Source of the DNA: an uncultured Pseudorhodobacter sp. | Lineage (GTDB): Bacteria > Pseudomonadota > Alphaproteobacteria > Rhodobacterales > Rhodobacteraceae | Direction of reading: 5' to 3' | DNA: 64,000 nt | Assembly: GCA_913062925.1 (NCBI GenBank) | Contig: CAJXWJ010000005.1 | Location: 1-64,000, forward strand | Shown here: one piece after another, positions 1-64,000 of the stretch | Layout of the letters: every line of letters starts with the position of its first letter | Numbering within the stretch: the first letter of the stretch is position 1 | Program-made: the position numbers and the translations under genes | The notes under the pieces: model-generated | Database searches by the model: none | The model's input: only the letters and a program-made list of their open reading frames with translations | Told to the model about the DNA's origin: nothing

Positions 1-52
1 GGCATACGAGATAAGTCGAGGTGACTGGAGTTCAGACGTGTGCTCTTCCGAT
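1..52 (+). other. Illumina P7/TruSeq index adapter (contamination)
   Basis: The first 52 bases are synthetic. Bases 1-12 match the end of the Illumina P7 flow-cell sequence (GGCATACGAGAT), bases 13-20 (AAGTCGAG) sit where the 8-base i7 index belongs, and bases 21-52 match the TruSeq read-2 primer, from GTGACTGGAGTTCAGACG to CTCTTCCGAT. The last two adapter bases (CT) are absent before genomic sequence begins at 53. The contig therefore starts inside an untrimmed adapter read. Nothing before 53 should be used for biology. Confidence 0.97.
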
Positions 53-781
53 GGCCTCGGCATGCAGCCAATGGCCGGCATCGGGCAGCTTGGCAAAGCG
101 CGCCTTGGGGAACAGCGCCTTGATGGTGTCGCGGTGCTCGGCGCGCACATAATGCGAGCGCCCGCCGGTCAAAAACAGCGTTGGGTGGTCAAACTCGCCC
201 TTGGTATCAGGCCAGCCCACGATCTTGGGCATCTCTGCTTCCAGCACATCAAGGTTCAGCCGCCATTCGGGGGGCTGTGCCTTAAGGTCAAGCGATTGCA
301 GGAAAAACGCCCGCAAGGCGGGGTCTTCGATCTGGGCCGAAAGCCTGCGGTCGGCTTCGCTGCGCTGGGTCAGATTGCTTAGATCCAGCGCCCGCATCGC
401 GTGGATATGCCCCGATTGGTCATGGCCATAAGCCACAGGGGCGATATCGGCGACCACCAGCCTGCGCAGCAACTCGGGCCGCGTCAGCGCCAGCTGCATC
501 GCGGCCTTGCCGCCCATCGAATGGCCCAGCACATCCATCGGCGCACCATGGGCCATGATCACCTCGGCCAAGTCCTGCGCCATATCGGGATAGCTTTGGC
601 TGCTTTCGCGCGGGCTTTGCCCGTGGTTGCGCATATCAACCGAAACCACATCGCGGCTGCTGGCAAGGTGGCGCGCGATCACGCCCCAGTTGCGGGCAGA
701 GCCGAACAGCCCATGCACGATCAAAAGCGCAGGGGTTGCGGGCAGGGGGACAGTGGCTGCGATCACAGTGGTGGCTAACAT
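53..781 (-). CDS. Alpha/beta hydrolase, YbfF-like esterase; 3' end cut by the contig end
   Basis: A serine hydrolase of the alpha/beta fold, most like the short-chain acyl esterases of the YbfF group. Residues 23-27 (HGLFG) are the oxyanion-hole loop, GHSMGG at 86-91 holds the nucleophile Ser88, and GHWLHAE near 236-242 supplies the catalytic His. The reading frame stays open to base 32, but its last six residues (IGRAHV) are encoded by adapter sequence; genomic coding stops at an Ala codon at 53-55. A few C-terminal residues are therefore missing. It lies 116 bases downstream of glyA on the same strand, beyond a terminator, so it is probably transcribed separately. The natural substrate is unknown. 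Confidence 0.85.
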
Positions 782-848
782 GGCAAAACCCTAGCGTGGC
801 TGAGGCGGGCTGTCTGCCCCAAAGCGGTCTTGTGGCAAGATCCGCCCA

Positions 849-877
849 TAAAAAAGGCCCCACAACCGCGGGGCCTT
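849..877 (-). terminator. Intrinsic terminator of glyA
   Basis: A GGCCCC/GGGGCC stem (856-861 with 870-875) with an 8-base loop is followed, reading the minus strand, by a run of T residues at 855-850. It lies 20 bases beyond the glyA stop codon. This is a standard Rho-independent terminator for glyA. Confidence 0.85.
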
Positions 878-896
878 TGCGTATTTTTGCAATATT

Positions 897-2189
897 TTAC
901 AGACCCGGATAGATCGGGAAGGCTTTGCACAGCGCCTCGACACGGGCTTTCACCGAAGCCTCGACGGCCGCGTTGCCCTCTTCGCCATTGGCGGCAAGCC
1001 CGTCTACAACCTCGACAATCCACTGACCGATCTGGCGGAACTCTGCCTCGCCAAAGCCACGGGTGGTGCCGGCAGGGGTGCCAAGCCGCACGCCCGAGGT
1101 CACCATTGGCTTTTCAGGGTCAAACGGAATGCCGTTCTTGTTGCAGGTGATATTGGCGCGGCCCAAGGCCTTTTCGGTGGCATTGCCCTTCACGCCCTTG
1201 GGGCGCAGATCGACCAGCATCACATGGGTGTCGGTGCCGCCGGTGACGATGTCGATGCCACCCTTCATCAGCTCATCGGCCAAAGCTTGGGCGTTCTTGA
1301 TCACTTGGGCGGCATAGTCTTTGAACTCGGGGCGCAGCGCCTCGCCAAAAGCCACGGCTTTGGCGGCGATCACATGCATCAGGGGGCCGCCCTGAATGCC
1401 GGGGAAGATCGCCGAGTTGAACTTTTTCGCCAGCTCTTCATTGTTGGTCAGGATCATGCCGCCGCGCGGGCCGCGCAGGGTTTTGTGGGTCGTGGTGGTT
1501 GCCACATCGGCATAGGGGAAGGGCGAGGGATGCGCGCCACCCGCCACAAGACCAGCAAAATGCGCCATATCCACCAAGAGATAAGCGCCAACCTTATCGG
1601 CAATCGCGCGGAAGCGGGCAAAGTCGATCTGGCGCGGCACGGCAGAGCCACCCGCGATGATCAGCTTTGGCTGATGCTCGATGGCCAAGGCTTCGACTTG
1701 ATCATAGTCGATCAGGCTGTCTTCTTGGCGCACACCGTATTTGATCGCGTTGAACCATTTGCCCGATTGGTTTGGCGCAGCCCCATGCGTCAGGTGGCCA
1801 CCCGAAGCCAGATCCATGCCCAAAATCGTGTCGCCGGGCTTGATCAGCGCGGTAAACACGCCTTGGTTGGCCTGCGAGCCCGAGTTTGGCTGCACATTGG
1901 CGAAAGCACAGCCGAACAGCTCTTTGGCGCGCTCGATCGCAAGGGTTTCGGCCACATCGACAAATTCGCAGCCGCCGTAATAGCGCTTGCCCGGATAGCC
2001 TTCGGCGTATTTGTTGGTCATCACCGAGCCTTGCGCTTCCATAACCGCGCGGCTGACGATGTTTTCCGAGGCGATCAGCTCGATCTCGTGGCGCTGACGG
2101 CCCAGTTCATTGGTGATCGAGCCGAAAAGCTCTGGATCACGGGTCGACAGGCTTTCGGTGAAAAATCCGGTGTCACGGTGGGCGGTCAT
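897..2189 (-). CDS. glyA: Serine hydroxymethyltransferase
   Basis: A PLP enzyme of the cytosol that interconverts serine plus tetrahydrofolate with glycine plus 5,10-methylene-tetrahydrofolate, the main source of one-carbon units. At 430 residues it is full length for the family. The PLP-binding lysine is Lys236 in [14 protein letters not shown], and the SENIVS and [10 protein letters not shown] motifs near the N-terminus are conserved. The ATG at 2189 has GCAGGAGACGCC immediately upstream, which contains a good Shine-Dalgarno. It diverges from nadK across about 200 bases, and a strong terminator follows it. Confidence 0.98.
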
Positions 2190-2289
2190 GGCGTCTCCTG
2201 CGGTGAAGGGCGATTTAAGCTTATCTAGGCGATAGGGGGCCTAAGGAAAAGGCCGATTGCGACAGGAAAACCGCTCTGGGCGAAGTCTT

Positions 2290-2305
2290 GTTTCCGATAC
2301 GAAAC
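2290..2305. promoter_or_regulatory. Possible operator dyad between glyA and nadK
   Basis: A GTTTC/GAAAC inverted repeat with a six-base spacer lies in the divergent control region, about 90 bases before the nadK start. A short symmetric site like this could bind a dimeric repressor, but nothing in the window identifies the protein, and it may be chance. Confidence 0.2.
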
Positions 2306-2392
2306 TTTTTGCACCCCGTCTGCGGCTGTCAGGGGTTGAGTTTGGGGGCAAAGCGGCCAAGACTGCGGGCCGCAGACAAGGGAGAGTCGGTC

Positions 2393-3157
2393 GTGAGCTT
2401 TCAACGCATAGCCTTTGTGGCAAGCTCCGCTCCGGTGGCGCAAGAGGCTTTGGCCGAGATGATCGCGCTTTATGGCCAGCATGACCTTGCCAATGCCGAT
2501 GTGGTGGTGGCGCTGGGGGGCGACGGCTTTATGCTGCAAACCCTGCACGAGACCAAGCAAAGCGAAGTGCCGGTTTATGGCATGAACCGCGGCACCATCG
2601 GGTTTTTGATGAATGCCTATTCGGCCGAAGACCTGCCCGCGCGGCTTGCCGCCGCCGAGGGGGCGGTGATCAACCCATTGGAGATGCGCGCGCTTTGCGT
2701 CGATGGATCCGAGACCGTGCAACTGGCGATCAACGAGGTGTCGCTGCTGCGCTCGGGTCCGCAGGCGGCCAAGCTGCGGATTTCGGTCGATGGCAAGGTG
2801 CGGCTGGAAGAATTGGTTTGCGACGGGGTCTTGCTGGCCACCCCCGCCGGATCGACCGCCTATAACTATTCTGCCCATGGTCCGATCTTGCCGATTGGCT
2901 CGGATGTGCTGGCCCTGACGCCGATGGCGGCGTTTCGGCCAAGGCGCTGGCGTGGCGCGCTGCTGCCCAAGGGCGTCGTGGTGCGCTTTGATGTCTTGGA
3001 ACACGACAAACGTCCGGTACGGGCCGATGCCGACAGCCGCCCGGTCACCGATGTGCTGCGGGTCGAGATCCGCTCGCAGCCCGCAATCCGGCATCACATT
3101 CTGTTCGATCCGGGCCATGGCTTGGAAGAACGGCTGATCGTCGAGCAATTCGCCTAA
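2393..3157 (+). CDS. nadK: NAD kinase
   Basis: Phosphorylates NAD to NADP with ATP in the cytosol. The diagnostic GGDG motif is at residues 42-45 (VVALGGDGFML), followed by the glycine-rich GTIGFLMN and the SRPVTDVLR segment near the C-terminus. I chose the GTG at 2393 because GGAGAG lies seven bases upstream and the protein then begins SFQRIAFVAS, as expected for the family. The frame extends upstream to an ATG at 2288, but those 35 residues resemble nothing in NadK. The result is 254 residues, normal for alphaproteobacteria. Its stop overlaps the convergent sigma-54 activator gene by four bases. Confidence 0.95.
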   Translation: MSFQRIAFVASSAPVAQEALAEMIALYGQHDLANADVVVALGGDGFMLQTLHETKQSEVPVYGMNRGTIGFLMNAYSAEDLPARLAAAEGAVINPLEMRALCVDGSETVQLAINEVSLLRSGPQAAKLRISVDGKVRLEELVCDGVLLATPAGSTAYNYSAHGPILPIGSDVLALTPMAAFRPRRWRGALLPKGVVVRFDVLEHDKRPVRADADSRPVTDVLRVEIRSQPAIRHHILFDPGHGLEERLIVEQFA

Positions 3158-4137
3158 GCTTTCCCCCAAGCCTCGATCTTGCGGTAAAGCGTCGAGGGGG
3201 AAAGCTCGAGCATCCGCGCCGCCTTTGGCACCGAACCGCCGCTTTGGGCCAAGCTGGCCTCGATCACCATACGCTCGATTTCGGCCAAAGGCCGGCCAAT
3301 CAGACCCGCCAGCGCCATCTGCGCTGTGGGGGCCGCAGGGGCTGGTTCGGCCAAGCTGCTGGCGTGCAGCGATTTTGGCAACATCGACAGCTGCACTTGG
3401 CCTTCATCGTGCAGCACCACGATATTTCGGATCACATTCAGCAGTTGCCGCACATTCCCCGGCCAGCGCAGCGATAGGAAAAGCGCGCGGACTTCGGGGC
3501 TAAGGCCTTGGAATATCTTTTGTTCTTCACAGGCAAAGCGGTGCAAGGCTGCCTCGGCAATTTCCAACACATCAGTGCCGCGCTCGCGCAGCGGTGGCAT
3601 GTGGATCGGCACCACAAACAGCCGGTAGAACAGATCTTCGCGGAACTGGCCGCTTCGCACCGCCTCCATCGGGTCGCGGTTGGTGGCGCAGATGATGCGC
3701 ACATTCACCTTGCGCGGGCGCGTCGCCCCCACCGGCACAATCGTCGAGGTCTGCAAGAACCGCAGCAGTTTGGTTTGCAACGCCGGGGCCATTTCGCAGA
3801 TCTCGTCCAGAAACAAAGTGCCACCATCCGCCGCCGAAGCAGCCCCCGGTTTGTCGGACAAAGCCCCGGTAAAGCTGCCCTTCATATGGCCAAAAACTTC
3901 GGATTCCAGCAGATCTTGCGGAATGGCGCCGCAGTTCAACGCGATAAACGGTCCGCGACCGCGTGGCGATTGGCCATGCACCGCCAGTGCGCACAGCTCT
4001 TTGCCGGTGCCGCTTTCACCGGTGATAAACACCGTCGCCATCGAGCGCGCAACCGCGCGGATCGTGGTCTGGATCTGGCGCATCGGCTCGGATGTGCCGA
4101 TAAAACCCGTCTCAAGGCTGGGGGCGACGTCTGTCAC
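3154..4137 (-). CDS. Sigma-54 activator (AAA+ domain plus Fis HTH) without a sensory domain
   Basis: A bacterial enhancer-binding protein that would remodel sigma-54 RNA polymerase. The AAA+ domain fills residues 10-250: Walker A GESGTGKE at 40-47, loop 1 GSFTGA at 87-92 (the usual motif is GAFTGA), Walker B GGTLFLDE at 105-112, and the WPGNVRQL sensor region. A Fis-type helix-turn-helix (GGSVPKAARML...LSPSTLYRKI) ends the protein. At 327 residues it has no N-terminal receiver, GAF or PAS domain, like PspF. Only 108 bases separate it from prpE, so no hidden receiver fits upstream. The start is a GTG with a weak ribosome site. Its targets and activating signal are unknown. Confidence 0.9.
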   Translation of the reverse strand: MTDVAPSLETGFIGTSEPMRQIQTTIRAVARSMATVFITGESGTGKELCALAVHGQSPRGRGPFIALNCGAIPQDLLESEVFGHMKGSFTGALSDKPGAASAADGGTLFLDEICEMAPALQTKLLRFLQTSTIVPVGATRPRKVNVRIICATNRDPMEAVRSGQFREDLFYRLFVVPIHMPPLRERGTDVLEIAEAALHRFACEEQKIFQGLSPEVRALFLSLRWPGNVRQLLNVIRNIVVLHDEGQVQLSMLPKSLHASSLAEPAPAAPTAQMALAGLIGRPLAEIERMVIEASLAQSGGSVPKAARMLELSPSTLYRKIEAWGKA

Positions 4138-4245
4138 GCGAGAGTTCCGATGGCTTTAGGTCTGGGCGGCCAAAAACGCAGCGCTCTGGCGCAGCCTTTG
4201 ACCAACCCCAAAGTTACCCGTCCCGCGGCATTTGTCTAGCGCCCA

Positions 4246-6138
4246 TTAGCCCTTGGCATAGCCCAGCGTTTGCAGCGCTTGGGTGATTTCATCCAAAATC
4301 GCCGGATCGTCGATGGTTGCGGGCATCTTCCAAGGCTTGCAGTCAGCGATATTCACCATGGTGCCGCGCAAAATCTTGCCCGAGCGGGTTTTTGGCAGAC
4401 GGTCCACCACAATCGCGCGTTTGAAATCGGCAACGGGGCCGATTTTCTCGCGCATCAAGGCGACACATTCTTTCACCACATCGGCAGCCGCGCGATCAGA
4501 GCCGGTGTTCAGGCACAAAAACCCAATCGGCGTTTGGCCTTTCAGCGCATCGGCCACGCCAATCACCGCACATTCAGCCACATCGCGGTGGTTGGCCAAA
4601 ACCTCTTCCATCGCGCCGGTTGACAGCCGGTGCCCTGCCACATTGATCACATCATCAGTGCGCGCCATGATGTAAAGATAGCCGTCCGCATCGACGTAGC
4701 CCGCATCGCCGGTTTCATAAAACCCAGGGAAATGCGCAAGATACGACTTCTTGAACCGCTCTTCCGCGTTCCAAAGCGTGGGCAGGGTGCCCGGAGGCAG
4801 TGGCAGTTTGATCGCAATCGCGCCCAAAGTGCCGGGCGCCACTGGATGGCCGCCCTCATCCAGAATCTGCACATCAAAGCCCGGCATCGCCACCGAAGGC
4901 GAGCCGATTTTGACCGGCAGATGTTCAATCCCCATCGGGTTTGCGGCAATCGCATAGCCGGTTTCGGTCTGCCACCAATGGTCGATCACCGGCACTTTCA
5001 CATGGGTCTGCGCCCAAGTGATGGTGTCAGGATCCGCGCGCTCGCCCGCCAGATACAGGGTTTTCAGGTTTGACAGATCGTAATGCGAGGGCAGCTCGCC
5101 ATTTGGATCATCGCGCTTGATGGCGCGCAGGGCCGTGGGGGCGGTAAAGAACGCCCGCACTTTGTGTTCAGCAATCACCCGCCAGAACGTGCCCGCATCG
5201 GGGGTGCCCACGGGCTTGCCTTCAAACACGATGGTGGTGCAGCCCGCGATCAGCGGCGCATAGCAGATATAGCTGTGCCCCACGACCCAGCCCACATCCG
5301 AGGCCGCCCAAAACACATCGCCCGCGCCACAATCATAAATCGCGCGCATGGTCCAGTTCAGCGCCACCAGATGGCCCGCGGTTGGCCGCACCACACCCTT
5401 CGGCGCGCCGGTGGTGCCCGAGGTGTAAAGGATATAGGCCGGATGATCGCCCGAAACGGGCACACATTCGGCCGGGGTCACGCCATATTGAAAGCTGTGC
5501 CAAGCCACATCACGGCCTTCAATCAGCTTGGCAACCTCTTGTTCACGCTGCAAAATCACGCAGAAATCTGGCTTGTGGCTGGCCATGTCGATCGCCATAT
5601 CCAGCAGCGGTTTGTAATGCACAACGCGGCTGGGCTCGATGCCGCAGCTGGCGGCGATAATGGCCTTTGGGGTGCAATCGTCGATCCGCACCGCCAGTTC
5701 AGCAGCCGCAAAGCCGCCAAAAACCACCGAGTGAATCGCGCCAAGCCGGGCGCAGGCCAGCATCGCCTCCAGCGCTTCGGGCACCATCGGCATATAGATG
5801 ATCACGCGGTCGCCCTTTTGCACACCCTTGGCGCGCAGCGCGCCTGCCAGCGAGGCGACGCGGGTTTGCAGCTCGGCATAGGTGATGCCATGTTTCGATT
5901 GCGTCACCGGGCTGTCGTGGATGATCGCAAGCTGGTCGCCGCGTCCGGCCAGAACATGGCGATCCACCGCGTTATAGCAGGCATTGACCGTGGCATCGGT
6001 GAACCATTCGTAAAGCGGCGCGCGGCTGTCGTTCAGCGCACGACTTGGCGCTTTCACCCAGTCGATCTGGCCTGCGGCCTCCATCCAGAACGCCTCTGGG
6101 TCGGCTTTCCAGCCCGCATAAACCTCACCATAGCCCAT
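4246..6138 (-). CDS. prpE: Propionyl-CoA synthetase (propionate--CoA ligase)
   Basis: Activates propionate to propionyl-CoA through an acyl-adenylate in the cytosol. It belongs to the ANL family: the phosphate-binding motif YTSGTTGAPKG is at residues 238-248, and the C-terminal catalytic lysine lies in PKTRSGKILRG. Its length of 630 residues and its start MGYGEVYAGW fit PrpE better than acetyl-CoA synthetase. The ATG at 6138 follows GGAGGAGG; the frame is open for a further 66 codons, but that stretch is the TTTGCAAA-rich regulatory region, not protein. Another methylmalonyl-pathway gene, the epimerase, is at 30050, which supports propionate use. Acetate is a possible side substrate. Confidence 0.9.
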   Translation of the reverse strand: MGYGEVYAGWKADPEAFWMEAAGQIDWVKAPSRALNDSRAPLYEWFTDATVNACYNAVDRHVLAGRGDQLAIIHDSPVTQSKHGITYAELQTRVASLAGALRAKGVQKGDRVIIYMPMVPEALEAMLACARLGAIHSVVFGGFAAAELAVRIDDCTPKAIIAASCGIEPSRVVHYKPLLDMAIDMASHKPDFCVILQREQEVAKLIEGRDVAWHSFQYGVTPAECVPVSGDHPAYILYTSGTTGAPKGVVRPTAGHLVALNWTMRAIYDCGAGDVFWAASDVGWVVGHSYICYAPLIAGCTTIVFEGKPVGTPDAGTFWRVIAEHKVRAFFTAPTALRAIKRDDPNGELPSHYDLSNLKTLYLAGERADPDTITWAQTHVKVPVIDHWWQTETGYAIAANPMGIEHLPVKIGSPSVAMPGFDVQILDEGGHPVAPGTLGAIAIKLPLPPGTLPTLWNAEERFKKSYLAHFPGFYETGDAGYVDADGYLYIMARTDDVINVAGHRLSTGAMEEVLANHRDVAECAVIGVADALKGQTPIGFLCLNTGSDRAAADVVKECVALMREKIGPVADFKRAIVVDRLPKTRSGKILRGTMVNIADCKPWKMPATIDDPAILDEITQALQTLGYAKG

Positions 6139-6195
6139 AGATGCCTCCTCCAAAGCTGCCAAAGTGTTACGCGCCTGACCCCGAGTCGCGCAAGG

Positions 6196-6331
6196 TTTGC
6201 GAAGCCGTGGCTGCGAAAACTTTGCATATATTGCCAAAGCTTCGGCGCAAACATTTGCAAAACTCGGATATATATGCGGATTTGGGCGAAATGTGGCAGG
6301 GTTTGCAAAGTTTCCTGAAAAACTCTGCAAA
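6196..6331. promoter_or_regulatory. Cluster of TTTGCAAA-like boxes upstream of prpE (ScfR/PccR-type operators)
   Basis: Two perfect TTTGCAAA palindromes lie at 6254-6261 and 6302-6309. Near copies are TTTGCGAA (6196-6203), TTTGCATA (6221-6228), TTGCCAAA (6231-6238) and TCTGCAAA (6324-6331). GCAAACATTTGC at 6247-6258 adds further symmetry. Short-chain fatty acyl-CoA regulators (RamB, and PccR of Rhodobacter sphaeroides) bind pairs of TTTGCAAA and sense acyl-CoA esters. The position between maeB and prpE, just upstream of prpE, suggests propionyl-CoA-dependent control. The regulator gene is not in the window. Confidence 0.7.
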
Positions 6332-6341
6332 CCCAAGTTGT

Positions 6342-8621
6342 TTAGCCGTAATGCCCGACAGGCGTGCCAGCCAAGGCCGCGATGTTCAAAAGCCCGCGCG
6401 CCGTGATCGACGGCGTGACGATATGGGCCAAGTTGCCCATGCCCATCAAGATCGGCCCCACCTCAAGCCCGCCTGCCTTGAATTTCAGCATATTGCGCGC
6501 GGTGCTGGCGGCATCGGTATAGCCAAAGACCAGAATATTGGCAGGCCCGTGCAGGCGTGCATTGGGGAAGATGCGGGTGCGCAGCTCGGGGTCAAGGGCT
6601 GCATCGGCGCTCATCTCGCCCTCATATTCGAAATCGACCTCGCGGGCGTCCAGAATTTCCATAGCCGCGCGCACACGGCGGCCGGAATCGCTGTCCAGAT
6701 TGCCAAAGTTCGAATGGCTGCACAGCGCCACCTTGGGCACCACGCCAAACCGGCGGGCATGGCGCGCTGCGCCAATCGCGCTTTGCGCGATCTGCTCGGG
6801 GCTTGGCACCGGGTTGATCTGGGTGTCGGCGATGAACAAAGGGCCGTCTTCCAAGATCATCAGCGACAAAGCGCCCTGTGGGCTGCGGCCTTCGCGGGCC
6901 AAAATCTGGCGCACATAGCCCAGATGCCACAGATATTGCCCGAAGGTGCCGCAGATCATGCTATCGGCATCGCCGCGGTGCACGCCAACGGCGGCGATTG
7001 CGGTGGAATTGGTGCGCATCACCGCGCGGGCAATATCGGGTGTGACGCCTTGGCGCGCCATCAGCTCGTGATAAGATCCCCAATAGTCCCGATAGCGGTG
7101 GTCGCTTTCGGGATTGATGATCTCAAAGTCTTTGTCCGGCCGGATCGGCAGGCCCGCACGTTCGCAGCGGTTTGCAATCACCTCGGGGCGGCCGATCAGG
7201 ATCGGCTTGTCGGTGGTTTCCTCCAGCATCGCGTTGGCCGCGCGCAGCACACGTTCGTCCTCGCCTTCGGCAAAGATGATGCGGCGGGTGACTTGGGCGG
7301 CGGCTTCAAACACCGGACGCATGATCAGCGCCGATTTGAACACCGAGCCGTCAAGTTTCTCGCGGTAGGCCTCGATATCGGCGATGGGGCGGGTGGCGAC
7401 GCCGGTTTCCATCGCGGCCTTGGCCACAGCGCTTGCGACCACGCCGATCAGACGCGGGTCAAAGGGTTTCGGGATCAGATAATCTGCCCCGAACGACAAC
7501 TTTTCGCCCGAATAGGCGGCGGCGGCCTCGGCGCTGGTGGTGGCGCGGGCAAGGGCTGCAATGCCTTCGATGCAGGCCAGCTCCATCTCGGCGTTGATCG
7601 TGGTCGCCCCAACATCCAGCGCGCCGCGGAAGATAAAGGGGAAACAGAGCACGTTGTTGACTTGATTGGGAAAATCCGAACGTCCCGTCGCCATGATCGC
7701 ATCAGGCACCACCGCGCGCACGGCATCAGGCAGGATTTCCGGCGTCGGGTTTGCCAGCGCAAAAACAATCGGCTGGCGAGTCATCGATTGCACCATTTCA
7801 GGCGTCAAAACGCCGGGGCCCGACAGGCCAAGGAACAAATCCGCGCCTACAATCACCTCGGCCAGCGTTTTTGGCGTGCTGCCTTGCGCGAATGCCGCCT
7901 TCTGCTCGGTCATCTGATCGGTGCGGCCTGCGTAGACAAGGCCCGCAAGATCGCAAAGCCAGACGTTTTCGCGTTTGACGCCCAGCTTCAGCAGCATGTT
8001 CAGGCAAGCGATTCCAGCCGCACCACCGCCCGTCGAGACGACCTTAATGTCGGCGAATTTCTTACCCGCGACATGCAGCGCATTGGTGGCCGCAGCCCCC
8101 ACGACGATAGCAGTGCCATGCTGATCGTCGTGAAAGACCGGAATCTTCATCCGCTCGCGGCAGATTTGTTCAACGATGAAACAATCGGGCGATTTGATGT
8201 CTTCAAGGTTGATCGCGCCAAAGGTCGGTTCAAGCGCGCAGACGATATCGGCAAGCTTATAGGGGTCGGATTCGTTCACCTCGATGTCAAAGCAATCAAT
8301 ATTGGCGAATTTCTTGAACAGAACCGCCTTGCCTTCCATCACCGGCTTTGACGCCAAAGCGCCAATGTTTCCAAGGCCTAAGACAGCCGTGCCGTTCGAG
8401 ACCACCGCCACAAGATTGCCGCGCGAGGTGTAGCGGCTGGCCGTGGCAGGATCGGCTTTGATCTCAAGGCAGGCTTCTGCCACGCCGGGGGAATAGGCGC
8501 GCGACAGATCGCGGCCATTGGCCAAAGGCTTGGTCGCACGGATCTCTAACTTTCCCGGCTTGGGAAATTCGTGATAATCCAGCGCCGCTTGCCGTGCGTT
8601 ATCCTGCCGCGTCTCTTCCAT
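6342..8621 (-). CDS. maeB: NADP-dependent malic enzyme with phosphotransacetylase-like C-terminal domain
   Basis: Decarboxylates malate to pyruvate, making NADPH. The first ~430 residues are the malic enzyme: [15 protein letters not shown], the catalytic-site segment [14 protein letters not shown], and a Rossmann [12 protein letters not shown]. The rest resembles phosphate acetyltransferase ([35 protein letters not shown]), which in MaeB proteins acts in regulation by acetyl-CoA rather than as a working transferase. The length of 759 residues matches the MaeB type. The ATG at 8621 has GGGAGAG just upstream. With prpE it would link methylmalonyl-CoA-derived C4 acids to pyruvate and NADPH. A single TTTGCAAA-like octamer (CTTGCAAA, 8710-8717) lies upstream. 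Confidence 0.95.
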
Positions 8622-8762
8622 TGTGCTCTCCCACCCAAATTTCGTTTAGCCTTAAACCATTTTGAATTTATCGCCAACAGGCGCAATCCAAAAGCTGTTT
8701 ATGGCTCTGCTTGCAAATCAATCTGTCCCGCAGCACTCTGCCGCAAACAAAAGGGAATTGCT

Positions 8763-9848
8763 ATGTCCGAGACCACCGCCGAAATCCGTGCCGAGATTGT
8801 GGTGCCAACCACCGATCTGCGTGGCGATTTACCGTTTTTCACCAAGACCTTGGCGATGCGGATGGATATGATCTATCCCGCCGACAATCCGGCGGTGGCG
8901 GTGGTTTCGGGGCATGGGTTGCGGGTGCGGCTGGATGCAGGCGCGCAAGCAGCGCCCGCGCTTCTGCGGATTTTGACCGACGAGGCCAATTTTGCCGGTG
9001 GCGCGCGGGTGCTGACCTCGCCGGGTGGCACCAAGGTCGAGGTCGATGCGCTGAACCCGCCGCTGATTTTGCCCGCCACCGAACACGCCTTTGTGGTGCG
9101 GCGCTTGGCGGATCAGGCACCTTGGGTGATCGGGCGGGCGGGGATGGAATACCGCGACCTGATCCCGACACGGCTGGGCGGGGCGATGATCGCCAGCCAC
9201 ATTCGCGTGCCCGACGGCCCGGTGCCCGATATGGTGCATTTCCACAAGGTTGGCTTTCAGCTGATCTTTTGCGTCGCGGGCTGGGTTGATGTTTTGTATG
9301 AAGATCAAGGCGGTATCCTGCGGATCGCGGCGGGCGATTGCTTTATTCAGCCGCCCGGCATTCGCCATAAGGTGCTGCATTCTGAAGGCGTGCAGGTGGT
9401 TGAAATTGGCGTGCCTGCCGAACATGTCACCGAAATCGACCACGAGATGACCCTGCCCACCGCCAGCTTTAACCCCGATCGTGAATGGCAGGGCCAGCGC
9501 TTTGTGCACAATCTTGGCGCCACTGGCGAGTTCAAACCCTACCGCATTCCGGGGTTCGAGGCGCGCGACACCACGATCAACGCCAATACCAAAGGGGTTG
9601 CCAGCGTGATGGTCGCTCGCCCCACCGGCGAGGCGCCTTGGACCAAACACGCAGGCGATATTCTGTTTGGCTTTGTGATGACAGGCTCGATGCTGCTGGA
9701 GGGCGAGGGCAAAGCGCCGTTCCGGCTCGAGGCTGGCGACGCCTTTGTCATTCCGCCTGCGATGGCGACGCGCTATGCGCAGGCCAGCGCCGATCTGACG
9801 CTGATGGAGGTGTCTTTGCCGGGCAATCCGCCGACGGAAATCCTGTAA
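8763..9848 (+). CDS. VOC-like N-terminus fused to a bicupin; function unknown
   Basis: A 361-residue protein with three beta-barrel or beta-module segments. Residues 1-60 (EIVVPTTDLRGDLPFFTKTL) resemble one glyoxalase/VOC module. Two cupin barrels follow, at about 140-225 (VHFHKVGFQLIFCVAGWVDV...AGDCFIQPPGIRHKV) and 270-355 (HAGDILFGFVMTGSMLLEGE...AGDAFVIPPAMATRY). The first barrel keeps several metal-ligand-type His and Glu residues; the second appears poorer in them. The ATG at 8763 follows AAAGGGAATTGCT. It diverges from maeB and precedes the nucleoside-salvage genes by 70 bases. I do not recognise a specific function; a metal-dependent dioxygenase or isomerase of small acids is possible. 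Confidence 0.75.
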   Translation: MSETTAEIRAEIVVPTTDLRGDLPFFTKTLAMRMDMIYPADNPAVAVVSGHGLRVRLDAGAQAAPALLRILTDEANFAGGARVLTSPGGTKVEVDALNPPLILPATEHAFVVRRLADQAPWVIGRAGMEYRDLIPTRLGGAMIASHIRVPDGPVPDMVHFHKVGFQLIFCVAGWVDVLYEDQGGILRIAAGDCFIQPPGIRHKVLHSEGVQVVEIGVPAEHVTEIDHEMTLPTASFNPDREWQGQRFVHNLGATGEFKPYRIPGFEARDTTINANTKGVASVMVARPTGEAPWTKHAGDILFGFVMTGSMLLEGEGKAPFRLEAGDAFVIPPAMATRYAQASADLTLMEVSLPGNPPTEIL

Positions 9849-9918
9849 CGGCAGGCTTGCACTTGAACCCGAAGCGGCCCACACTTACTGACCGGATGGT
9901 CAAGGATTGGAGCCGCTT

Positions 9919-10311
9919 ATGACATTGCTGGAAGCCGCAACGGCGGTGCGTTTGCGCGCCTATGTGCCCTATTCGCGCTTTCACGTTGGCGCGGCGATTA
10001 TGTCGGTGGAAGGTCGCGTGCATATTGGCTGCAACGTCGAAAACGTCGCCTACCCCGAAGGCACTTGCGCCGAAGCCGGTGCCATTGCCGCGATGATTGC
10101 GGCGGGCGACACCCGCATCGCCGAGATGGTGGTGATCGCCGACAGCCCCGAACCTGTGCCTTGCTGCGGCGGCTGCCGACAAAAAATCGCCGAATTTGCG
10201 GCGCAGGACGTCAAGGTAACCCTTTGCACCACCGACGGAAAATCAAAAACGCTGACCGTGGCCCAGCTTTTGCCCGGCGTGTTCAGTCAGGCGCATATGG
10301 ACCGCGCATGA
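9919..10311 (+). CDS. cdd: Cytidine deaminase
   Basis: Hydrolyses cytidine and deoxycytidine to uridine and deoxyuridine. It is a 130-residue homotetrameric-type enzyme, normal for the short family. Zinc ligands and catalytic Glu are visible in TCAEAGAI (Cys, Glu) and PCCGGCRQ (two Cys), and YVPYSRFHVGAA is the usual substrate-binding N-terminal motif. The ATG at 9919 has TTGGAG six bases upstream. It opens a run of five salvage genes whose start and stop codons touch or overlap; its TGA overlaps the deoA ATG (ATGA). Confidence 0.97.
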   Translation: MTLLEAATAVRLRAYVPYSRFHVGAAIMSVEGRVHIGCNVENVAYPEGTCAEAGAIAAMIAAGDTRIAEMVVIADSPEPVPCCGGCRQKIAEFAAQDVKVTLCTTDGKSKTLTVAQLLPGVFSQAHMDRA

Positions 10312-11618
10312 GCGACGCCCGCGCCATTATCACCACGCTGCGCGATGGCGGCCACCCCTCGGCGGCCGATTTGCAGTGGTTCGCGCAGGGCTTGGCCTCT
10401 GGTGCGGTCAGTGATGCGCAGGCGGGTGCCTTTGCCATGGCGGTGCTGCTGAAAGGGCTGGGGGATGAGGGCCGCGTGGCGCTGACCCGTGCGATGCGCG
10501 ACAGCGGTCATGTGCTGCACTGGGATCTGCCGGGGCCGGTGCTGGACAAGCATTCAACGGGGGGGATTGGCGATTGTGTGTCGCTGCTGCTTGCCCCTGC
10601 CTTGGCTGCTTGCGGGGCCTATGTGCCGATGATTTCGGGGCGCGGTTTGGGGCATACCGGCGGCACTTTGGACAAGCTGGAAGCCATCCCCGGCTTTCGC
10701 ACCGGCCTGACCGAGGCGCAATTGCGCGCGCAGCTGAATGATGTCGGCTGCGCCATTGTCTCGGCCAGTGCGGAAATTGCGCCGGCTGATCGCAGGCTTT
10801 ACGCGCTGCGCGATGTCACGGGCACGGTCGAGTCGGTGGATCTGATCACCGCCTCGATTCTGTCGAAAAAGCTGGCGGCGGGGCTGGAAGCGCTTGTTCT
10901 TGATGTGAAATGCGGCTCGGGGGCGTTTATGAAAACGCTGGCCGAGGCCGAGGCTTTGGCCCGCGCGCTGGTCGCGACGGCGCAGGGTGCGGGCTGCATG
11001 ACCACGGCGTTGATTACAGATATGAGCCAACCTTTGGCAACGGCTGCGGGCAATGCGCTTGAAGTGATCGAAGTGATGGAAACCCTGACCGGCACCAGCG
11101 TAAACTCGGCGCTGTGGGATATCACTATGGCGCTGGGTGGCGAGGCTTTGGCGCTGGGCGGGCTGGCCGACGATCCGGCAGATGGGGCGATGCGGATCGA
11201 GCAAGCGCTGGATTCAGGCGCTGCGGCTGAGATTTTTGGCCGGATGGTGGCTGCGCAAGGTGGACCGCATGATTTTGTCGACCGCTGGCCCGACCGTCTG
11301 CCCGCAGCCGCCGTGATCCGCGAGGTGCCAAGCCTGCGCAGCGGTTTTGTGCAGCGCGTTGACGGTCAGGCGCTGGGGCAAACCGTGGTCGGGCTTGGCG
11401 GCGGGCGGCTGCGCGAGGGCGATCGGTTGAACCTTTCGGTCGGGCTGTCGGAACTTGCGGGGATCGGTGAAGATATCGCGGCGGGCGATCCGTTGTGCAT
11501 GGTGCATGCCGCCACCGAAGCCGCTGCCGAACAGGCAATTGCGCAGATCCAAGCCGCCTATGCTTTGGGCGCGGCTCTTCCCGAAGACCCTGATTTGATT
11601 TTGAAAAGGATTGCCTGA
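10308..11618 (+). CDS. deoA: Thymidine phosphorylase
   Basis: Splits thymidine or deoxyuridine with phosphate to the free base plus 2-deoxyribose-1-phosphate. The family signature is clear: DKHSTGGIGDCVSLLLAP near residues 80-97, SGRGLGHTGGTLDKLE near 110-125, and DVKCGSGAFMKT near 200. At 436 residues it is full length. The ATG overlaps the cdd stop by four bases, implying translational coupling, and its own TGA abuts the deoB ATG with no gap. The product feeds straight into DeoB. Confidence 0.97.
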   Translation: MSDARAIITTLRDGGHPSAADLQWFAQGLASGAVSDAQAGAFAMAVLLKGLGDEGRVALTRAMRDSGHVLHWDLPGPVLDKHSTGGIGDCVSLLLAPALAACGAYVPMISGRGLGHTGGTLDKLEAIPGFRTGLTEAQLRAQLNDVGCAIVSASAEIAPADRRLYALRDVTGTVESVDLITASILSKKLAAGLEALVLDVKCGSGAFMKTLAEAEALARALVATAQGAGCMTTALITDMSQPLATAAGNALEVIEVMETLTGTSVNSALWDITMALGGEALALGGLADDPADGAMRIEQALDSGAAAEIFGRMVAAQGGPHDFVDRWPDRLPAAAVIREVPSLRSGFVQRVDGQALGQTVVGLGGGRLREGDRLNLSVGLSELAGIGEDIAAGDPLCMVHAATEAAAEQAIAQIQAAYALGAALPEDPDLILKRIA

Positions 11619-12815
11619 ATGGCGCGGGCCTTTCTGATTGTGATGGATTCCGTGGGCTGTGGCGGTGCCCCCGATGCCGCCGATTTTGGCGATGCAGGCG
11701 CCAATACCTTGGCCCATATCGCGGCAGAATGCGCCGCAGGGCGGGCAGATATTGGCCGCCAAGGCCCGCTGCGGATGCCGCATCTGGATGCTTTGGGCTT
11801 AGGGGCCGCGATCAAACTCGCCTCGGGGCAGACGGCGGCGGGGTTTTCGGCAACCCCACAGGGCCGCTGGGGGGCTGCAACCGAAGTGTCGCGCGGCAAG
11901 GACACGCCCTCGGGGCATTGGGAGCTTGCCGGCGTGCCGGTGCCTTGGGATTGGACCTATTTCCCCGACACAAGCCCCGCCTTTCCGCCCGATCTGGTGG
12001 AGCTTGTCTGCAAACTGGCCGGAACCAAGGGGATTTTGGGCAATTGCCACGCCTCTGGCATGCCGATCATCGCGCGGCATTTTGCCGAGCATCAGCGCTT
12101 GGGCTGGCCGATTTGCTATACCTCGGCCGACAGCGTGTTCCAGATTGCGGCGCATGAAGACAGCTTTGGGCTGGACCGCTTGCTCAAGCTTTGCGCCGAT
12201 CTGGCGCCGCATCTGCATGCGATGAAGGTCGGGCGGGTGATCGCGCGGCCCTTTCGTGGCGGGGTAGGCGATTTCTACCGCACGCCAAACCGGCATGATT
12301 TTGCTATGGACCCACCTGCGCCGACGCTGCTTGACTGGGTTGCAAACGCGGGGCGGGCGACGCATGCGATTGGAAAGATTGGCGATATCTTCTCGATGAA
12401 GGGGGTTGGGGCCTTGCACAAGGGCGCTTCGGATATTGCACTTTTCGATCATTTAGATGCGCTGGCGGGGCAGGCCGAGGCAGGTTCTTTGACCTTTGCC
12501 AACTTTGTGGAGTTTGACAGCCTTTACGGCCATCCGCGCGATGTTGCGGGCTATGCCCGTGCGCTCGAGTGGTTTGACGCCCGCGCGGGCGGCTTTTTGG
12601 CACGGCTTCGGCCTGGCGATCTGGCGATTTTCACCGCCGATCATGGCAACGACCCAACCTGGCGCGGCACCGAACACACGCGCGAGCGGGTTCCGGTGCT
12701 TTGCGCGGGCGCGGGCACGGGATCCTTGGGCCATTGCGCCTTTGCCGATGTTGGGGCAAGCGTGGCGCAGCATTTGGGCGTGGCCAGCCATGGGGTTGGA
12801 AGGAGCTTTCTATGA
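11619..12815 (+). CDS. deoB: Phosphopentomutase
   Basis: Converts (deoxy)ribose-1-phosphate to the 5-phosphate, using a metal-dependent alkaline-phosphatase-like fold. The N-terminal metal motif is VMDSVGCGGAPDA (residues 7-19). The family motifs GKDTPSGHWELAG and, near the C-terminus, ADHGNDPTWRGTEHTRE with clustered Asp and His ligands are present. At 398 residues the length is typical. The ATG follows the deoA TGA directly, and its stop overlaps the add ATG. No deoC (deoxyribose-phosphate aldolase) is seen here, so that step must be encoded elsewhere. Confidence 0.97.
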   Translation: MARAFLIVMDSVGCGGAPDAADFGDAGANTLAHIAAECAAGRADIGRQGPLRMPHLDALGLGAAIKLASGQTAAGFSATPQGRWGAATEVSRGKDTPSGHWELAGVPVPWDWTYFPDTSPAFPPDLVELVCKLAGTKGILGNCHASGMPIIARHFAEHQRLGWPICYTSADSVFQIAAHEDSFGLDRLLKLCADLAPHLHAMKVGRVIARPFRGGVGDFYRTPNRHDFAMDPPAPTLLDWVANAGRATHAIGKIGDIFSMKGVGALHKGASDIALFDHLDALAGQAEAGSLTFANFVEFDSLYGHPRDVAGYARALEWFDARAGGFLARLRPGDLAIFTADHGNDPTWRGTEHTRERVPVLCAGAGTGSLGHCAFADVGASVAQHLGVASHGVGRSFL

Positions 12816-13804
12816 CGATCAAAGACTTGCCGAAGGTCGAGCTGCACCTGCATCTGGAAGGTGGGGCGCCGCCAGCCTTTGTGCGCGGGCTTGCCAAGGA
12901 AAAGCACATTGATATTGGCGGAATTTTTACCGAAAGCGGCGGTTACCGCTTTGCCGATTTCTGGGATTTTCTGAAGGTCTACGAGGCCGCCACCACGGTG
13001 CTGCAAAGCCCGCAGGATTTTTACCGCCTGACGCTGGCGGTCTTGGAACAAAGTGCCGCCAATGGCGTGATTTATTCCGAATGCTTTCTGTCGCCCGATT
13101 TCTGCGGTGGTCGCGATTTGATCGCTTGGCGCGAATATCTGCATGCGATTGAAGAGGCCGCAGCCAAGGCCGAGGCCGATTTTGGCATCACCCTGCGCGG
13201 CATCATCACCCCGATCCGGCATTTCGGCCCCGAAAAGGCGCGTCAAACCGCGCGCTGTGCGGCCGAGACGGCGGGGCGCTTTATCACCGGCTTTGGCATT
13301 GGCGGCGACGAGAAGATCGGCAAACTCGCTGATTTTGCGTGGTCTTTCGATATGGCGCGCGAGGCCGGGCTGCGGATTACGGCGCATGCGGGCGAATGGG
13401 GCGGGCCAGAGTCTGTGCGCGATGCGATCAACGATCTGGGTGTCGCACGCGTTGGCCACGGCGTGCGCGCGATTGAAGATCTGGCGCTGGTGGATGAAAT
13501 CGCCGAGCGCGGCATCGTGCTGGAACTTTGCCCCGGCTCGAATGTGGCGCTTGGGCTTTACAAAGATTTTCGCGCCCATCCGATTGCCGAGATGCTGAAG
13601 CGCGGCGTCAAAGTCACGATCAGCACCGATGATCCGCCGTTTTTCCACACCACAATGACGCGCGAATACGAGATGTTGCACCGCGCCTTTGACTGGGACG
13701 AGGGCGTTTTCGCCCAAATCGCCCGCACCTCGATCGAGGCGGCATTTTGCGATGCCGAAACCAAAACCCTTATTCAAAGCAGACTGGAGCAGGCCAATGG
13801 CTGA
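12812..13804 (+). CDS. add: Adenosine deaminase
   Basis: Deaminates adenosine and deoxyadenosine to inosine forms. It is a TIM-barrel amidohydrolase of 330 residues. Metal-binding HLHLEG lies at residues 12-17, the catalytic segment is [19 protein letters not shown] carries the second His, and STDDPPFF near the C-terminus carries the paired Asp. The ATG at 12812 has AGGAG just upstream and overlaps the deoB stop. It ends eight bases inside upp. Some close relatives are adenine deaminases; the HAGE and STDDP motifs alone do not settle the substrate. Confidence 0.93.
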
Positions 13805-14429
13805 ACATTTGACCGTCGTTTCGCACCCTTTGGTGCAGCACAAGCTGACCTTGATGCGCGAAAAAGACACCTCGACCGCCAGCTTTCGCCAGCTGTTGCG
13901 CGAGATCAGCCTGCTTTTGGCCTATGAGGTCACGCGCGAATTGCCGATGACCACCAAACATATCGAAACCCCGCTGGAACCGATGGATGCGCCGACGATT
14001 GACGGCAAAAAGCTGGCGCTGATCTCGATCTTGCGGGCGGGCAACGGGCTTTTGGACGGTATTCTAGAGCTGATCCCCGCGGCGCGTGTGGGCTTTGTGG
14101 GGCTTTATCGTGACCCAGAAACGCTGGAGCCGGTGCAATATTACTGCAAGTTGCCCGATCATCTGGACGAGCGGATTTCGATTGTGGTCGATCCGATGCT
14201 GGCCACTGGCAATTCCTCGGCGGCGGCGATTTCGTTGTTAAAGCAGGCCGGCGCGAAGAATATCCGCTTTTTGTGTCTGCTGGCCGCCCCCGAAGGCGTT
14301 GCGCGGATGAAAGAGGCGCATCCCGATGTGCCGATCGTCACGGCCTCGCTTGACAGCCATCTGAACGACCACGGCTATATCGTTCCCGGTCTAGGGGATG
14401 CGGGTGATCGGATGTTTGGCACTAAATAG
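13797..14429 (+). CDS. upp: Uracil phosphoribosyltransferase
   Basis: Makes UMP from uracil and PRPP, closing the pyrimidine salvage route that cdd and deoA feed with uracil. The PRPP-binding loop [15 protein letters not shown] and the uracil-binding C-terminus ([17 protein letters not shown]) are intact, and the 210-residue length is standard. The start codon lies eight bases before the end of add. I see no intrinsic terminator with a T-tract after it, so the run may read into the next gene or end by Rho. Confidence 0.97.
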
Positions 14430-14470
14430 GGGATTGTTTCTCTTTACTCTGCCATAATCTTGACGCATTC

Positions 14471-14492
14471 TACCCCCACCTACGTGGGGGTA
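14471..14492 (+). promoter_or_regulatory. Hairpin covering the ribosome-binding site of the SPOR gene
   Basis: A perfect nine-base stem (TACCCCCAC at 14471-14479 with GTGGGGGTA at 14484-14492) and a four-base loop lie four bases before the ATG at 14497. The only purine-rich Shine-Dalgarno-like stretch (GTGGGGG) is within the 3' arm, so the stem would hide it. No T-tract follows in either direction, which argues against a terminator for upp. Confidence 0.5.
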
Positions 14493-14496
14493 GCTT

Positions 14497-15639
14497 ATGT
14501 TGTATAAAATGTTTTCGGCCGCAGTTTGTGCGGCTTTGCTTGGGCCAGTCAGCGCCAGCGCGCAGAATATCGCGCAAATAGGCGGGCCAGCCGAGCGTCC
14601 GTCGTCCAGCTTTAAAGGCCTACAATATGTCGACAGCCGCGGCTGCGTCTTTATGCGGGTTGAAAGCTCGGGTGCTGCTCAGTGGTATCCGCGTGTCGAT
14701 GCGCAGCGCAAACCCGTTTGCAATATGGGCCCCACCCCCACAGCAGAAGTGGCAGCCGTGCCAGAGACCGCGCCGATGGTGGCGCCCGTGCTGGCGGCAA
14801 AACCGCCGACCGCACCGCTCAAAGCACCGCTTGCGACCGTGGCCAGCAAGATGATGCCCGAAGCCCTTGTCAAAGCCGTACCGGTTGCGGTGCCCGTAGC
14901 AGCCTTGGCGCCTGCGGTTTCAAGTTACGATCGCGTCACCACGCAGGGCCCTGCCAAGGGGCAAATCGCCTGTTCAACCTCGGCTCCGGTGGTCGAAGTC
15001 ATACGCTTGCGCAATGGCGGCACTGGGGTGATGTGTACCAAAGGCGATGGCACCACAAACGGCTGGCACGCGCCGACTTATCCGACAGGCACGCCGCCCG
15101 GAGCCTCTTTGCGCGCAGCCGCTGTGCAAGAGCCCACCACGCCCAAGGCCGCGCCGGCGCGCAAAATCGTGCAACCGCTGCAAACGGCAGCCAGCTCGCA
15201 GACCATCTTTACCCCACCTGCCGGCTATAAATTGGCATGGAAAGATGACCGGCTGAACCCAAAACGTGGCATTGGCACCGCAGAGGGGCAGGCGGCGCAA
15301 GACCGCGTCTGGACCCGCAGGGTGCCGGCCCAGATTGTCACAGCGGCAACGGCACCTGTCGCCCTGCGGTCGCGGGTGACGATCTCGAGCATGAGCGCAG
15401 CTTCTCAACCCATTGCGCGCAGTTTTGTGCAGATTGGCACCTTTGGTCTCGCCTCGAATGCGGCAGGTGCCGCGGAACGGGTGCAGGCGCTGGGGCTGCC
15501 GGTGGCCAAAAGCCATTTGGTCAAGGCTGGCAAACCTTTGCAGGTTGTGTTTGCGGGGCCCTTTGGTTCGCCAGATCAGGCGAAAGCAGCCTTACAGCTG
15601 GCGCGGCAAGCCGGATTTGGCGACGCATTTTTGCGCTAA
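14497..15639 (+). CDS. Secreted SPOR-domain protein
   Basis: A 380-residue exported protein. A signal peptide (MLYKMFSAAVCAALLGPVSASA) is followed by a short Cys-containing segment, a long Ala/Pro/Val-rich low-complexity linker (about 75-150 and 190-300) and a C-terminal SPOR domain at about 305-380 (RSFVQIGTFGLASNAAGAAERV...VVFAGPFGSPDQAKAAL). SPOR domains bind denuded glycan strands of peptidoglycan, usually at the division septum, so a cell-envelope or division role is likely. Repeated Cys pairs (SRGCVFMRV, IACSTSAP, GVMCTKGD) may form disulfides in the periplasm. The gene has a hairpin over its start and a terminator behind it. Confidence 0.85.
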   Translation: MLYKMFSAAVCAALLGPVSASAQNIAQIGGPAERPSSSFKGLQYVDSRGCVFMRVESSGAAQWYPRVDAQRKPVCNMGPTPTAEVAAVPETAPMVAPVLAAKPPTAPLKAPLATVASKMMPEALVKAVPVAVPVAALAPAVSSYDRVTTQGPAKGQIACSTSAPVVEVIRLRNGGTGVMCTKGDGTTNGWHAPTYPTGTPPGASLRAAAVQEPTTPKAAPARKIVQPLQTAASSQTIFTPPAGYKLAWKDDRLNPKRGIGTAEGQAAQDRVWTRRVPAQIVTAATAPVALRSRVTISSMSAASQPIARSFVQIGTFGLASNAAGAAERVQALGLPVAKSHLVKAGKPLQVVFAGPFGSPDQAKAALQLARQAGFGDAFLR

Positions 15640-15657
15640 GGCTTCGTGATATATTGG

Positions 15658-15692
15658 AAAAGCCCGCATTCTTGCGGGCTTTTTGTTTTTCA
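15658..15692 (+). terminator. Intrinsic terminator after the SPOR gene
   Basis: Stem AGCCCGC/GCGGGCT (15661-15667 with 15674-15680) with a six-base loop is followed by TTTTTGTTTTT on the plus strand. On the minus strand the stem is followed by only a few T residues, so it mainly serves the plus-strand gene. It ends just before the convergent neighbour. Confidence 0.9.
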
Positions 15693-15694
15693 GC

Positions 15695-16705
15695 CTATTG
15701 GCAGATCGCTTGCAGGCCAAGCCAAACTCCGTCTTCCAGCACCACAGGATCACTGCCATTTGGCATCGGATCGGCCAGATGTGGTTCGGCTTTGACGGCG
15801 GCGTTCAGCAGGTCTTCATAGGGGCGCGTCGTGATCGCCGCGGTTTTGAAGGCCGAGATCAGGTCTGCATCGGTTAGGGCGGCGGGTTCGGTCTGCAAGA
15901 AGATTTCGCCATAGCCTGCAAGGCTTTGCGGTGCCATGCTTCCGCTGGTCAGCAGCCGCAAGGTCGCCCATAGTCCGGCGTAATGCAGCAGGGCCTTGGT
16001 CGGCTCGCGGCCAACCACGCGGCGTCGCTCGGCGATAACCATGCCCGCAATCGCATCGGCTCCATCACTTTGCGCCAGCATCCGTTCGGGTAAAAGCACC
16101 AGATCGCCGGGCAGTGAGGCAGGGCGGCCCAGACCCTCGCGCAAGATCCTGATCATAGGTGGCGAGATCGGGTCAATCCGCCGCGCCATCCGCTCGAGCG
16201 CGGCAGAGCCCAGAGGCGAGGTGCAGGCCGAGCCAGTCAGCCGCCGCAGATCCGCCAAGGCCAATTGCCCCAATTGCGCCCGGGTCGTCAGCGGCAGCAT
16301 ATTGGCGGTATAGTCAATCAGCGATCCGGGCAGCCAGAACAGCGCCAAGGCAAGCAAAACCGCCGCGGTGCCGCCCAGCAAAGATCCGCGCAGCCGTCCG
16401 GTCTGGGGACGCCGCCGCTCGAGCGTGTCCTTGACGGTCTCCAGCGCCAAGATCATATCGCGGTCTTCTATCTCTAGCGTCTCGCCCTTGTCATCTGCCA
16501 CGGCATAAACGGCAGGCAGCTGCGCAGGGTTCAACCGCCGCAGCGCCGGCAGCGACCATTGCGTCAGCGGTATTTCGGTTTTTGGATCGGCCAAAATCAG
16601 CGTGGTCGAACGCAGGGCGACCAGCACCTCTTGCAGCCGTGCCTCTGGCGTCTCACGCCACAGGCCACTGCTTTCCAGCCTTTGGTATTTCCGCAACGCC
16701 GTCAT
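15695..16705 (-). CDS. Membrane-anchored protein resembling a degenerate M48 peptidase
   Basis: Unrecognised 336-residue protein. A cytosolic N-terminal part of about 108 residues precedes one transmembrane helix (LLGGTAAVLLALALFWLPG, about 109-127) and an outer domain of about 200 residues. In that domain, PGDLVLLPERMLAQSDGADAIAGMVIAERRR follows the layout of M48 metallopeptidases, where the last part would be a zinc-binding HExxH helix; here the equivalent reads AERRR, so zinc binding should be lost. That similarity is my inference from the pattern. A working M48 lipoprotein lies elsewhere, at 32729. It is convergent with the SPOR gene across a terminator and 168 bases from the DMT gene. 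Confidence 0.55.
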   Translation of the reverse strand: MTALRKYQRLESSGLWRETPEARLQEVLVALRSTTLILADPKTEIPLTQWSLPALRRLNPAQLPAVYAVADDKGETLEIEDRDMILALETVKDTLERRRPQTGRLRGSLLGGTAAVLLALALFWLPGSLIDYTANMLPLTTRAQLGQLALADLRRLTGSACTSPLGSAALERMARRIDPISPPMIRILREGLGRPASLPGDLVLLPERMLAQSDGADAIAGMVIAERRRVVGREPTKALLHYAGLWATLRLLTSGSMAPQSLAGYGEIFLQTEPAALTDADLISAFKTAAITTRPYEDLLNAAVKAEPHLADPMPNGSDPVVLEDGVWLGLQAICQ

Positions 16706-16873
16706 CGGCTCGATATGCCTTTTCGTAAGCTTTTGCGGGTATTCTATCGCCTTGGTTGCGGTTCCACAACATGATGTGGCGGTTTTCGGCGGCTGCGCAA
16801 CTTATACGGCAAGCAGATGTCGGTTTTGGGCGCGCAGAAAGCGCTGGCTCGGGCCTTCTGGGGGAAATGGAGC

Positions 16874-17800
16874 ATGACCTTGACCCAAGACAGAACCCTC
16901 GCCGCTGCCGGATTGATTTGCGCCTATGCCGGCTTGATCGGATTTACCGATAACTATGTGCGGGTGATCGCGGCCGAGACGGGGCTATGGCAGTTTCACG
17001 CCATCCGCACCGCTATGGCGATGGTTTTGCTGGGAGGGGTGGCGGCTGCGCTGGGCTGGCGGCTGCGGCCGGTGCGGCTTGGGGCGGTGCTGGCACGCTC
17101 GGCGCTGCATGGCGCGGCGATGGTGATTTATTTTGGGGCGCTTGCATTTTTGCCGGTGGCTTTGGTGGCGGCTGGGCTGTTCACCTCACCGATTTTCGTG
17201 CTGCTGATTTCGCGCTTTGCCTATGGTCATGCCATCGGGCCTGTGCGGATCGCGGCGGTTGCTTTGGGCTTTTGCGGGGTGATCTTGGTCTTAGGCCCTG
17301 AGGCCTTTGCGGGCGCCTCGCTGGCGGCGGTTTTGCCGATTTTGGCCGGCGTGCTTTATGCGATGGGCAATATCGCCACGCGGGAATGGTGCGCCCAAGA
17401 GGGGGCGGTGACGTTGCTGGCTGGATTTTTTCTGGCCCTTGGGCTGATTGGTCTGATCGGCATGGCGGCGCTATGGCTTTGGCCGCTGCCAGTGCCCGAG
17501 GGGGCCGCGGGTTTTTTGCAGCGCGGCGCGGTTTGGCCATCAGAAAGCTTCTATTTCTGGACCTTGGTGCAGGCTGTAGGCTCGCTTTTGGGGGTCGGAC
17601 TGATGATCCGGGCTTATCAGATTACCGAGGCCAGCCGCGCTTCGGTGCTGGAATATGTCATTCTGCCCGCCTCGGCGATCTGGTCCTATGTGATCTGGGG
17701 GCAGGCGTTAAAGCCGCTGGAAATTGCCGGCATGGTGCTGATTGTGGCCGCGGGCTCGATGATTGCGCTGCGTGCCAAGACGGCAGAGGCCGCGGCCTAA
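16874..17800 (+). CDS. DMT-family (EamA) transporter
   Basis: An integral inner-membrane protein of 308 residues with about ten hydrophobic helices arranged as two EamA repeats, as in the drug/metabolite exporter superfamily. The second repeat contains the typical conserved end EYVILPASAIWSYVIWGQALKPLEIAGMVLIVAAG. I chose the ATG at 16874, since GGGGGAA precedes it by eight bases; an upstream in-frame ATG would add a non-hydrophobic leader. The family exports amino acids, nucleosides or drugs, and the sequence gives no substrate. Its end overlaps tdk by four bases tail to tail. Confidence 0.88.
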   Translation: MTLTQDRTLAAAGLICAYAGLIGFTDNYVRVIAAETGLWQFHAIRTAMAMVLLGGVAAALGWRLRPVRLGAVLARSALHGAAMVIYFGALAFLPVALVAAGLFTSPIFVLLISRFAYGHAIGPVRIAAVALGFCGVILVLGPEAFAGASLAAVLPILAGVLYAMGNIATREWCAQEGAVTLLAGFFLALGLIGLIGMAALWLWPLPVPEGAAGFLQRGAVWPSESFYFWTLVQAVGSLLGVGLMIRAYQITEASRASVLEYVILPASAIWSYVIWGQALKPLEIAGMVLIVAAGSMIALRAKTAEAAA

Positions 17801-18375
17801 TCGCCAACTGCTTCGCGCCAATGCCTGCGGCACAGCGAGACATAGCTTTCGTTACCGCCGATATGAACCTGTTCGCCTTGGCGCAACGCACGGCCGTCGG
17901 GGCCGCGGCGGATCACCATTGTCGCCTTTTTCCCGCAATGGCAGATGGTGCGCACTTCGCGCATCTCGTCCGCCCAAGCCAAAAGCGCTGCCGAGCCGGG
18001 AAAGAGTTTTCCTTGAAAATCAACGCGTAAGCCATAGCACATGACTGGCACACCCAGATCATCAACCGCGCGGGCCAGTTGCCAGACTTGGGCTTCGGTC
18101 AGAAATTGTGCCTCGTCAATAAAGACGCAAGCGACAGGACCAAGCGCAAGGCGGGCGGCAATTTTGGCAAAAAGATCATCCGCTGCGGCGAAGGTATCGG
18201 CATCTTCGCCAATGCCTATGCGGCTGGCAATACGGCCCTGACCCGCGCGGTTGTCAAACTGCGCGGTGATCAAATAGGTTTGCATGCCGCCTTCGCGATA
18301 ATTATGCGAGGCTTGCAGCAGCGAGGTGGATTTCCCCGCGTTCATTGTCGAATAGTTGAAGTAGAACTTGGCCAT
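17797..18375 (-). CDS. tdk: Thymidine kinase (type II)
   Basis: Phosphorylates thymidine to dTMP. It is a 192-residue type II kinase: P-loop STMNAGKST at about 9-17, catalytic region CVFIDEAQFLT, and a C-terminal zinc-ribbon with paired cysteines (CHCGKK, and a final Cys). I take the ATG at 18375, giving MAKFYFNYSTMNAGKST; a second in-frame ATG 18 bases upstream (18393) would add MGYKRP. Both starts sit inside a perfect inverted repeat. It complements the cdd-deoA-upp salvage genes 4 kb away. Confidence 0.96.
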   Translation of the reverse strand: MAKFYFNYSTMNAGKSTSLLQASHNYREGGMQTYLITAQFDNRAGQGRIASRIGIGEDADTFAAADDLFAKIAARLALGPVACVFIDEAQFLTEAQVWQLARAVDDLGVPVMCYGLRVDFQGKLFPGSAALLAWADEMREVRTICHCGKKATMVIRRGPDGRALRQGEQVHIGGNESYVSLCRRHWREAVGD

Positions 18376-18397
18376 GGGTCTTTTGTAACCCATGGCC
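18370..18397. promoter_or_regulatory. Perfect 10-bp inverted repeat over the tdk start codons
   Basis: GGCCATGGGT (18370-18379) and ACCCATGGCC (18388-18397) pair perfectly around an eight-base spacer. Each arm contains one of the two candidate tdk start codons. In mRNA this would form a stem over the translation start; in DNA it could be an operator. No strong ribosome site is visible for either start. Confidence 0.45.
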
Positions 18398-18687
18398 GAT
18401 ACCGCTTACAATACACCCCAAACCAAAGAGCGTCTGTGATCAACCATTTACCATGACAGGCGGCCACCAAACCGCAAGCCGCCTGATCAAAGCCCGCCCT
18501 GAACGTCAGAGCGGGCCCTTAACAAGCCAGCGCTGGGGGGCGCTGACGTCACTCACACTGACTCGCACTCAGAGCCGTTCCTGTGTTTGGAACACCTTTA
18601 TGATGACAAATCCTTGCCATCTGATTAATGGGAAAAGGCATAGTGAATTCCCCAAGTGTTTTTTGGGGCCGTACAAGTGAGCGTTTT
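18398..18687. other. Intergenic region with hairpins and a GTTCC-N7-GGAAC dyad
   Basis: About 290 bases with no convincing gene, between divergent tdk and the CII-like gene. It holds stems AGCCCGC/GCGGGC(T) (18491-18516) and CAGCGC/GCGCTG (18528-18545), the palindrome TGACGTCA (18544-18551), a GTTCC-N7-GGAAC dyad (18577-18593) and a CCCCAA/TTGGGG stem (18650-18668) just before the downstream start. The GTTCC dyad and its flank recur upstream of the helicase gene. Promoter positions are not clear to me. Confidence 0.4.
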
Positions 18688-19140
18688 ATGAGCATCGAAA
18701 GCTATCTAAAGAAACATTGTGAAGCCTTGGTCAAAGATGTCGGGATCGAGGCTGCCTGCGCGCTAACGGGCAAGTCCAAGGCGACTTTGGGGCGCTATTA
18801 TTCCGATGCTGAGGAGCACAGTGATCGTTTTATGCCGGTGGATGTGGTGGCCCAGTTGGAGGGTGCGGCGCGGTTTCCGCATGTGACCTCGGCCTTGGCC
18901 GATCTTCGCGGCGTCACCCTAAGTTATGATCACGAACGTGCCAATGCGGCCAGCAAGGGGGTCAATCAAGATGTAGTGGCCTTGGCGCAGCGCTTTGGCA
19001 TGCTGATGGCAGAATATAATGCTGCGATTGATGACGGGGTGATCTCGGTCAACGAATCCAAGCGGATGCTGCGGGAAACCTTGGCAATTCAACAGGTTCT
19101 GTTGCAGATGAAGCTTAATCTGGAAGAAGAAGCCAGCTGA
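18688..19140 (+). CDS. Small CII-like predicted DNA-binding protein
   Basis: A 150-residue protein. Residues about 15-45 (VKDVGIEAACALTGKSKATLGRYY) have the layout of a helix-turn-helix, and the remainder (DVVAQLEGAARFPHVTSALADLRG, then a long C-terminal helix) resembles phage CII-type regulators kept in Rhodobacterales chromosomes. There are no other phage genes nearby, so this looks like a chromosomal regulator rather than a prophage remnant. I chose the ATG at 18688, giving MSIESYLKKHC; the upstream in-frame ATG at 18628 lies in the regulatory region. It is convergent with the helicase. The targets are unknown. Confidence 0.6.
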   Translation: MSIESYLKKHCEALVKDVGIEAACALTGKSKATLGRYYSDAEEHSDRFMPVDVVAQLEGAARFPHVTSALADLRGVTLSYDHERANAASKGVNQDVVALAQRFGMLMAEYNAAIDDGVISVNESKRMLRETLAIQQVLLQMKLNLEEEAS

Positions 19141-19144
19141 AAGA

Positions 19145-19170
19145 CGCGGTCCGCTGTGGGGCGGACCGCG
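19145..19170. terminator. Hairpin between convergent genes, no T-tract
   Basis: A perfect ten-base stem, CGCGGTCCGC with GCGGACCGCG and a six-base loop, lies between the stops of the CII-like gene and the helicase gene. Neither strand has a following run of T, so it may act as a shared 3' stabilising structure or weak bidirectional terminator. Confidence 0.5.
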
Positions 19171-19181
19171 CAGAATGTGGC

Positions 19182-20555
19182 TTAGTCAGGGCGACGGTTT
19201 TGCCCCTGTGGCTTGCCGCCACCCGCGCCTGCGCGGCGCGGTGCAAAGCTGCCACCGGCTGGCTTTGCACTGGCTGGGCGGGCTGCTGGCTTTGCGCCCG
19301 GCTTGCCGGGGGCGGCGCGTTGGATCGGTTGCGAGCCTGCTTTTTGGCCGCCGCGACCCTGCGATGGGCGCTGGCCACGGTTCTGGCCAGGCTTGGGCGC
19401 TGCGGCAACCATATCGGCCGACCAAGGCGCGCCACCCAGAACTGGGATCGCCTTTTTCAACAGTTTTTCAACGGCTTGCAGCTCGCTCATTTCCGCGGGT
19501 GCGCAGAAGGAAATCGAGGTGCCCTCTTTGCCAGCCCGTGCGGTCCGCCCGATGCGGTGAACATAGTTTTCTGGCACGTTTGGCATGTCAAAGTTATAGA
19601 CATAACGCACGCCCGGAATGTCGATGCCACGCGCTGCCACATCGGTGGCAACCAGCACATCAAGCTCGGCTTTGCGGAATTCGGTCAGGGTGCGGTCGCG
19701 CTGGCTTTGGCTTTTGTTGCCGTGGATCGAGCCTGCCTTAAAGCCCCAAGTCACCAGCAATTTCATCAGCTTTTCCGAGCCATGTTTGGTGCGGCCAAAG
19801 ACCAAGGCCTGTTCGCCCGGATGCTTGTTCAGGTATTCTTTCAAGATATTGGCCTTATCGCCGTTGGGCAGATAATGCACGCCCTGCACGATGCGCTCGA
19901 CCGGCTTGCCCGGAGGGGCGACCTGCACTTTGATCGGGTTTTGCAGATAGGTGGCGGCCAGCTCTTCGATGTCTTTTGGCATGGTGGCCGAGAACAGCAG
20001 CGTCTGACGCTTAAGCGGGATGTGCTTGGCGATTTTGCGCAGCGAATGGATAAAGCCCATGTCCAGCATATGGTCGGCCTCGTCCAGCACCAGATAGCCG
20101 GTGGCATGCAGCGAAACATCGCCGCGTTCCAGCAAATCGATCAGGCGGCCGGGGGTGGCGACAAGGATATCTGCGCCGCGCTTAAGCCGCTCGGCCTGCT
20201 TGAACAGCGACGCGCCGCCCACAACCATCGCAACCTTAACCGAGGTGCCTTTGGTGAAAACTTCAAGGTTATCAGCGATTTGGCTAACCAATTCGCGGGT
20301 CGGCGCCAAGATCAGCGCGCGCACGGTTTTGGGCGCCGGCGGGTGGCCCAGATCAAGGATGCGGTGCAACAAGGGCAGACCAAAAGCCGCGGTCTTACCG
20401 GTGCCGGTTTGCGCCAGACCCATCAGGTCTTTGCCCGCCATGATATGCGGGATCGCCTGCACCTGGATCGGCGAAGGCATTTTCAACTGGGTTTTTTCAA
20501 GCGCTTTCAGAATGGTATCCGAGAGGCCAAGATCGGCAAAAGTGGTGGTCATCAT
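19182..20555 (-). CDS. rhlE: DEAD-box ATP-dependent RNA helicase
   Basis: Unwinds RNA duplexes with ATP; such proteins help ribosome assembly and RNA decay, often under cold or stress. Motifs in order: Q motif (FADLGLSDTILKAL...PSPIQ), Walker A AQTGTGKTA, PTRELVSQ, TPGRLIDLL, VLDEADHMLD (DEAD), SATMP, then VATDVAARGIDIPGV and HRIGRTARAG. The C-terminal ~85 residues are Gly/Gln/Ala/Pro/Arg-rich, as in RhlE. Start at 20555 or 20552 (MMTTTFADLG), giving about 457 residues; the frame continues upstream but is not helicase-like. An almost 500-base leader or intergenic region separates it from carB. Confidence 0.93.
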   Translation of the reverse strand: MMTTTFADLGLSDTILKALEKTQLKMPSPIQVQAIPHIMAGKDLMGLAQTGTGKTAAFGLPLLHRILDLGHPPAPKTVRALILAPTRELVSQIADNLEVFTKGTSVKVAMVVGGASLFKQAERLKRGADILVATPGRLIDLLERGDVSLHATGYLVLDEADHMLDMGFIHSLRKIAKHIPLKRQTLLFSATMPKDIEELAATYLQNPIKVQVAPPGKPVERIVQGVHYLPNGDKANILKEYLNKHPGEQALVFGRTKHGSEKLMKLLVTWGFKAGSIHGNKSQSQRDRTLTEFRKAELDVLVATDVAARGIDIPGVRYVYNFDMPNVPENYVHRIGRTARAGKEGTSISFCAPAEMSELQAVEKLLKKAIPVLGGAPWSADMVAAAPKPGQNRGQRPSQGRGGQKAGSQPIQRAAPGKPGAKPAARPASAKPAGGSFAPRRAGAGGGKPQGQNRRPD

Positions 20556-21000
20556 AGTCTTTCTGACGGCCCGCTGGCCGCCTTCGGCCCCAACCGCCTT
20601 GCAAGACGGGGGCCGACAGTGGGAAGCGACACGCCCTCGCATCAGGCGAATGCCCGATACCGTTCCTGTCGCGGAACCCCTGCGTGCGGTGGGAACCAGT
20701 ATCCATGGCCTTACACATGCTCACGCGGCACGGGCACTATGGATGAGCTGCAAATGGGGGTTTTCGGGGCACATGTCAAGCGTAGGTTTTCTGTAGGCTT
20801 GCAGGTGGGTGCGCGGTTTAGCGGATTTTAGATATTTATCATGCAGGGGCGTTAGACGCTTCATGACAAACCCAAGGCCCTAAAACAAGGGCTGTACCCA
20901 CCCCTGTGCCGGGCGCGGCACGCGGGTGGGAAAGGGGAAAACTCACCAAGCAAACATGCACCCAGCTGCCCGCACAAGTATGTGCGGGCGGTCGGGACTT
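20556..21000 (-). other. Highly structured intergenic region, possible long leader or sRNA
   Basis: No protein-coding gene is convincing between the helicase and carB. Structures seen: GTTCC-N6-GGAAC (20662-20677); a nested perfect hairpin at 20897-20930, with outer stem CCCACCC/GGGTGGG and inner stem GTGCCG/CGGCAC around GGCG; and a nine-base stem GCCCGCACA/TGTGCGGGC with loop AGTA (20968-20989). None has a T-tract. I could not match it to tmRNA, SRP RNA, RNase P RNA or 6S RNA. Reading on the minus strand, it could be a long 5' leader of the helicase. Confidence 0.4.
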
Positions 21001-21021
21001 AAAACGCTCTACTTGAGCGTT
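21001..21021 (-). terminator. Probable weak terminator of carB
   Basis: Stem AACGCTC/GAGCGTT (21003-21009 with 21015-21021, five-base loop) lies about 30 bases past the carB stop and is followed on the minus strand by TTTT. The short stem and short T-run make it weak. Confidence 0.5.
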
Positions 21022-21049
21022 GTCTCGGCGCGAAGGGCGCTGCCGTTCC

Positions 21050-24379
<3,330 letters not shown>

Positions 24380-24613
24380 GATTGGCCCCCATCTGCGCAA
24401 AACTCTCGGGGTTATAGCCAGCACGCGCTTGGGCGCAAGGGGCATTTCGGCCGATTTTGCCATGCAGTTGGTGGTCGGTTTTTGCACAAGCGCCGCTGCA
24501 ATTCGGCTTTGCCGCGCTATCTGGTCGCAAATGCGGGGTGCAAAGCCGCATTCCATCTGGCGAAAGCGGCAAGGCTGGCCTTATGTGGCGCAAATCAGGA
24601 CGGGGAGTGCGGC

Positions 24614-25756
24614 GTGATCTTGATCGAAGACGGACCACAGGGGCGGCCAGCCCTGTTTGATGGCGCAGAGCGTCTGGTGCTGGCCGAGACCGCCGCGCAA
24701 GTCGCCCCCGCCTTGGCCGAGCTGGACGCCGCCCGCGCGGCTGGCAAATGGGTGGCAGGCATGATCGCCTATGAGGCGGGCTATGCGCTGGAACCGGCAC
24801 TTGCCGCACAGATGCCGGAGCGCGCGGGCAGGCTTTTGGCCTTTGGCATCTATGACGCCCCGCGCGATGCGACCCCGGTGCTAGAGCGTGCCAAAGCCCA
24901 AGCGCAGGGCGTGGCGGTCGCGCCACTGATCCCGCAGATCAGCCGCGCAGAGTATGATGCGGCGATGGCGCGGGTGATGGGCTATATCGCGGCGGGCGAT
25001 TGCTATCAGATCAACCTGACTTTTCCGCTGACGTCACAGCTGATTTCGGGCACGCCGCTGGGGCTTTACGGCGCGCTGCGTGCCAGTCAATCGGTCGGCC
25101 ATGGCAGTTTTGTGGATCTGGGGCTGGAAGAGGTTCTGGTCTCGCGCAGCCCCGAGTTGTTCTTGCAAACCAGCGCCGAAGGCCGCATCGAGGCGCGGCC
25201 GATGAAAGGCACCGCCCCGCGCGATGCCGATCCGGTGCGCGATGCGGAATTGGCCGAAGAGCTGCGCGCCTCGGCCAAAGGACAGGCCGAAAATCTGATG
25301 ATCGTTGATCTTTTGCGCAATGATATCAGCCGGGTGGCACAGGTGGGCTCGGTCAAGGTGCCGCAGCTATTCGCGGTGGAACATTACGCAACGCTGCACC
25401 AAATGGTCAGCCGCGTGGTGGGTCAGTTGCAGCAAGCTCCCTCGATGGCCGGGGTGATGGCGGCGCTGTTTCCCTGCGGCTCGATCACCGGGGCGCCAAA
25501 AATCCGCGCCATGCAGATCATCCGCGAGGTCGAAGCCCATCCGCGCGGCGCCTATTGCGGTGCCATCGGCTGGATGGCTCCAGATGGCGCATCAAGCTTT
25601 TCGGTGGCGATCCGCACGCTGCAGCTGCGCGGCGATCAGATTGTGCTGAATGTGGGCGGCGGCGTGGTGCAAGACAGCACGGCTGCGGGCGAATGGGAGG
25701 AAGCACTGTGGAAAGCACGCTATCTGCAAGGGCTGGTGCAGCAGATCTCAGGCTGA
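24614..25756 (+). CDS. pabB: Aminodeoxychorismate synthase component I
   Basis: Makes 4-amino-4-deoxychorismate from chorismate and ammonia, on the folate (PABA) route. The motif RPMKGTAPRD contains the lysine that separates PabB from anthranilate synthase TrpE (which has Ala there); GSITGAPKIRAMQII and the ENLMIVDLLRND segment are the other family motifs. I chose the GTG at 24614 because GGGGAG lies six bases upstream and no closer ATG fits; the protein is 380 residues, shorter than E. coli PabB because the N-terminal region is trimmed. There is no PabA domain. It overlaps pabC by 49 bases. Confidence 0.93.
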   Translation: MILIEDGPQGRPALFDGAERLVLAETAAQVAPALAELDAARAAGKWVAGMIAYEAGYALEPALAAQMPERAGRLLAFGIYDAPRDATPVLERAKAQAQGVAVAPLIPQISRAEYDAAMARVMGYIAAGDCYQINLTFPLTSQLISGTPLGLYGALRASQSVGHGSFVDLGLEEVLVSRSPELFLQTSAEGRIEARPMKGTAPRDADPVRDAELAEELRASAKGQAENLMIVDLLRNDISRVAQVGSVKVPQLFAVEHYATLHQMVSRVVGQLQQAPSMAGVMAALFPCGSITGAPKIRAMQIIREVEAHPRGAYCGAIGWMAPDGASSFSVAIRTLQLRGDQIVLNVGGGVVQDSTAAGEWEEALWKARYLQGLVQQISG

Positions 25757-26340
25757 TCGAGACGCTGGCTTGGGATGGCACTGCCTTTACCCCGCGCTTG
25801 CCGCTGCACCTGCAAAGGCTGCAGCGCTCGGCCGAAAAGCTGGGCTGGCACTGCGATCTGGACCGCGCCCAGACAGCGCTGCAGGCGGCGGTTACGCCCG
25901 AGCAGCCTGCGCGGCTGCGCCTGACGCTGGACCGCGCCGGCCAGATCGAGGTTCAAAGCGCGGCGCTGCCTGCGCCCGCAGATCACTGGCGCGTCGGTCT
26001 GTCACCGCTGCGGCTGGCGTCAACCGATGCCTGGCTGTCGATAAAATCCAGCCACCGCCCCACCTATGACGCCGCCCGCGCCGCCCTGCCTGCAGGGCTC
26101 GACGAAGTCATCTTGCGCAATGAACGCGACGAGGTCTGCGACGGCAGCATCACCAATGTCTTCTTTGATCGCGGCCAAGGCCTGCGCACGCCGCCACTCG
26201 CCTGCGGCCTGCTCCCCGGCGTTTTGCGCGCAGCACTTGCCCTGCCCGAAGAGGTCTTGCAGGCCGCAGATTTGCCCAAAGTGCAGCTTTGGGTCGGCAA
26301 TTCCCTGCGCGGTCTGATCCGCACGCGCTTTCAGACCTAG
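25708..26340 (+). CDS. pabC: Aminodeoxychorismate lyase (class IV aminotransferase fold)
   Basis: Releases pyruvate from aminodeoxychorismate to give 4-aminobenzoate. It is a class IV PLP fold of 210 residues, about 60 shorter than E. coli PabC, missing mostly N-terminal sequence. The PLP lysine is probably in WLSIKSSHRPTYDAAR; EVILRNERDEVCDGSITNVFF is the conserved cofactor-phosphate segment. The GTG at 25708 has GGGAGG seven bases upstream, and the first residues are read from inside pabB in another frame. The close coupling to pabB supports the PABA role; a branched-chain aminotransferase activity is less likely. Confidence 0.88.
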   Translation: MESTLSARAGAADLRLIETLAWDGTAFTPRLPLHLQRLQRSAEKLGWHCDLDRAQTALQAAVTPEQPARLRLTLDRAGQIEVQSAALPAPADHWRVGLSPLRLASTDAWLSIKSSHRPTYDAARAALPAGLDEVILRNERDEVCDGSITNVFFDRGQGLRTPPLACGLLPGVLRAALALPEEVLQAADLPKVQLWVGNSLRGLIRTRFQT

Positions 26341-26348
26341 CGGCTTTG

Positions 26349-26438
26349 GCTTTCATCTTGGTCTAAATATCCCCGCCGGAGGCTTCTGAGATTGGCCATA
26401 GATGCCTCCGGCGGGGATATTTAGACCAAGATGAAAGC
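26349..26438. repeat. 35-bp perfect inverted repeat (dispersed-repeat family, head-to-head pair)
   Basis: Arms 26349-26383 and 26404-26438 are perfect reverse complements, 35 bases each, separated by 20 bases. The right arm starts GCCTCCGGCGGGGATATT and ends CCAAGATGAAAGC. A single copy of the same unit, with three changes, is at 50055, and a weaker copy is near 53617. No T-tract follows. It lies between pabC and aspS, where it would form a very stable hairpin in RNA or a cruciform in DNA. Confidence 0.95.
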
Positions 26439-26512
26439 AGCTGGGCTTGACTTCGGGCTTGCGGCGGGGTGTATCGGGGCCGAACCGTTAGCGCCTCGAA
26501 AAGGGGAAGAAT

Positions 26513-28291
26513 ATGCACGCCTATCGCAGCCATACTTGCGCCGATCTGAACACTGCTCATGTGGGGAATGAGGTCCGGCTTTCGGGCTGGGTTCACCGGG
26601 TGCGCGACCATGGTGGGGTCTTGTTTATTGATTTGCGCGATCACTATGGCATCACGCAGATTTTGGCGGATAGCGACTCGGCTGCGTTCAAGGATATTGA
26701 GAAGGTTCGCGCCGAATGGGTGGTGCAGATCGACGGGCGGGTTAAGGCGCGCGATGCGAGTTTGGTGAACCCAAAGTTGCCGACCGGCGAGATTGAAGTT
26801 TACGCCACCGCTTTGACGGTTTTGGGCGAGGCTGCAGAGCTGCCGATGCCGGTGTTTGGCGATGTGGATTATCCTGAGGAAACCCGTCTGACCTATCGCT
26901 TCCTTGATTTGCGGCGCGAGAAGTTGCACCGCAATATGATGATGCGCTCGAACGTCGTGCGCTCGATGCGCAAGCGGATGTGGGATCAGGGCTTTAACGA
27001 GTTTCAGACCCCGATCATTACCGCCTCGAGCCCTGAGGGCGCGCGGGATTTTCTGGTGCCGTCGCGGTTGCATCCGGGCAAGTTCTACGCCTTGCCGCAG
27101 GCGCCGCAGCAGTTCAAGCAGTTGATCATGGTTGCAGGTTTTGACCGCTATTTCCAGATCGCGCCTTGTTTCCGCGATGAGGATCCGCGCGCAGATCGCT
27201 CGCCTACCGATTTTTATCAGCTTGATATCGAGATGTCTTTTGTCGAGCAGGAAGATGTGTTTGCCGCCGTCCAGCCGGTGATCCAAGGGATTTTCGAGGA
27301 ATTTGCGCCCGAGAAAAAGACCTATTCTGACTGGACCAAGATCGCCTATCGCGACAGTTTGAAATGGTATGGCAGCGACAAGCCGGATCTGCGCAACCCG
27401 ATCAAGATGCAGGATGTCTCGGCGCATTTTGCCGGTTCGGGCTTTGCGATTTTTGCCAAGCTGTTGGAGCAAGACGGCAATGAGGTGCGTGCAATTCCCG
27501 CACCCACCGGCGGCAGCCGCAAGTTTTGTGACCGCATGAACGCTTTTGCGCAAAAAGAGGGTCTGCCGGGCATGGGCTATATCTTTTGGCGCAAGGCCGA
27601 AGATGGCTCGGGCATGGAGGCCGCGGGCCCCTTGGCCAAGAACATCGGACCCGAGCGTACCGAGGCGATCCGGTTGCAGTTGGGCTTGGGCGAGGGCGAT
27701 GCTGCGTTCTTCCTTGGCGGCAAGCCCGAGGCCTTTGAGGCCACAGCAGGGCGGGCGCGCAATGAGATTGGCCGCGAGTTGGGGCTGACCGAGCAAAATT
27801 GCTTTAAATTCGCTTGGATCGTTGATTTCCCGATGTTCGAGAAGACCGACGAGGGCAAGATTGACTTCAGCCACAACCCCTTCTCGATGCCGCAGGGCGG
27901 GATGGAGGCGCTGATGGGCGATCCTTTGCAGGTTTACGCCTATCAATATGACCTTGCCTGCAACGGTTACGAGCTGATTTCGGGTGGCATTCGCAACCAC
28001 AAGCCCGAGATCATGTTCAAGGCCTTTGAGCTGGCGGGCTATCCGAATTCGGAAGTCGAAAAGCGGTTTGGCGGCATGGTCAAGGCGTTCAAATATGGCG
28101 CGCCTCCGCACGGGGGCTGTGCGGCGGGGATCGACCGCATCGTGATGCTTTTGGCCGATGAGGCCAATATTCGCGAGGTGATCATGTTCCCGATGAACCA
28201 GCGCGCCGAAGATTTGCTGATGGGCGCGCCCTCTGAACCGATGAATGCGCAGCTGCGCGAGTTGAACCTGCGGGTTGTGCCGAAAGAATAA
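26513..28291 (+). CDS. aspS: Aspartate--tRNA ligase
   Basis: Charges tRNA with aspartate. A 592-residue bacterial-type class II synthetase: N-terminal OB-fold anticodon-binding domain ([23 protein letters not shown]), motif 2 ([29 protein letters not shown] region), the large bacterial GAD insertion in the middle, and motif 3 ([13 protein letters not shown]). The ATG at 26513 follows AGGGGAAGAAT. Alphaproteobacterial AspRS is often non-discriminating and also charges tRNA-Asn; whether that holds here depends on an amidotransferase outside this window. A strong terminator follows. Confidence 0.97.
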
Positions 28292-28312
28292 GGCCGCTTT
28301 GGTCTGTACGGC

Positions 28313-28347
28313 AAAAGGCAAGGCGCAGCCCGCGTCTTGCCTTTTTT
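28313..28347 (+). terminator. Intrinsic terminator of aspS
   Basis: AAAAGGCAAG (28313-28322) pairs with CTTGCCTTTT (28336-28345), and the stem runs into a six-T tract on the plus strand, 21 bases after the aspS stop. The match is near perfect. Confidence 0.9.
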
Positions 28348-28390
28348 GCATCTGACCTTAAGGTTTGGGCGACAGATCAGGGGGGCCAGC

Positions 28391-29104
28391 ATGGCAGAGG
28401 GTAAACGGTTCGGCGCGCCGGTTGGCGATTGGGCGGTGCCGCGGCGGCCAGAGCCTGTGGTTTTGCAAGGTCAGGCCGTGCGGCTGGAGCCGATGGCGGC
28501 GGATGCCCATGCGGCGGATCTGTTTCGCGCCTATTCGGGCCATGACGCGTTATGGGATTATCTGCCCTATGGGCCGTTTTCCTCGGCCTCGGGCTATCAT
28601 CGGTTTTGCAAAGACACCGCTTCGGGCAGCGATCCTGCGTTTTATGTGTTGCGCGACCTTGATACCGGGCTTTGTGGCGGGGTTGCCAGCTATCTGCGCA
28701 TCACCCCCGAGGCCGGGTCGATCGAGGTTGGCCATATCTGCATTGCCCCCGAGATGGCGCAAAGCCGCGCTTTCACCGAGGCGATGTTTTTGATGATGCA
28801 ATGGGCCTTTGCGGCGGGCTATCGCCGCTATGAGTGGAAATGCGATGCCTGCAACATGCCGTCGCGGCGTGCGGCCCAGCGGTTGGGCTTTTCTTACGAG
28901 GGGATTTTCCGTCAAGCGGGGGTCGTCAAGGGGCGCAATCGTGACACTGCTTGGTTTGCAGTGATTGATGCGGAATGGCCTGCGCTGCGCGAGGCGTTTT
29001 TGGCTTGGCTGGCGCCGCAGAATTTTGATGCGGCGGGGCGGCAGAAAGAACGCCTGTCCGATCTGACACGGCTGGTGCGGGCGGGGTCTGATCCGGCGCT
29101 TTAG
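28391..29104 (+). CDS. GNAT-family N-acetyltransferase (RimJ/RimL-like)
   Basis: Acetyl-CoA-dependent acetyltransferase of 237 residues. The fold is recognisable from VRLEPMAADAHAADLFRAY at the start, YLRITPEAGSIEVGHICIAPEMAQSRAFTEAMFLMMQWAF (beta4 and the acetyl-CoA-binding helix), and YEWKCDACNMPSRRAAQRLGFSYEGIFRQ (C-terminal beta-helix-beta). This layout is typical of proteins that acetylate ribosomal-protein N-termini or small molecules. GGGGGG precedes the ATG at 28391. The stop overlaps the convergent response regulator by four bases. The substrate is unknown. Confidence 0.88.
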   Translation: MAEGKRFGAPVGDWAVPRRPEPVVLQGQAVRLEPMAADAHAADLFRAYSGHDALWDYLPYGPFSSASGYHRFCKDTASGSDPAFYVLRDLDTGLCGGVASYLRITPEAGSIEVGHICIAPEMAQSRAFTEAMFLMMQWAFAAGYRRYEWKCDACNMPSRRAAQRLGFSYEGIFRQAGVVKGRNRDTAWFAVIDAEWPALREAFLAWLAPQNFDAAGRQKERLSDLTRLVRAGSDPAL

Positions 29105-29895
29105 CTGCCGTCTGTCGAGAAAAATCCGGCTTCCCGTGCATCAAGGCGTTTGGCGACCAGCCGCAGCAGATCACCAAGATCAGCATTCGGGCTGGCGGCT
29201 TGGCCTGCGGCCTGTTCAAGCGCCGTGTCGCGGGCGTGATGGGCGACGCCTTGCAAAAAGGCGGTAACATAGCTGCGGTCAGCCAGATCGGGGTTGGTGG
29301 CAAGCCATTGCGCGGCGCTTGCCAGATCGTCGTGCAGCGCCAGCGGGTCGGGGATAAAGGTTTCTTCGACCATCTGTGACAGGCCAAGGCCTGGCATATG
29401 CTGGCGCAGAGTTTGGCAAAAGGCGGCAAGGCTTTCCAGTGGTTTGTCCAAAAATCCATCCGCGCCTGCTTCCAGCGCGGTGCTGCGCCCCTCTGGCGAG
29501 CCAGAAGTGCCCAAGATCACCTTTGGGCGTTTGTTCGAGCGGGCAAGGTCGCGAATCAGCGCCTCGCCGCGGCCATCGGGCAGGCCAAGGTCGATAATCA
29601 CCACATCTGGGCGATAGACGCGCAGATGCGCGCGCGCCTCTTTCAGGGTGGTGGCGCGGCGCATCCTTGCACCGGCGCGCATCGACATCAGGCGCAACAC
29701 CTCGCAGGCAAAGCGACTGTCTTCGACCGCAAGGATGGTAACGCCCTGCAAGGGCAGCAGATTTTTCGACTTTTCTTCTGCCGCAGCAAAGCCCTTGGGC
29801 GGCAGCGGGGCGGCGGAAAGCAGGGGTTGGCGCGGCAAGGGTTTGACCGGAGAGGCCTTGGCCGTTGGCGGGGTAAAGGGATTTTGCGCGGGCAT
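29101..29895 (-). CDS. Response regulator with receiver domain and uncharacterised helical C-terminus
   Basis: A 264-residue protein. An N-terminal Pro/Ala-rich tail of about 45 residues precedes a CheY-like receiver at about 48-170: VTILAVEDSRFACEVL holds the acidic pocket, DVVIIDLGLPDGRGE the phospho-accepting Asp, and the switch region includes LGTSGSPEGR and DGFLDKPLE. The last ~90 residues (PLALHDDLASAAQWL...LLRLVAKRLDAREAG) are helical and match no output domain I know; there is no DNA-binding motif. I chose the ATG at 29895 (MPAQNPF) over an upstream in-frame start. It diverges from mce. The partner kinase is not evident here. Confidence 0.75.
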   Translation of the reverse strand: MPAQNPFTPPTAKASPVKPLPRQPLLSAAPLPPKGFAAAEEKSKNLLPLQGVTILAVEDSRFACEVLRLMSMRAGARMRRATTLKEARAHLRVYRPDVVIIDLGLPDGRGEALIRDLARSNKRPKVILGTSGSPEGRSTALEAGADGFLDKPLESLAAFCQTLRQHMPGLGLSQMVEETFIPDPLALHDDLASAAQWLATNPDLADRSYVTAFLQGVAHHARDTALEQAAGQAASPNADLGDLLRLVAKRLDAREAGFFSTDGS

Positions 29896-30009
29896 TGGGC
29901 AACCTTGGCTGGGGGCGGTTACGCCATTTGACCGCGCTTGCGCTAATATTCGGTAAAGTCTGCTTGCGATTTTCGCGGCTGCGACGGATCGGCCTCTTGC
30001 CCCAGCTGG

Positions 30010-30034
30010 TTTGGCCGCGCATAACCGCGCCAAA
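30010..30034. promoter_or_regulatory. Possible operator dyad before the methylmalonyl-CoA epimerase gene
   Basis: TTTGGC (30010-30015) and GCCAAA (30029-30034) form an inverted repeat with a 13-base spacer, ending four bases before the GGAGG ribosome site of the epimerase gene. It does not match the TTTGCAAA boxes seen before prpE. It could be chance. Confidence 0.2.
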
Positions 30035-30049
30035 GACGGAGGTAGGGCG

Positions 30050-30454
30050 ATGATCGGACGTTTGAATCATGTGGCGATTGCCGTGCCAGATTTGGCGGCA
30101 GCGGCGGCGCAATATCGCAATACCTTGGGCGCAAAGGTGGGTCCTGCACAGGACGAACCTGACCACGGCGTCACGGTGGTGTTTATCGAGCTGCCCAATA
30201 CCAAGATCGAATTGCTGGCAGCTTTGGGCGAGGCCTCGCCGATCTTGGGGTTCTTGGAAAAGAACCCCGCAGGCGGCATTCATCATATCTGCTATGAGGT
30301 CGATGACATTCTGGCCGCGCGGGATCATTTGTTGGCTAGTGGCGCGCGGGTTTTAGGCTCGGGCGAGCCAAAGATTGGTGCGCATGGCAAGCCGGTGTTG
30401 TTCTTGCATCCCAAGGATTTCAACGGCTGTTTGGTAGAATTGGAGCAAGTATGA
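30050..30454 (+). CDS. mce: Methylmalonyl-CoA epimerase
   Basis: Interconverts (S)- and (R)-methylmalonyl-CoA, between propionyl-CoA carboxylase and methylmalonyl-CoA mutase. A 134-residue VOC-fold protein: metal-binding His in GRLNHVAIAVPDL, second His in GGIHHICYEVDD, and the last Glu in CLVELEQV. GGAGG lies eight bases before the ATG at 30050. It is coupled to the DUF1467 gene by an ATGA overlap, a pairing I believe is common in Rhodobacterales. It fits with prpE at 4246 in propionate assimilation; carboxylase and mutase genes are not in the window. Confidence 0.93.
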   Translation: MIGRLNHVAIAVPDLAAAAAQYRNTLGAKVGPAQDEPDHGVTVVFIELPNTKIELLAALGEASPILGFLEKNPAGGIHHICYEVDDILAARDHLLASGARVLGSGEPKIGAHGKPVLFLHPKDFNGCLVELEQV

Positions 30455-30726
30455 CGATCACTGCGGCACTGGTGTTGTTTGCGGTTTGTTGGTGGATGGT
30501 GTTTTTCTGCGTCCTGCCGATGCGGTTTCGCTCGCAGGCGGATGAGGGGCGGGTCGAGGTGGGCACGCCGGCGTCGGCCCCCGAACAGGCCCATATCGCG
30601 GCCAAGGCTAAGATCACCACGCTTGTGTCGCTGGTGGTGTTTGCGGTGCTTTATCTCATCATCACGATGGGGGATTTTACCATCGCCGATGTCGATGTCT
30701 TTGGCCTATGGAAAAACCGCTTCTGA
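30451..30726 (+). CDS. DUF1467 family small membrane protein
   Basis: A 91-residue protein with two transmembrane helices, at about residues 4-24 (AALVLFAVCWWMVFFCVLPMR) and 55-75 (TTLVSLVVFAVLYLIITMGDF). A polar loop lies between them. It matches the DUF1467 layout. It overlaps the epimerase stop by four bases, so it is translationally coupled to mce, but no function is established. Its 3' end overlaps the convergent EI24 protein gene by 21 bases. Confidence 0.82.
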   Translation: MTITAALVLFAVCWWMVFFCVLPMRFRSQADEGRVEVGTPASAPEQAHIAAKAKITTLVSLVVFAVLYLIITMGDFTIADVDVFGLWKNRF

Positions 30727-31419
30727 GCCGGCATCGCGTGCCAGTCTGTGGAACAGATGGGTAAAGCTTGCCACGCCTAGAACTGGAATAATCAGGTTTA
30801 AAAGCGGCACCGTCAGCGGTGCTGCCATCAGCGTGCCGGCCGTCCAGATCAGCGCCCAATGGCTACGGCGCAGGGCTTTGGCGGCGGGGCGGCCAATGCG
30901 GCGGCTGGCGACCAGAACAAAATACTCACGCCCCAGAAGATTGCCGTTCACCACCCAAAACAGCAGCGGTGCCAGCGGCCCCGCGATGCCATAGAACAGC
31001 AGCGCCAGCAGATTTACCGCAAGCAGCAGGCCAACAAAGTTCACCGTGTCGATCAGCATGGTGCCAAAGGGCGTTTCAAAGGCCGGTGGCAAATGTGGGT
31101 AATGGCGATCCTCGACCGCTTGGGCGATGGTTTCCAAAAACAGCCCGACAAAGGCCGAGGCCAGTGGAACCATCAGCACAACCGAAAGCGCCAGCATTAG
31201 CAGCGCCGCTCCCCAGCCGATCAGCCCATGCAGCCCCTCAATCGGGCCAAACCAAGGCAGCGTAACGCTGGTCGGGCTGAGGCCATCCAGCAGCCATATC
31301 ACCGCCCCAGTAAAGACCAGCAGCAACAGCACCGCAAGGGCGATGCCACCAAAGATCACCCGCAAAAACCGCGGATCCCCCAGCTGCGCCAGCGCCCGCA
31401 AAAACGCGGTCAGGATCAT
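30706..31419 (-). CDS. EI24/CysZ-like membrane protein
   Basis: An inner-membrane protein of 237 residues with about four to six hydrophobic helices (for example AVLLLLVFTGAVIWLL, LMLALSVVLMVPLASAFVGLF, FVGLLLAVNLLALLFYGIAG) and the NGNLLGREYFVLVASRRIG segment typical of the EI24 family, which includes the sulfate permease CysZ. The start at 31419 overlaps the nitroreductase stop (ATGA), so the two form an operon. Sulfate transport is possible but there are no sulfur genes nearby. Confidence 0.8.
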   Translation of the reverse strand: MILTAFLRALAQLGDPRFLRVIFGGIALAVLLLLVFTGAVIWLLDGLSPTSVTLPWFGPIEGLHGLIGWGAALLMLALSVVLMVPLASAFVGLFLETIAQAVEDRHYPHLPPAFETPFGTMLIDTVNFVGLLLAVNLLALLFYGIAGPLAPLLFWVVNGNLLGREYFVLVASRRIGRPAAKALRRSHWALIWTAGTLMAAPLTVPLLNLIIPVLGVASFTHLFHRLARDAGSEAVFP

Positions 31420-31991
31420 GGCTGCGCCCAAGTTACCAGCTTGGCCAGATCGGGGCGCGGCCGGTCTGGTGTCGGGTTGGCCGCCTGGCCTATGTGGATG
31501 AGTCCGGCCACGCTTTCGTCCGCAGTGCAGCCAAAGGCCGCCGCGCAAAATGCCGCGTCATGGCTGGGCCAGCCCGACAGCCAATTTGCCGCCCAGCCCT
31601 TGGCAAGTGCGGCATTGACCACGCCCAAGCACAGCGCGCCGGCTGATAAGATTTGCTCGGAGAGCGGCACCTTGTCCGAGGCTTTGGGCGACGAGATCAC
31701 CGCCACAGCAAGGTGGCCGCGATCAAACTGCCCGCGCGCCTTGTCAGTTTTCTCGGCATCCACCCCCAGAGTTCGGGCATGGGCCTCGGCCAGATCGGCC
31801 AGCCGTGCCATTGCCGGACGCTCGATCACCACCAGCCGCCAAGGCTCTAGCTTGCCATGATCGGGCACCCGCAGCGCGGCGGTCAGGATCTCGATCACTT
31901 CGGCGCGGGCGGGCACCTCGCCTGTGTAAAGCTTTGCGGGCGAGGATTGGCGGCTTTGCAAAAAGGCAAAGGCTTGCGGATTGGCGGGCAT
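31416..31991 (-). CDS. Nitroreductase-family flavoprotein
   Basis: An FMN-dependent oxidoreductase of 191 residues, of the small nitroreductase (YdjA-like) group. Visible features are FLQSRQSSPAKLY near the N-terminus (FMN phosphate contact), VPDHGKLEPWRLVVI, and the C-terminal GLIHIGQAANPTPDRPRPDL. The ATG at 31991 follows AAAGGAGATTTCG, a good ribosome site. It is the first gene of a two-gene unit with the EI24 protein. Such enzymes reduce nitro compounds or quinones with NAD(P)H; the natural substrate is unknown. Confidence 0.88.
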   Translation of the reverse strand: MPANPQAFAFLQSRQSSPAKLYTGEVPARAEVIEILTAALRVPDHGKLEPWRLVVIERPAMARLADLAEAHARTLGVDAEKTDKARGQFDRGHLAVAVISSPKASDKVPLSEQILSAGALCLGVVNAALAKGWAANWLSGWPSHDAAFCAAAFGCTADESVAGLIHIGQAANPTPDRPRPDLAKLVTWAQP

Positions 31992-32080
31992 CGAAATCTC
32001 CTTTGGCTCAGAGGTGGCCTGTGATGGGGCTTGCGTCAAGGGGCCTTGCTCTTGGTGGTGCAGGCGGGCAGCATGGCGCG

Positions 32081-32335
32081 ATGAAAAAAGGCGATTGGGC
32101 AGAGCTGGCGGTTTCGGGGGCGGAGTTTTCCGTCAAGGTCACCCCACGCGCGCGGCGCAATGCGGTCAGCCGCGAGGCGGGCCAGATCCGTATCACTGTC
32201 ACCGCAGCCCCCGAAGATGGCCGCGCCACGGCGGCGGTGGCCGAAGCGCTGGCCCATGCGCTGGGGGTGGCCAAAACCCGTCTGACGCTGCTGCGCGGAG
32301 CGGTGGCGCGCGACAAGGTGTTTCGGCTGGATTGA
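32081..32335 (+). CDS. DUF167 (YggU-like) protein
   Basis: An 84-residue protein of the DUF167 family, recognised from FSVKVTPRARRNAVSREAG, VTAAPEDGRATAAVAEALAHALGV and LLRGAVARDKVFRL. The fold is small alpha/beta and the function is unknown. The ATG at 32081 gives MKKGDWAEL; the frame runs further upstream without family similarity. The stop (32333-32335) abuts the end of the opposite-strand gene at 32336. Confidence 0.88.
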   Translation: MKKGDWAELAVSGAEFSVKVTPRARRNAVSREAGQIRITVTAAPEDGRATAAVAEALAHALGVAKTRLTLLRGAVARDKVFRLD

Positions 32336-32578
32336 TCAGGCCTTGGACGCGATGCGGTAGCTGCCCTCGGGCAGATCCAAGGCGGCGGCCAGATCTTGCA
32401 GCTGCGCCATCGACAGGGTGATGCTGACCACCATATCGGTGATCGGATTGACCTGGCGCAGCACCACGCAATCTTCAAAGGCCTCGATCGTCAGATCTTG
32501 TTGCAGGGCTGCGGTTTGTACACCCTCGTCGACCAAGGTAATCACCGTGGCGTCAAAGTCATGCTCGATCGTGAACAT
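32336..32578 (-). CDS. Hypothetical small protein (80 aa)
   Basis: An unrecognised 80-residue acidic protein with no signal peptide and no membrane segment. It appears to be alternating strands (FDATVITLVDEGVQ, FEDCVVLRQVN, MVVSITLSMAQ) followed by a helix (LQDLAAALDLPE). AAAGGAGAG lies just before the ATG at 32578, which is the main support that it is translated. It is convergent with the DUF167 gene with no gap and divergent from the M48 lipoprotein. The function is unknown. Confidence 0.65.
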   Translation of the reverse strand: MFTIEHDFDATVITLVDEGVQTAALQQDLTIEAFEDCVVLRQVNPITDMVVSITLSMAQLQDLAAALDLPEGSYRIASKA

Positions 32579-32728
32579 CGCGCTCTCCTTTTGGAGGTGG
32601 CGTCTGAAAGTGAAGCGCGATCTTGGCGTTGTGACAAGCTGTGATTGTAATTGGGCCGCTTTTTGCATTGCGAAACGGGCTTTTGCGTGTTTGATCTCGA
32701 CCAGCACTTTTGGACAGGAGACGGCGGA

Positions 32729-33451
32729 ATGCGGATTTGGCGTGCTGCGGCACTTGCGTTGACGCTGGCGGGCTGTGTGCAAACCGCAAGCCCCATCGCA
32801 GCGCCAAATGCCGCCCGCGCTGCCGAGATGGCTCAGGCCAAGGCCGAGGGCAAACGAAAGGCGCAGATGTTTTTGCAGACGGTGGCGGCGGTCGCGCCAG
32901 TGGCCAAAGAGATTTGCTTGGAAAAACAGATTGTTGGAAATTGCGACTTTCAGATTTTCGTTGATCCAAGGCTGCGGCTTCCCGAAAATGCTTATCAGAC
33001 CGTCGATTACAGCGGCCGCCCTTTGATCGGCTTTACGCTGGCCTTGTTGAGTGACGCGCGCGACGCCGATGAGATTGCCTTTGTGATGGGCCACGAGGCC
33101 GCGCATCACATTCTGGGCCATCTGGCGCAGCAGGCACAAACAGCGCAACGCGCAGCCCAAGCCGCCGCCGTGACCGCCGCAGATCAGGGCCAATCCCGCC
33201 GCCAGATCCGCACTGCCCAGCGTGCGGCGGCCTTGGCAGCAACCGAGGGCTATTCCAAACTGTTCGAGTTGCAGGCAGATGCTTTGGGGGCCGAAATCGC
33301 CCTGCGCGCGGGCTTTGATCCCTTGCTGGGGGCGGCGTTTTTTGACCGCTTGCCGCAGCCACATCACGGCGAGGCCAGCAGTCACCCCGACAACCGCACC
33401 CGCAAAGCGCTGGTGGCACAAACTGTGCAGCAGCTGCGACGCAGGAGCTAG
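32729..33451 (+). CDS. M48-family metallopeptidase lipoprotein
   Basis: A 240-residue periplasmic, probably membrane-anchored, zinc protease. The signal peptide ends in a lipobox (LALTLAGC), HEAAH in VMGHEAAHHILGH is the HExxH zinc site, and Glu in KLFELQADALG is the third ligand. A Gln/Ala-rich helical insertion (AQQAQTAQRAAQAAA...) separates them. The ATG at 32729 follows AGGAGA. Members such as BepA, LoiP and YcaL help degrade misassembled outer-membrane proteins; which of these this protein resembles in function is not clear. Confidence 0.9.
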   Translation: MRIWRAAALALTLAGCVQTASPIAAPNAARAAEMAQAKAEGKRKAQMFLQTVAAVAPVAKEICLEKQIVGNCDFQIFVDPRLRLPENAYQTVDYSGRPLIGFTLALLSDARDADEIAFVMGHEAAHHILGHLAQQAQTAQRAAQAAAVTAADQGQSRRQIRTAQRAAALAATEGYSKLFELQADALGAEIALRAGFDPLLGAAFFDRLPQPHHGEASSHPDNRTRKALVAQTVQQLRRRS

Positions 33452-33454
33452 GCG

Positions 33455-33823
33455 GTGTTGCAGATCGAAGATGTCTTGCGCGACCGCGGCTCGCGCTATG
33501 CGGTCTCGGGTGGGGCGGTGCAGGGCCGCGCGGGGGCCGACGCCTTTGTGGCCGAGCTGAAACGGGTGAAGAAATTCGCCAAGGCAACCCATAACACTTG
33601 GGCCTGCGTGTTCTCCGATCTGGGGCCGGTGAAGGCCGATGACGGCGAGGCTGGCGCGGGGGCGGTGATCTTAAAGATGCTAGAGCGCGAAGGGCTTTAC
33701 GATCATATCGTGGTGGTGACGCGTTGGTATGGCGGGGTGCATCTGGGTGGCGACCGCTTTGCTCATGTGGTGTCATCGGTGCGCGCCTATTTCGCGGCCC
33801 TGCACAGCGCACAGAGCCGCTAG
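33455..33823 (+). CDS. YigZ/IMPACT (UPF0029) domain protein, short form
   Basis: A 122-residue protein consisting only of the UPF0029 N-terminal domain. AELKRVKKFAKATHNTWACVF and DDGEAGAGAVILKMLE, then VVTRWYGGVHLGGDRF, are the family motifs. E. coli YigZ is about 200 residues with a second domain (DUF1949) that is missing here. The GTG at 33455 has AGGAG seven bases upstream and starts three bases after the M48 gene stop, so the two are probably co-transcribed. IMPACT proteins have been linked to translation and stress control; the role here is unknown. Confidence 0.82.
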   Translation: MLQIEDVLRDRGSRYAVSGGAVQGRAGADAFVAELKRVKKFAKATHNTWACVFSDLGPVKADDGEAGAGAVILKMLEREGLYDHIVVVTRWYGGVHLGGDRFAHVVSSVRAYFAALHSAQSR

Positions 33824-33827
33824 GGCG

Positions 33828-34070
33828 TTATAGTGCTGAATGCGACCCGTCGCAGAGCGCGCCGTTCTTCGAGTTTTTGCAGCCGCAGAAATAGGCGGTC
33901 TTGCTGGTCTCGGCGGTGAATTTTGTCGGCGCAAAGCTGCTGCCTTTATGGCTGCCATCGCAGAAAGGTTGCGATTTCGATTGGCCACAAGAACACCAGA
34001 AATAGGTCTTTCCGGCCTCGACCTCGACAGGGAAGGGGGCTTTTTGGGCGATATTTGGAACGTCAGACAT
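33828..34070 (-). CDS. Tandem CDGSH iron-sulfur protein
   Basis: An 80-residue protein with two CDGSH-type 2Fe-2S sites in one chain: CSCGQSKSQPFCDGSH and CGCKNSKNGALCDGSH. Each has the three Cys plus one His ligand set; the second has Ala where Pro is usual. There is no membrane anchor, so it should be cytosolic. CDGSH proteins take part in electron or cluster transfer; the partner is unknown. CAAAGGAAACCC precedes the ATG. It is convergent with the YigZ-like gene, with four bases between stops. Confidence 0.93.
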   Translation of the reverse strand: MSDVPNIAQKAPFPVEVEAGKTYFWCSCGQSKSQPFCDGSHKGSSFAPTKFTAETSKTAYFCGCKNSKNGALCDGSHSAL

Positions 34071-34276
34071 CGGGTTTCCTTTGGGCTGGATGCAGGGGCA
34101 CTATGGCGCAACTTTACGGCTTGCGGGCATTTTCTTTTGTGCAAAAGCGCGCAGAGCGGCAAGGTTTCTGCGCAAGGGATTGATCTAAAGCAGCATGGCC
34201 GCGCGGCTTTGGCGGCATGATCAAAGCTTCAATCGCCCAAAAGGCCCGCGTGGCCAGAGCCTCATAGGAGCTTTCC
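34071..34276. other. Intergenic region, nothing recognised
   Basis: Two hundred bases between divergent genes (CDGSH protein and small lipoprotein). The last part holds a GGAGC ribosome site for the lipoprotein. I see no structured RNA or repeat and no clear promoter pair. Confidence 0.4.
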
Positions 34277-34489
34277 ATGACTGTCAAATTCAGCCTTTTG
34301 CTTATTCCTTTGGCTTTCGCGCTTGCGGGCTGTCTGGAAAACAACACCCAACGCGCGGCTGCGGGGGCTGTGGGCGGTGCGGTGCTTTCGGGCGCAGTCG
34401 GCGCAAGTCCGGTGACGGGGGCGGTGATCGGCGCAGGGGTCGGCTATTTCTGCAACGATCTGAACCTTCCTGGCTGTACCAACCGCTAG
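34277..34489 (+). CDS. Small lipoprotein with glycine zipper
   Basis: A 70-residue exported protein. The signal peptide LLLIPLAFALAGC ends in a lipobox, and the mature part has a glycine-zipper (AGAVGGAVLSGAVG...GAVIGAGVGY) of the kind found in outer-membrane or envelope lipoproteins, then a short tail with a Cys pair (FCNDLNLPGC). AGGAGC lies eight bases before the ATG. It stands alone on the plus strand, convergent with the AsmA-like gene. Confidence 0.8.
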   Translation: MTVKFSLLLIPLAFALAGCLENNTQRAAAGAVGGAVLSGAVGASPVTGAVIGAGVGYFCNDLNLPGCTNR

Positions 34490-34509
34490 AAAAGCCAGGA
34501 TCTTGCGCG

Positions 34510-36522
34510 CTAATTGCCGCCAAGCAGCTTGCCCAAAGCCTTGGCGGCCTGATCTTTGAGGGCTTGCTCGGCCGCGCGCCTTGCCGCATCTTGCACGCTC
34601 TCGCCTTCGGCTTGGGTGACACCCAGCTTTTTGGCGACCTCTGCCCGCGCCTTTGCTTCCAGATCAGCCTTTTTAGCCGCAAGCTGGGCTTGCAGCTTGG
34701 CCTTTTGCTCGGCCAGTTTTTCATCGGCAATCGCTTGTAAATCCAGCGCAAATTTCGGGCTGGCCCAGGTGCCGCTGATCAGCAAAGGGGCCGTCAGCCC
34801 GCCGCTGCCATCGGCACCCGCCAAAGCTGTGGCCTTGATGCGGTAGCTTTGGCTGCGCGCGCCCAGATCGACCTCGCCCACCCCTCGTGCCGTCAGATCA
34901 GACGAGGCGAGCAGCAGATCGTCGTTGCGCAACACCCCACCTGTGATCGTGAAGGTACCTGTCAGCGCGTCAAAAACCGTCTTTTGCCCCGCGCCCACAT
35001 AGGATGTGTCCAGCCGGCGCAGCATGCCGGCAATATCCAGTCCCAAAACCTGCCCCCGTGTCAGCGACAGCGCGCCCGATCCCGACATCTTATGCATGAT
35101 CGCATCAACCGTATTGCCGGAACTCAGGAATTTCAGCGTCAGATCGCCGGTGCCGAGCAGCCGTTCGTAGCCGCCAAAATCGCGCAAAAGCGCTTGTAAA
35201 TCCATGCCGCGAAACGCCAGATCGCCCGCAACCGAGACGCCGTTACGCCCGTTTACAACCAGATTTCCTGCCATTGTGCCGCCATAGCCCGCAGCCTTGG
35301 CGACATCCATCACCAGCCGCGCATTGTCCAGCCGCACCACTGCCTGCACCGCCCCCAGCTTGACCATACCCAGATCAAGCCCTTGGGCAGACAAGGAAAT
35401 ATCGGCGTCCATCGCTGAAAGCGCCGAAAGATCAATGCGGTCTTGCGGCCAGCCCTGCGCCTGTGCGCCACCCCCCGCGCCGCCGCCTGCACCGCCCGAG
35501 GCGCTGGCCAAATTCAGCGCGCCCGCCACCACTTTGGCCGAGATTTTCGCCCGCGCGCCGGGGGTGTAATCGGCATCGACCGACAGCTTTGCCCCGTCCA
35601 GCACCACAGAGCCGCCACGCAGATGCGCGCTGCCTGCTTGCGTCAGCGTCACCGCCCCGGCCAGCTGCACCGCGCGCTGGCCCAGACCTGCGGGCATCTG
35701 CGGCGCGGCAATGCCCGCCAGCGCCGAAATCGCGCGCAGATCGGCAAGATCGGCTTGCAGATTGCCCTCGGCCACCGGCCCCGCCCAGCCCGCGCGGCCC
35801 TGAAAGCTGATCTGCGCGGCCCCTGCGCTCAGATCCAGCGCCGCACCGCCAACTTTACCATCCAGAAAATCCTGAAAGCCATCGACGCGGCCCTTGGCGG
35901 AAAAATCTTGCCCGTTCATCTGCGCGGTCAAATCAAAGCTGGCAGGTCCGGTATAGCTTGGCAGGCTGGCCCGCGCCGTGATCTTCGATAGCGCCACTTT
36001 AGTGCCCGCAGCATGGTCGATAAACACCACCTCGCCGCCAGAAATCATTGCTTGATCAAGGCTATAGCTGCTACCCACCCCGGGTGTCTGGGTCGAGATC
36101 GTGCCCCCCGAGCCCCCCGCAGCTGCGGCGCCAAATACCCAGTTTTCCTGCCCCTTGGTCGAGCGTTCCAGCACAATTTTAGGGTCAATCGCTTGCAAGC
36201 TGGTGATCTTGACCTCGCCAGCAATCAACGCGCGCGCGTCCAGCCCAATCGAGAGCGCCTGCGCCGACAGCATGGGCCCCGCGCTTGACCACTCGGCATT
36301 CGACACCGAAATCGGCCCGGTTTGCACGCCCAAGGTTGGGTAAAACGAGGGCCGCACCGCACCTGAAATGACCAGATCGCGGCCGGTCAGCGCGTTAAAC
36401 TGCGATACCGCTAGGCTGGCGATTTTCTCGGTCGGGATCGCAAACAGCGCACCAACCGCCAAAACCACCACGAAAATCAGGGCAAAAACAGTCCGAACAA
36501 TCCAACGCATACCAAGCCTCAT
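34510..36522 (-). CDS. AsmA-family envelope protein
   Basis: A 670-residue protein with an N-terminal transmembrane helix (TVFALIFVVVLAVGALFAI, about 10-28) and a long periplasmic part. The AsmA N-terminal domain (TGRDLVISGAVRPSFYPTLGVQTGPISVSNAEW) and the C-terminal AsmA-like repeat (AILHGxG-like SGSGALSLTRGQVLGLDIAGMLRRL) are clear. Such proteins are bridge-like lipid carriers to the outer membrane. The last ~65 residues are a charged coiled coil (LQAQLAAKKADLEAKARAEV). The start could be 36522 or, with GAGG just before it, 36510. It is divergent from rimO. Confidence 0.88.
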   Translation of the reverse strand: MRLGMRWIVRTVFALIFVVVLAVGALFAIPTEKIASLAVSQFNALTGRDLVISGAVRPSFYPTLGVQTGPISVSNAEWSSAGPMLSAQALSIGLDARALIAGEVKITSLQAIDPKIVLERSTKGQENWVFGAAAAGGSGGTISTQTPGVGSSYSLDQAMISGGEVVFIDHAAGTKVALSKITARASLPSYTGPASFDLTAQMNGQDFSAKGRVDGFQDFLDGKVGGAALDLSAGAAQISFQGRAGWAGPVAEGNLQADLADLRAISALAGIAAPQMPAGLGQRAVQLAGAVTLTQAGSAHLRGGSVVLDGAKLSVDADYTPGARAKISAKVVAGALNLASASGGAGGGAGGGAQAQGWPQDRIDLSALSAMDADISLSAQGLDLGMVKLGAVQAVVRLDNARLVMDVAKAAGYGGTMAGNLVVNGRNGVSVAGDLAFRGMDLQALLRDFGGYERLLGTGDLTLKFLSSGNTVDAIMHKMSGSGALSLTRGQVLGLDIAGMLRRLDTSYVGAGQKTVFDALTGTFTITGGVLRNDDLLLASSDLTARGVGEVDLGARSQSYRIKATALAGADGSGGLTAPLLISGTWASPKFALDLQAIADEKLAEQKAKLQAQLAAKKADLEAKARAEVAKKLGVTQAEGESVQDAARRAAEQALKDQAAKALGKLLGGN

Positions 36523-36653
36523 TGATTTCTACCCTAGCCTAAGGCCTTGGCTTCAAAACACAAGCGCTTGCCCAGCAACGGCAGCCCTTCGCGCGTAAAC
36601 AGCTGTGAGAGCCCCCCTATCGCGCTTTCATGTTTCGCGATATATGCGGCGGC

Positions 36654-38036
36654 ATGTCGCAAAATCCTCCGCTGCCAAATCTTGGCCTCCGCCCCGATCT
36701 CGCCCCGAAACTGACCCTGCGCGACACGCCGCGCCCGGGCCAGCCGACCATTGGCATGGTCAGCCTTGGCTGCCCAAAGGCGCTGGTGGACAGCGAACGC
36801 ATCCTGACGCGGCTGCGCGCCGAGGGCTATGCCATCAGCCCCGATTACAAGGGCGCCGATGCGGTGATCGTCAACACCTGCGGCTTTCTCGATTCGGCCA
36901 AGGCCGAAAGCCTTGAAGCGATTGGCGAGGCGCTGGCCGAAAATGGCCGCGTCATCGTCACCGGCTGTCTGGGCGCGGAACCCGAATATATCACCGGTGC
37001 GCATCCCAAGGTTTTGGCCGTGACCGGTCCGCATCAATACGAGGCGGTTCTGGACGCTGTGCATCGCGCCGTGCCCGCCAAGCCCGACCCCTTTATCGAC
37101 CTTTTGCCCGCAAGTGCGGTGTCGCTGACCCCGCGCCACTACAGCTATCTGAAGATTTCAGAGGGCTGCAATCACAAGTGCAAATTCTGCATCATCCCCG
37201 ATATGCGCGGCCTGTTGCAAAGCCGCCCCGCTCATGCCGTGCTGCGCGAGGCTGAAAAGCTGGTGCAATCGGGCGTGCGCGAATTGCTGGTGATTTCGCA
37301 AGACACCTCGGCTTATGGGCTTGATCTGAAACATGCCACCGATCGTGGCCACCGCGCCCATATCACTGATCTTGCGCGCGATCTAGGATCGCTGGGCGCT
37401 TGGGTGCGGCTGCATTACGTCTACCCCTATCCGCATGTGCGCGACCTTATTCCGCTGATGGCCGAGGGGCTGATCCTGCCTTACCTCGACATCCCGTTTC
37501 AGCATGCCGACCCGCAGGTTCTTAAACGCATGGCCCGCCCTGCCGCTGCCGCCAAAACGCTGGACGAAATCGCGGCCTGGCGCGCGATCTGCCCTGAAAT
37601 CACCCTGCGCTCGACCTTTATCGTCGGATATCCCGGCGAGACCGAGGCCGAGTTTCAGACCCTGCTGGATTGGATGGACGAGGCGCAGTTGGATCGGGTG
37701 GGCTGTTTTCAGTATGAAGACGTCGCTGGCGCACGGTCAAACGCGTTGCCCGATCATGTGGCGCCCGAGATCAAGCAAGAGCGCTGGGATCGTTTTATGG
37801 AAAAGGCACAAGCGATTTCCGAGACAAAACTGGCTGCAAAGGTTGGGAAAGTGCTAGACGTCATCGTGGACGAGGTCGACGCCGATGGCGCCACCTGTCG
37901 TAGCATGGCTGATGCGCCCGAGATCGACGGCAACCTGTTTATCGATGAAGGCTTTGAGGGCTTGCAAACCGGCGCAATCGTCAAGGTTCGTGTCGATGAG
38001 GCGGGCGAATACGATCTTTGGGGCCGCTTGGTCTAA
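36654..38036 (+). CDS. rimO: Ribosomal protein S12 methylthiotransferase
   Basis: A radical-SAM enzyme that adds a methylthio group to an Asp of ribosomal protein S12. It has an N-terminal UPF0004 domain ([37 protein letters not shown], the three Cys for the second 4Fe-4S cluster), the radical-SAM CxxxCxxC motif in [14 protein letters not shown], and a C-terminal TRAM domain. At 460 residues from the ATG at 36654 (MSQNPP) it is full length. An in-frame ATG 24 bases upstream (MFRDICGG) is less likely, since it lacks a ribosome site. It is convergent with cheB. Confidence 0.95.
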
Positions 38037-38096
38037 GGCCCGCCCCCCGCCTGCGAAGGGGGCAGAGCTTGTCCGATCACGCGGTTTTGCACTGCA

Positions 38097-39182
38097 TCAG
38101 CCCTTGGCCGCACGATCGCTGCGGCTGATCCGCAAAACCGCGCCGGCAAGCCGCTCTAGCGGCAGTTCTTCGTCAACAGCGCCGATGATTTTCGCCTCTT
38201 TCGGCATGCCATAGACCACGCAACTCGCTTCATCCTGACCGAATGTATAGGCGTTCGCGGCGCGCATTTCCTTCAGACCGCGGGCGCCATCGTCGCCCAT
38301 GCCGGTCATGATCACCCCGATCGCATTGCGTCCGGCCACCCGCGCAACCGAGCGAAACAAGACATCAACCGAAGGCCGATGCCGCGAGACCGGGGGGCCG
38401 TCTTTAATATCAATCTGATAGGTCGCGCCGCTGCGCTGCACCAAGAGATGCTGGTTTCCAGGCGCAATCAAAGCATGGCCGCGCAACAGCCGGTCGCCGC
38501 GCTTGGCTTCCGAAACAGTAATCGCGCAGCTGGTGTTCAAACGTTCGGCAAAGGCGCGGGTGAAAGCTGCGGGCATGTGTTGCACCACGACAATGGCCGG
38601 CGAATCTGGCGGCATCGCCTCAAGAAAGATCCGCAGCGCCTCGGGCCCACCGGTTGAAATGCCGACGGCAACGATTTTTTCAGTGGTCTGTGTCATCGCT
38701 GTTGCATTGGCGGGCGGCGCAAGGATTACATCGGCACTGTGTTTGGATTCCACTTTATGCGGGCGGTGCGCGAAAACGCGGGCCTTACTTGCGGCCTTAA
38801 CCGTCTCAATAATGGTGCGGTGGCTGTCGTTTAGAAAGGATTTGACAGCCATTTGCGGCTTGCAAATCACATCCACCGCGCCCGCTGCCATGGCTTCAAT
38901 ATAGGTTGCTGATTTTTCCGCGACCAAAGACGAGCAAATCACCACCGGAATCGGATGTTGCGCCATCAGTTTACGCAGAAAGGTAAGCCCGTCCATCCGC
39001 GGCATTTCCACATCCAAAACAATGACATCGGGGCGTTCGTGCCGCATTTTCTCGGCCGCGATAAAGGGATCAACCGCGGCGGCCATCACCTCCAAATTCG
39101 GGTCTGAATTGATAATCTCGCTGAGGCATTGCCGCACGACGGCACTGTCATCGACGATCAGCACGCGGATTTTTTTCTGCAT
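38097..39182 (-). CDS. cheB: Protein-glutamate methylesterase CheB
   Basis: Removes methyl groups from, or deamidates, chemoreceptor glutamates; phosphorylation by CheA activates it. The receiver domain is residues 1-125, phospho-acceptor Asp57 in [13 protein letters not shown], and the C-terminal esterase has Ser in [11 protein letters not shown], His in [10 protein letters not shown] and Asp in [10 protein letters not shown]. The start is the ATG at 39182 (MQKKIR), 17 bases after the cheR stop; an ATG at 39209 overlapping cheR is possible. At 361 residues the length is normal. It is the last gene of the chemotaxis operon. Confidence 0.96.
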
Positions 39183-39198
39183 TCCTGCACCCTTGTTT

Positions 39199-40113
39199 TC
39201 ATTTAGCATTGCATGCCTTTCTGTAGACCGATGGCGCCACCTGTGTCAGATCCTCTGGTAGGTTCGAGATCGCCTCTGCATGGCCTGTGATGAGATACCC
39301 CCCAGGCCGAATGCGCCGCAAAACGTTCTGAATCGCGGCATCTTTTTCTTTTTGTTTAAAGTATATCAATACGTTGCGCATAAATACGACATCTGCTCTT
39401 TCGGAAAAACCCACCTCAAGATCGACAAGATTCGCCCATTTGAAGCGGGCCTTGCCGCGTAGGTCGGGGGTAACGCGAAACAGTGTGCCGCCTGCGCTGA
39501 TCTGACTCTCGGGTTTCGAACGCAAGATATAGGCGCGGCGCAAGTCTTCGCTGAGCCCCGACAGTTCTTCCAATGTGAAGACTGCATTCGCCGCTCGGGC
39601 CAGCACGCGACGCGAGACATCGGTGCCAAGCAGCGACCAGCGCAGCCTATCTGGAGTCGAAAGGCAGAGCTGGTGCAACACGATGCCCGCAGTCCAAAGC
39701 TCTGACCCGATGGAACAGGCCGCCGACCAGATCACCAGCGGCCATTCCTTTCCTGCGCCCAATTGCATCAGATTGGGCAGGCCGGTGGTTTTCAGAAAAT
39801 CGAAATGCGCCCGTTCCCGAAAAAAATCCGTGGTATGAGTGGCGAGCGATTCCACCAGAAATTGAGCCTCACTCGCACCGTGGATGCCGTTGAGCCGTGC
39901 AATATAGGCGTCGGTGTCGGTCAAACCCAGTTCTTTAAGCCGCCGGTTGACGCGTAGCCGCAGAAAACCGCTGTTGTTTGGATCGACATTGATCCCCGAA
40001 AGCCGTTTCACCGTGCCCACAATCTGCAAGGCATCCCGCGCAGCGATTGGCTGCTGCAAGGTTTGGCTTTGTGCCATCATCTCTTGGATCGTGCGGTTTT
40101 CTTGGTTGCGCAT
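39199..40113 (-). CDS. cheR: Chemotaxis methyltransferase CheR
   Basis: Methylates chemoreceptor glutamates using S-adenosyl methionine. A 304-residue protein with an N-terminal helical domain ([27 protein letters not shown]) and a Rossmann SAM domain ([31 protein letters not shown]). [14 protein letters not shown] is the usual active-site loop (R-N-V-L-I-Y-F). The ATG at 40113 lies three bases after the cheW stop. It adapts the receptor encoded just upstream in the operon. Confidence 0.96.
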
Positions 40114-40116
40114 GGT

Positions 40117-40662
40117 TTAGTCGAAATCAAAGGGACCGCGCAGATCATTGGCCAGAAGCCTGCTGAAAGAGAGGACATAAACCAAGCGGCCATCAATCCG
40201 CGCGACGCCGTCCAAGATAGAGGCGTCCCAGGCGCCTAGCGCCGCAGGTGCTGGTTCGATTCGGTCCGCGGCAATATCGGTGACATTACGCACCTTGTCT
40301 GCGATGATCCCGATCGGGGCTTTGCTGCTGGATCCGATTTCCAGAACAATGATCCGCCGATGGGGCGAGGCAGGATCCGCGGCCAGCCCCAGTTTGTTTT
40401 GCAGGTCAAGCACCGCAAGGCCTTCGCCGCGCACATCAATCATTCCCAAAAGCTCCATCCCCGCATTTGGGAGGGGAGCCACGGGCTGCATATCCAAAAT
40501 CTCGCGAACATCGCAGACATCGGTGGCCAAGGTTTGATCGCCAATATCGAAGGTCACATAGGTTGTGATCGGTTCAGAAGCGGTCGATGCCGTGTCAGTT
40601 TGGTCGCCAAAGCCGCCGAAGGGGCTTGAGGTTTGTGCTGCGATGGAGGGAGCTGCGGTCAT
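40117..40662 (-). CDS. cheW: Chemotaxis coupling protein CheW (copy closest to cheR)
   Basis: Couples chemoreceptor and CheA. A CheW fold of 181 residues: ITTYVTFDIGDQTLATDVCDVREILDMQPVAPLPNAG, MIDVRGEGLAVLDLQNKLGL, and the C-terminal RLVYVLSFSRLL. An extra N-terminal tail of about 35 residues (Ser/Ala/Thr-rich) precedes it. The ATG at 40662 is chosen because the tail starts MTAAPSIAAQ; an earlier in-frame ATG is not supported. Two cheW genes flank the receptor gene, which may allow different array stoichiometry. Confidence 0.93.
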   Translation of the reverse strand: MTAAPSIAAQTSSPFGGFGDQTDTASTASEPITTYVTFDIGDQTLATDVCDVREILDMQPVAPLPNAGMELLGMIDVRGEGLAVLDLQNKLGLAADPASPHRRIIVLEIGSSSKAPIGIIADKVRNVTDIAADRIEPAPAALGAWDASILDGVARIDGRLVYVLSFSRLLANDLRGPFDFD

Positions 40663-40727
40663 GAAACACTCGTGAAGATCAGGGATTAGGGGGCAGGGGG
40701 GCCGTAATCGGCACCCCCGCGCATCGA

Positions 40728-42941
40728 TCAATAGCGTTCAAACTCTTGATCTGACACCGACTCCGGGCCGAGGTCGAGCAGGATGCCATTGGTCCCGTTG
40801 CGCTTTCCACCTGCGCTTGAAGCCACGACGCTTGTGGCGACTTCAGTCTCGCGGCGTTTGTTAGGACCCGCGGCGCCGCCAGAGCGTGCCGATTTGTTTG
40901 CCGCAGATTGACGCTTGGCTGCTTTTGCACCAGAGGCTTGCGCGTCTTTGCCAAGCTCGAAAAAGCCAATCACCTCATGCAGCGATTCTGATTGCGCTGC
41001 GAGTTCCTCGGAAACCGAGGCCGCCTCGGTGGCTGAGGCCGCATTGCTTTGGATGACAGAGTCGAGTTGCCGGATTGCTTGGTTGATCTGATCGGCGCCG
41101 GTGTTCTGCTCGCGCATGGCGGTCGAGATTTCCTGCACCAGATCGGCGGTGCGCTGGATGTTTGGCACCAAAACTTGCAGCATCTCGCCAGCTTTTTGGC
41201 TGACTTCGACGGTTTTGCCCGAGAGCGCATTGATTTCGCCTGCCGCCTGTTGGCTGCGTTCGGCCAGTTTGCGCACCTCGGAGGCGACGACAGCAAAGCC
41301 CTTGCCGTGTTGGCCTGCGCGTGCGGCCTCGACCGCAGCGTTCAGCGCCAAAAGGTCAGTTTGGCGTGCGATTTCTTGAATAATCGTGATCTTATCTGCA
41401 ATCGTCTTCATCGCCTTCATTGCCTCGTCGACCGCTTTGCCGCTGTCTATGGCCTGCTGCGCCGATTGGGTGGCGATTTTTTCGGTCTGGGCCGCATTAT
41501 CCGCACTTTGACGGATATTGGCGGTCATTTCTTCCATCGCACTCGAGGCCTGCTCGGCGGCGGCAGCCTGTTCGGTGGCCCCCGAGGAGAGTTGCTCGGC
41601 AGTAGCCGACATCGCATGGGCACCGGTGGCGACAGAATTCGAGGTCGAGCTCATATCGGAGACGACTTCGCGCAATTTGACCAGCATCACCTCTAGCGCG
41701 ATGCCCAGCGAATCCTGATCCGAGCGCCGCTCGGTCTGCACCGTCAAATCGCCGGCACTGATCCGTTCGGCGACAGTGGTTATTTTGCGCAGCACCTCGC
41801 TCATATTGCCCATGGCCCCCAGAAGATCGGCGATCTCGTCATGGCTGTTTGTGGATGTATCCGCAGACAGATCGCCCAGAGCCACTTTGCGCGCAACATC
41901 CACCGCGCGCGACAGGCCACGGCTGATCCCAAGCGAGACCCAGAGCGCGCCAGTAATGCCGATTGCCATCGCAAGGCCCAGTATCGTGAAGAACAACATG
42001 CGTTTTGAGGCGAAATCTGCATCGGCCAAGTCGCGAGCCTTGTGCAAATCGGTCAAGCTGGTCAGGCTTAACTCGTCCGTTGCCGTTTGCAGCGTCGACA
42101 GGGTATCGCCAAGCGCGCCTTCCAGCAGATCTTTTGCGCGGAATTCGGTGTTCTGGTGTGAGAGTTCCAGTGATTTCTGAGTGCGCTCGTCTATTGCAGC
42201 CAGAGTCTGCTGCAAGGTTGCAAATTCTTGTGCGCTGCCAGAGCCGATCATCTTGCTCATTGTGTTCAAGCTCGTCTTGATGCGGGCCAGCTGCTCTTGC
42301 GCCTTGCCGATGTGCTGAGGAATGACCCCATCGATTGGTTCAAGGATGGCATCCTTTTCCGAGATCAGGGCCAGACCCAATGCGACATTGATCGTGTCCA
42401 ATTCTGCTTGCAGTCCTTCGGGCATGACCATGGCATTGGCGCGGGCCTTGTCGATCAGGGCTGTCATATCCTTGTCCAATTGCATCAATTGCGCTGGCAG
42501 AATATCCATCGAAAGTTGACGGGCCTGCTCCAATGTACCCTGCCGCGACAGATCGAGTACCGTGGCTTCGAACTCCTCCATCCGCGCAAGATTTGCCTTG
42601 ATAGCCTCAACTTTCGGGATAGTCTCTTCCTTCGCCAGTTTCGAGATCGCCAGAAGCGATTGCTCTGTTTCAGCGTTTAGGGTTCTGATCTGGTCTTCGT
42701 AGGTCTTCTTCTCGACGCCATTTGTTGCCGCAAGATGCTTTGCCAAAAGCACATCAATTTGTAACATATTGCGCTGGGCCTTGCCAGATTGCAGCACCTG
42801 TTCGGCGCGGTTGTTGACCAGATAGGCGATGGTGTCATTGGAAGCTGACATCGCGTTTACAGCCAGCCAAGAGAGGCCCGTCAGCATGGCGAGGACCACG
42901 AAAAATGTGGCTCCAAGTTTGGTTTTGATACTTAGACGCAT
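40728..42941 (-). CDS. Methyl-accepting chemotaxis protein with large periplasmic domain
   Basis: A transmembrane chemoreceptor of 737 residues. TM1 is about residues 10-30, the periplasmic domain about 31-314, and TM2 about 315-338. The all-helical sensor of about 285 residues resembles the helical bimodular (HBM) type, longer than 4HB. HAMP-type linkers follow, then the cytoplasmic hairpin with tip [20 protein letters not shown]. Gln/Glu/Ala-rich flanks are the usual methylation helices. The C-terminus ends [10 protein letters not shown] and lacks a clear NWEEF-type pentapeptide. It is in the middle of the che operon, between the two cheW genes. Confidence 0.95.
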
Positions 42942-42971
42942 GGGTAAAATCCTTCTTTCGCCCTTCTGGGG

Positions 42972-43484
42972 TCACGCATTGGCCGTGGGCGAGGGTTCGG
43001 GTTGGAAGAGGGTGCTGGCGTTCAACAAGACAACCAGACCTTTGGTGTGGCGCAGGACACCCAGCACATAGGTGTCGGGCCAGGGCGCTCCGAGTTTGGG
43101 CACCGGTTCCAGTTTGCCAAGCTCAACGTCGATGACCTCTTCCACCGCATCCGCCAAAAAGGCGAGGCGGGTTGGCGTGTCCTTGATCGTGGTCTCAACA
43201 ACGACAATACGCGCAGTGGCGCCCGGTGCGGCGGGCGCCATCCGCAGGCGGTGGCGCAGGTCAAGCAGCGGCACCACGGCGCCGCGCACATTGATCAGAC
43301 CGGGCGCGAAGGCCGAGGCATTGGGAACGCGTGTGATCTGGATCGGATCTATGATCTCATTCACCATGGGCACGGGAAGGCCAAAGGCCTCTCCCGAGAG
43401 CCGCATGATAAGCGCCATCTCGGCGGTTTCGCTGGTCGCGGCGATCTGTGGGCTTTGTGTGCGGGACGTCTGTTGCATATCCAT
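42972..43484 (-). CDS. cheW: Chemotaxis coupling protein CheW (copy next to cheA)
   Basis: A second CheW of 170 residues: ALIMRLSGEAFGLPVPMVNEIIDPIQITRVPNAS, GLINVRGAVVPLLDLRHRL, and GLVVLLNASTLF. It differs clearly from the first CheW, so the two are not a recent duplication. The ATG at 43484 (MDMQQTSRT) has AAGGGCGA upstream and lies 13 bases after the cheA stop. Confidence 0.93.
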   Translation of the reverse strand: MDMQQTSRTQSPQIAATSETAEMALIMRLSGEAFGLPVPMVNEIIDPIQITRVPNASAFAPGLINVRGAVVPLLDLRHRLRMAPAAPGATARIVVVETTIKDTPTRLAFLADAVEEVIDVELGKLEPVPKLGAPWPDTYVLGVLRHTKGLVVLLNASTLFQPEPSPTANA

Positions 43485-43497
43485 CGGGTCGCCCTTT

Positions 43498-45450
43498 TTA
43501 TGCGGCATTGCGCAGATGCTCTTGTGCGGCCCAAGCCCGCCGCGCCAAGAGCCCAACATCGGCGATCAGCGCAACCGAGCCATTGCCCAAGATGGTCGCA
43601 CCGGCAAACCCTTCGAGCCCGCCGTGATAGGGGCCAAGTGATTTGATAACGGTTTGATTTTGTCCAAGAATATCGTCAACCACCAAACCAACCCGCACAC
43701 CTTCCGCCTTCACGATCACCACGCGGCGGCGTTGTTCATGGCCGGGCAGGTCGTCGAAAGCGTCAATCAGATCAATGAAGGGCACCAGATGTTCGCGGAT
43801 TTGCAGCATGGTTCGACCGCTTTCTCGACCGTGTTCGATACTGTCGAATTCGACACATTCCTCGACCGAGGCGAGCGGGATGACGTAGCTTGCCGCGCCC
43901 ACCCGCACCAAAAGCCCGTCGATGATGGCCAGCGTCAACGGCAGGCGTAGGGTTACGCGGGTGCCTTGGCCGGGGTAGGATTTGACGTCAACCGAGCCGC
44001 GTAGGGCAGAAACCGTGGTCAGGACAGCGTCCATGCCCACACCGCGTCCCGAAACCGAAGACACTGTGGCAGCGGTGGAAAAGCCGGGTGCGAAGATAAG
44101 TTTGTGAAGTTCGGCGGTGCTGATCTCGTCTTCGGTGCTGATCAAACCGCGGTCAACCGCCTTCTTGCGGATGGCTTCAGCATCAAGACCCTTGCCGTCA
44201 TCCTCGATCGAAATCAAAATCTCGCCGGCCTCTTGGCGCGCTGAAAGCCTGAGGCGCCCCTTGGCGGGTTTGCCGCTGGCGCTGCGCTCTTGGGGGAGTT
44301 CGATGCCATGGTCGATCGAATTGCGGATCATATGCACCAGCGGCTCGCTCAGTCGATCCAACACATTCTTGTCGATTTCGGTATCGCCGCCCTGCGTTTC
44401 CAGTTCTATCTCTTTGCCAAGTTCGGCGGATAAATCGCGGACAACGCGGCGAAATTTACCAAATACCATTTCGATCGGCAGCATGCGCACGGAAAGTGTT
44501 GCATCGCGCAGGCCGGTGACAAGGCGTTCCACCTCCTCGACCAAGCCTTCAAGTGCGGGCTCGTCGATGCTGTTGGAAATCTGACGCAGACGCGCCTGTG
44601 CTATTACCAATTCGCCCAATTGATCGAGGATTTCGTCAAGTTTGGCCGAGGAGACCCGCACACTGTCGCCTGCGGTGTCATGCTTTTGCGGGGGCGCTGC
44701 GACGGTTTCGGTTGGCTTGTCTTCGCGCTGATCGGGCTGAGGGCTGCCCGAGGCTTCGCCTTCAACCTCGTGAATGTCGAGATCTGCATCATCGGCAAAG
44801 ATGAACACGGCTTCAAGCGCCGAACGTGGCTGCGCCGTTGTCAGGGCCACCTGCCAGGCAAGATAGCTGACGGAGGGGTCAAAGCTGTCAAGCGGCGGGA
44901 CGTCCTCTGCATTGATCGTCACCACGGCCTGACCGAGCGCCACAAGCTCTTCGATCAGCCGATCTGGCCGCATGCCGTTTTGCAAAGCAGTCGCGGCAGG
45001 ACGAAAACTGATATGCCAAAGCCGTGTGGGGGCAACCAGCGGGGTCAGCGGCACACCATTGTCTAACGCGGCGTCCAGTTCGGTCAGGAGCGCCACGAGG
45101 GGCGCTGAGGTCACCAGCGCAGCGGTCTCGGGGCCATCACCACCGCAATCGAGCATCGCCATCATCTGATCGCGGGCCTTTAGCACCACATTGATCAGCT
45201 TTGGACTGATCGCCAGATCGCCGGATCTTACCCGGTCAAAGGCATCTTCGAAATGATGGATAAACCCTGCCATCAAGCGAAATCCGAACATCGCACCGCC
45301 ACCTTTGAGCGTATGCAGACTGCGAAAGACAGCATCGACGGTTTCGGGATCGGGGCGTTTTTCCAGATCCAGCAGGGCCTCTTCCAGCCCCTCGAGAATA
45401 TCGCGCGATTCCTGCACATAGGCAGTTACAGCTGGGCTAAGATCTACCAT
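43498..45450 (-). CDS. cheA: Chemotaxis histidine kinase CheA
   Basis: Kinase that phosphorylates CheY and CheB. A 650-residue protein: P1/Hpt domain with His46 in RSLHTLKGGGAMFGF, a short P2-like stretch, the P3 dimerisation helices (SSAKLDEILDQLGELVIAQARL), P4 ATP-binding domain with HMIRNSIDHGIE (N box), ISIEDDGKGLD (G1) and GRGVGMDAV (G2), and a P5 CheW-like domain at the end. The ATG at 45450 is three bases after the cheY stop, so translation is probably coupled. The single Hpt and complete kinase point to a conventional system. Confidence 0.96.
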   Translation of the reverse strand: MVDLSPAVTAYVQESRDILEGLEEALLDLEKRPDPETVDAVFRSLHTLKGGGAMFGFRLMAGFIHHFEDAFDRVRSGDLAISPKLINVVLKARDQMMAMLDCGGDGPETAALVTSAPLVALLTELDAALDNGVPLTPLVAPTRLWHISFRPAATALQNGMRPDRLIEELVALGQAVVTINAEDVPPLDSFDPSVSYLAWQVALTTAQPRSALEAVFIFADDADLDIHEVEGEASGSPQPDQREDKPTETVAAPPQKHDTAGDSVRVSSAKLDEILDQLGELVIAQARLRQISNSIDEPALEGLVEEVERLVTGLRDATLSVRMLPIEMVFGKFRRVVRDLSAELGKEIELETQGGDTEIDKNVLDRLSEPLVHMIRNSIDHGIELPQERSASGKPAKGRLRLSARQEAGEILISIEDDGKGLDAEAIRKKAVDRGLISTEDEISTAELHKLIFAPGFSTAATVSSVSGRGVGMDAVLTTVSALRGSVDVKSYPGQGTRVTLRLPLTLAIIDGLLVRVGAASYVIPLASVEECVEFDSIEHGRESGRTMLQIREHLVPFIDLIDAFDDLPGHEQRRRVVIVKAEGVRVGLVVDDILGQNQTVIKSLGPYHGGLEGFAGATILGNGSVALIADVGLLARRAWAAQEHLRNAA

Positions 45451-45453
45451 GGC

Positions 45454-45819
45454 TTAGCCCGCCAATTTCTTGGTGACAGCCAAAAGCATGTCGGCGTCAA
45501 AAGGTTTGTTCAGCCAGCCCGTTGCACCTGCGGCCTTGCCCTCTGCCTTCAGCTCGGCCTTGGTTTCGGTGGTCAGCATCACAATCGGCACGCCAATCCC
45601 CTTGGGGTCGCGCCGTGCGTTGCGAATAAAATCAATGCCATTCATCACCGGCATGTTCAGATCGACGATCACCAGCGCGACGGTTTCTGCCTGCAATTGG
45701 GTGATGCCCTCCGCCCCATTTGCCGCTTCGATCACTCGGTAGCCAGCCCCTCGCAGGGTCAGCCCGACCATGTCTCGGATCGCCTTGCTGTCGTCTATCG
45801 TCAAAATGGTTTTTGCCAT
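45454..45819 (-). CDS. cheY: Chemotaxis response regulator CheY
   Basis: A single-domain receiver of 121 residues. The acidic pair is ILTIDDSKAIRDM, phospho-Asp53 is in LVIVDLNMPVMNG, and Thr/Lys switch residues are in MLTTET and WLNKPFD. The start is the ATG at 45819 or the ATG just upstream at 45822 (MMAKT). As first strong gene before cheA it is probably the main output regulator, although whether it drives flagella or another motor cannot be read from this window. Confidence 0.95.
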   Translation of the reverse strand: MAKTILTIDDSKAIRDMVGLTLRGAGYRVIEAANGAEGITQLQAETVALVIVDLNMPVMNGIDFIRNARRDPKGIGVPIVMLTTETKAELKAEGKAAGATGWLNKPFDADMLLAVTKKLAG

Positions 45820-45841
45820 CACTGGGCCACCTTTTTAGAAA

Positions 45842-46090
45842 TTAAGTACGCAGGGCTGTGCCCAAAGCGCTTAAAGCCTTTGGACCAAAGCCGAGGAAGC
45901 AGCTCTCAGCCTCCAGACTGCGTTTGCAGGAAAGTGCGATTTGCAGCGCGAAAACATTTGGATTTTCCGCGTCAAATTCGATCTGAAGCGGCAGCCTTTC
46001 TGCAAGCCTGCGCGCAAAGCTCGCACAGGCCTCTTTTGCCTGCTGCGGCTCCAGATCCGCTGGAATATCTAAGGTCGGCTGGGGCGGCAA
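45842..46090 (-). CDS. Small STAS-like protein of the che operon
   Basis: An 82-residue protein that looks like a STAS-type anti-sigma-antagonist fold (LDIPADLEPQQAKEACASFARRL...LQIEFDAENPNVFALQIALSC...SLGxGP-like FLGFGPKALSAL). A TTG start at 46090 is supported by a GAGGAGGG ribosome site eight bases upstream; no ATG fits. The conserved phospho-Ser of true STAS antagonists is not evident. It is the first gene of the chemotaxis operon and is only about 20 bases before cheY. The function is unknown. Confidence 0.6.
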   Translation of the reverse strand: MPPQPTLDIPADLEPQQAKEACASFARRLAERLPLQIEFDAENPNVFALQIALSCKRSLEAESCFLGFGPKALSALGTALRT

Positions 46091-46313
46091 AATCTACCCT
46101 CCTCTTGGTCACAAACTCGGCTGTCTTTCCCAGATCTAGCCGCAGATTCTTCCCAATTGGTTAATCTGATCCCTCTGAATTCCCTGCATTTTCGCTAAAA
46201 TTTTTTAGAGTCCGCATTAACCTTCCATTCAAGAAATTCGGGCAGTTTGGGCGGAGGATATAAAAGGCTGATGCCTGCGGGGGCTTGTTTTTGCAGAACG
46301 GGTGGAATGAACA
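46091..46313. promoter_or_regulatory. Divergent control region of the che operon; near-match to a CtrA box
   Basis: Two hundred and twenty bases between the TTG-start STAS gene and the divergent helical protein gene. TTAA-N7-TTCA at 46217-46231 is one mismatch from the CtrA consensus TTAA-N7-TTAA; CtrA is a regulator of motility in Rhodobacterales. GGAGGATATAAAAGG at 46254-46268 is A/T- and purine-rich. No certain -35/-10 pair is visible. Confidence 0.3.
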
Positions 46314-47906
46314 GTGATGTGGCAAGACGAAGCCTTCCGCATGCAGTCAGCGGGCGTCGATGCGATGGCGGCGTTTTCGAACAGCATCTCGACGCTGTCT
46401 TCAGAGACAGAACAGCTGTCGCAACTCTGCCGCAGGATGCTGGAGCTGAATGCGGCTGATAGCGCTTTGGAAAGACTGCAAACTTTGGGCGGCGTTATCG
46501 CAGAGCTGTGTCAGTTTCTGGACCATTGGCTTGCCCGCACCGAGGCTGGCGAGGTCAGCGAAAACTCGATCAAAATACGCCGCGATCTGGTTGATTTTCA
46601 CAAGATTGGCGTCCAGTTTCGGGTCGTGGCCTCGCTGACTGCGATCAATGCCAGCGCCAGTACGACCGATATGCAGGGGTTTATCGAAGAGCTGCGCGCG
46701 GTGCCTGAGCAGATTCGCGAGGCCGTCGGCATGCTGCAATTTCGCATGGCCACGGTGGATGAGGCGGTCGATGCCGCCGTGGTCTCGGCGCGCGCAGGGT
46801 TGGGCGTGATGGAGCAGGCGCGCGACACACTCGCCGCGCATGAGCGGGCATCGAAAGCGACCTTTCGTCAGATTGTACAGTCGCGCCATGCGCTGGAGGA
46901 GATCGGAAACCGCTTTCTAAACCAAAGTCAGGAGCAAACCAAAGCTCTGGTGCGCGGCTTTCAATACTCTGATTTCTTTGCCCAATGGCTGGATCATATC
47001 GCCCGGATGCTGGCCTTTGAGGCAGAGCTTGGCCCTGCGGTGCGCCTGTTGGCCGCGCGCCAGCTTGAGGCTTTGGCGCAGCAAGGCGAGGAGACGGTGC
47101 ACGAGATTTTATCGGCACTTCAGCAGCAGTCGGCCAATATGGGGCAGTTTACCAGGGATTTTGCCGCCCAAAGCCAGATGGGGTCGCAGGGAAATGCCGC
47201 GCTGCAAAACCTATTTGCCGCGATCCTGACTTCGCGGGAGCAGGCGCTGCCGGGGATTTCAACTGCTGTGACCTCTTCGCGCTTGGTACTTGCAGAAATC
47301 AGCCAGTGTAATCATAGCTTTGAGGCATTGGTTGGCCTGAGCGGTGTGATGGATCTTGCCGCGATCAATGCGCGTGTGCGGGCGGCCCGCGAAGAAAAAG
47401 CCCGCGCCGCGATGGCGTTTTTGTCTGGTGCGGTGATGGAGGGCGCGCGCGCCTGTCGAGATCTGCTGCGGCAATCCTCTGCGGCACTGACCAAGGTTGC
47501 CGAGGTGCAAGACGTCGCCATGTTGGATCGGTTGGTCGATTGCGTCGAACGGTTCGGCGCCGCCTTTGATCTGTGCCAGACCGAGTTGACCCAAAGTGAA
47601 GCGCGCGGTCAAAGCCTTGCGGGCACGCTAGAGGCTGTCTCTGCTTTGATCGGCCATTTGCAGGTGATGGTGAAAGAGTGCCAGCAAACTGCGCAAAATC
47701 TGACGCAAATTGTACAAGAGTTGCGGGCCTTTGGCAGCCGCCTTGCTGCGGGGATCGCCACTCCGGTCAGCTGGCCGGACATGCAAGCCATCTATGACAG
47801 CTACACCATTCAAGCCGAACGTGACACCCACGACCTACTGCTGGGGCGGCCGCTGTCGGTGCCAGCTCCGGCTAAGCTGCCGGAATTGGACGATATTTTT
47901 TTCTAA
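46314..47906 (+). CDS. All-helical soluble protein, MCP- and CheZ-like features, beside che operon
   Basis: An unrecognised 530-residue protein, predicted almost wholly alpha-helical with no membrane segment or signal peptide. Residues 216-224 read FQYSDFFAQ: Asp220 and Gln224 in the D...Q spacing used by CheZ-type phosphatases, with FQ before and HI after. Residues 347-360 (DLAAINARVRAARE) copy the MCP tip layout, and 103-116 (RVVASLTAINASAS) a weaker mirrored version. The C-terminus LPELDDIFF resembles the CheY-binding tail of CheZ. GTG at 46314 or ATG at 46317 follows GGTGGAATG. It diverges from the che operon. A phosphatase or soluble signalling role is inference. Confidence 0.55.
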   Translation: MMWQDEAFRMQSAGVDAMAAFSNSISTLSSETEQLSQLCRRMLELNAADSALERLQTLGGVIAELCQFLDHWLARTEAGEVSENSIKIRRDLVDFHKIGVQFRVVASLTAINASASTTDMQGFIEELRAVPEQIREAVGMLQFRMATVDEAVDAAVVSARAGLGVMEQARDTLAAHERASKATFRQIVQSRHALEEIGNRFLNQSQEQTKALVRGFQYSDFFAQWLDHIARMLAFEAELGPAVRLLAARQLEALAQQGEETVHEILSALQQQSANMGQFTRDFAAQSQMGSQGNAALQNLFAAILTSREQALPGISTAVTSSRLVLAEISQCNHSFEALVGLSGVMDLAAINARVRAAREEKARAAMAFLSGAVMEGARACRDLLRQSSAALTKVAEVQDVAMLDRLVDCVERFGAAFDLCQTELTQSEARGQSLAGTLEAVSALIGHLQVMVKECQQTAQNLTQIVQELRAFGSRLAAGIATPVSWPDMQAIYDSYTIQAERDTHDLLLGRPLSVPAPAKLPELDDIFF

Positions 47907-47934
47907 TGGTGACCTCGACCTGTCAGGCGGGGCC

Positions 47935-48348
47935 CTAAGGCGCCTGCACCGGAGAGCCTTCGTTGATCATTTCTTTGCGCCCTTCCTCAGCGGGGCCTGC
48001 TGATGTGCGTGCATCCATCAGTGGCTTTGCGTGGTTGGGTGGGGCATAGATCGTGTAAAGGCAGAGGCGTTTTTTCCCAATATTGGTAAGATTGTGGCGC
48101 AGACCGGCGGGCACCACAATGGCATCGCCGGCGCTGACCAAAATCTTGGCCTTGCCAATTTTTATCTGGCCTTTGCCTTTTTCGATGCGAAAGAACTGGT
48201 CGTGGGCCGAGTCAATCTCGGAGCCGATTGCCTCGCCTGATTTCAAAGACATAAGCACCAGCTGCATCTGGCCCGAGGTGAACAGCACCCGCCGAAAGTC
48301 ATCATTGTCTTTTGCCAGCTTTTCCAGTGGCGCAACAAAACCTTGCAT
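47935..48348 (-). CDS. Cupin-domain protein
   Basis: A single small cupin of 137 residues. The barrel lies at about 25-105: SGQMQLVLMSLKSGEAIGSEIDSAHDQFFRI with one conserved His, then KIGKAKILVSAGDAIVVPAGLRHNLTNIG with GD and the second His, and a Tyr in LCLYTIYAPPNH. The metal ligands are the His and Glu residues of the two motifs. AAGGAGAGCGAC precedes the ATG. It is convergent with the helical protein gene across 28 bases. The substrate is unknown; small cupins like this act as sugar or acid isomerases or oxidases. Confidence 0.82.
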   Translation of the reverse strand: MQGFVAPLEKLAKDNDDFRRVLFTSGQMQLVLMSLKSGEAIGSEIDSAHDQFFRIEKGKGQIKIGKAKILVSAGDAIVVPAGLRHNLTNIGKKRLCLYTIYAPPNHAKPLMDARTSAGPAEEGRKEMINEGSPVQAP

Positions 48349-48779
48349 GTCGCTCTCCTTCTTTGCTGCTCAAGCCTAGACCCGCAATCGCCCGCGTGCC
48401 CTGATGCAGATTAGGGCGGTAGGGCCTTTGCAGGGGCCGCTCGGTCAAAGAAACGACCTTACTGAGGCTGCAACAAAGCAGAGTTCTTAGCATTGGATTG
48501 TCTGTGCTGCGACGCGATATTCTAAAATTACAGTGCCCAGAGCTGGAAACTTTATATGTCGTAGGCGGAATGCAAATGAATTTTTGTAATTCACGGTCGG
48601 GTTTAACGGATGGCGCCCCAAAATACGCTGCTGTTTTTCCAATCAAGGCCAAACAAGATCAGCACATAGCGCCTGGTCTTGCGCGTTTAACCCCAGTGTT
48701 CAGACCCTAGGGGCAAATATTTGCTTGCGGTTTTAAACCCTTGGCCGTGCCTGAGGGCTGCGTGCGGTGTTTGGCATGT
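48349..48779. other. Intergenic region, no convincing gene
   Basis: About 430 bases, richer in A/T in the middle than its surroundings, between divergent cupin and convergent gcrA-side sequence. The longest open frames (for example 48498-48710) lack ribosome sites and family likeness. It contains a 12-base palindrome GCAAATATTTGC at 48713-48724 and a CCCTAGGGG next to it. I see no tRNA or known RNA family. Its contents remain undefined. Confidence 0.45.
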
Positions 48780-48809
48780 GAAAAAGGCGCGTCCCGAGGG
48801 GCGCGCCTT
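48780..48809 (-). terminator. Intrinsic terminator of gcrA
   Basis: Stem AAGGCGCG/CGCGCCTT (48784-48791 with 48802-48809) is followed on the minus strand by five T residues. It lies 22 bases beyond the gcrA stop. Confidence 0.8.
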
Positions 48810-48831
48810 GGAATGTGCAAGCCAAGCCGCC

Positions 48832-49467
48832 CTAGCGACGGCGGTCGCGGCGCGCACTCATCGGCTGGAAGGCCACGCCAACATGGGCGTCGCAATAGGG
48901 CTTGCCCGGTTGCGAGGGCAGGCCGCAGAACCAGAAGTCTTCCGTCGCAGGATCGCCGATCGGCCATTTGCAGGTGCGCTCGGTCAGCTCCATCAGTGAA
49001 AGTTTTTTGGCGTGCTTTTCGACCTCGCGCACCGAAGCCAGAGCCTCGGGCGAGATTTCATTGGCCGAAGGTTGTGGTGGCAGTGGCTGGCCGGCGGGGA
49101 TGATCGCCTTGCGCATCGGAATAGGCAGCACCACGGCGGTAGAGGCCGCAGGGGCTGCGGCAGGCGCAGGTGCAGGCGCGGGGCGTTCGGCCGCCACCGG
49201 ACGTTCGACCGGGGTCGGACGCGGGGCAGGCTCTGCGCGCGCGGCAGGTTCTGCGCGGGGGGCTGGGGGTGCGGCGGCTGCGGCCACGGGGGCTGCCTCG
49301 GCAGCCTCTTCGCCGGCGGCGACGCGGTTGGACAGGCCCAGTCTATGCACTTTGCCGATCACCGCATTGCGGGTGACCCCGCCCAATTCCTTGGCGATCT
49401 GGCTGGCAGACTGGCCCTCGGCCCACATTTTCTTGAGCGTTTCGACACGCTCGTCGGTCCAGGACAT
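48832..49467 (-). CDS. gcrA: Cell-cycle regulator GcrA
   Basis: A transcription regulator that binds CcrM-methylated GANTC sites and RNA polymerase sigma-70 region 2, driving cell-cycle genes. The N-terminal 60 residues (MSWTDERVETLKKMWAEGQSASQIAKELGGVTRNAVIGKVHRLGLSNR) are the GcrA DNA-binding helix bundle; an Ala/Pro/Glu-rich linker of about 75 residues follows, then a C-terminal segment (CKWPIGDPATEDFWFCGLPSQPGKPYCDAHVGVAF) with a conserved Cys/His set. At 211 residues it is longer than Caulobacter GcrA because of the linker. The ATG at 49467 has CGGAG six bases upstream. The ccrM gene is not in the window. Confidence 0.95.
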   Translation of the reverse strand: MSWTDERVETLKKMWAEGQSASQIAKELGGVTRNAVIGKVHRLGLSNRVAAGEEAAEAAPVAAAAAPPAPRAEPAARAEPAPRPTPVERPVAAERPAPAPAPAAAPAASTAVVLPIPMRKAIIPAGQPLPPQPSANEISPEALASVREVEKHAKKLSLMELTERTCKWPIGDPATEDFWFCGLPSQPGKPYCDAHVGVAFQPMSARRDRRR

Positions 49468-49693
49468 GGCGAACTCCGGTTGAGGGGCCAAGCATTGGCC
49501 TTTGACCCCTATTCTATTCGGGATGGCGTGGGATACAAGCGGGACGCAATAAGATCAAGCGGCCGGTTTGATTCGCGCGGCGGTTATGGGCTGAAAGTGC
49601 AGCATTGACAGCCCTTCCTCGCCCCCAGATAGGGGGAGGGACGGCGGATCGCAAGGGCAGGCGGCAGGGTCGCCAAGAAAAGGATGATGTGGG

Positions 49694-50005
49694 ATGCATG
49701 ACTTTCGCGAACAGCGGGCGGATACTTTCGAGACCTTTGCCAAGGTTGGGCGCGGGGTAAAGCTGCCAAAAACCTCGGTGGTGGTGTTTGAATTCATTGC
49801 CGAAGAGGTGGAAACCAATTGGGCGGCGGCCGAAAAGGCGCTGCGGGCCAAGGGGTTTCGCACCACCCATGCTGGCGATGTCTTGGAAGCGCGGATCGGG
49901 CCGATTGCGATTGAGGCAGAAACGGTTTGGCAATGGGAGCGGTTGGCCACGGAATGTGTGCTGCCGTTTGAGTTTTATCCCGATGGCTGGGAATTGGCGG
50001 ATTAA
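49694..50005 (+). CDS. RraB-like ribonuclease E inhibitor domain protein
   Basis: A 103-residue alpha/beta protein with the RraB layout (VEFDxxE-like VVVFEFIAEEVETNWAAAEKALRAKGFRTTHAGDVLEARIG), where the paired helices and strands resemble E. coli RraB, which binds RNase E and inhibits it. It is shorter than E. coli RraB (138 residues) and lacks its acidic tail. The ATG at 49694 follows ATGTGGGATGC with no strong ribosome site. A dispersed-repeat copy and GC hairpins follow it. Confidence 0.78.
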   Translation: MHDFREQRADTFETFAKVGRGVKLPKTSVVVFEFIAEEVETNWAAAEKALRAKGFRTTHAGDVLEARIGPIAIEAETVWQWERLATECVLPFEFYPDGWELAD

Positions 50006-50054
50006 GCCTTCCGGCTGATTTTGCGGGCTTGCGTGCCCGGGGGGGGGCGGTGGA

Positions 50055-50152
50055 GCCTCCGGCGGGGATATTTGAGCCAAGATGAAAGCGGCAGAAGAGG
50101 CGCCTGTTTGGCCGCGCCGCGGGCAAACCCGCAGCGAGGGGCTCGATGCCCC
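50055..50152 (+). repeat. Dispersed repeat copy plus GC hairpins
   Basis: The unit at 50055-50089 differs from the right arm at 26404-26438 by three bases (32 of 35 match). Two hairpins follow: GCGGG/CCCGC (50119-50132) and GGGGC/GCCCC (50138-50152). All units found on the plus strand lie just after plus-strand genes, so they may serve as 3' structures. Confidence 0.85.
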
Positions 50153-50163
50153 GAGGGGCGGGG

Positions 50164-51441
50164 CTATGGGCTGGGTTTGCCGCCGATCCATGTGGCGCGG
50201 ATGGCGCGGTCGTCGCCGAGCATGATGGTGGGGAACAGCGCTTGCCAGATGTCTTCGGCGCGTGCGCTGGCCTGGGCAATGGCGGGGGTTGAGGCGAGAT
50301 CGAGGATGGTGAGGTCAGCCTCCATCCCTTTGGCAATATTGCCGATCTGGTCTTGGGCATGCAGCGCGCGTGCTGAGCCTGCGGTGGCAAGCCACCAAAG
50401 TTCGGCCGGATGCAGGGCTTTGCCGCGCAGCTGTGCCACCTCGTAAGCCGCAGCCATGGTGCGCAGCATCGAGAACGACGAGCCGCCGCCGGTGTCGGTG
50501 GCAAGGCCGACGCGGATGTCTTGCGCGAGGGTGATATCAAACAGGCCAGATCCGATGAAGGTGTTTGAGGTTGGGCAATGCACCAGGCTTGCATCCACCT
50601 CGCGCAGGCGGTGTTTTTCGCGCTCTGTCAGGTGGATGGCATGGCCATAGACCCCGCGCGAGCCCAAGAGGCCATGGGCCTCGTAGGTGTCAAGGTAATC
50701 GCGGGCTGCTGGATAAAGATCGCGCACCCAGGCGATTTCGTCGATCTGCTCGCTGAGATGGGTTTGCATCAGGCAATCGGGGTGTTCTGCCCAAAGCGCG
50801 CCGAGGGCAGCCAGTTGATCGGGGCTGGAGGTTGGCGAAAACCGCGGCGTGATCACATAAGACAGTCTGCCCGCGCCATGCCAGCGCTGCAACAGCGCTT
50901 TGCTGTCGTCATAGGCCGATTGCGCGCTGTCTTGCAGGCCTGCGGGGGCGTTGCGGTCCATGCAGGTTTTGCCGGCATAGGCGCGCAGCCCGCGGGCGGC
51001 GGCGGCGGTAAAGAAGGCCTCGACGCTTTGCGGGTGGATGGTGGCATAGCTGCACATCGAGGTGGTGCCATGCGCCAGCGCCAGATCCAGATAGCGGTTT
51101 GAAATCTGGGCCGCATAGGCGGGATCGGCAAAGCGCATCTCTTCGGGGAAGGTATAGCTGTTGAGCCAATCAATCAGCCGTTTGCCCCAAGAGGCGATGA
51201 TGGCGGTTTGTGGATAATGCACATGGGCGTCGATGAAGCCCGCTGAAATCAGGCATTTGCCGTAATCTGTCACCCTTGCGGTGGGGTGGGCTGCACGCAA
51301 AGCATCCGCTGGGCCATGGGCAAGGATCTTGCCGTTTTCCACCACCACAGCGCCACGGGTTTCATGGCGTGCGGCTTGCAGCCCTGCGGTGAAGGGGTCT
51401 GCGTCAAACGACAGCACTTGGCCTAGCAAAATGTCGCTCAT
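50164..51441 (-). CDS. guaD: Guanine deaminase
   Basis: Deaminates guanine to xanthine. An amidohydrolase of 425 residues: N-terminal metal site GFIDAHVHYPQTAIIAS, CMDRNAPAG (a conserved active-site Arg/Asn region), HLSEQIDEIAWV, YGHAIHLTEREKHRL, and LATDTGGGSSFSM with the last Asp. This set (in particular the TDTGGGS and CPTSNTFIGSG segments) is typical of GuaD and separates it from atrazine or S-adenosylhomocysteine deaminases. The ATG at 51441 has CAGGAGCGTCAG upstream. It adds purine base salvage to the nucleoside genes at 9919-14429. Confidence 0.95.
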   Translation of the reverse strand: MSDILLGQVLSFDADPFTAGLQAARHETRGAVVVENGKILAHGPADALRAAHPTARVTDYGKCLISAGFIDAHVHYPQTAIIASWGKRLIDWLNSYTFPEEMRFADPAYAAQISNRYLDLALAHGTTSMCSYATIHPQSVEAFFTAAAARGLRAYAGKTCMDRNAPAGLQDSAQSAYDDSKALLQRWHGAGRLSYVITPRFSPTSSPDQLAALGALWAEHPDCLMQTHLSEQIDEIAWVRDLYPAARDYLDTYEAHGLLGSRGVYGHAIHLTEREKHRLREVDASLVHCPTSNTFIGSGLFDITLAQDIRVGLATDTGGGSSFSMLRTMAAAYEVAQLRGKALHPAELWWLATAGSARALHAQDQIGNIAKGMEADLTILDLASTPAIAQASARAEDIWQALFPTIMLGDDRAIRATWIGGKPSP

Positions 51442-51600
51442 CTGACGCTCCTGTTTTCTGTTTCGCTTACACTAAAGCGTTCTGGGCTGAGGGTAAATTT
51501 CCCATTGCCCCTGTTTGTCAGAAACAGCTTTCGTTAAGGTTGGGTCAATAAAGCGTTTTGAACCTGCTGATAAGGAGCGGATCGAAGGCTGCTTGGGGGT

Positions 51601-52974
51601 GTGATGAGCGACGAGATGGCAGTGATGGACGAAGATAAGGTGCACGCAGATCGCGTGGGCGCCATTCTTCAGGCTGTGGAAGCAGGCCAAGCAGATCGGG
51701 TGACCGAGCTGATGGAGCCTTTGCATGCCGCTGATATTGCTGACCTTTTGGAGCAAATCGGTGGGTCTGATCGTCGCGCGCTGTTGCAGCTTTGGTCGGG
51801 TCAGATCGACGGCGAGATCCTATCCGAGATTGACGAGTCGATCCGTGAAGAGGTGATCGCCTCGCTGCCGCGCGAGGTGGTGGCCGAGGCCATGCGCGAA
51901 TTGGATACCGATGATGTCGTCGATATTCTGGAAGATCTGGAGCGGCCCGCGCAGGATCTGATTCTGGGCGCGCTGGAATTGGCTGACCGGGTGGCGGTGC
52001 AGCAGGCGCTGTCTTACCCTGAATACAGCGCAGGCCGTCTGATGCAGCGCGAAGTGGTTGTGGCACCCGAGCATTGGAGTGTGGGCGAAACCATTGATTT
52101 TCTGCGCGAGGCTGAGAGCCTGCCCGATCAGTTTTACCATGTGATTTTGGTTGATCCGCGGATGAAGCCGGTTGGTTATGTGACGCTTGGCCGCTTGCTG
52201 TCGAGCCGCCGCGTGGTGGGCTTGCGCGCGATTTTGGAAGACACCTTTCGCACCGTGCCTGCGACCGAAGCCGAGGAAGATGTCGCCTATCTGTTCAACC
52301 AATACCACCTGATTTCCGCCCCCGTGGTCGATGATGGCGGCCGGTTGGTGGGGGTGATCACCATTGATGACGCGATGAATGTGCTGGACGAGGAACACGA
52401 GGCCGACATGCTGCGTCTGGCCGGTGTGAACGACGAATCCAGCCTGTCGGATACGGTCTGGGAGGCCGCAAAGGGCCGGGCGGTCTGGTTGTTTGTCAAT
52501 CTGCTGACGGCGATTTTGGCCTCGGGGGTGATTTCGTTGTTTGCGGCCGATATCAATAAGATGGTGGCGCTGGCGGTGCTGATGCCGATTGTCGCCTCGA
52601 TGGGGGGCAATGCCGGCACCCAGTCGATGACGGTGGCGGTGCGGGCCTTGGCGACGCGGGACTTGACGGCGCAGAACGCCGGCCGCGTGGTGCGCCGCGA
52701 GGTGCTGGTGGGGGCGCTGAATGGTCTGGTGTTTGGGCTGGTGCTGGCGGGGGTGGCGGGGCTGTGGTTTGGCGTGCCGATGCTGGCGCTGGTGATCGGG
52801 CTTGCGATGATGTTCACGCTGGTGGCCGCCGCCATGGGGGGGATTTTGATCCCGATGGCGCTGGAGCGGTTTGAGATTGATCCGGCCCTTGCCTCGGGGC
52901 CTTTTGTCACCACGGTCACCGATGTGGTGGCGTTTTTCGCCTTTTTGGGGCTGGCCTCGAAGGTTTTGCTATGA
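51601..52974 (+). CDS. mgtE: Magnesium transporter MgtE
   Basis: A Mg2+ channel/transporter of 457 residues. The N-terminal cytosolic part has a superhelical MgtE_N domain (residues about 30-130) and two CBS domains (about 145-265), which sense Mg2+ and close the pore. The C-terminal third has five hydrophobic helices with conserved PIVASMGGNAGTQSMTVAVRAL at the pore, and FVTTVTDVVAFFAFLGLA. The start is GTG at 51601 or ATG at 51604; I see no strong ribosome site. The stop overlaps the next gene by four bases (ATGA). Confidence 0.95.
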   Translation: MMSDEMAVMDEDKVHADRVGAILQAVEAGQADRVTELMEPLHAADIADLLEQIGGSDRRALLQLWSGQIDGEILSEIDESIREEVIASLPREVVAEAMRELDTDDVVDILEDLERPAQDLILGALELADRVAVQQALSYPEYSAGRLMQREVVVAPEHWSVGETIDFLREAESLPDQFYHVILVDPRMKPVGYVTLGRLLSSRRVVGLRAILEDTFRTVPATEAEEDVAYLFNQYHLISAPVVDDGGRLVGVITIDDAMNVLDEEHEADMLRLAGVNDESSLSDTVWEAAKGRAVWLFVNLLTAILASGVISLFAADINKMVALAVLMPIVASMGGNAGTQSMTVAVRALATRDLTAQNAGRVVRREVLVGALNGLVFGLVLAGVAGLWFGVPMLALVIGLAMMFTLVAAAMGGILIPMALERFEIDPALASGPFVTTVTDVVAFFAFLGLASKVLL

Positions 52975-53537
52975 GTGCGGCGGCTTTGGATTTGGACGCG
53001 CAAAAGGCTGCGGCGCGCAAGCTGGCCTTTGCCGCGCGCAAACTGGCTTTTGCGGCGGGGCAGGGGCAGGCGGGAGCACTTTTGGCCGATTATCTGGCGC
53101 CTTACCGCGGTTTGGCTTTGGCCGGATATATGGCGATGCGTACCGAGGCCGACCCGATCGAGGCAATGCGGGCGCATGAAGGGCCGGTCTGCGTGCCGGT
53201 GATTGTGGGCGCGGGGCAGGCCTTGCGGTTTCGGCAATGGACGCCGGGCTGCGAGATGGTGGTGGGCGAATTTGGCGCGCAGATCCCCGCTGAGGGGGCC
53301 TGGATTGAGCCCGAGGTTTTGATCGTGCCCTTGGTTGGATTTGACGCGCGTGGCTACCGTCTGGGCTATGGCGGCGGGTTTTATGACCGCAGTCTTGAGG
53401 GCCTTCGGGCGCGGCGCGGGGCTGTGGCGGTGGGCTTTGGCTTTGCCGCACAGCAATTGGGCGAGGTGCCGATTGACAGCTATGACCAGCGCTTGGATGC
53501 GATGGTGACGGAGCTGGGGGTTTTGCGCTTTGGGTGA
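52971..53537 (+). CDS. ygfA: 5-formyltetrahydrofolate cyclo-ligase
   Basis: Converts 5-formyl-THF to 5,10-methenyl-THF with ATP, returning the stored folate to the one-carbon pool. A 188-residue enzyme with LIVPLVGFDARGYRLGYGGGFYDRSL (the RLGxGxGxYDR motif). A six-to-seven-residue repeat near the start, ARKLAFA twice in tandem, is unusual. It is coupled to mgtE by an overlapping start and stop, an odd pairing that may just reflect an operon. It relates functionally to glyA and pabB-pabC, which also serve folate. Confidence 0.92.
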   Translation: MSAAALDLDAQKAAARKLAFAARKLAFAAGQGQAGALLADYLAPYRGLALAGYMAMRTEADPIEAMRAHEGPVCVPVIVGAGQALRFRQWTPGCEMVVGEFGAQIPAEGAWIEPEVLIVPLVGFDARGYRLGYGGGFYDRSLEGLRARRGAVAVGFGFAAQQLGEVPIDSYDQRLDAMVTELGVLRFG

Positions 53538-53585
53538 GGCTGCTGTTTAAACAAGAACAGGGCTCTGCCGCTGTGAGGGGAAGAA

Positions 53586-53648
53586 GGGGGCTCTGCCCCC
53601 GGGGCGCTTTGCGCCCCTCCCCCGGGATATTTTAGGACAGATGAAAGG
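53586..53648 (+). repeat. Tandem GC hairpins with a diverged copy of the dispersed repeat
   Basis: Two perfect adjacent hairpins, GGGGGC/GCCCCC with loop TCT (53586-53600) and GGGGCGC/GCGCCCC with loop TTT (53601-53617), are followed at about 53615-53648 by a weaker copy of the same unit (CCCTCC...GGGATATTTTAGG..AGATGAAAGG). It lies downstream of the cyclo-ligase gene, as the 50055 copy lies after the RraB-like gene. Confidence 0.8.
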
Positions 53649-53672
53649 CGCGCGCAGACGCGGTCTTTGGGG

Positions 53673-54989
53673 CTATTTGGCGATATGTTCTTGTTTGACA
53701 AACAAATTGTTCCAAGCGCGGTCGATCAGCTCGGGGCTCATGTGATAGGGCAGACCCTCGAAATCGCAGACTGCGATCATCTGATCGATCAGGAAGGTCG
53801 GCTGATAGTTGGCGAAAGTGTTTTGGATGGTGGGATATTTGTTTTTGAGCAGGTGCAAAAGCGCTGCCTCATCCAGCGCCATGCCCTTTTTCTTGGCGAC
53901 CATGGCGAAGATTTTCAGGAACATTTCTTGGTTGGGTCCGTCGATTTTGATTTTGAAGAAGATCCGGCGCAGCGCCGCTCCGTCGAAGATTTCATTGGGG
54001 TGGTAGTTGGTGGAGAAGATCACCAATGTGTCGAAGGGGACGGTGAATTTCTCGCCCGATTGCAAGGCAAGGATGTCGCGGGATTCCTCGAGCGGCACGA
54101 TCCAGCGGTTGATCAGCTTTTGCGGTGGCTCGGCTTGGCGGCCAAGGTCGTCGACGATGAAAACGCCGCCAGAGGCTTTGAGCTGTAAAGGGGCCTGGTA
54201 GGTGCGCGCGATCGGGTTGTATTTCAGATCGAGCATATCAAGGGTCAGCTCGCCGCCGGTGATCACTGAGGGGCGATCGCAAAGCACATAGCGGTTGTCG
54301 TAGCGGTTGCCACTGCGGCGCAGGGCATTGGGGTCGTCGACCGAGGATTCTGCGCGTGAATGCACGATGGGATCGTAAACCGTGATGACTTGGCCGGCGT
54401 AGTCGATGGCGCGGGGGATGTAGATCTTATCGCCCAAAGCGGCGCGAATGCCGTTGGATATTGAGGATTTGCCATTGCCGGGTGGGCCATACATCAGCAC
54501 CGAGCGGCCAGAGGTGACAGCGGGGCCGAGGTTGGCGATCAGATCGGGGGGCAGGATCAGATGGCCCATGCTTTGCAGCAATTGCGCCCGTGTGAGTTTG
54601 ATGTCGCGCACCGATTGGCGCTGCATTTGTGCTGCATAGGCCGCAAGCGGCACCGGCAAGGCACCATAATATTCTGATTGCGCCAGCGCGTCGAGCGCGC
54701 GGTCTTTGCCGGCTTCGGTCAGCTGATAGCCCATCTCGGCAGTGGTGGCGCTGGCGTTCAGCGTGCCCTTGGCTTCGATCAGACGTTGGCCTCGGGCGGC
54801 GTCGATCAGCTCTTGTGTCAGGTTCACGGGCAAGGCGATGGCACGGGCAAGGTCGCTGACCAGATCGAGGTTCATCCGGAACATGGTTTTCAGCAGGATG
54901 TTGCGCATCATCACCGGAGCAATGCCGGTCTCGGACAGGCTGCGCGGTTGCGACGGGGCTTGAACCCCAAGGGGAGTGTGCAGGGTCAT
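53673..54989 (-). CDS. AAA-type ATPase beside the Tad locus
   Basis: A 438-residue ATPase: an N-terminal helical region of about 140 residues (DLVSDLARAIALPVNLTQEL), then Walker A YGPPGNGKSS at about 168-177, Walker B FIVDDLGR, sensor VIFSTNYHP and arginine-finger region DGAALRRIFFKIK. Proteins like this sit at the end of Tad loci in several alphaproteobacteria and may help pilus assembly or retraction, but I know no proven role. The ATG at 54989 lies 60 bases after the cpaA stop, so it may belong to the same operon. Confidence 0.8.
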   Translation of the reverse strand: MTLHTPLGVQAPSQPRSLSETGIAPVMMRNILLKTMFRMNLDLVSDLARAIALPVNLTQELIDAARGQRLIEAKGTLNASATTAEMGYQLTEAGKDRALDALAQSEYYGALPVPLAAYAAQMQRQSVRDIKLTRAQLLQSMGHLILPPDLIANLGPAVTSGRSVLMYGPPGNGKSSISNGIRAALGDKIYIPRAIDYAGQVITVYDPIVHSRAESSVDDPNALRRSGNRYDNRYVLCDRPSVITGGELTLDMLDLKYNPIARTYQAPLQLKASGGVFIVDDLGRQAEPPQKLINRWIVPLEESRDILALQSGEKFTVPFDTLVIFSTNYHPNEIFDGAALRRIFFKIKIDGPNQEMFLKIFAMVAKKKGMALDEAALLHLLKNKYPTIQNTFANYQPTFLIDQMIAVCDFEGLPYHMSPELIDRAWNNLFVKQEHIAK

Positions 54990-55049
54990 CTTGTGGCCTC
55001 TTATGCGGATTGCCCCATCACAAGCGATGAGGCAGAGCCGTAAGAAACT

Positions 55050-55541
55050 CTAGAAAAGCGGCAAGACTAGGGCCAAAAGATAGAAGATAAGTGTCGCCGA
55101 AAGCGTGGTGCCAAAGGGAAAGCCCGGATGGGTCCAGCTTTTCCAATCGGGGGTTGCCTTGCGAAACGGCGGGATGGCCTTGAGCAGGCGGTGGGCGGCA
55201 AAAGCGCCAAGCGAGCAGGCAACATAGATCATCGACAGTCGCGCCAGATCGGCATGGATAAAGGCGGGTGCCATGGCTGCGGCAAATTTCGCATCGCCGC
55301 CGCCGATCAGCCCGGCTGCATTCATCACAAAAGTCACCACCAGCACCGCAGCGCCAAGGCCAAGCCCCAGCGCCCAAAGCTTGAACGGCACCACCAGCAG
55401 CCCGACCAGCAGCCAGACTGCCAGCATCACCAGCGAGGCTTGATTGGGGATGCGCATAAATTTCAGGTCGCTGAACGAGACCCAAAAGCCGATGAAAAGC
55501 GCAAAGGGCAGCAGGGCTGCGGCGGCAAGTGGGCTGATCAT
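55050..55541 (-). CDS. cpaA: Prepilin peptidase, TadV/CpaA type
   Basis: Cleaves the leader of the Flp pilin at the membrane. A short A24 aspartate peptidase of 163 residues with about five transmembrane helices. The catalytic aspartates are in FSDLKFMRIPN (about residue 25) and GGGDAKFAAAMA (about residue 83). It lacks the N-terminal methyltransferase domain of PilD, as is usual for TadV. The GGGAGG ribosome site lies over the end of the upstream TPR gene. It is the last clear pilus gene of the locus in this window. Confidence 0.9.
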   Translation of the reverse strand: MISPLAAAALLPFALFIGFWVSFSDLKFMRIPNQASLVMLAVWLLVGLLVVPFKLWALGLGLGAAVLVVTFVMNAAGLIGGGDAKFAAAMAPAFIHADLARLSMIYVACSLGAFAAHRLLKAIPPFRKATPDWKSWTHPGFPFGTTLSATLIFYLLALVLPLF

Positions 55542-55546
55542 CTGAA

Positions 55547-56395
55547 TTAGCCTCCCAAGGCGGTGAGACTGCGCTCGGCGGCCTCGAAATAGCTGGGGGC
55601 GGTATCGACGGCCGAGCGCAACAGGTCTTTGCCAACGCTGACATCGCCCTGTTTGACCGCAGCAAGACCGGCGGTATAAAGCAGCTGCGCGCGTTCTTGT
55701 TGGGTCATGTTGACCACGGGCATATCGTATTTATGTTGGCCCGCGCGGGCAAGGACGAGGTTGTTTTTCGCGGTGAACAGCTGCGGCTCATAGGTCAGGG
55801 CCTGCAAGAACAAGCGCTCGGCCCCGGCATTGTCGCCACGCGTCAGCTTGGAGAAGCCCCAGTTGTTATAGACGCCCGAGGGCCTTGTGGTCAGCCCCGC
55901 GGCGATTTCATAAAAGCTGTCGGCCTTCTTCCAGTTCTTTTTCGAATCCGCAACCATGGCTTCAAGGCGATAGCGCTCGAAGGTTTCAAAGGTGGGCGGC
56001 ACGCTGTTCAGGCTGGCCTCTGCTGCCGCCCAATTGTTGATGCGGATCTGGGCATCGGCAAGGTTGACGCGGTCTTCATTGCTGCCTTCGGGCGAGGCGA
56101 TGATCGTCGCCCAAACCGCAATCGCCTGATCGGCTTTGCCCGCGCGCACCAGCGATTTTGCCAAACCGCGTTTGAGGTCGATTCGGCTTGGGTTTTCGGC
56201 GGCGGCTTTGCTGAAATAGGCGACGGCCTCGGAGGGATCGCCAACGGTCAGCATGATCTCTGACAGGTTGGAGTCGTCGGTCAAATTCACCGAATGCAGG
56301 GCGGCTTTGGATTTTGCGTCGCTGTTTGCCCCGACACATCCGGCAAGCGCCAAGGCGCCGCACAGGCAGGGGGCAAGGAAGGGGATCTGGCGCAT
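55547..56395 (-). CDS. tadD: TadD-like TPR lipoprotein
   Basis: A 282-residue lipoprotein with a lipobox (GALALAGC) after a signal peptide, then about five TPR-like helical repeats (EAVAYFSKAAAENPSRIDLKRGLAKSLVRAGKADQAIAVW and NWGFSKLTRGDNAGAERLFLQALTYEP). It fits TadD, a pilus-assembly lipoprotein that stabilises the secretin complex. AAAGGACG precedes the ATG. It is between the second TPR gene and cpaA. Confidence 0.85.
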   Translation of the reverse strand: MRQIPFLAPCLCGALALAGCVGANSDAKSKAALHSVNLTDDSNLSEIMLTVGDPSEAVAYFSKAAAENPSRIDLKRGLAKSLVRAGKADQAIAVWATIIASPEGSNEDRVNLADAQIRINNWAAAEASLNSVPPTFETFERYRLEAMVADSKKNWKKADSFYEIAAGLTTRPSGVYNNWGFSKLTRGDNAGAERLFLQALTYEPQLFTAKNNLVLARAGQHKYDMPVVNMTQQERAQLLYTAGLAAVKQGDVSVGKDLLRSAVDTAPSYFEAAERSLTALGG

Positions 56396-56425
56396 TTTGC
56401 GTCCTTTGGCGTTGCTGCTCGGGTG

Positions 56426-57004
56426 TTATAATTGCGAGAGCAGGACGTAAGTACCTTGCCCTCGCCTAACGAGTTTCATCACGGGCTTTTTCAAATTGCC
56501 CGAAGTATAGACCTCGGCCTCGCTTTGGGCGATAGCACGCTTCAGATTTTCGCGGATCGAGTCTGTTTCGCCACTGTCGAGCGCGAAGGCGCGTTGAAAC
56601 AGCACCCTTGCCTCGCCGATCTGCCCCTGCTCCATCCGCACCACGCCCAGATTGTTCAGCGCGGGCACCAGAGTTTGATCGGCTTCGACGGCGCGCCGCA
56701 AGATCTGCTCGGCTTGACCCAGCCGACCCAGATGCAGATCAGCGGTGCCAATCGAGGCCAGCACATCTGCGCTCATGCCCTGTTCGGCGGCGGCGCGCAG
56801 ATAGGCGCGTAGCGCCAGGTCATATTCCCCCGCAGCCATCAGACGGTGGCCCACCAAAAGCCCATCGACCGCTTTGGCCCGCCCATTGGTGCCGTAGGGC
56901 GTGTTGCGCTCGACGTCCGAGGCCCCTAGGCCTTGGCTGCTTTGGCAGGCTGTCAGGGCCGAAAGCATCATCACGGCCCAAGCCAGTGCCTGTGGTGCGA
57001 TCAC
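56426..57004 (-). CDS. Second TPR lipoprotein of the Tad locus
   Basis: A 192-residue TPR protein with an N-terminal signal and lipobox-like segment (MMLSALTAC) and repeats DVLASIGTADLHLGRLGQAEQILRRAVEADQTLVPALNNLGVVRMEQGQIGEARVLF. The start is a GTG directly after the tadC TAA (57005), with a run of G bases from the tadC end as ribosome site; in-frame ATGs about 11 codons later are possible. Together with the next gene it gives the locus two TPR lipoproteins, one more than the usual single TadD. It is probably a periplasmic assembly factor. Confidence 0.78.
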   Translation of the reverse strand: MIAPQALAWAVMMLSALTACQSSQGLGASDVERNTPYGTNGRAKAVDGLLVGHRLMAAGEYDLALRAYLRAAAEQGMSADVLASIGTADLHLGRLGQAEQILRRAVEADQTLVPALNNLGVVRMEQGQIGEARVLFQRAFALDSGETDSIRENLKRAIAQSEAEVYTSGNLKKPVMKLVRRGQGTYVLLSQL

Positions 57005-57991
57005 TTAGCCCCCCCCGTTGAAACTCGCTGAAATACCTGCCACTGCGGGCCCGATCAGGATAATCAGCAGCGGCGGCAAGGTAAACAACATAGTGCCAAG
57101 GGTCAGTTTGGCGGGCAGTTTGTTGGCCAATTCTTCGGCGCGCATCACCCGCTTGTCCCGCATTTCGGCAGAATAGACCCGCAGCGCATCCGACATCGAG
57201 GTGCCGAAGGTGGCTGATTGGATGAGCGTGGTGACAAAAGACGAAATATCCGGAATCCCGACGCGATCCGACATGTCTTTCAGCACTTTGGCGCGTTCTT
57301 TGCCGGCCTTGACCTCTTGTGAGACCATGTCGAATTCATCGGCAAGGGCAGGATAGCCCGCGCGGCTTTCCTTGGCGATGCGATTGACCGATTGATCCAG
57401 AGATTGCCCCGCCTCGACACAGACCAGCATCAGATCCAACGCGTCAGGAAAGCCCGAGACGATTTCCTTTTCCCGTTCTTGCGCGCGTTTGGTGATCCAA
57501 TACATCGGCAGGTAATAGCCCGCAGCACCCGGAATCAGCGTGGTCATCACCATAGATTGCGTAGAGGGGGCGGCGTCGCCATTGCCAAGCAGTGTATAGA
57601 TCAGTCCCAGCAGCAAAAAGCTGACCCCCAGCACCATCTGCGCAAAATGGAAGGTGCGCACAGCGTTTTTGTTACGATAGCCTGCGCGCACCATTTTCAT
57701 CCGCGCCGCCGACATCTCTTCGGCGTTTTGCGGCTCGAGAAAGCTGGCGAATTTCTCTAGCTTATCAGCCTTGGTGCCCGCGCGCAGACTGGCGCGATCC
57801 AGCGCCAACGGCTTTTTATCGGCCGATTGCCGCAGCGCTTTGATCTTGTCAAAAGGCTCGACCGGCTTTTTCAACAACACCGGCAGCGAGCCTGCAATCA
57901 GCAGCACTGCCAGCCCCAAAAGTCCGATTACCGGCCCGATATCGCCAAACAAGGTGGTTAAGCTGTCGGAAACTGTGCCCAAGAACGTCAT
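57005..57991 (-). CDS. tadC: Tad pilus inner-membrane platform protein TadC
   Basis: A type II secretion F-domain protein of 328 residues. It has an N-terminal membrane helix (GPVIGLLGLAVLLIAGSLPVLL), two more after a cytosolic part, the F-domain (FPDALDLMLVCVEAGQSLDQSVNRIAKESR), and a C-terminal helix (LTLGTMLFTLPPLLIILIGPAVA). With TadB it forms the platform that pilins are fed through. The ATG at 57991 lies seven bases after the tadB stop. Confidence 0.94.
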   Translation of the reverse strand: MTFLGTVSDSLTTLFGDIGPVIGLLGLAVLLIAGSLPVLLKKPVEPFDKIKALRQSADKKPLALDRASLRAGTKADKLEKFASFLEPQNAEEMSAARMKMVRAGYRNKNAVRTFHFAQMVLGVSFLLLGLIYTLLGNGDAAPSTQSMVMTTLIPGAAGYYLPMYWITKRAQEREKEIVSGFPDALDLMLVCVEAGQSLDQSVNRIAKESRAGYPALADEFDMVSQEVKAGKERAKVLKDMSDRVGIPDISSFVTTLIQSATFGTSMSDALRVYSAEMRDKRVMRAEELANKLPAKLTLGTMLFTLPPLLIILIGPAVAGISASFNGGG

Positions 57992-57998
57992 AGCGGCC

Positions 57999-58970
57999 TC
58001 ATACTTTGATATCTACCATGATCCGCATGAAGATCATGTTGATCACCAAAAAGACCCCAACAGTGATCAGCGCCGGTATCCAATAGGGGCTGTCTTGCAC
58101 TGCATCGTAATAGTCGGGTTTCAGCATTTTAATGGTGACAACTGCCCCCAGCGGAAAGGCCGAAAGAAAGCCGCCAGACCATTTCGCCTCGGCTGTGATG
58201 GCTTTGACGCGGCGAAACAGTTTAAACCGCGCGCGGATTACCTTGGCCAGACCTTCCAGAATTTCTGCCAGATTGCCGCCGGCGGTCTGTTGGATGTTCA
58301 CCGCCACCGCCAGAAACCGCAGATCCTGGTTGTCCATCCGCTCGGCAAAGGCTTTGAGGCTTTCGGCAATATCGCGTCCATAGGCGGCCTCGTCGGCAAT
58401 CAGGCCAAATTCGGTGCCCAAAGGATCGGACACCTCTTTCGCGACAATGCCGATTGCAGAGGAAAACGGATGGCCGACGCGCAGCGAGCGCACCATCAGC
58501 TCGACCGCATCGGGCAGTTGCTCCTCCATCAAGGCGATGCGCTTTTTGGCTTTGCCATTAACCCAGAAATACACGCCGCCCACGCCAAGGCTGATCGCAA
58601 CCCCTGCACAGATTGGCGCCGAAGCCGAGGTGGCGATGCTAAAGCCAACAAAGCTGGCCGCACTGATGGCTGCCATAATCATCACCAATTGCAGAGGGGT
58701 AAAGGCAATATTGGCCTTTTGCGCCTTGGTCGCCAGCAATGAATACAGCGGGATGCCGCGCGAATTCATATGCTGGCTGATCTCTTTGCGCAGCTGTTCC
58801 AGCACCTGTGCGCGGTTGTTGTTGGATTTTTCCAGGAGCGCCAAGCGACGATTGACGCGGTTGTTTAGGTTGATGGAATTGCCAAAGACCGCAAGATAAA
58901 GCGCGCCCACCAGCATGGGCACGGCGGCAAAGATCAGAAGGTAGATCAGCGGAGCGGCTTCTAATGTCAT
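57999..58970 (-). CDS. tadB: Tad pilus inner-membrane platform protein TadB
   Basis: A type II secretion F-domain protein of 323 residues. Helices are at the N-terminus (LIYLLIFAAVPMLVGALYLAVF), at about 90-130, and at the C-terminus (WIPALITVGVFLVINMIFMRIMV). The F-domain segment is LPDAVELMVRSLRVGHPFSSAIGIVAKEVSDPLG. It pairs with TadC; the two genes are adjacent and lie just after the ATPase gene. Confidence 0.94.
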   Translation of the reverse strand: MTLEAAPLIYLLIFAAVPMLVGALYLAVFGNSINLNNRVNRRLALLEKSNNNRAQVLEQLRKEISQHMNSRGIPLYSLLATKAQKANIAFTPLQLVMIMAAISAASFVGFSIATSASAPICAGVAISLGVGGVYFWVNGKAKKRIALMEEQLPDAVELMVRSLRVGHPFSSAIGIVAKEVSDPLGTEFGLIADEAAYGRDIAESLKAFAERMDNQDLRFLAVAVNIQQTAGGNLAEILEGLAKVIRARFKLFRRVKAITAEAKWSGGFLSAFPLGAVVTIKMLKPDYYDAVQDSPYWIPALITVGVFLVINMIFMRIMVDIKV

Positions 58971-58978
58971 GATAAACC

Positions 58979-60439
58979 TTACAAAATGGGGTCGTAAATC
59001 GAGGCGGGTAAATCATAGCCCCATTGCCGAAAGCGGTCAGCGTAATGCGAGCGCACACCGGTGGCATTAAAGCGGCCGATGATAGTGCCATTGGGCTCGA
59101 CGCCCAGGCGTTCGTAGCGAAACACCTCTTGCATCGAGATCACCTCGCCCTCCATGCCGGTGATTTCGGTGATCGAGACCATACGGCGCGAGCCGTCTTG
59201 CAAGCGCGAGGCCTGCACGATCAAATTCACCGCCGAGGCGATTTGCGAGCGCACGGCCTTGAGCGGCATCTCGATCCCGGCCATAGCAACCATGTTTTCA
59301 AGCCGCGAGATGCCATCGCGCGCCGAGTTGGCGTGGATCGTGGTCATCGAGCCATCATGGCCGGTGTTCATCGCTTGCAGCATGTCGATGACCTCTTCGC
59401 CACGGGTTTCGCCCACGATGATGCGATCAGGCCGCATCCGCAGCGCGTTGCGCAGACAGTCGCGCTGGGTGACAGCCCCCTTACCTTCGACGTTGGCAGG
59501 GCGGCTTTCCATCCGGCCAACGTGGATCTGTTGCAGCTGAAGTTCGGCGGTGTCTTCGATTGTCAAAACCCGCTCGGTGTTGTCGATAAAGGACGACAGT
59601 GCGTTCAGCGTCGTGGTCTTGCCCGAACCGGTGCCGCCCGAGACGATGACATTCAGCCGACACGAGACCGCCGCTTGCAGATAAAGCGCCATCGCATCGG
59701 TAAAAGCGCCAAAGCGCACCAGATCAGGGATGCCCAGTTTCTCTTTCTTGAACTTACGAATCGAGACCAGACTGCCATCCACCGCCACCGGCGGCACCAT
59801 ACAGTTAAACCGCGAGCCATCTTGCAGGCGCGCGTCGCAATAGGGATTGGATTCGTCCACCCGCCGCCCGACAGCCGAGACGATTTTATCAATGATCCGA
59901 AGCAGATGGCGTTCGTCTTTGAACGTGATGTCGGTCAATGTTAGCTTGCCCGCCCGTTCAACAAAAATCCGGTTTGGGCCATTCACAAGAATATCGTTAA
60001 CCGTCTCATCCTTTAGCAAAGGCTCCAGCGGGCCAAGCCCCATCACCTCGTCATAAAGCTCTTGGTTCAACAGATTGCGGTCTTCACGCGGCAGCACCGC
60101 CGAAAGCTCTTCCAAGGCCTCGGCCGAGATTGCGGCTATTTCGGCCTTGAGTTCGGCTTCAGAGGCGGTCTCGAGCGCGGCAAGGTTAAGATTTTCCAGC
60201 AGGCGCTTGTGCAGCTCTTGCTTTAGCTGGCCCAGCCGTTCTTTGCGCTTTTTCTCTTTGTCTGCGGCGGTGACTTCGGCCGTGGGGCGTGCCGGTGCGC
60301 TGACGGGCTTGGCCGCTGTCGCGTCAAGTTTTGGCTGTGGCGCTACCAAAGCCGCGGTCTGTGCCGCAACCGCGGCATTGATTACAACGCCATGAGGCGC
60401 GCCGCCCTGTGGTTCTGGCTTTTTGAAACGCGAAAACAT
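58979..60439 (-). CDS. cpaF: Tad pilus assembly ATPase TadA/CpaF
   Basis: A type II/IV secretion ATPase of 486 residues that powers pilus extension and probably retraction. The N-terminal ~75 residues are a low-complexity linker. Walker A is [14 protein letters not shown], the Asp box [14 protein letters not shown], Walker [17 protein letters not shown], and the His box [17 protein letters not shown]. These are the family hallmarks. The ATG at 60439 is 27 bases after the cpaE stop. Confidence 0.96.
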
Positions 60440-60466
60440 CGTAATCCCCTTTGTGCGCTTGTGCGC

Positions 60467-61744
60467 TTATGCCTTGGCCTGTTCCGCGATTTTGTTCAGA
60501 TCAACCAGCGTTTTGGCCAGCTTTGCGATGTCTTTGCGCAGTGGGTTCTTCGCGGCAGTTTCAGCCAGTGGCAGGCCGTGGTCATTGGCTTGACTGATCT
60601 GTGAGCCGCCATCGGGCAGCTGCGCTTCGATCGAGATATCCAGGCTTTCGGCCATGCGTTTGACGCGTGATTTGCCAGAAAGATCGGTGAATTTTGGCGC
60701 GCGGTTCAGCACAAAGCGCAGCTTTTCATGTGCCAGCCCCTCGGCCTTCAGCGCGCGGTTCAGCCGTAGCACGTTTTGCGCCGAGCGCAGATCCAGATCC
60801 ATCAGCGCAAAATAGACATGCGCCGCCCCCAGCACGGTTTCGGTCCAAGCGACGATGGTTTTGGGCATGTCGATCACGACATAATCAAAATTGGCACGCG
60901 CCATATCCAAAAGGCGGGTGATGTCCTCGGCGCTGACAATATCAAGCGGCAGCATATCGGCAGGGGCGGTCAGCACATGCAGCCGATCTTTAAAGGTCTG
61001 CATCGCGGCCACCAGCGAGTCGCTGTCAGCGTTCGCAACATCTGACAAAAGCTCGAACACTGCCTCTTTGCGCGGCAGATCCAGATAGGTCGCAACCGCA
61101 CCATATTGAAAATCAAGATCCAACAGGCAGACGCGCAGCGGCTCTGCCTTCTCGACGCAGGCAAGCTCCCAAGCCAGATTAACTGCGAAATTCGAGGCCC
61201 CGCAGCCCCCCGCCAGCCCGTGAACAGGTAAAACCACCGCATTCCGGTCGCCCTTGGCCTTAAAGCTGGCGCCGGTTTCGGGCGGGGGGGGAGCGGCTGC
61301 ATGAACCGGGGCTGCGGCGGCGCTGGGCGCGGGAGCTGGACTTTGCAACCGCGCAATCACCTCTTGCAACATGCCTTGGGGCAAGGGATAGGGAACGAAT
61401 TCCTCGGCCCCCAGCCGCAACAGCTGATGCAAAGCCACCGGACCCAATTGATCGACAACCAAAATCGCTCTGATTGCTTTGGATTTGGCACAGCGCAGGA
61501 TGTCGGAAATCAGCGCCAGATCGGTCTCGTCGGCAGCATTCACCGCAAGCGCGACAAAGCGCAGCGTCGCGGCCTCGGGTTGCTCAAGAAAGCTCAACGC
61601 GTGATCAAAGCTAAGATCGCCCCAGTTTTCCCCCAGCGCATCTTCCATTTCGTCGATCAACATCTCGAAATTCTGCACATCCCGCGAGATCGTGCAGGCC
61701 AAAATCGGCGCGGGCTCGGGCTGCAAAGTTGCAAGGTTTGTCAT
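60467..61744 (-). CDS. cpaE: Tad pilus localisation protein CpaE
   Basis: A MinD/ParA-like protein that localises the pilus machine. A 425-residue chain with an N-terminal receiver-like domain (LACTISRDVQNFEMLIDEME... LVVDQLGPVALHQLLRLGAEEFVPYPL), an Ala/Pro linker, and a ParA-type domain starting LPVHGLAGGCGASNFAVNLAWELA. The P-loop lacks the usual signature lysines, as in other CpaE. The ATG at 61744 (MTNLATLQ) was chosen; an earlier frame start at 61798 is unsupported. Confidence 0.93.
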   Translation of the reverse strand: MTNLATLQPEPAPILACTISRDVQNFEMLIDEMEDALGENWGDLSFDHALSFLEQPEAATLRFVALAVNAADETDLALISDILRCAKSKAIRAILVVDQLGPVALHQLLRLGAEEFVPYPLPQGMLQEVIARLQSPAPAPSAAAAPVHAAAPPPPETGASFKAKGDRNAVVLPVHGLAGGCGASNFAVNLAWELACVEKAEPLRVCLLDLDFQYGAVATYLDLPRKEAVFELLSDVANADSDSLVAAMQTFKDRLHVLTAPADMLPLDIVSAEDITRLLDMARANFDYVVIDMPKTIVAWTETVLGAAHVYFALMDLDLRSAQNVLRLNRALKAEGLAHEKLRFVLNRAPKFTDLSGKSRVKRMAESLDISIEAQLPDGGSQISQANDHGLPLAETAAKNPLRKDIAKLAKTLVDLNKIAEQAKA

Positions 61745-61846
61745 CGTCACATCGTTCCTATCTTGCCATCGAGGGTGCCGACTGCATGGCCGCAGCACTT
61801 GGCTTCCTGTGACTGCAAGATCGTTGACGAAGGTGGCGAGATTGGG

Positions 61847-61876
61847 GCTAAAATCGCGTCAATCTTTGATTTTAGC
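61847..61876. terminator. Hairpin just after the OmpA-like gene
   Basis: GCTAAAATC (61847-61855) and GATTTTAGC (61868-61876) pair perfectly around a 12-base loop, starting five bases beyond the OmpA stop on the minus strand. There is no T-tract, so it may attenuate or protect the mRNA before cpaE. Confidence 0.5.
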
Positions 61877-61880
61877 GCGA

Positions 61881-62537
61881 TTAGCCGCCTGCGGGTTTCA
61901 GCGCCGAGGTGGTTTCGGAATTGTTCGGATGCGCCCGAGTCGCGCTTTCGACATATTCGCGCATCACAACGGCTGCGAATTTGCCGCTGGTGATGTCGGG
62001 GCTGCGCGCCACAAAGCCGGTGACTTCAGTGACCGTGCGGCGGTTGCGCGCTTCGGGGGCGGTGGTTTGGATCAGAGGATGGCTTTCCCCATAAGAGGCC
62101 ACCGCTTCAAGCCGTGCCGAGCCGATGCCAAGGCCAGTCAGATAGCTGACAGCGGCGCGAGCGCGGCGCAGGCCCAAGGCTTGGTTTTGGCGCGCAGAGC
62201 CGACCAGATCGGTATGGCCATAGACGCGAAAGCGCACTTCGGGGAACTGACGGATCCAGCTTGCCTGTTGGGCCAGAACGGCGCGGGCTTCGGCGCTAAG
62301 CTCGGCCGAATTGGTGGCAAAGGTAATGGTATTTGGCACCTCTGCGGCAAAGCGCTGCGCCAGCTGTTGTGATAAGTTGCGTTGGCCGGACATGATTTGG
62401 CTGTTTAGCATGCTTGGATTGCCAAATCCGCCCTCATCCACCTCATAGCCCGCCTCGCGGTCAAAGCTGGCGGCAGAGCATCCGGCAAGCGTGGTAAAGG
62501 TAAGCGCAATCAGAGCAAAGGGGCGCAACTTCATCAT
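61881..62537 (-). CDS. OmpA-family lipoprotein of the Tad locus
   Basis: A 218-residue outer-membrane lipoprotein. A signal peptide ends in a lipobox (LTFTTLAGC), and an OmpA C-terminal peptidoglycan-binding domain covers about 80-180 (ITFATNSAELSAEARAVLAQQASWIRQFPEVRFRVYGHTDLVGSARQNQALGLRRARAAVSYL). The conserved Asp and Arg contacts to peptidoglycan are in GHTDLVGS and LGLRRARAA. The start follows the cpaC stop directly. Anchoring the secretin to the wall is the expected role. Confidence 0.92.
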   Translation of the reverse strand: MMKLRPFALIALTFTTLAGCSAASFDREAGYEVDEGGFGNPSMLNSQIMSGQRNLSQQLAQRFAAEVPNTITFATNSAELSAEARAVLAQQASWIRQFPEVRFRVYGHTDLVGSARQNQALGLRRARAAVSYLTGLGIGSARLEAVASYGESHPLIQTTAPEARNRRTVTEVTGFVARSPDITSGKFAAVVMREYVESATRAHPNNSETTSALKPAGG

Positions 62538-63953
62538 CTATTCCATCACATAGCCGTAAGAGCCGCTGAAATCTTGCCGCGCGACTTCGCCCGCAGCGCC
62601 TTTCTGAGGCCGCGCAACTTGGCCGTTCAGGAACAGATCGCGCTCGGAGGGGATTTTGACACGGTCGGTCGGCAACACAAAAGCCTCGCCGCGGGTGGGG
62701 GTGACCAGATGCGGTGTGACAATGATCACCAATTCGGATTGCTTGCGCGCGTAATCAGCCGAGCGGAACAGCGCCCCCAGCACCGGAATATCACCCAGCC
62801 AAGGCACTTGGCTGGCCAGATCGGTGAAATCATCTTGCAACAGCCCCGCGATGGCAAAGCTTTCGCCGTCGCGCATCTCGACTGTGGTCGAGGTTTCGCG
62901 GCGCTTGAAGGCGTTGACGCTGACGCCGCCGGTGGTGAGGGTGGTGGTGGTGTCGATCGAAGACACTGCGGCGTTGATGGTCAGATTGATATTGCCATCT
63001 TCAATCACCAAGGGGGTAAAGTTCAGCTCGACGCCAAAGGGCTTATATTCGACGCTGACCGCGCCAGAGCTTTGAGTTACCGGAATGGGATATTCGCCGC
63101 CTGCCAGAAACTTGGCCTCTTGGCCTGAAAGCGCAGTCAGATTGGGCTCGGCAAGCGTGCGGACAAAGCCTTTGCTTTCAAGCGCTTCCAGCAGAACGCC
63201 AAATTCAAGCCCCCCGAGACCACCACCCAATAAGATCCGTCCACTCGCTTGGTTGGCCGAGGTCAGTGTCGAGGAGGCGCCGCCATTGAGCAGCGCAGTC
63301 AGGTTCGAGGTTTGCGCCAATTGGCCGGTGCCGCCGATCAGCCCGCTGGTCGAGCCGCCCGAGATCCCCAGTGAGGCCGAGAGATTTTTCGACACCGAGC
63401 GCTGCATTTCGGCAAAGCGCACCTTCAGCATCACTTGTTGCGTGCCGCCGACACTCATCAGATTCGAGACGCGGTCTTGGGCATAGCGCGCGGCCAGATC
63501 CAAGGCGCGGTCCAGCTTTGCCGCCGAAGAAACCGTGCCCGACAGAACAATGCCATCATTGGCGGTGCGCACTTCGATATGCTCGCCGGGCAGAATTTGC
63601 TGCAAACGTTCCTTGAACTCGGCCACATCGGGCGAGACGCTGACATCGACGTTTGAAATCAGCCTGCCATCAGCGCCAAGCAGCGTCATCGTGGTGCGGC
63701 CGGGGGCCTTGCCCAGAACGTAAATCGTCTTATCCGACAGGGTGGATATATCGGCAATACCGGGGTTTGCGATCGAAAGCTCTGCAAAGGCCGTGTCGCT
63801 TTCGACCACCACGGCACGGTTCAGCGGCACCTCAAGCGGCTGCGGCGTCGAGCCCTGCATCACGCGCAGCGTTTGCGCCTGCGCCAGCGAAAGCGACGCC
63901 GATGCCAGGGCCACGCCCAAACATCCCACCGCGAAGATGCGTCCTATACTCAT
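62538..63953 (-). CDS. cpaC: Tad pilus secretin CpaC/RcpA
   Basis: An outer-membrane secretin of 471 residues. A signal peptide (FAVGCLGVALASASLSLAQA) precedes the BON/N0 domain (LRVMQGSTPQPLEVPLNRAVVVESDTAFAELSIANPGIADI), an N1-like segment and the secretin C-terminal domain with the conserved VPWLGDIPVLGALFRS. The start is the ATG at 63953 (MSIGRIF); a GTG 21 bases upstream (63974) overlaps the cpaB stop but is less likely. It forms the pore the pilus passes through. Confidence 0.94.
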   Translation of the reverse strand: MSIGRIFAVGCLGVALASASLSLAQAQTLRVMQGSTPQPLEVPLNRAVVVESDTAFAELSIANPGIADISTLSDKTIYVLGKAPGRTTMTLLGADGRLISNVDVSVSPDVAEFKERLQQILPGEHIEVRTANDGIVLSGTVSSAAKLDRALDLAARYAQDRVSNLMSVGGTQQVMLKVRFAEMQRSVSKNLSASLGISGGSTSGLIGGTGQLAQTSNLTALLNGGASSTLTSANQASGRILLGGGLGGLEFGVLLEALESKGFVRTLAEPNLTALSGQEAKFLAGGEYPIPVTQSSGAVSVEYKPFGVELNFTPLVIEDGNINLTINAAVSSIDTTTTLTTGGVSVNAFKRRETSTTVEMRDGESFAIAGLLQDDFTDLASQVPWLGDIPVLGALFRSADYARKQSELVIIVTPHLVTPTRGEAFVLPTDRVKIPSERDLFLNGQVARPQKGAAGEVARQDFSGSYGYVME

Positions 63954-63970
63954 GGAGCCTGCCTTTTCGA

Positions 63971-64000
63971 TCACGCGTCTGGAGAAGTCATTTTGCGCTT
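63971..64000 (-). CDS. cpaB: Last codons of an upstream gene, probably cpaB (partial)
   Basis: Ten codons reading ...KRKMTSPDA and a TGA stop (63971-63973) run off the window end, just upstream of cpaC. The position is where CpaB/RcpC normally sits in Tad loci of this family. The sequence alone is too short to identify. Confidence 0.35.
   Translation of the reverse strand, partial: KRKMTSPDA

Follow-up and report, generated by a model that had tools for sequence, protein, structure and literature searches.

Candidate multi-site PccR operator upstream of the propionate–CoA ligase-type gene prpE in Rhodobacteraceae

The maeB–prpE gap

The window analyzed here, a stretch of 64,000 nucleotides from an uncultured Pseudorhodobacter species, carries prpE on its minus strand (positions 4246–6138), an open reading frame coding for a 630-residue acyl-CoA synthetase of the propionate–CoA ligase type. 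The top NCBIfam models for this protein are two propionate–CoA ligases, both of which score below their curated cut-offs (703.5 against 955 and 671.5 against 827.4). The upstream neighbor is maeB (6342–8621, also minus strand), which codes for a malic enzyme with a phosphotransacetylase-like C-terminus, and the two genes are separated by a gap of 203 bp (6139–6341). Because prpE lies on the minus strand behind a gene of the same strand, boxes located in this gap fall in the prpE promoter region.

Two perfect copies of TTTGCAAA (6254–6261 and 6302–6309) occur in the gap together with three copies that carry one mismatch, which read on the plus strand as TTTGCGAA at 6196, TTTGCATA at 6221, and TCTGCAAA at 6324. 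The first-pass annotation had described two perfect octamers and four near matches. The perfect pair stands, whereas only three near matches lie at one mismatch and the fourth requires at least two. Successive boxes start 25, 33, 48, and 22 bp apart, which agrees with the range of roughly 22–48 given earlier.

Read in the direction of prpE (all minus strand), the series begins with box A0 (6324–6331, TTTGCAGA), which lies 22 bp upstream of box A (6302–6309, perfect TTTGCAAA) and recurs at this distance in close relatives. Box A is located 48 bp upstream of box B (6254–6261, also perfect). A degenerate box, B' (6244–6251, TTTGCGCC), begins 10 bp after B and has the family consensus TTTGCA in a logo of 47 sequences. 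Box C (6221–6228, TATGCAAA; family consensus TCTGCAAA) is found at B+33, 35 bp before the -35 element. The last box (6196–6203, TTCGCAAA) adjoins the -35 element and is present only in the window among five aligned sequences; it is probably private to the window or a product of chance.

Promoter elements were sought by consensus among 47 relatives, and the hexamers named here are consensus matches within a putative promoter. In the window, a -35-like TTGCGC (6188–6193) is separated by 18 bp from a -10-like TAACAC (6164–6169), and both are on the minus strand, as is the ribosome binding site GGAGGAGG (6144–6151), which corresponds to a purine-rich stretch kept at -13 to -7 in the 47 aligned regions. 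In these regions, box C is likewise followed by a σ70-like promoter composed of TTGCCC or TTGCGC, 17–18 bases, and TAACAC. A reading of the TTGCGATAAT stretch that follows C as an extended -10 element was rejected, because the better promoter (TTGCCC, 17 or 18 bases, TAACAC) is located further down at a set distance. Separately, a TTGCGaTAATcTGaC stretch is conserved between box C and the promoter, 12–26 bases after C (for example, at loci L015 and L027), and is missing from the prpE regions of the window's clade.

The octamer is mildly enriched across the entire window, with five perfect copies against 2.65 expected. Since this enrichment is weak, the box signal is a local one, and local shuffles and relatives were used as the test. 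Dinucleotide shuffling of the gap (6139–6341; 5000 shuffles) gave a mean of 0.52 boxes with at most one mismatch. None of the shuffles held five such boxes, and only eight held two perfect ones.

Conservation of the box arrangement among genera

To place the cluster in its family, we searched for prpE across 120 genomes, each from a different genus of the Rhodobacteraceae, and examined 110 upstream regions. The module was called wherever boxes A and B occurred 47–50 bases apart with no more than one mismatch in total. By this measure, the A–B pair is present in 49 of the 110 regions, each representing one genus, with a spacing of 49 bases in 24, 48 in 20, 50 in three, and 47 in two. Shuffled versions of the upstream regions yielded a mean of 0.03 pairs per 110 and a maximum of one, and no close box pair was found in control stretches 400–1000 bp upstream of prpE in the 110 genomes.

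Alignment of 47 of these sequences revealed that the stretch separating A from B is barely conserved. The weaker box recurs at B+10, and 43 of the 47 sequences then have box C 31–35 bases after B. Among prpE genes from named records, 23 of 30 carry the module, that of Rhodobacter capsulatus included. Ruegeria relatives have it as well. The 120 genomes hold 67 places with an exact pair of boxes separated by 25–55 bases, compared with six for the backwards pattern. A hand tally assigns 46 of the 67 to prpE and five to the vicinity of pccR or pccB.

Roughly half of the sampled genera thus retain the boxes at matching positions and distances, as would be expected if the cluster were the control region of prpE that the first-pass annotation took it to be. 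Judged from this conservation, the cluster is considered a genuine operator made up of several boxes, which many genera of a single family keep at almost constant spacing. It most likely belongs to an ScfR, and it can be regarded as an unusual arrangement within a known type.

Several of the other exact pairs in the family lie in or beside seemingly unrelated genes. At one additional locus (L227:2459–2550), in a genome whose prpE is boxless (G095), three perfect copies of TTTGCAAA fall within 92 bases near a gene start.

A PccR-type regulator and its own boxes

A search of the genome for the PF09856 family returned two genes, on contigs C19 and C35. The first of these (C19, L003:9579–10976) codes for a full-length PccR-type ScfR of 465 residues, with the ScfR domain PF09856 at 230 bits, an M78-like domain (PF06114) at 64 bits, and HTH_3 at 42 bits. 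The gene adjoins pccB with one MFS gene between them, and pccA lies further on. The earlier proposal would have been undermined by a genome lacking an ScfR-type regulator, and this one encodes such a protein beside pccB. Its closest named relatives are the PccR proteins of Pseudorhodobacter sp. Ww154 (91%) and of Cypionkella species (88%), which places the source of the window in the Rhodobacteraceae close to these genera.

Residues 68–462 of this PccR align to the structures of MtPrpR from Mycobacterium tuberculosis (E 1.7e-81). The CX2CX4C iron–sulfur cysteines are kept, with CRICERRDC aligned to CKICNRTSC of MtPrpR. At the position of the MtPrpR ligand-selectivity residue F155 is Trp142, aligned to an F of PFEEVRDFF, which was taken to be F155 by way of the 155–440 construct. 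Tryptophan at this position is reported for the Rhodobacter sphaeroides PccR (PMC6765138).

The genome was also searched for other clusters of TTTGCAAA, as the earlier annotation had suggested. The genome has a single site with two perfect boxes separated by 0–30 bp, just upstream of the pccR start, and three sites where 31–60 bp separate a perfect pair, one of which is prpE. The two remaining wide pairs, one within a coding frame (contig C29) and the other beside a ppx-like gene identified by eye (C50), look unrelated.

Among relatives, 80 of 81 pccR loci have a perfect box no more than 150 bases from the gene, and in most of them boxes are placed about 40 and 20 bases ahead of the start. These boxes fall between -35-like and -10-like elements near the start of the gene, in a promoter judged by eye, and such an overlap with the apparent pccR promoter fits self-repression. 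At all 60 pccB loci whose start could be located, a box matching at least six of eight letters lies 70–100 bases before the gene. Copies of TTTGCA in a phased array at -40, -32, and -25 relative to the main box were also observed at pccB (L003:12325–12364 and the 60 loci), followed by a promoter with a TATGGT-like -10 element.

Distribution of the module and of PccR

Of the 91 genomes with PccR, 48 carry the module at prpE. None of the 12 without PccR carries it, and it is present in one of seven that have another ScfR only; the lists of PccR and ScfR genomes were set by hand. One module-bearing genome lacks a PccR match, and this genome (G028) is 86% complete. The 43 PccR genomes without the module at prpE count against PccR as the regulator. 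A tree of 100-residue PrpE ends provided just three independent pairs for the comparison. Because no statistical power is left once relatedness is counted, the Fisher p value of 8e-5 was not relied upon, and we regard the association between module and PccR as suggestive and not as phylogeny-proof.

Proposed regulation of prpE and the geometry of the boxes

We consider it likely, from the arrangement of these sequences, that the region is a multi-site PccR operator that activates prpE in response to a CoA-ester ligand. PccR, encoded beside pccB, would dock on dyads A, B/B', and C upstream of the σ70-type promoter, probably as a tetramer by analogy with the solved MtPrpR. A change in its CoA-ester ligand state would then help RNA polymerase to start and would raise prpE transcription, and propionate activation would thereby be tied to propionyl-CoA-using capacity through pccB. 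We infer PccR as the binder, activation over repression, and a bridging between boxes; the nature of the ligand, the oligomer, and the bridging of A, B, and C would follow from likeness to related regulators.

Part of the case for activation comes from the distance between box C and the promoter. This distance is 45–47 bp in 40 of 47 regions, 35–37 bp in five, and 50 and 55 bp in the other two. One of the five short cases (G078) was wrongly placed, as its TCTGCAAA occurs eight bases earlier, and it belongs with the larger group. The window, at 35 bp, shares the short form with its clade (35–36 bp), whereas most genera have 45–47 bp. In an alignment of five sequences, the window and close relatives, four show the short distance, and the remaining one carries an exact 11-bp insertion between C and the -35 element. 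An 11-bp insertion or deletion there amounts to one helical turn. Such quantized spacing argues for a face-of-helix contact with RNA polymerase. The conserved boxes at prpE all lie upstream of the -35 element, and this placement, combined with a distance that shifts by about one turn, is what an activator in contact with RNA polymerase would be expected to show. Counting against the model, the A–B spacing of 48–49 bp does not amount to an integral number of turns.

The same features bear on the alternative that PccR represses prpE until propionyl-CoA releases or rearranges it. The boxes in the pccR promoter, lying between -35-like and -10-like elements, have the layout of a repressor site, and a related regulator, the Paracoccus RamB, is described as both an activator and a repressor (PMC10370305), with a change between tetramer and dimer in the presence of CoA esters. 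At prpE, however, the position of the boxes upstream of -35 and their one-turn quantized distance fit activation, and we therefore view repression as improbable, though it is the strongest of the alternatives.

It is less probable still that the boxes are bound by the second ScfR and not by PccR. This protein (C35, 409 amino acids, beside a sensor-kinase gene) carries an ScfR C-terminal domain with the weaker score of 50 bits, and in this genome TTTGTAAA and TTTGCAAA lie just upstream of its start. However, the gene is near-universal (106 of 120 genomes) and is present in seven of the 12 genomes without PccR, all seven of which are module-less. In another genome (G053) the module is present and the second ScfR gene is absent. 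Since this regulator is so widespread, occurs without the module, and is missing from one module genome, PccR is the best candidate. In several relatives, moreover, the second-ScfR promoters carry copies of TTTGTAAA and not perfect TTTGCAAA. Copies of TTTGTAAA in promoters of this gene were seen at L004:8590–8617 and at L279, L289, and L292, some of them 32 bases apart, and they could possibly constitute a sister operator that differs from TTTGCAAA by one letter.

The boxes might instead be part of the maeB 3' end, with A0 and A forming a hairpin or terminator in its transcript. In the window these two boxes pair as a 16-bp stem on the minus strand (6299–6334) directly after the maeB stop, with a folding energy of -23.3 kcal/mol and a z-score of -5.9. 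No U-tract follows the stem in the window, however, and folding around box A is better than a z-score of -2 in just nine of 49 module regions, so the hairpin is not characteristic of the operator as a whole. The boxes and their spacing also persist where the stem is lacking and in the 13 of 49 regions where no maeB end was found in the 1000 bases ahead of prpE, which makes this explanation very unlikely.

Chance or an AT-rich promoter composition, to which the slight enrichment of TTTGCAAA across the window might point, can be dismissed given the absence of five boxes from every gap shuffle, the lack of close pairs in the upstream controls, and the excess of exact pairs over the backwards pattern with most of them at prpE.

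Relation to known operators

Carter and Alber are said to have described, in 2015, an R. sphaeroides pccB operator for PccR that consists of two perfect boxes 4 bp apart. The candidate prpE operator shares with it the octamer and a PccR-type regulator. It differs in serving another gene, in the 48-bp start-to-start distance of its perfect boxes, and in having a third box 33 bp on together with the weak box at +10. As the first-pass annotation noted, the layout at prpE is unlike this tight pair: 40 bp separate the perfect boxes, the closely spaced B' (+10) is degenerate, and two perfect octamers 4 bp apart do not occur at prpE.

The tight form is itself uncommon. Exact perfect pairs with zero to four bases between them are present in eight of 120 genomes, this genome not among them, and the four-base pair of the R. 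sphaeroides pccB form appears in a single genome of the family sample, near pccR (G051). The 48/49-bp pair, unlike the tight form, is common in the family. Cereibacter johrii, a relative of R. sphaeroides, has TTTGCAAA-GTCA-TTTGCAAA upstream of pccB, and a search for boxes upstream of its prpE found none.

More distant systems provide partial parallels. MtPrpR, according to PMC6765138 and PMC3420887, is an ScfR of propionyl-CoA use that recognizes TTTGCAAA dyads at prpDC and icl1, as the regulator proposed here would. Its operator differs in having two dyads one base apart and in serving the methylcitrate cycle, not propionate activation. The solved structures of MtPrpR lack the DNA-binding domain (PMC6765138). 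In Paracoccus denitrificans, the class 2 RamB operator has two boxes that are jointly needed for activation; it differs by an 18-bp spacer and by its glyoxylate cycle genes (PMC10370305). The same source states that deletion of pccR impairs the growth of R. capsulatus on propionate. Among the papers listed by literature searches, none describes this prpE operator in its title or the opening of its abstract.

If the proposed regulation is true, the PccR circuit would cover not only the use of propionyl-CoA (pccB) but also the entry of propionate (prpE), and one sensor would set both the supply and the use of a toxic intermediate. PrpE has been described as an acrylate-CoA ligase in DMSP-degrading roseobacters (PMC5651017). 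Given this role and the presence of the module in Ruegeria relatives, the switch may have a bearing on marine sulfur cycling. The natural 11-bp difference, combined with an otherwise conserved spacing, offers a ready-made test of how an ScfR contacts both DNA and polymerase.

A possible LacI-type site in genomes without the module

Many of the genomes that have PccR and lack boxes at prpE carry a different element there. A GTTAGCGCTAAC-like site is found at prpE in 22 of these 43 genomes and in none of the 43 control stretches, compared with 10 of the 49 module genomes. At the prpE of the window no such site was found, the best match being eight of 12 letters. The palindrome resembles an operator of the LacI-family regulators GapR/CceR. 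These regulators, which belong to a different family from PccR and use a different operator, seem to serve prpE in other genera. GapR is described as a regulator of central carbon metabolism in Rhodobacteraceae (PMC4052901).

A bolder, combined reading is possible, although we hold it only tentatively and think it rather doubtful as a whole. It joins a rigid multi-dyad ScfR complex at prpE to a handover, within the family, between PccR and a LacI-type (GapR/CceR-like) operator. At least one PccR tetramer would bridge A, B/B', and C at spacings of 48–49 and 33 bp, with the distance to the promoter shifting in steps of roughly full helical turns. The lineage of R. sphaeroides, in which the PccR model originated, would then stand on the LacI-type side of the handover.

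The GTTAGCGCTAAC-like palindrome was observed at the boxless prpE loci L253, L010, L087, L092, L096, and L099, and in several boxless loci it is located about 38 bases before the -35 element.

Follow-up and report, generated by a model that had tools for sequence, protein, structure and literature searches.

CheZ (PF04344), a protein of about 200–250 amino acid residues encoded in che operons, carries a D-x-x-x-Q motif on one helix of an antiparallel helical hairpin, and its architecture includes a disordered linker and a short C-terminal tail (PMC7750401). In alphaproteobacterial CheZ proteins the motif reads FQDITGQRI, and the acidic-hydrophobic tails are of the type DIDALF or DIDDIL. The signalling domain of methyl-accepting chemotaxis proteins (MCPs; PF00015) is a long antiparallel hairpin with a tip. 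Natural soluble MCP signalling domains, in which two receptor hairpins are joined in one cytoplasmic chain, are found in Rhodospirillum centenum and others; the available part of that report (PMC4692393) gives no known function for them and mentions no phosphatase motif.

The window, that is, the whole stretch of 64,000 nucleotides from an uncultured Pseudorhodobacter sp. analysed here, contains an open reading frame whose GTG start gives a protein of 530 amino acid residues, and whose adjacent ATG (46317) would give 529. A sequence-only reading of the window had placed FQYSDFFAQ at residues 216–224 and LPELDDIFF at the C-terminus; both were confirmed in the translation, with D220 and Q224 at the expected spacing. 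The features of the gene are as follows.

46314–47906, plus strand: gene of the 530-residue, all-helical MCP/CheZ-like protein (open reading frame; AlphaFold2 mean pLDDT 85, pTM 0.62)
46617–46682, plus strand: tip of the first receptor-like hairpin, residues 102–123, FRVVASLTAINASASTTDMQGF (hhalign of hairpin 1 against hairpin 2; AlphaFold2 turn at 113–118)
46962–46985, plus strand: Q-x-x-D-x-x-x-Q motif QYSDFFAQ, residues 217–224, candidate CheZ-type active site with D220 and Q224 (invariant in 47/47 members; polar helix face)
47352–47393, plus strand: degenerate receptor tip of the second hairpin, residues 347–360, DLAAINARVRAARE, with N352 invariant (hhalign and PDB MCPs)
47802–47831, plus strand: second invariant motif YTIQAERDTH, residues 497–506 (Y..xxER..H; conservation in 47 members)
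47877–47903, plus strand: acidic-hydrophobic C-terminal tail LPELDDIFF, residues 522–530, proposed CheY-binding peptide (conserved; similar to alphaproteobacterial CheZ tails)

The protein had been called soluble, and no membrane-like segment was found in it (maximum 19-residue Kyte–Doolittle value, 1.43); neither the Kyte–Doolittle scan nor Pfam revealed a membrane anchor or a sensor module. No named family was assigned by Pfam, NCBIfam or PHROGs. The Pfam models of the CheC, CheX and FliY families gave no match, the AlphaFold2 model being all-helical, and PF00015 was absent above the Pfam gathering score. A Kinesin_assoc hit in Pfam (21.8 bits against a cut-off of 29.5) was put down to coiled-coil noise. 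A literature search, for which most subscription journals were out of reach, returned no description of the family.

The gene was predicted to diverge from a che operon, and the gene order agreed with this: the 530-residue protein is encoded on the plus strand, and the genes listed below run along the minus strand from the small gene to cheB.

45842–46090, minus strand: first gene of the divergent operon, 82 residues, STAS-like by position only (no Pfam match)
45454–45822, minus strand: cheY, the proposed substrate (PF00072, E 2e-24)
43498–45450, minus strand: cheA (Hpt, H-kinase_dim, HATPase_c and CheW domains)
42972–43559, minus strand: cheW (PF01584)
40728–42941, minus strand: mcp (4HB, HAMP and MCPsignal; Pfam domains)
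40117–40731, minus strand: second cheW (PF01584)
39199–40113, minus strand: cheR (PF01739)
38097–39209, minus strand: cheB (PF01339 and PF00072)

The small gene was called STAS-like because a STAS-domain gene adjoins the response regulator in the Aeromonas operon. Pfam CheZ, CheC and CheX were absent from the ten neighbouring proteins scanned, as the first reading of the cluster had claimed. When aligned to E. coli CheY, the operon CheY was found to retain N59 and E89, which would fit a partner of the CheZ type. In the divergent intergenic region, the sequence TTAACCTTCCATTCA (46217–46231) lies one mismatch from a CtrA-type TTAA-N7-TTAA site; such sites occur in the window at chance level, and it was not taken as a signal. 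Tad-type pilus genes (prepilin peptidase, TadB-like, TadC-like) are located at 55050–58970, about 8 kb from the che cluster.

To place the scaffold among known folds, profile and structure comparisons were used. A single receptor-like region, residues 347–360, had been noticed in the protein. Its likeness to a receptor tip was upheld, and the count was corrected to two receptor-like hairpins. When the family profile was compared with PDB chains, the best matches were solved MCP signalling domains (E 3.7e-18), and the top eleven were all MCPs or related receptors. Hairpin 2 matched MCPs in hhalign with a probability of 96.6 (E 5.7e-10), residues 347–360 being aligned to the Tar tip, and its score of 73 against the receptor tip compared with at most 29 for shuffled and 29.5 for reversed sequences. 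Hairpins 1 and 2 matched each other (probability 96.3, score 56.5, shuffles at most 34.7), which indicates an internal duplication of hairpins. Pfam MCPsignal was weak in 5 of the 17 members scanned (best E 7e-5). The AlphaFold2 model was all helix, with hairpins formed by helices 80–113/118–233 and 242–359/361–478, and the two predicted hairpins are read as a single chain folded into the four-helix bundle of MCPs. Foldseek with the full model gave no match with E below 0.001 (best 3e-3, mostly unrelated helical bundles and toxins), as expected of long helices. A VIA-align superposition on the soluble chemoreceptor of Thermotoga (3g67; 212/212 residues, Z 10.3) fell within the helical background, and nothing specific was concluded from it. 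The window protein resembles an MCP signalling domain in its long antiparallel hairpins with a tip (LAAINARVRAAR), which are homologous by profile, but differs from MCPs in being soluble, in having a degenerate tip, no sensor or HAMP domain that could be found and two hairpins per chain, and in carrying the D..Q motif and a CheZ-like tail. It shares with the single-chain MCP domains (PMC4692393) the two joined hairpins; its own hairpins are degenerate and bear the D..Q motif and the tail.

The CheZ-like marks lie on this scaffold. D220 and Q224 are situated inside the AlphaFold2 helix 118–233, close to where the first descending helix ends. An exposed D..Q helix had been expected, and the sequence indicates one: the polar face lies opposite the hydrophobic moment, with Q217, D220, Q224 and H228 at 124–176 degrees from the hydrophobic face and the D220/Q224 face, which is probably exposed, at 124–164 degrees. 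The C-terminal tail was disordered in the AlphaFold2 model (pLDDT <50), and its LDDIFF sequence resembles the CheY-binding tail of alphaproteobacterial CheZ; it is a putative CheY-binding peptide. The resemblance to CheZ comprises the D-x-x-x-Q motif on a helix of an antiparallel hairpin, the gene's place at a che operon and the short tail after a disordered linker. Unlike CheZ, the protein is 530 residues long, consists of MCP-type hairpins with receptor-tip remnants, carries an extra Y..ER..H motif and has one D..Q per two-hairpin chain. The window protein did not match the Pfam CheZ model, CheZ was not among the families listed for 17 members, and no NCBIfam CheZ match was obtained. The hhalign comparison of the Rhodobacterales-branch profile with CheZ brought D and Q into register with a probability of 48, against 41 for the reversed control. 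A score of 35.0 was equalled by 0 of 120 shuffles, but the reversed control reached 33.9, and no direct CheZ homology is therefore claimed for this branch; homology is carried only via gammaproteobacterial relatives.

The gene is not peculiar to this cluster; it belongs to a broad family. With the window protein as query, tblastn retrieved only few relatives (22–26% identity), and profile searches retrieved many more, in Rhodobacteraceae. Combined profile searches and a check of CheA loci gave at least 31 carriers among 295 sampled genomes, nearly all of different genera, a lower bound given that few candidates were scored per genome and that the CheA-locus check added four carriers missed earlier. 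PLSDB plasmids yielded nothing closely related to the window protein or to subfamily B. Conservation was analyzed in 47 non-redundant members with a mean pairwise identity of about 20%. Apart from Met1, the residues invariant in all 47 were Q217, D220, Q224, N352, Y497, E502 and R503. H506 was present in 44 and R225 in 46 members, the W of the window protein at the latter position being atypical. The last residue was F in 38 of the 47, against 2.7% F overall, and the tail consensus was LDDI[FL]F. The tree separated subfamily A, which includes the window protein (QFxDxxAQRLDH), from subfamily B (QxGDSTRQRLEH), many members of which show D-[SI]-T-x-Q-R-L. The Y..ER..H pattern (YTxxxERxxH) occurred in no non-family open reading frame across the loci examined. 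By these comparisons, the family is a fast-diverging one that bears no Pfam or NCBIfam name.

Linkage of the gene to cheY, cheB and cheA was then assessed. Co-occurrence with this operon had been proposed as a check, and the gene lies next door in 28 of 33 loci with closely related CheA (scores of 400 bits or more against the window CheA); three further loci are interrupted by a contig end, and the gene is found in another part of the assembly. With G091 left out of inspection, the sole inspected CheA locus without the gene was a second operon (G039:C62), in a genome that carries the gene at its first operon. More distant che clusters carried no family gene (0/6), including the second che cluster of the window genome (G000:C7). 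Che genes were present in the same stretch in 31 of 34 family-gene neighbourhoods; of the other three, two start where their contig starts, and the third is a contig of 8.5 kb. Among 15 named relatives (Pelagimonas, Marinibacterium, Chachezhania, Jannaschia, Phaeobacter, Pseudophaeobacter, Pseudotabrizicola, Pseudorhodobacter and other Rhodobacteraceae), 13 had a che operon at the locus, and the remaining two loci lie at contig limits. In subfamily A the usual arrangement is the divergent one of the window, with cheY as the neighbour; in subfamily B the gene usually comes right after cheB, and its start codon often overlaps the cheB stop codon. One genome (G089) has two complete che operon copies (L076, L077), each with its own family gene, and at several subfamily A loci a 393-residue cytoplasmic MCP gene (PAS-like by eye) lies on the other flank of the family gene (L004:147–1325, L012:3175–4353, L014:3185–4363).

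CheZ itself was searched for in the carriers. No CheZ (Pfam) was found in the whole window genome, and cheZ above the Pfam cut-off was found in 0 of the 20 Rhodobacteraceae carrier genomes tested; among Alphaproteobacteria sampled by class, 29 of 86 had CheZ above this cut-off. Two carriers outside Rhodobacteraceae (G561, G569) have cheZ elsewhere. FliM was tried as a flagellum marker and discarded: it gave no match in the window genome or in any subfamily A carrier tested, yet FlhA was found in nearly all, and the FliM model of Pfam is probably too stringent for these carriers. The window genome has two flhA genes (G000:C9:45940–47898 and G000:C6:47535–49502), one scoring much higher, which suggests two flagellar systems. 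Four genomes with assemblies about 99% complete (G277, G117, G041 and G074; loci L083, L090, L094 and L091) have the che operon and the family gene with no FlhA, and their pathway may control something other than flagella.

A profile of the D..Q region alone led to relatives across Pseudomonadota, and members with the Y..ER..H motif reach other alphaproteobacterial families and genomes of other classes. Gammaproteobacterial-type members are about 370–430 residues long, are annotated 'methyl-accepting chemotaxis protein' (Aeromonas, Pseudomonas) and lie directly upstream of cheY. They have intact MCPsignal domains (Pfam, E 1e-26 to 1e-28), QF[QT]DxxxQ 115–116 residues after the tip asparagine in 8 of 8 cases and tails reading DDITFF or EVELF. 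In the hhalign comparison of these relatives with CheZ, D and Q were again in register, with a probability of 86 and E 5e-6, the reversed control giving a probability of 3; one of them, L199, showed a sub-threshold Pfam CheZ match (E 4e-5). In these relatives, CheZ-like and MCP-like marks are joined in one protein. Genes of the Aeromonas WP_268015531.1 type share with the window gene the motif (QFQDxxxQ about 115 residues behind the receptor tip), a DDVTFF-type tail and the adjacent cheY; unlike the window protein, they have one hairpin, a canonical tip that is intact and a complete match to Pfam MCPsignal, and they are not annotated as phosphatases. L199, L197, L201, L206 and L227 (NZ_CP102455.1 85054–86268), which carry QFQDxxxQ and CheZ-like tails, are probably mis-described as receptors. 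Proteins of 189–201 residues with QFYDxxxQRLxH and a DDIELF tail were also observed outside che operons (L198:1303–1869, L200:1318–1920); they could be free-standing CheZ-like phosphatases that serve other response regulators.

That CheZ-like and MCP-like marks meet in one soluble protein, a possible CheY phosphatase, as the sequence-only reading had suggested, is the best-supported reading of the profiles, the invariant D..Q, the tail, the linkage, the absence of cheZ from the carriers examined and the CheZ match of the gammaproteobacterial relatives. It is likely that the protein is a CheZ-type CheY-P phosphatase built on a degenerate single-chain receptor scaffold and serving the adjacent che operon. 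We infer that the two antiparallel receptor-type hairpins of one chain would pack into a rod of four helices comparable to an MCP dimer in a single chain. On the descending helix of the first hairpin, about 110 residues from the tip, D220 and Q224 would face outwards, Q224 to orient the water for its attack and D220 to keep the active site of CheY in place. The flexible LDDIFF tail would tether CheY via the surface used by the CheZ tail and the FliM N-terminus, and through its receptor-like tips the enzyme would be located within or next to the chemoreceptor array. Such a protein would have a CheZ-like function but fails the CheZ model, and its scaffold would be MCP-derived, yet it is no receptor by the usual tests.

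The same marks could be explained in other ways. A platform that binds CheY-P, or an array component with no enzymatic activity, would use the D..Q face and the LDDIFF tail to hold CheY-P as a sink or localiser, with dephosphorylation occurring spontaneously or via CheA. The MCP-like tips and scaffold and the likeness of the tail to CheY-binding peptides would fit this role, for which both a sink and a CheA-based route have precedents. CheZ-less rhizobia use a CheY sink. R. sphaeroides uses a CheA3 phosphatase (PMC6829392). A mere binder, however, needs no strictly invariant Q and D at the exact catalytic spacing while almost all else is unconserved, and we consider a non-enzymatic platform unlikely. 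CheB has a receiver domain, and the subfamily B gene directly follows, and often overlaps, cheB, as would suit a protein that dephosphorylates or regulates chiefly CheB-P (in receptor adaptation) or another response regulator; but the neighbour is cheY in the subfamily of the window and in the gammaproteobacterial relatives, and the tail resembles CheY-binding tails, which leaves such a target improbable.

A cytoplasmic receptor that is degenerate or serves as a decoy, modulating the activity of CheA and having a purely structural D..Q helix, would agree with the homology of the second hairpin to MCP signalling domains and with the natural soluble single-chain MCP domains (PMC4692393). The tips, however, are degenerate, N352 being their sole invariant position, while the D..Q motif and the tail are kept and D and Q point to the polar side of their helix, away from the core; such a receptor has, in our view, only a slim chance of being correct. 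Spurious profile matches are common for long helical proteins, and the reversed control against CheZ was nearly as high for the Rhodobacterales branch, but motif invariance, operon linkage and MCP matches far above the shuffled controls make a chance resemblance in a coiled-coil protein extremely improbable.

With a CheZ-type phosphatase taken as the preferred reading, a broader and more doubtful proposal may be put forward tentatively: CheZ-type catalysis would be a widespread add-on to chemoreceptor hairpins, in a Pseudomonadota-wide family whose CheY-P phosphatase site is fixed 115 residues behind the tip and whose members go unnamed or by the label 'methyl-accepting chemotaxis protein'. 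Signal termination would then take place inside the array, perhaps under the control of receptor conformation; CheZ may have arisen from, or share ancestry with, such a hairpin, and the Rhodobacterales scaffold would have become a single-chain pseudo-dimer. For the Rhodobacteraceae carriers without a recognisable CheZ, the 530-residue protein provides a specific candidate for the CheY-P off-switch, with its residues named. An evolutionary connection of CheZ with chemoreceptor hairpins is suggested, and many genes annotated as receptors beside cheY may be phosphatases, which, if true, would change pathway models and the automatic annotation of chemosensory genes.
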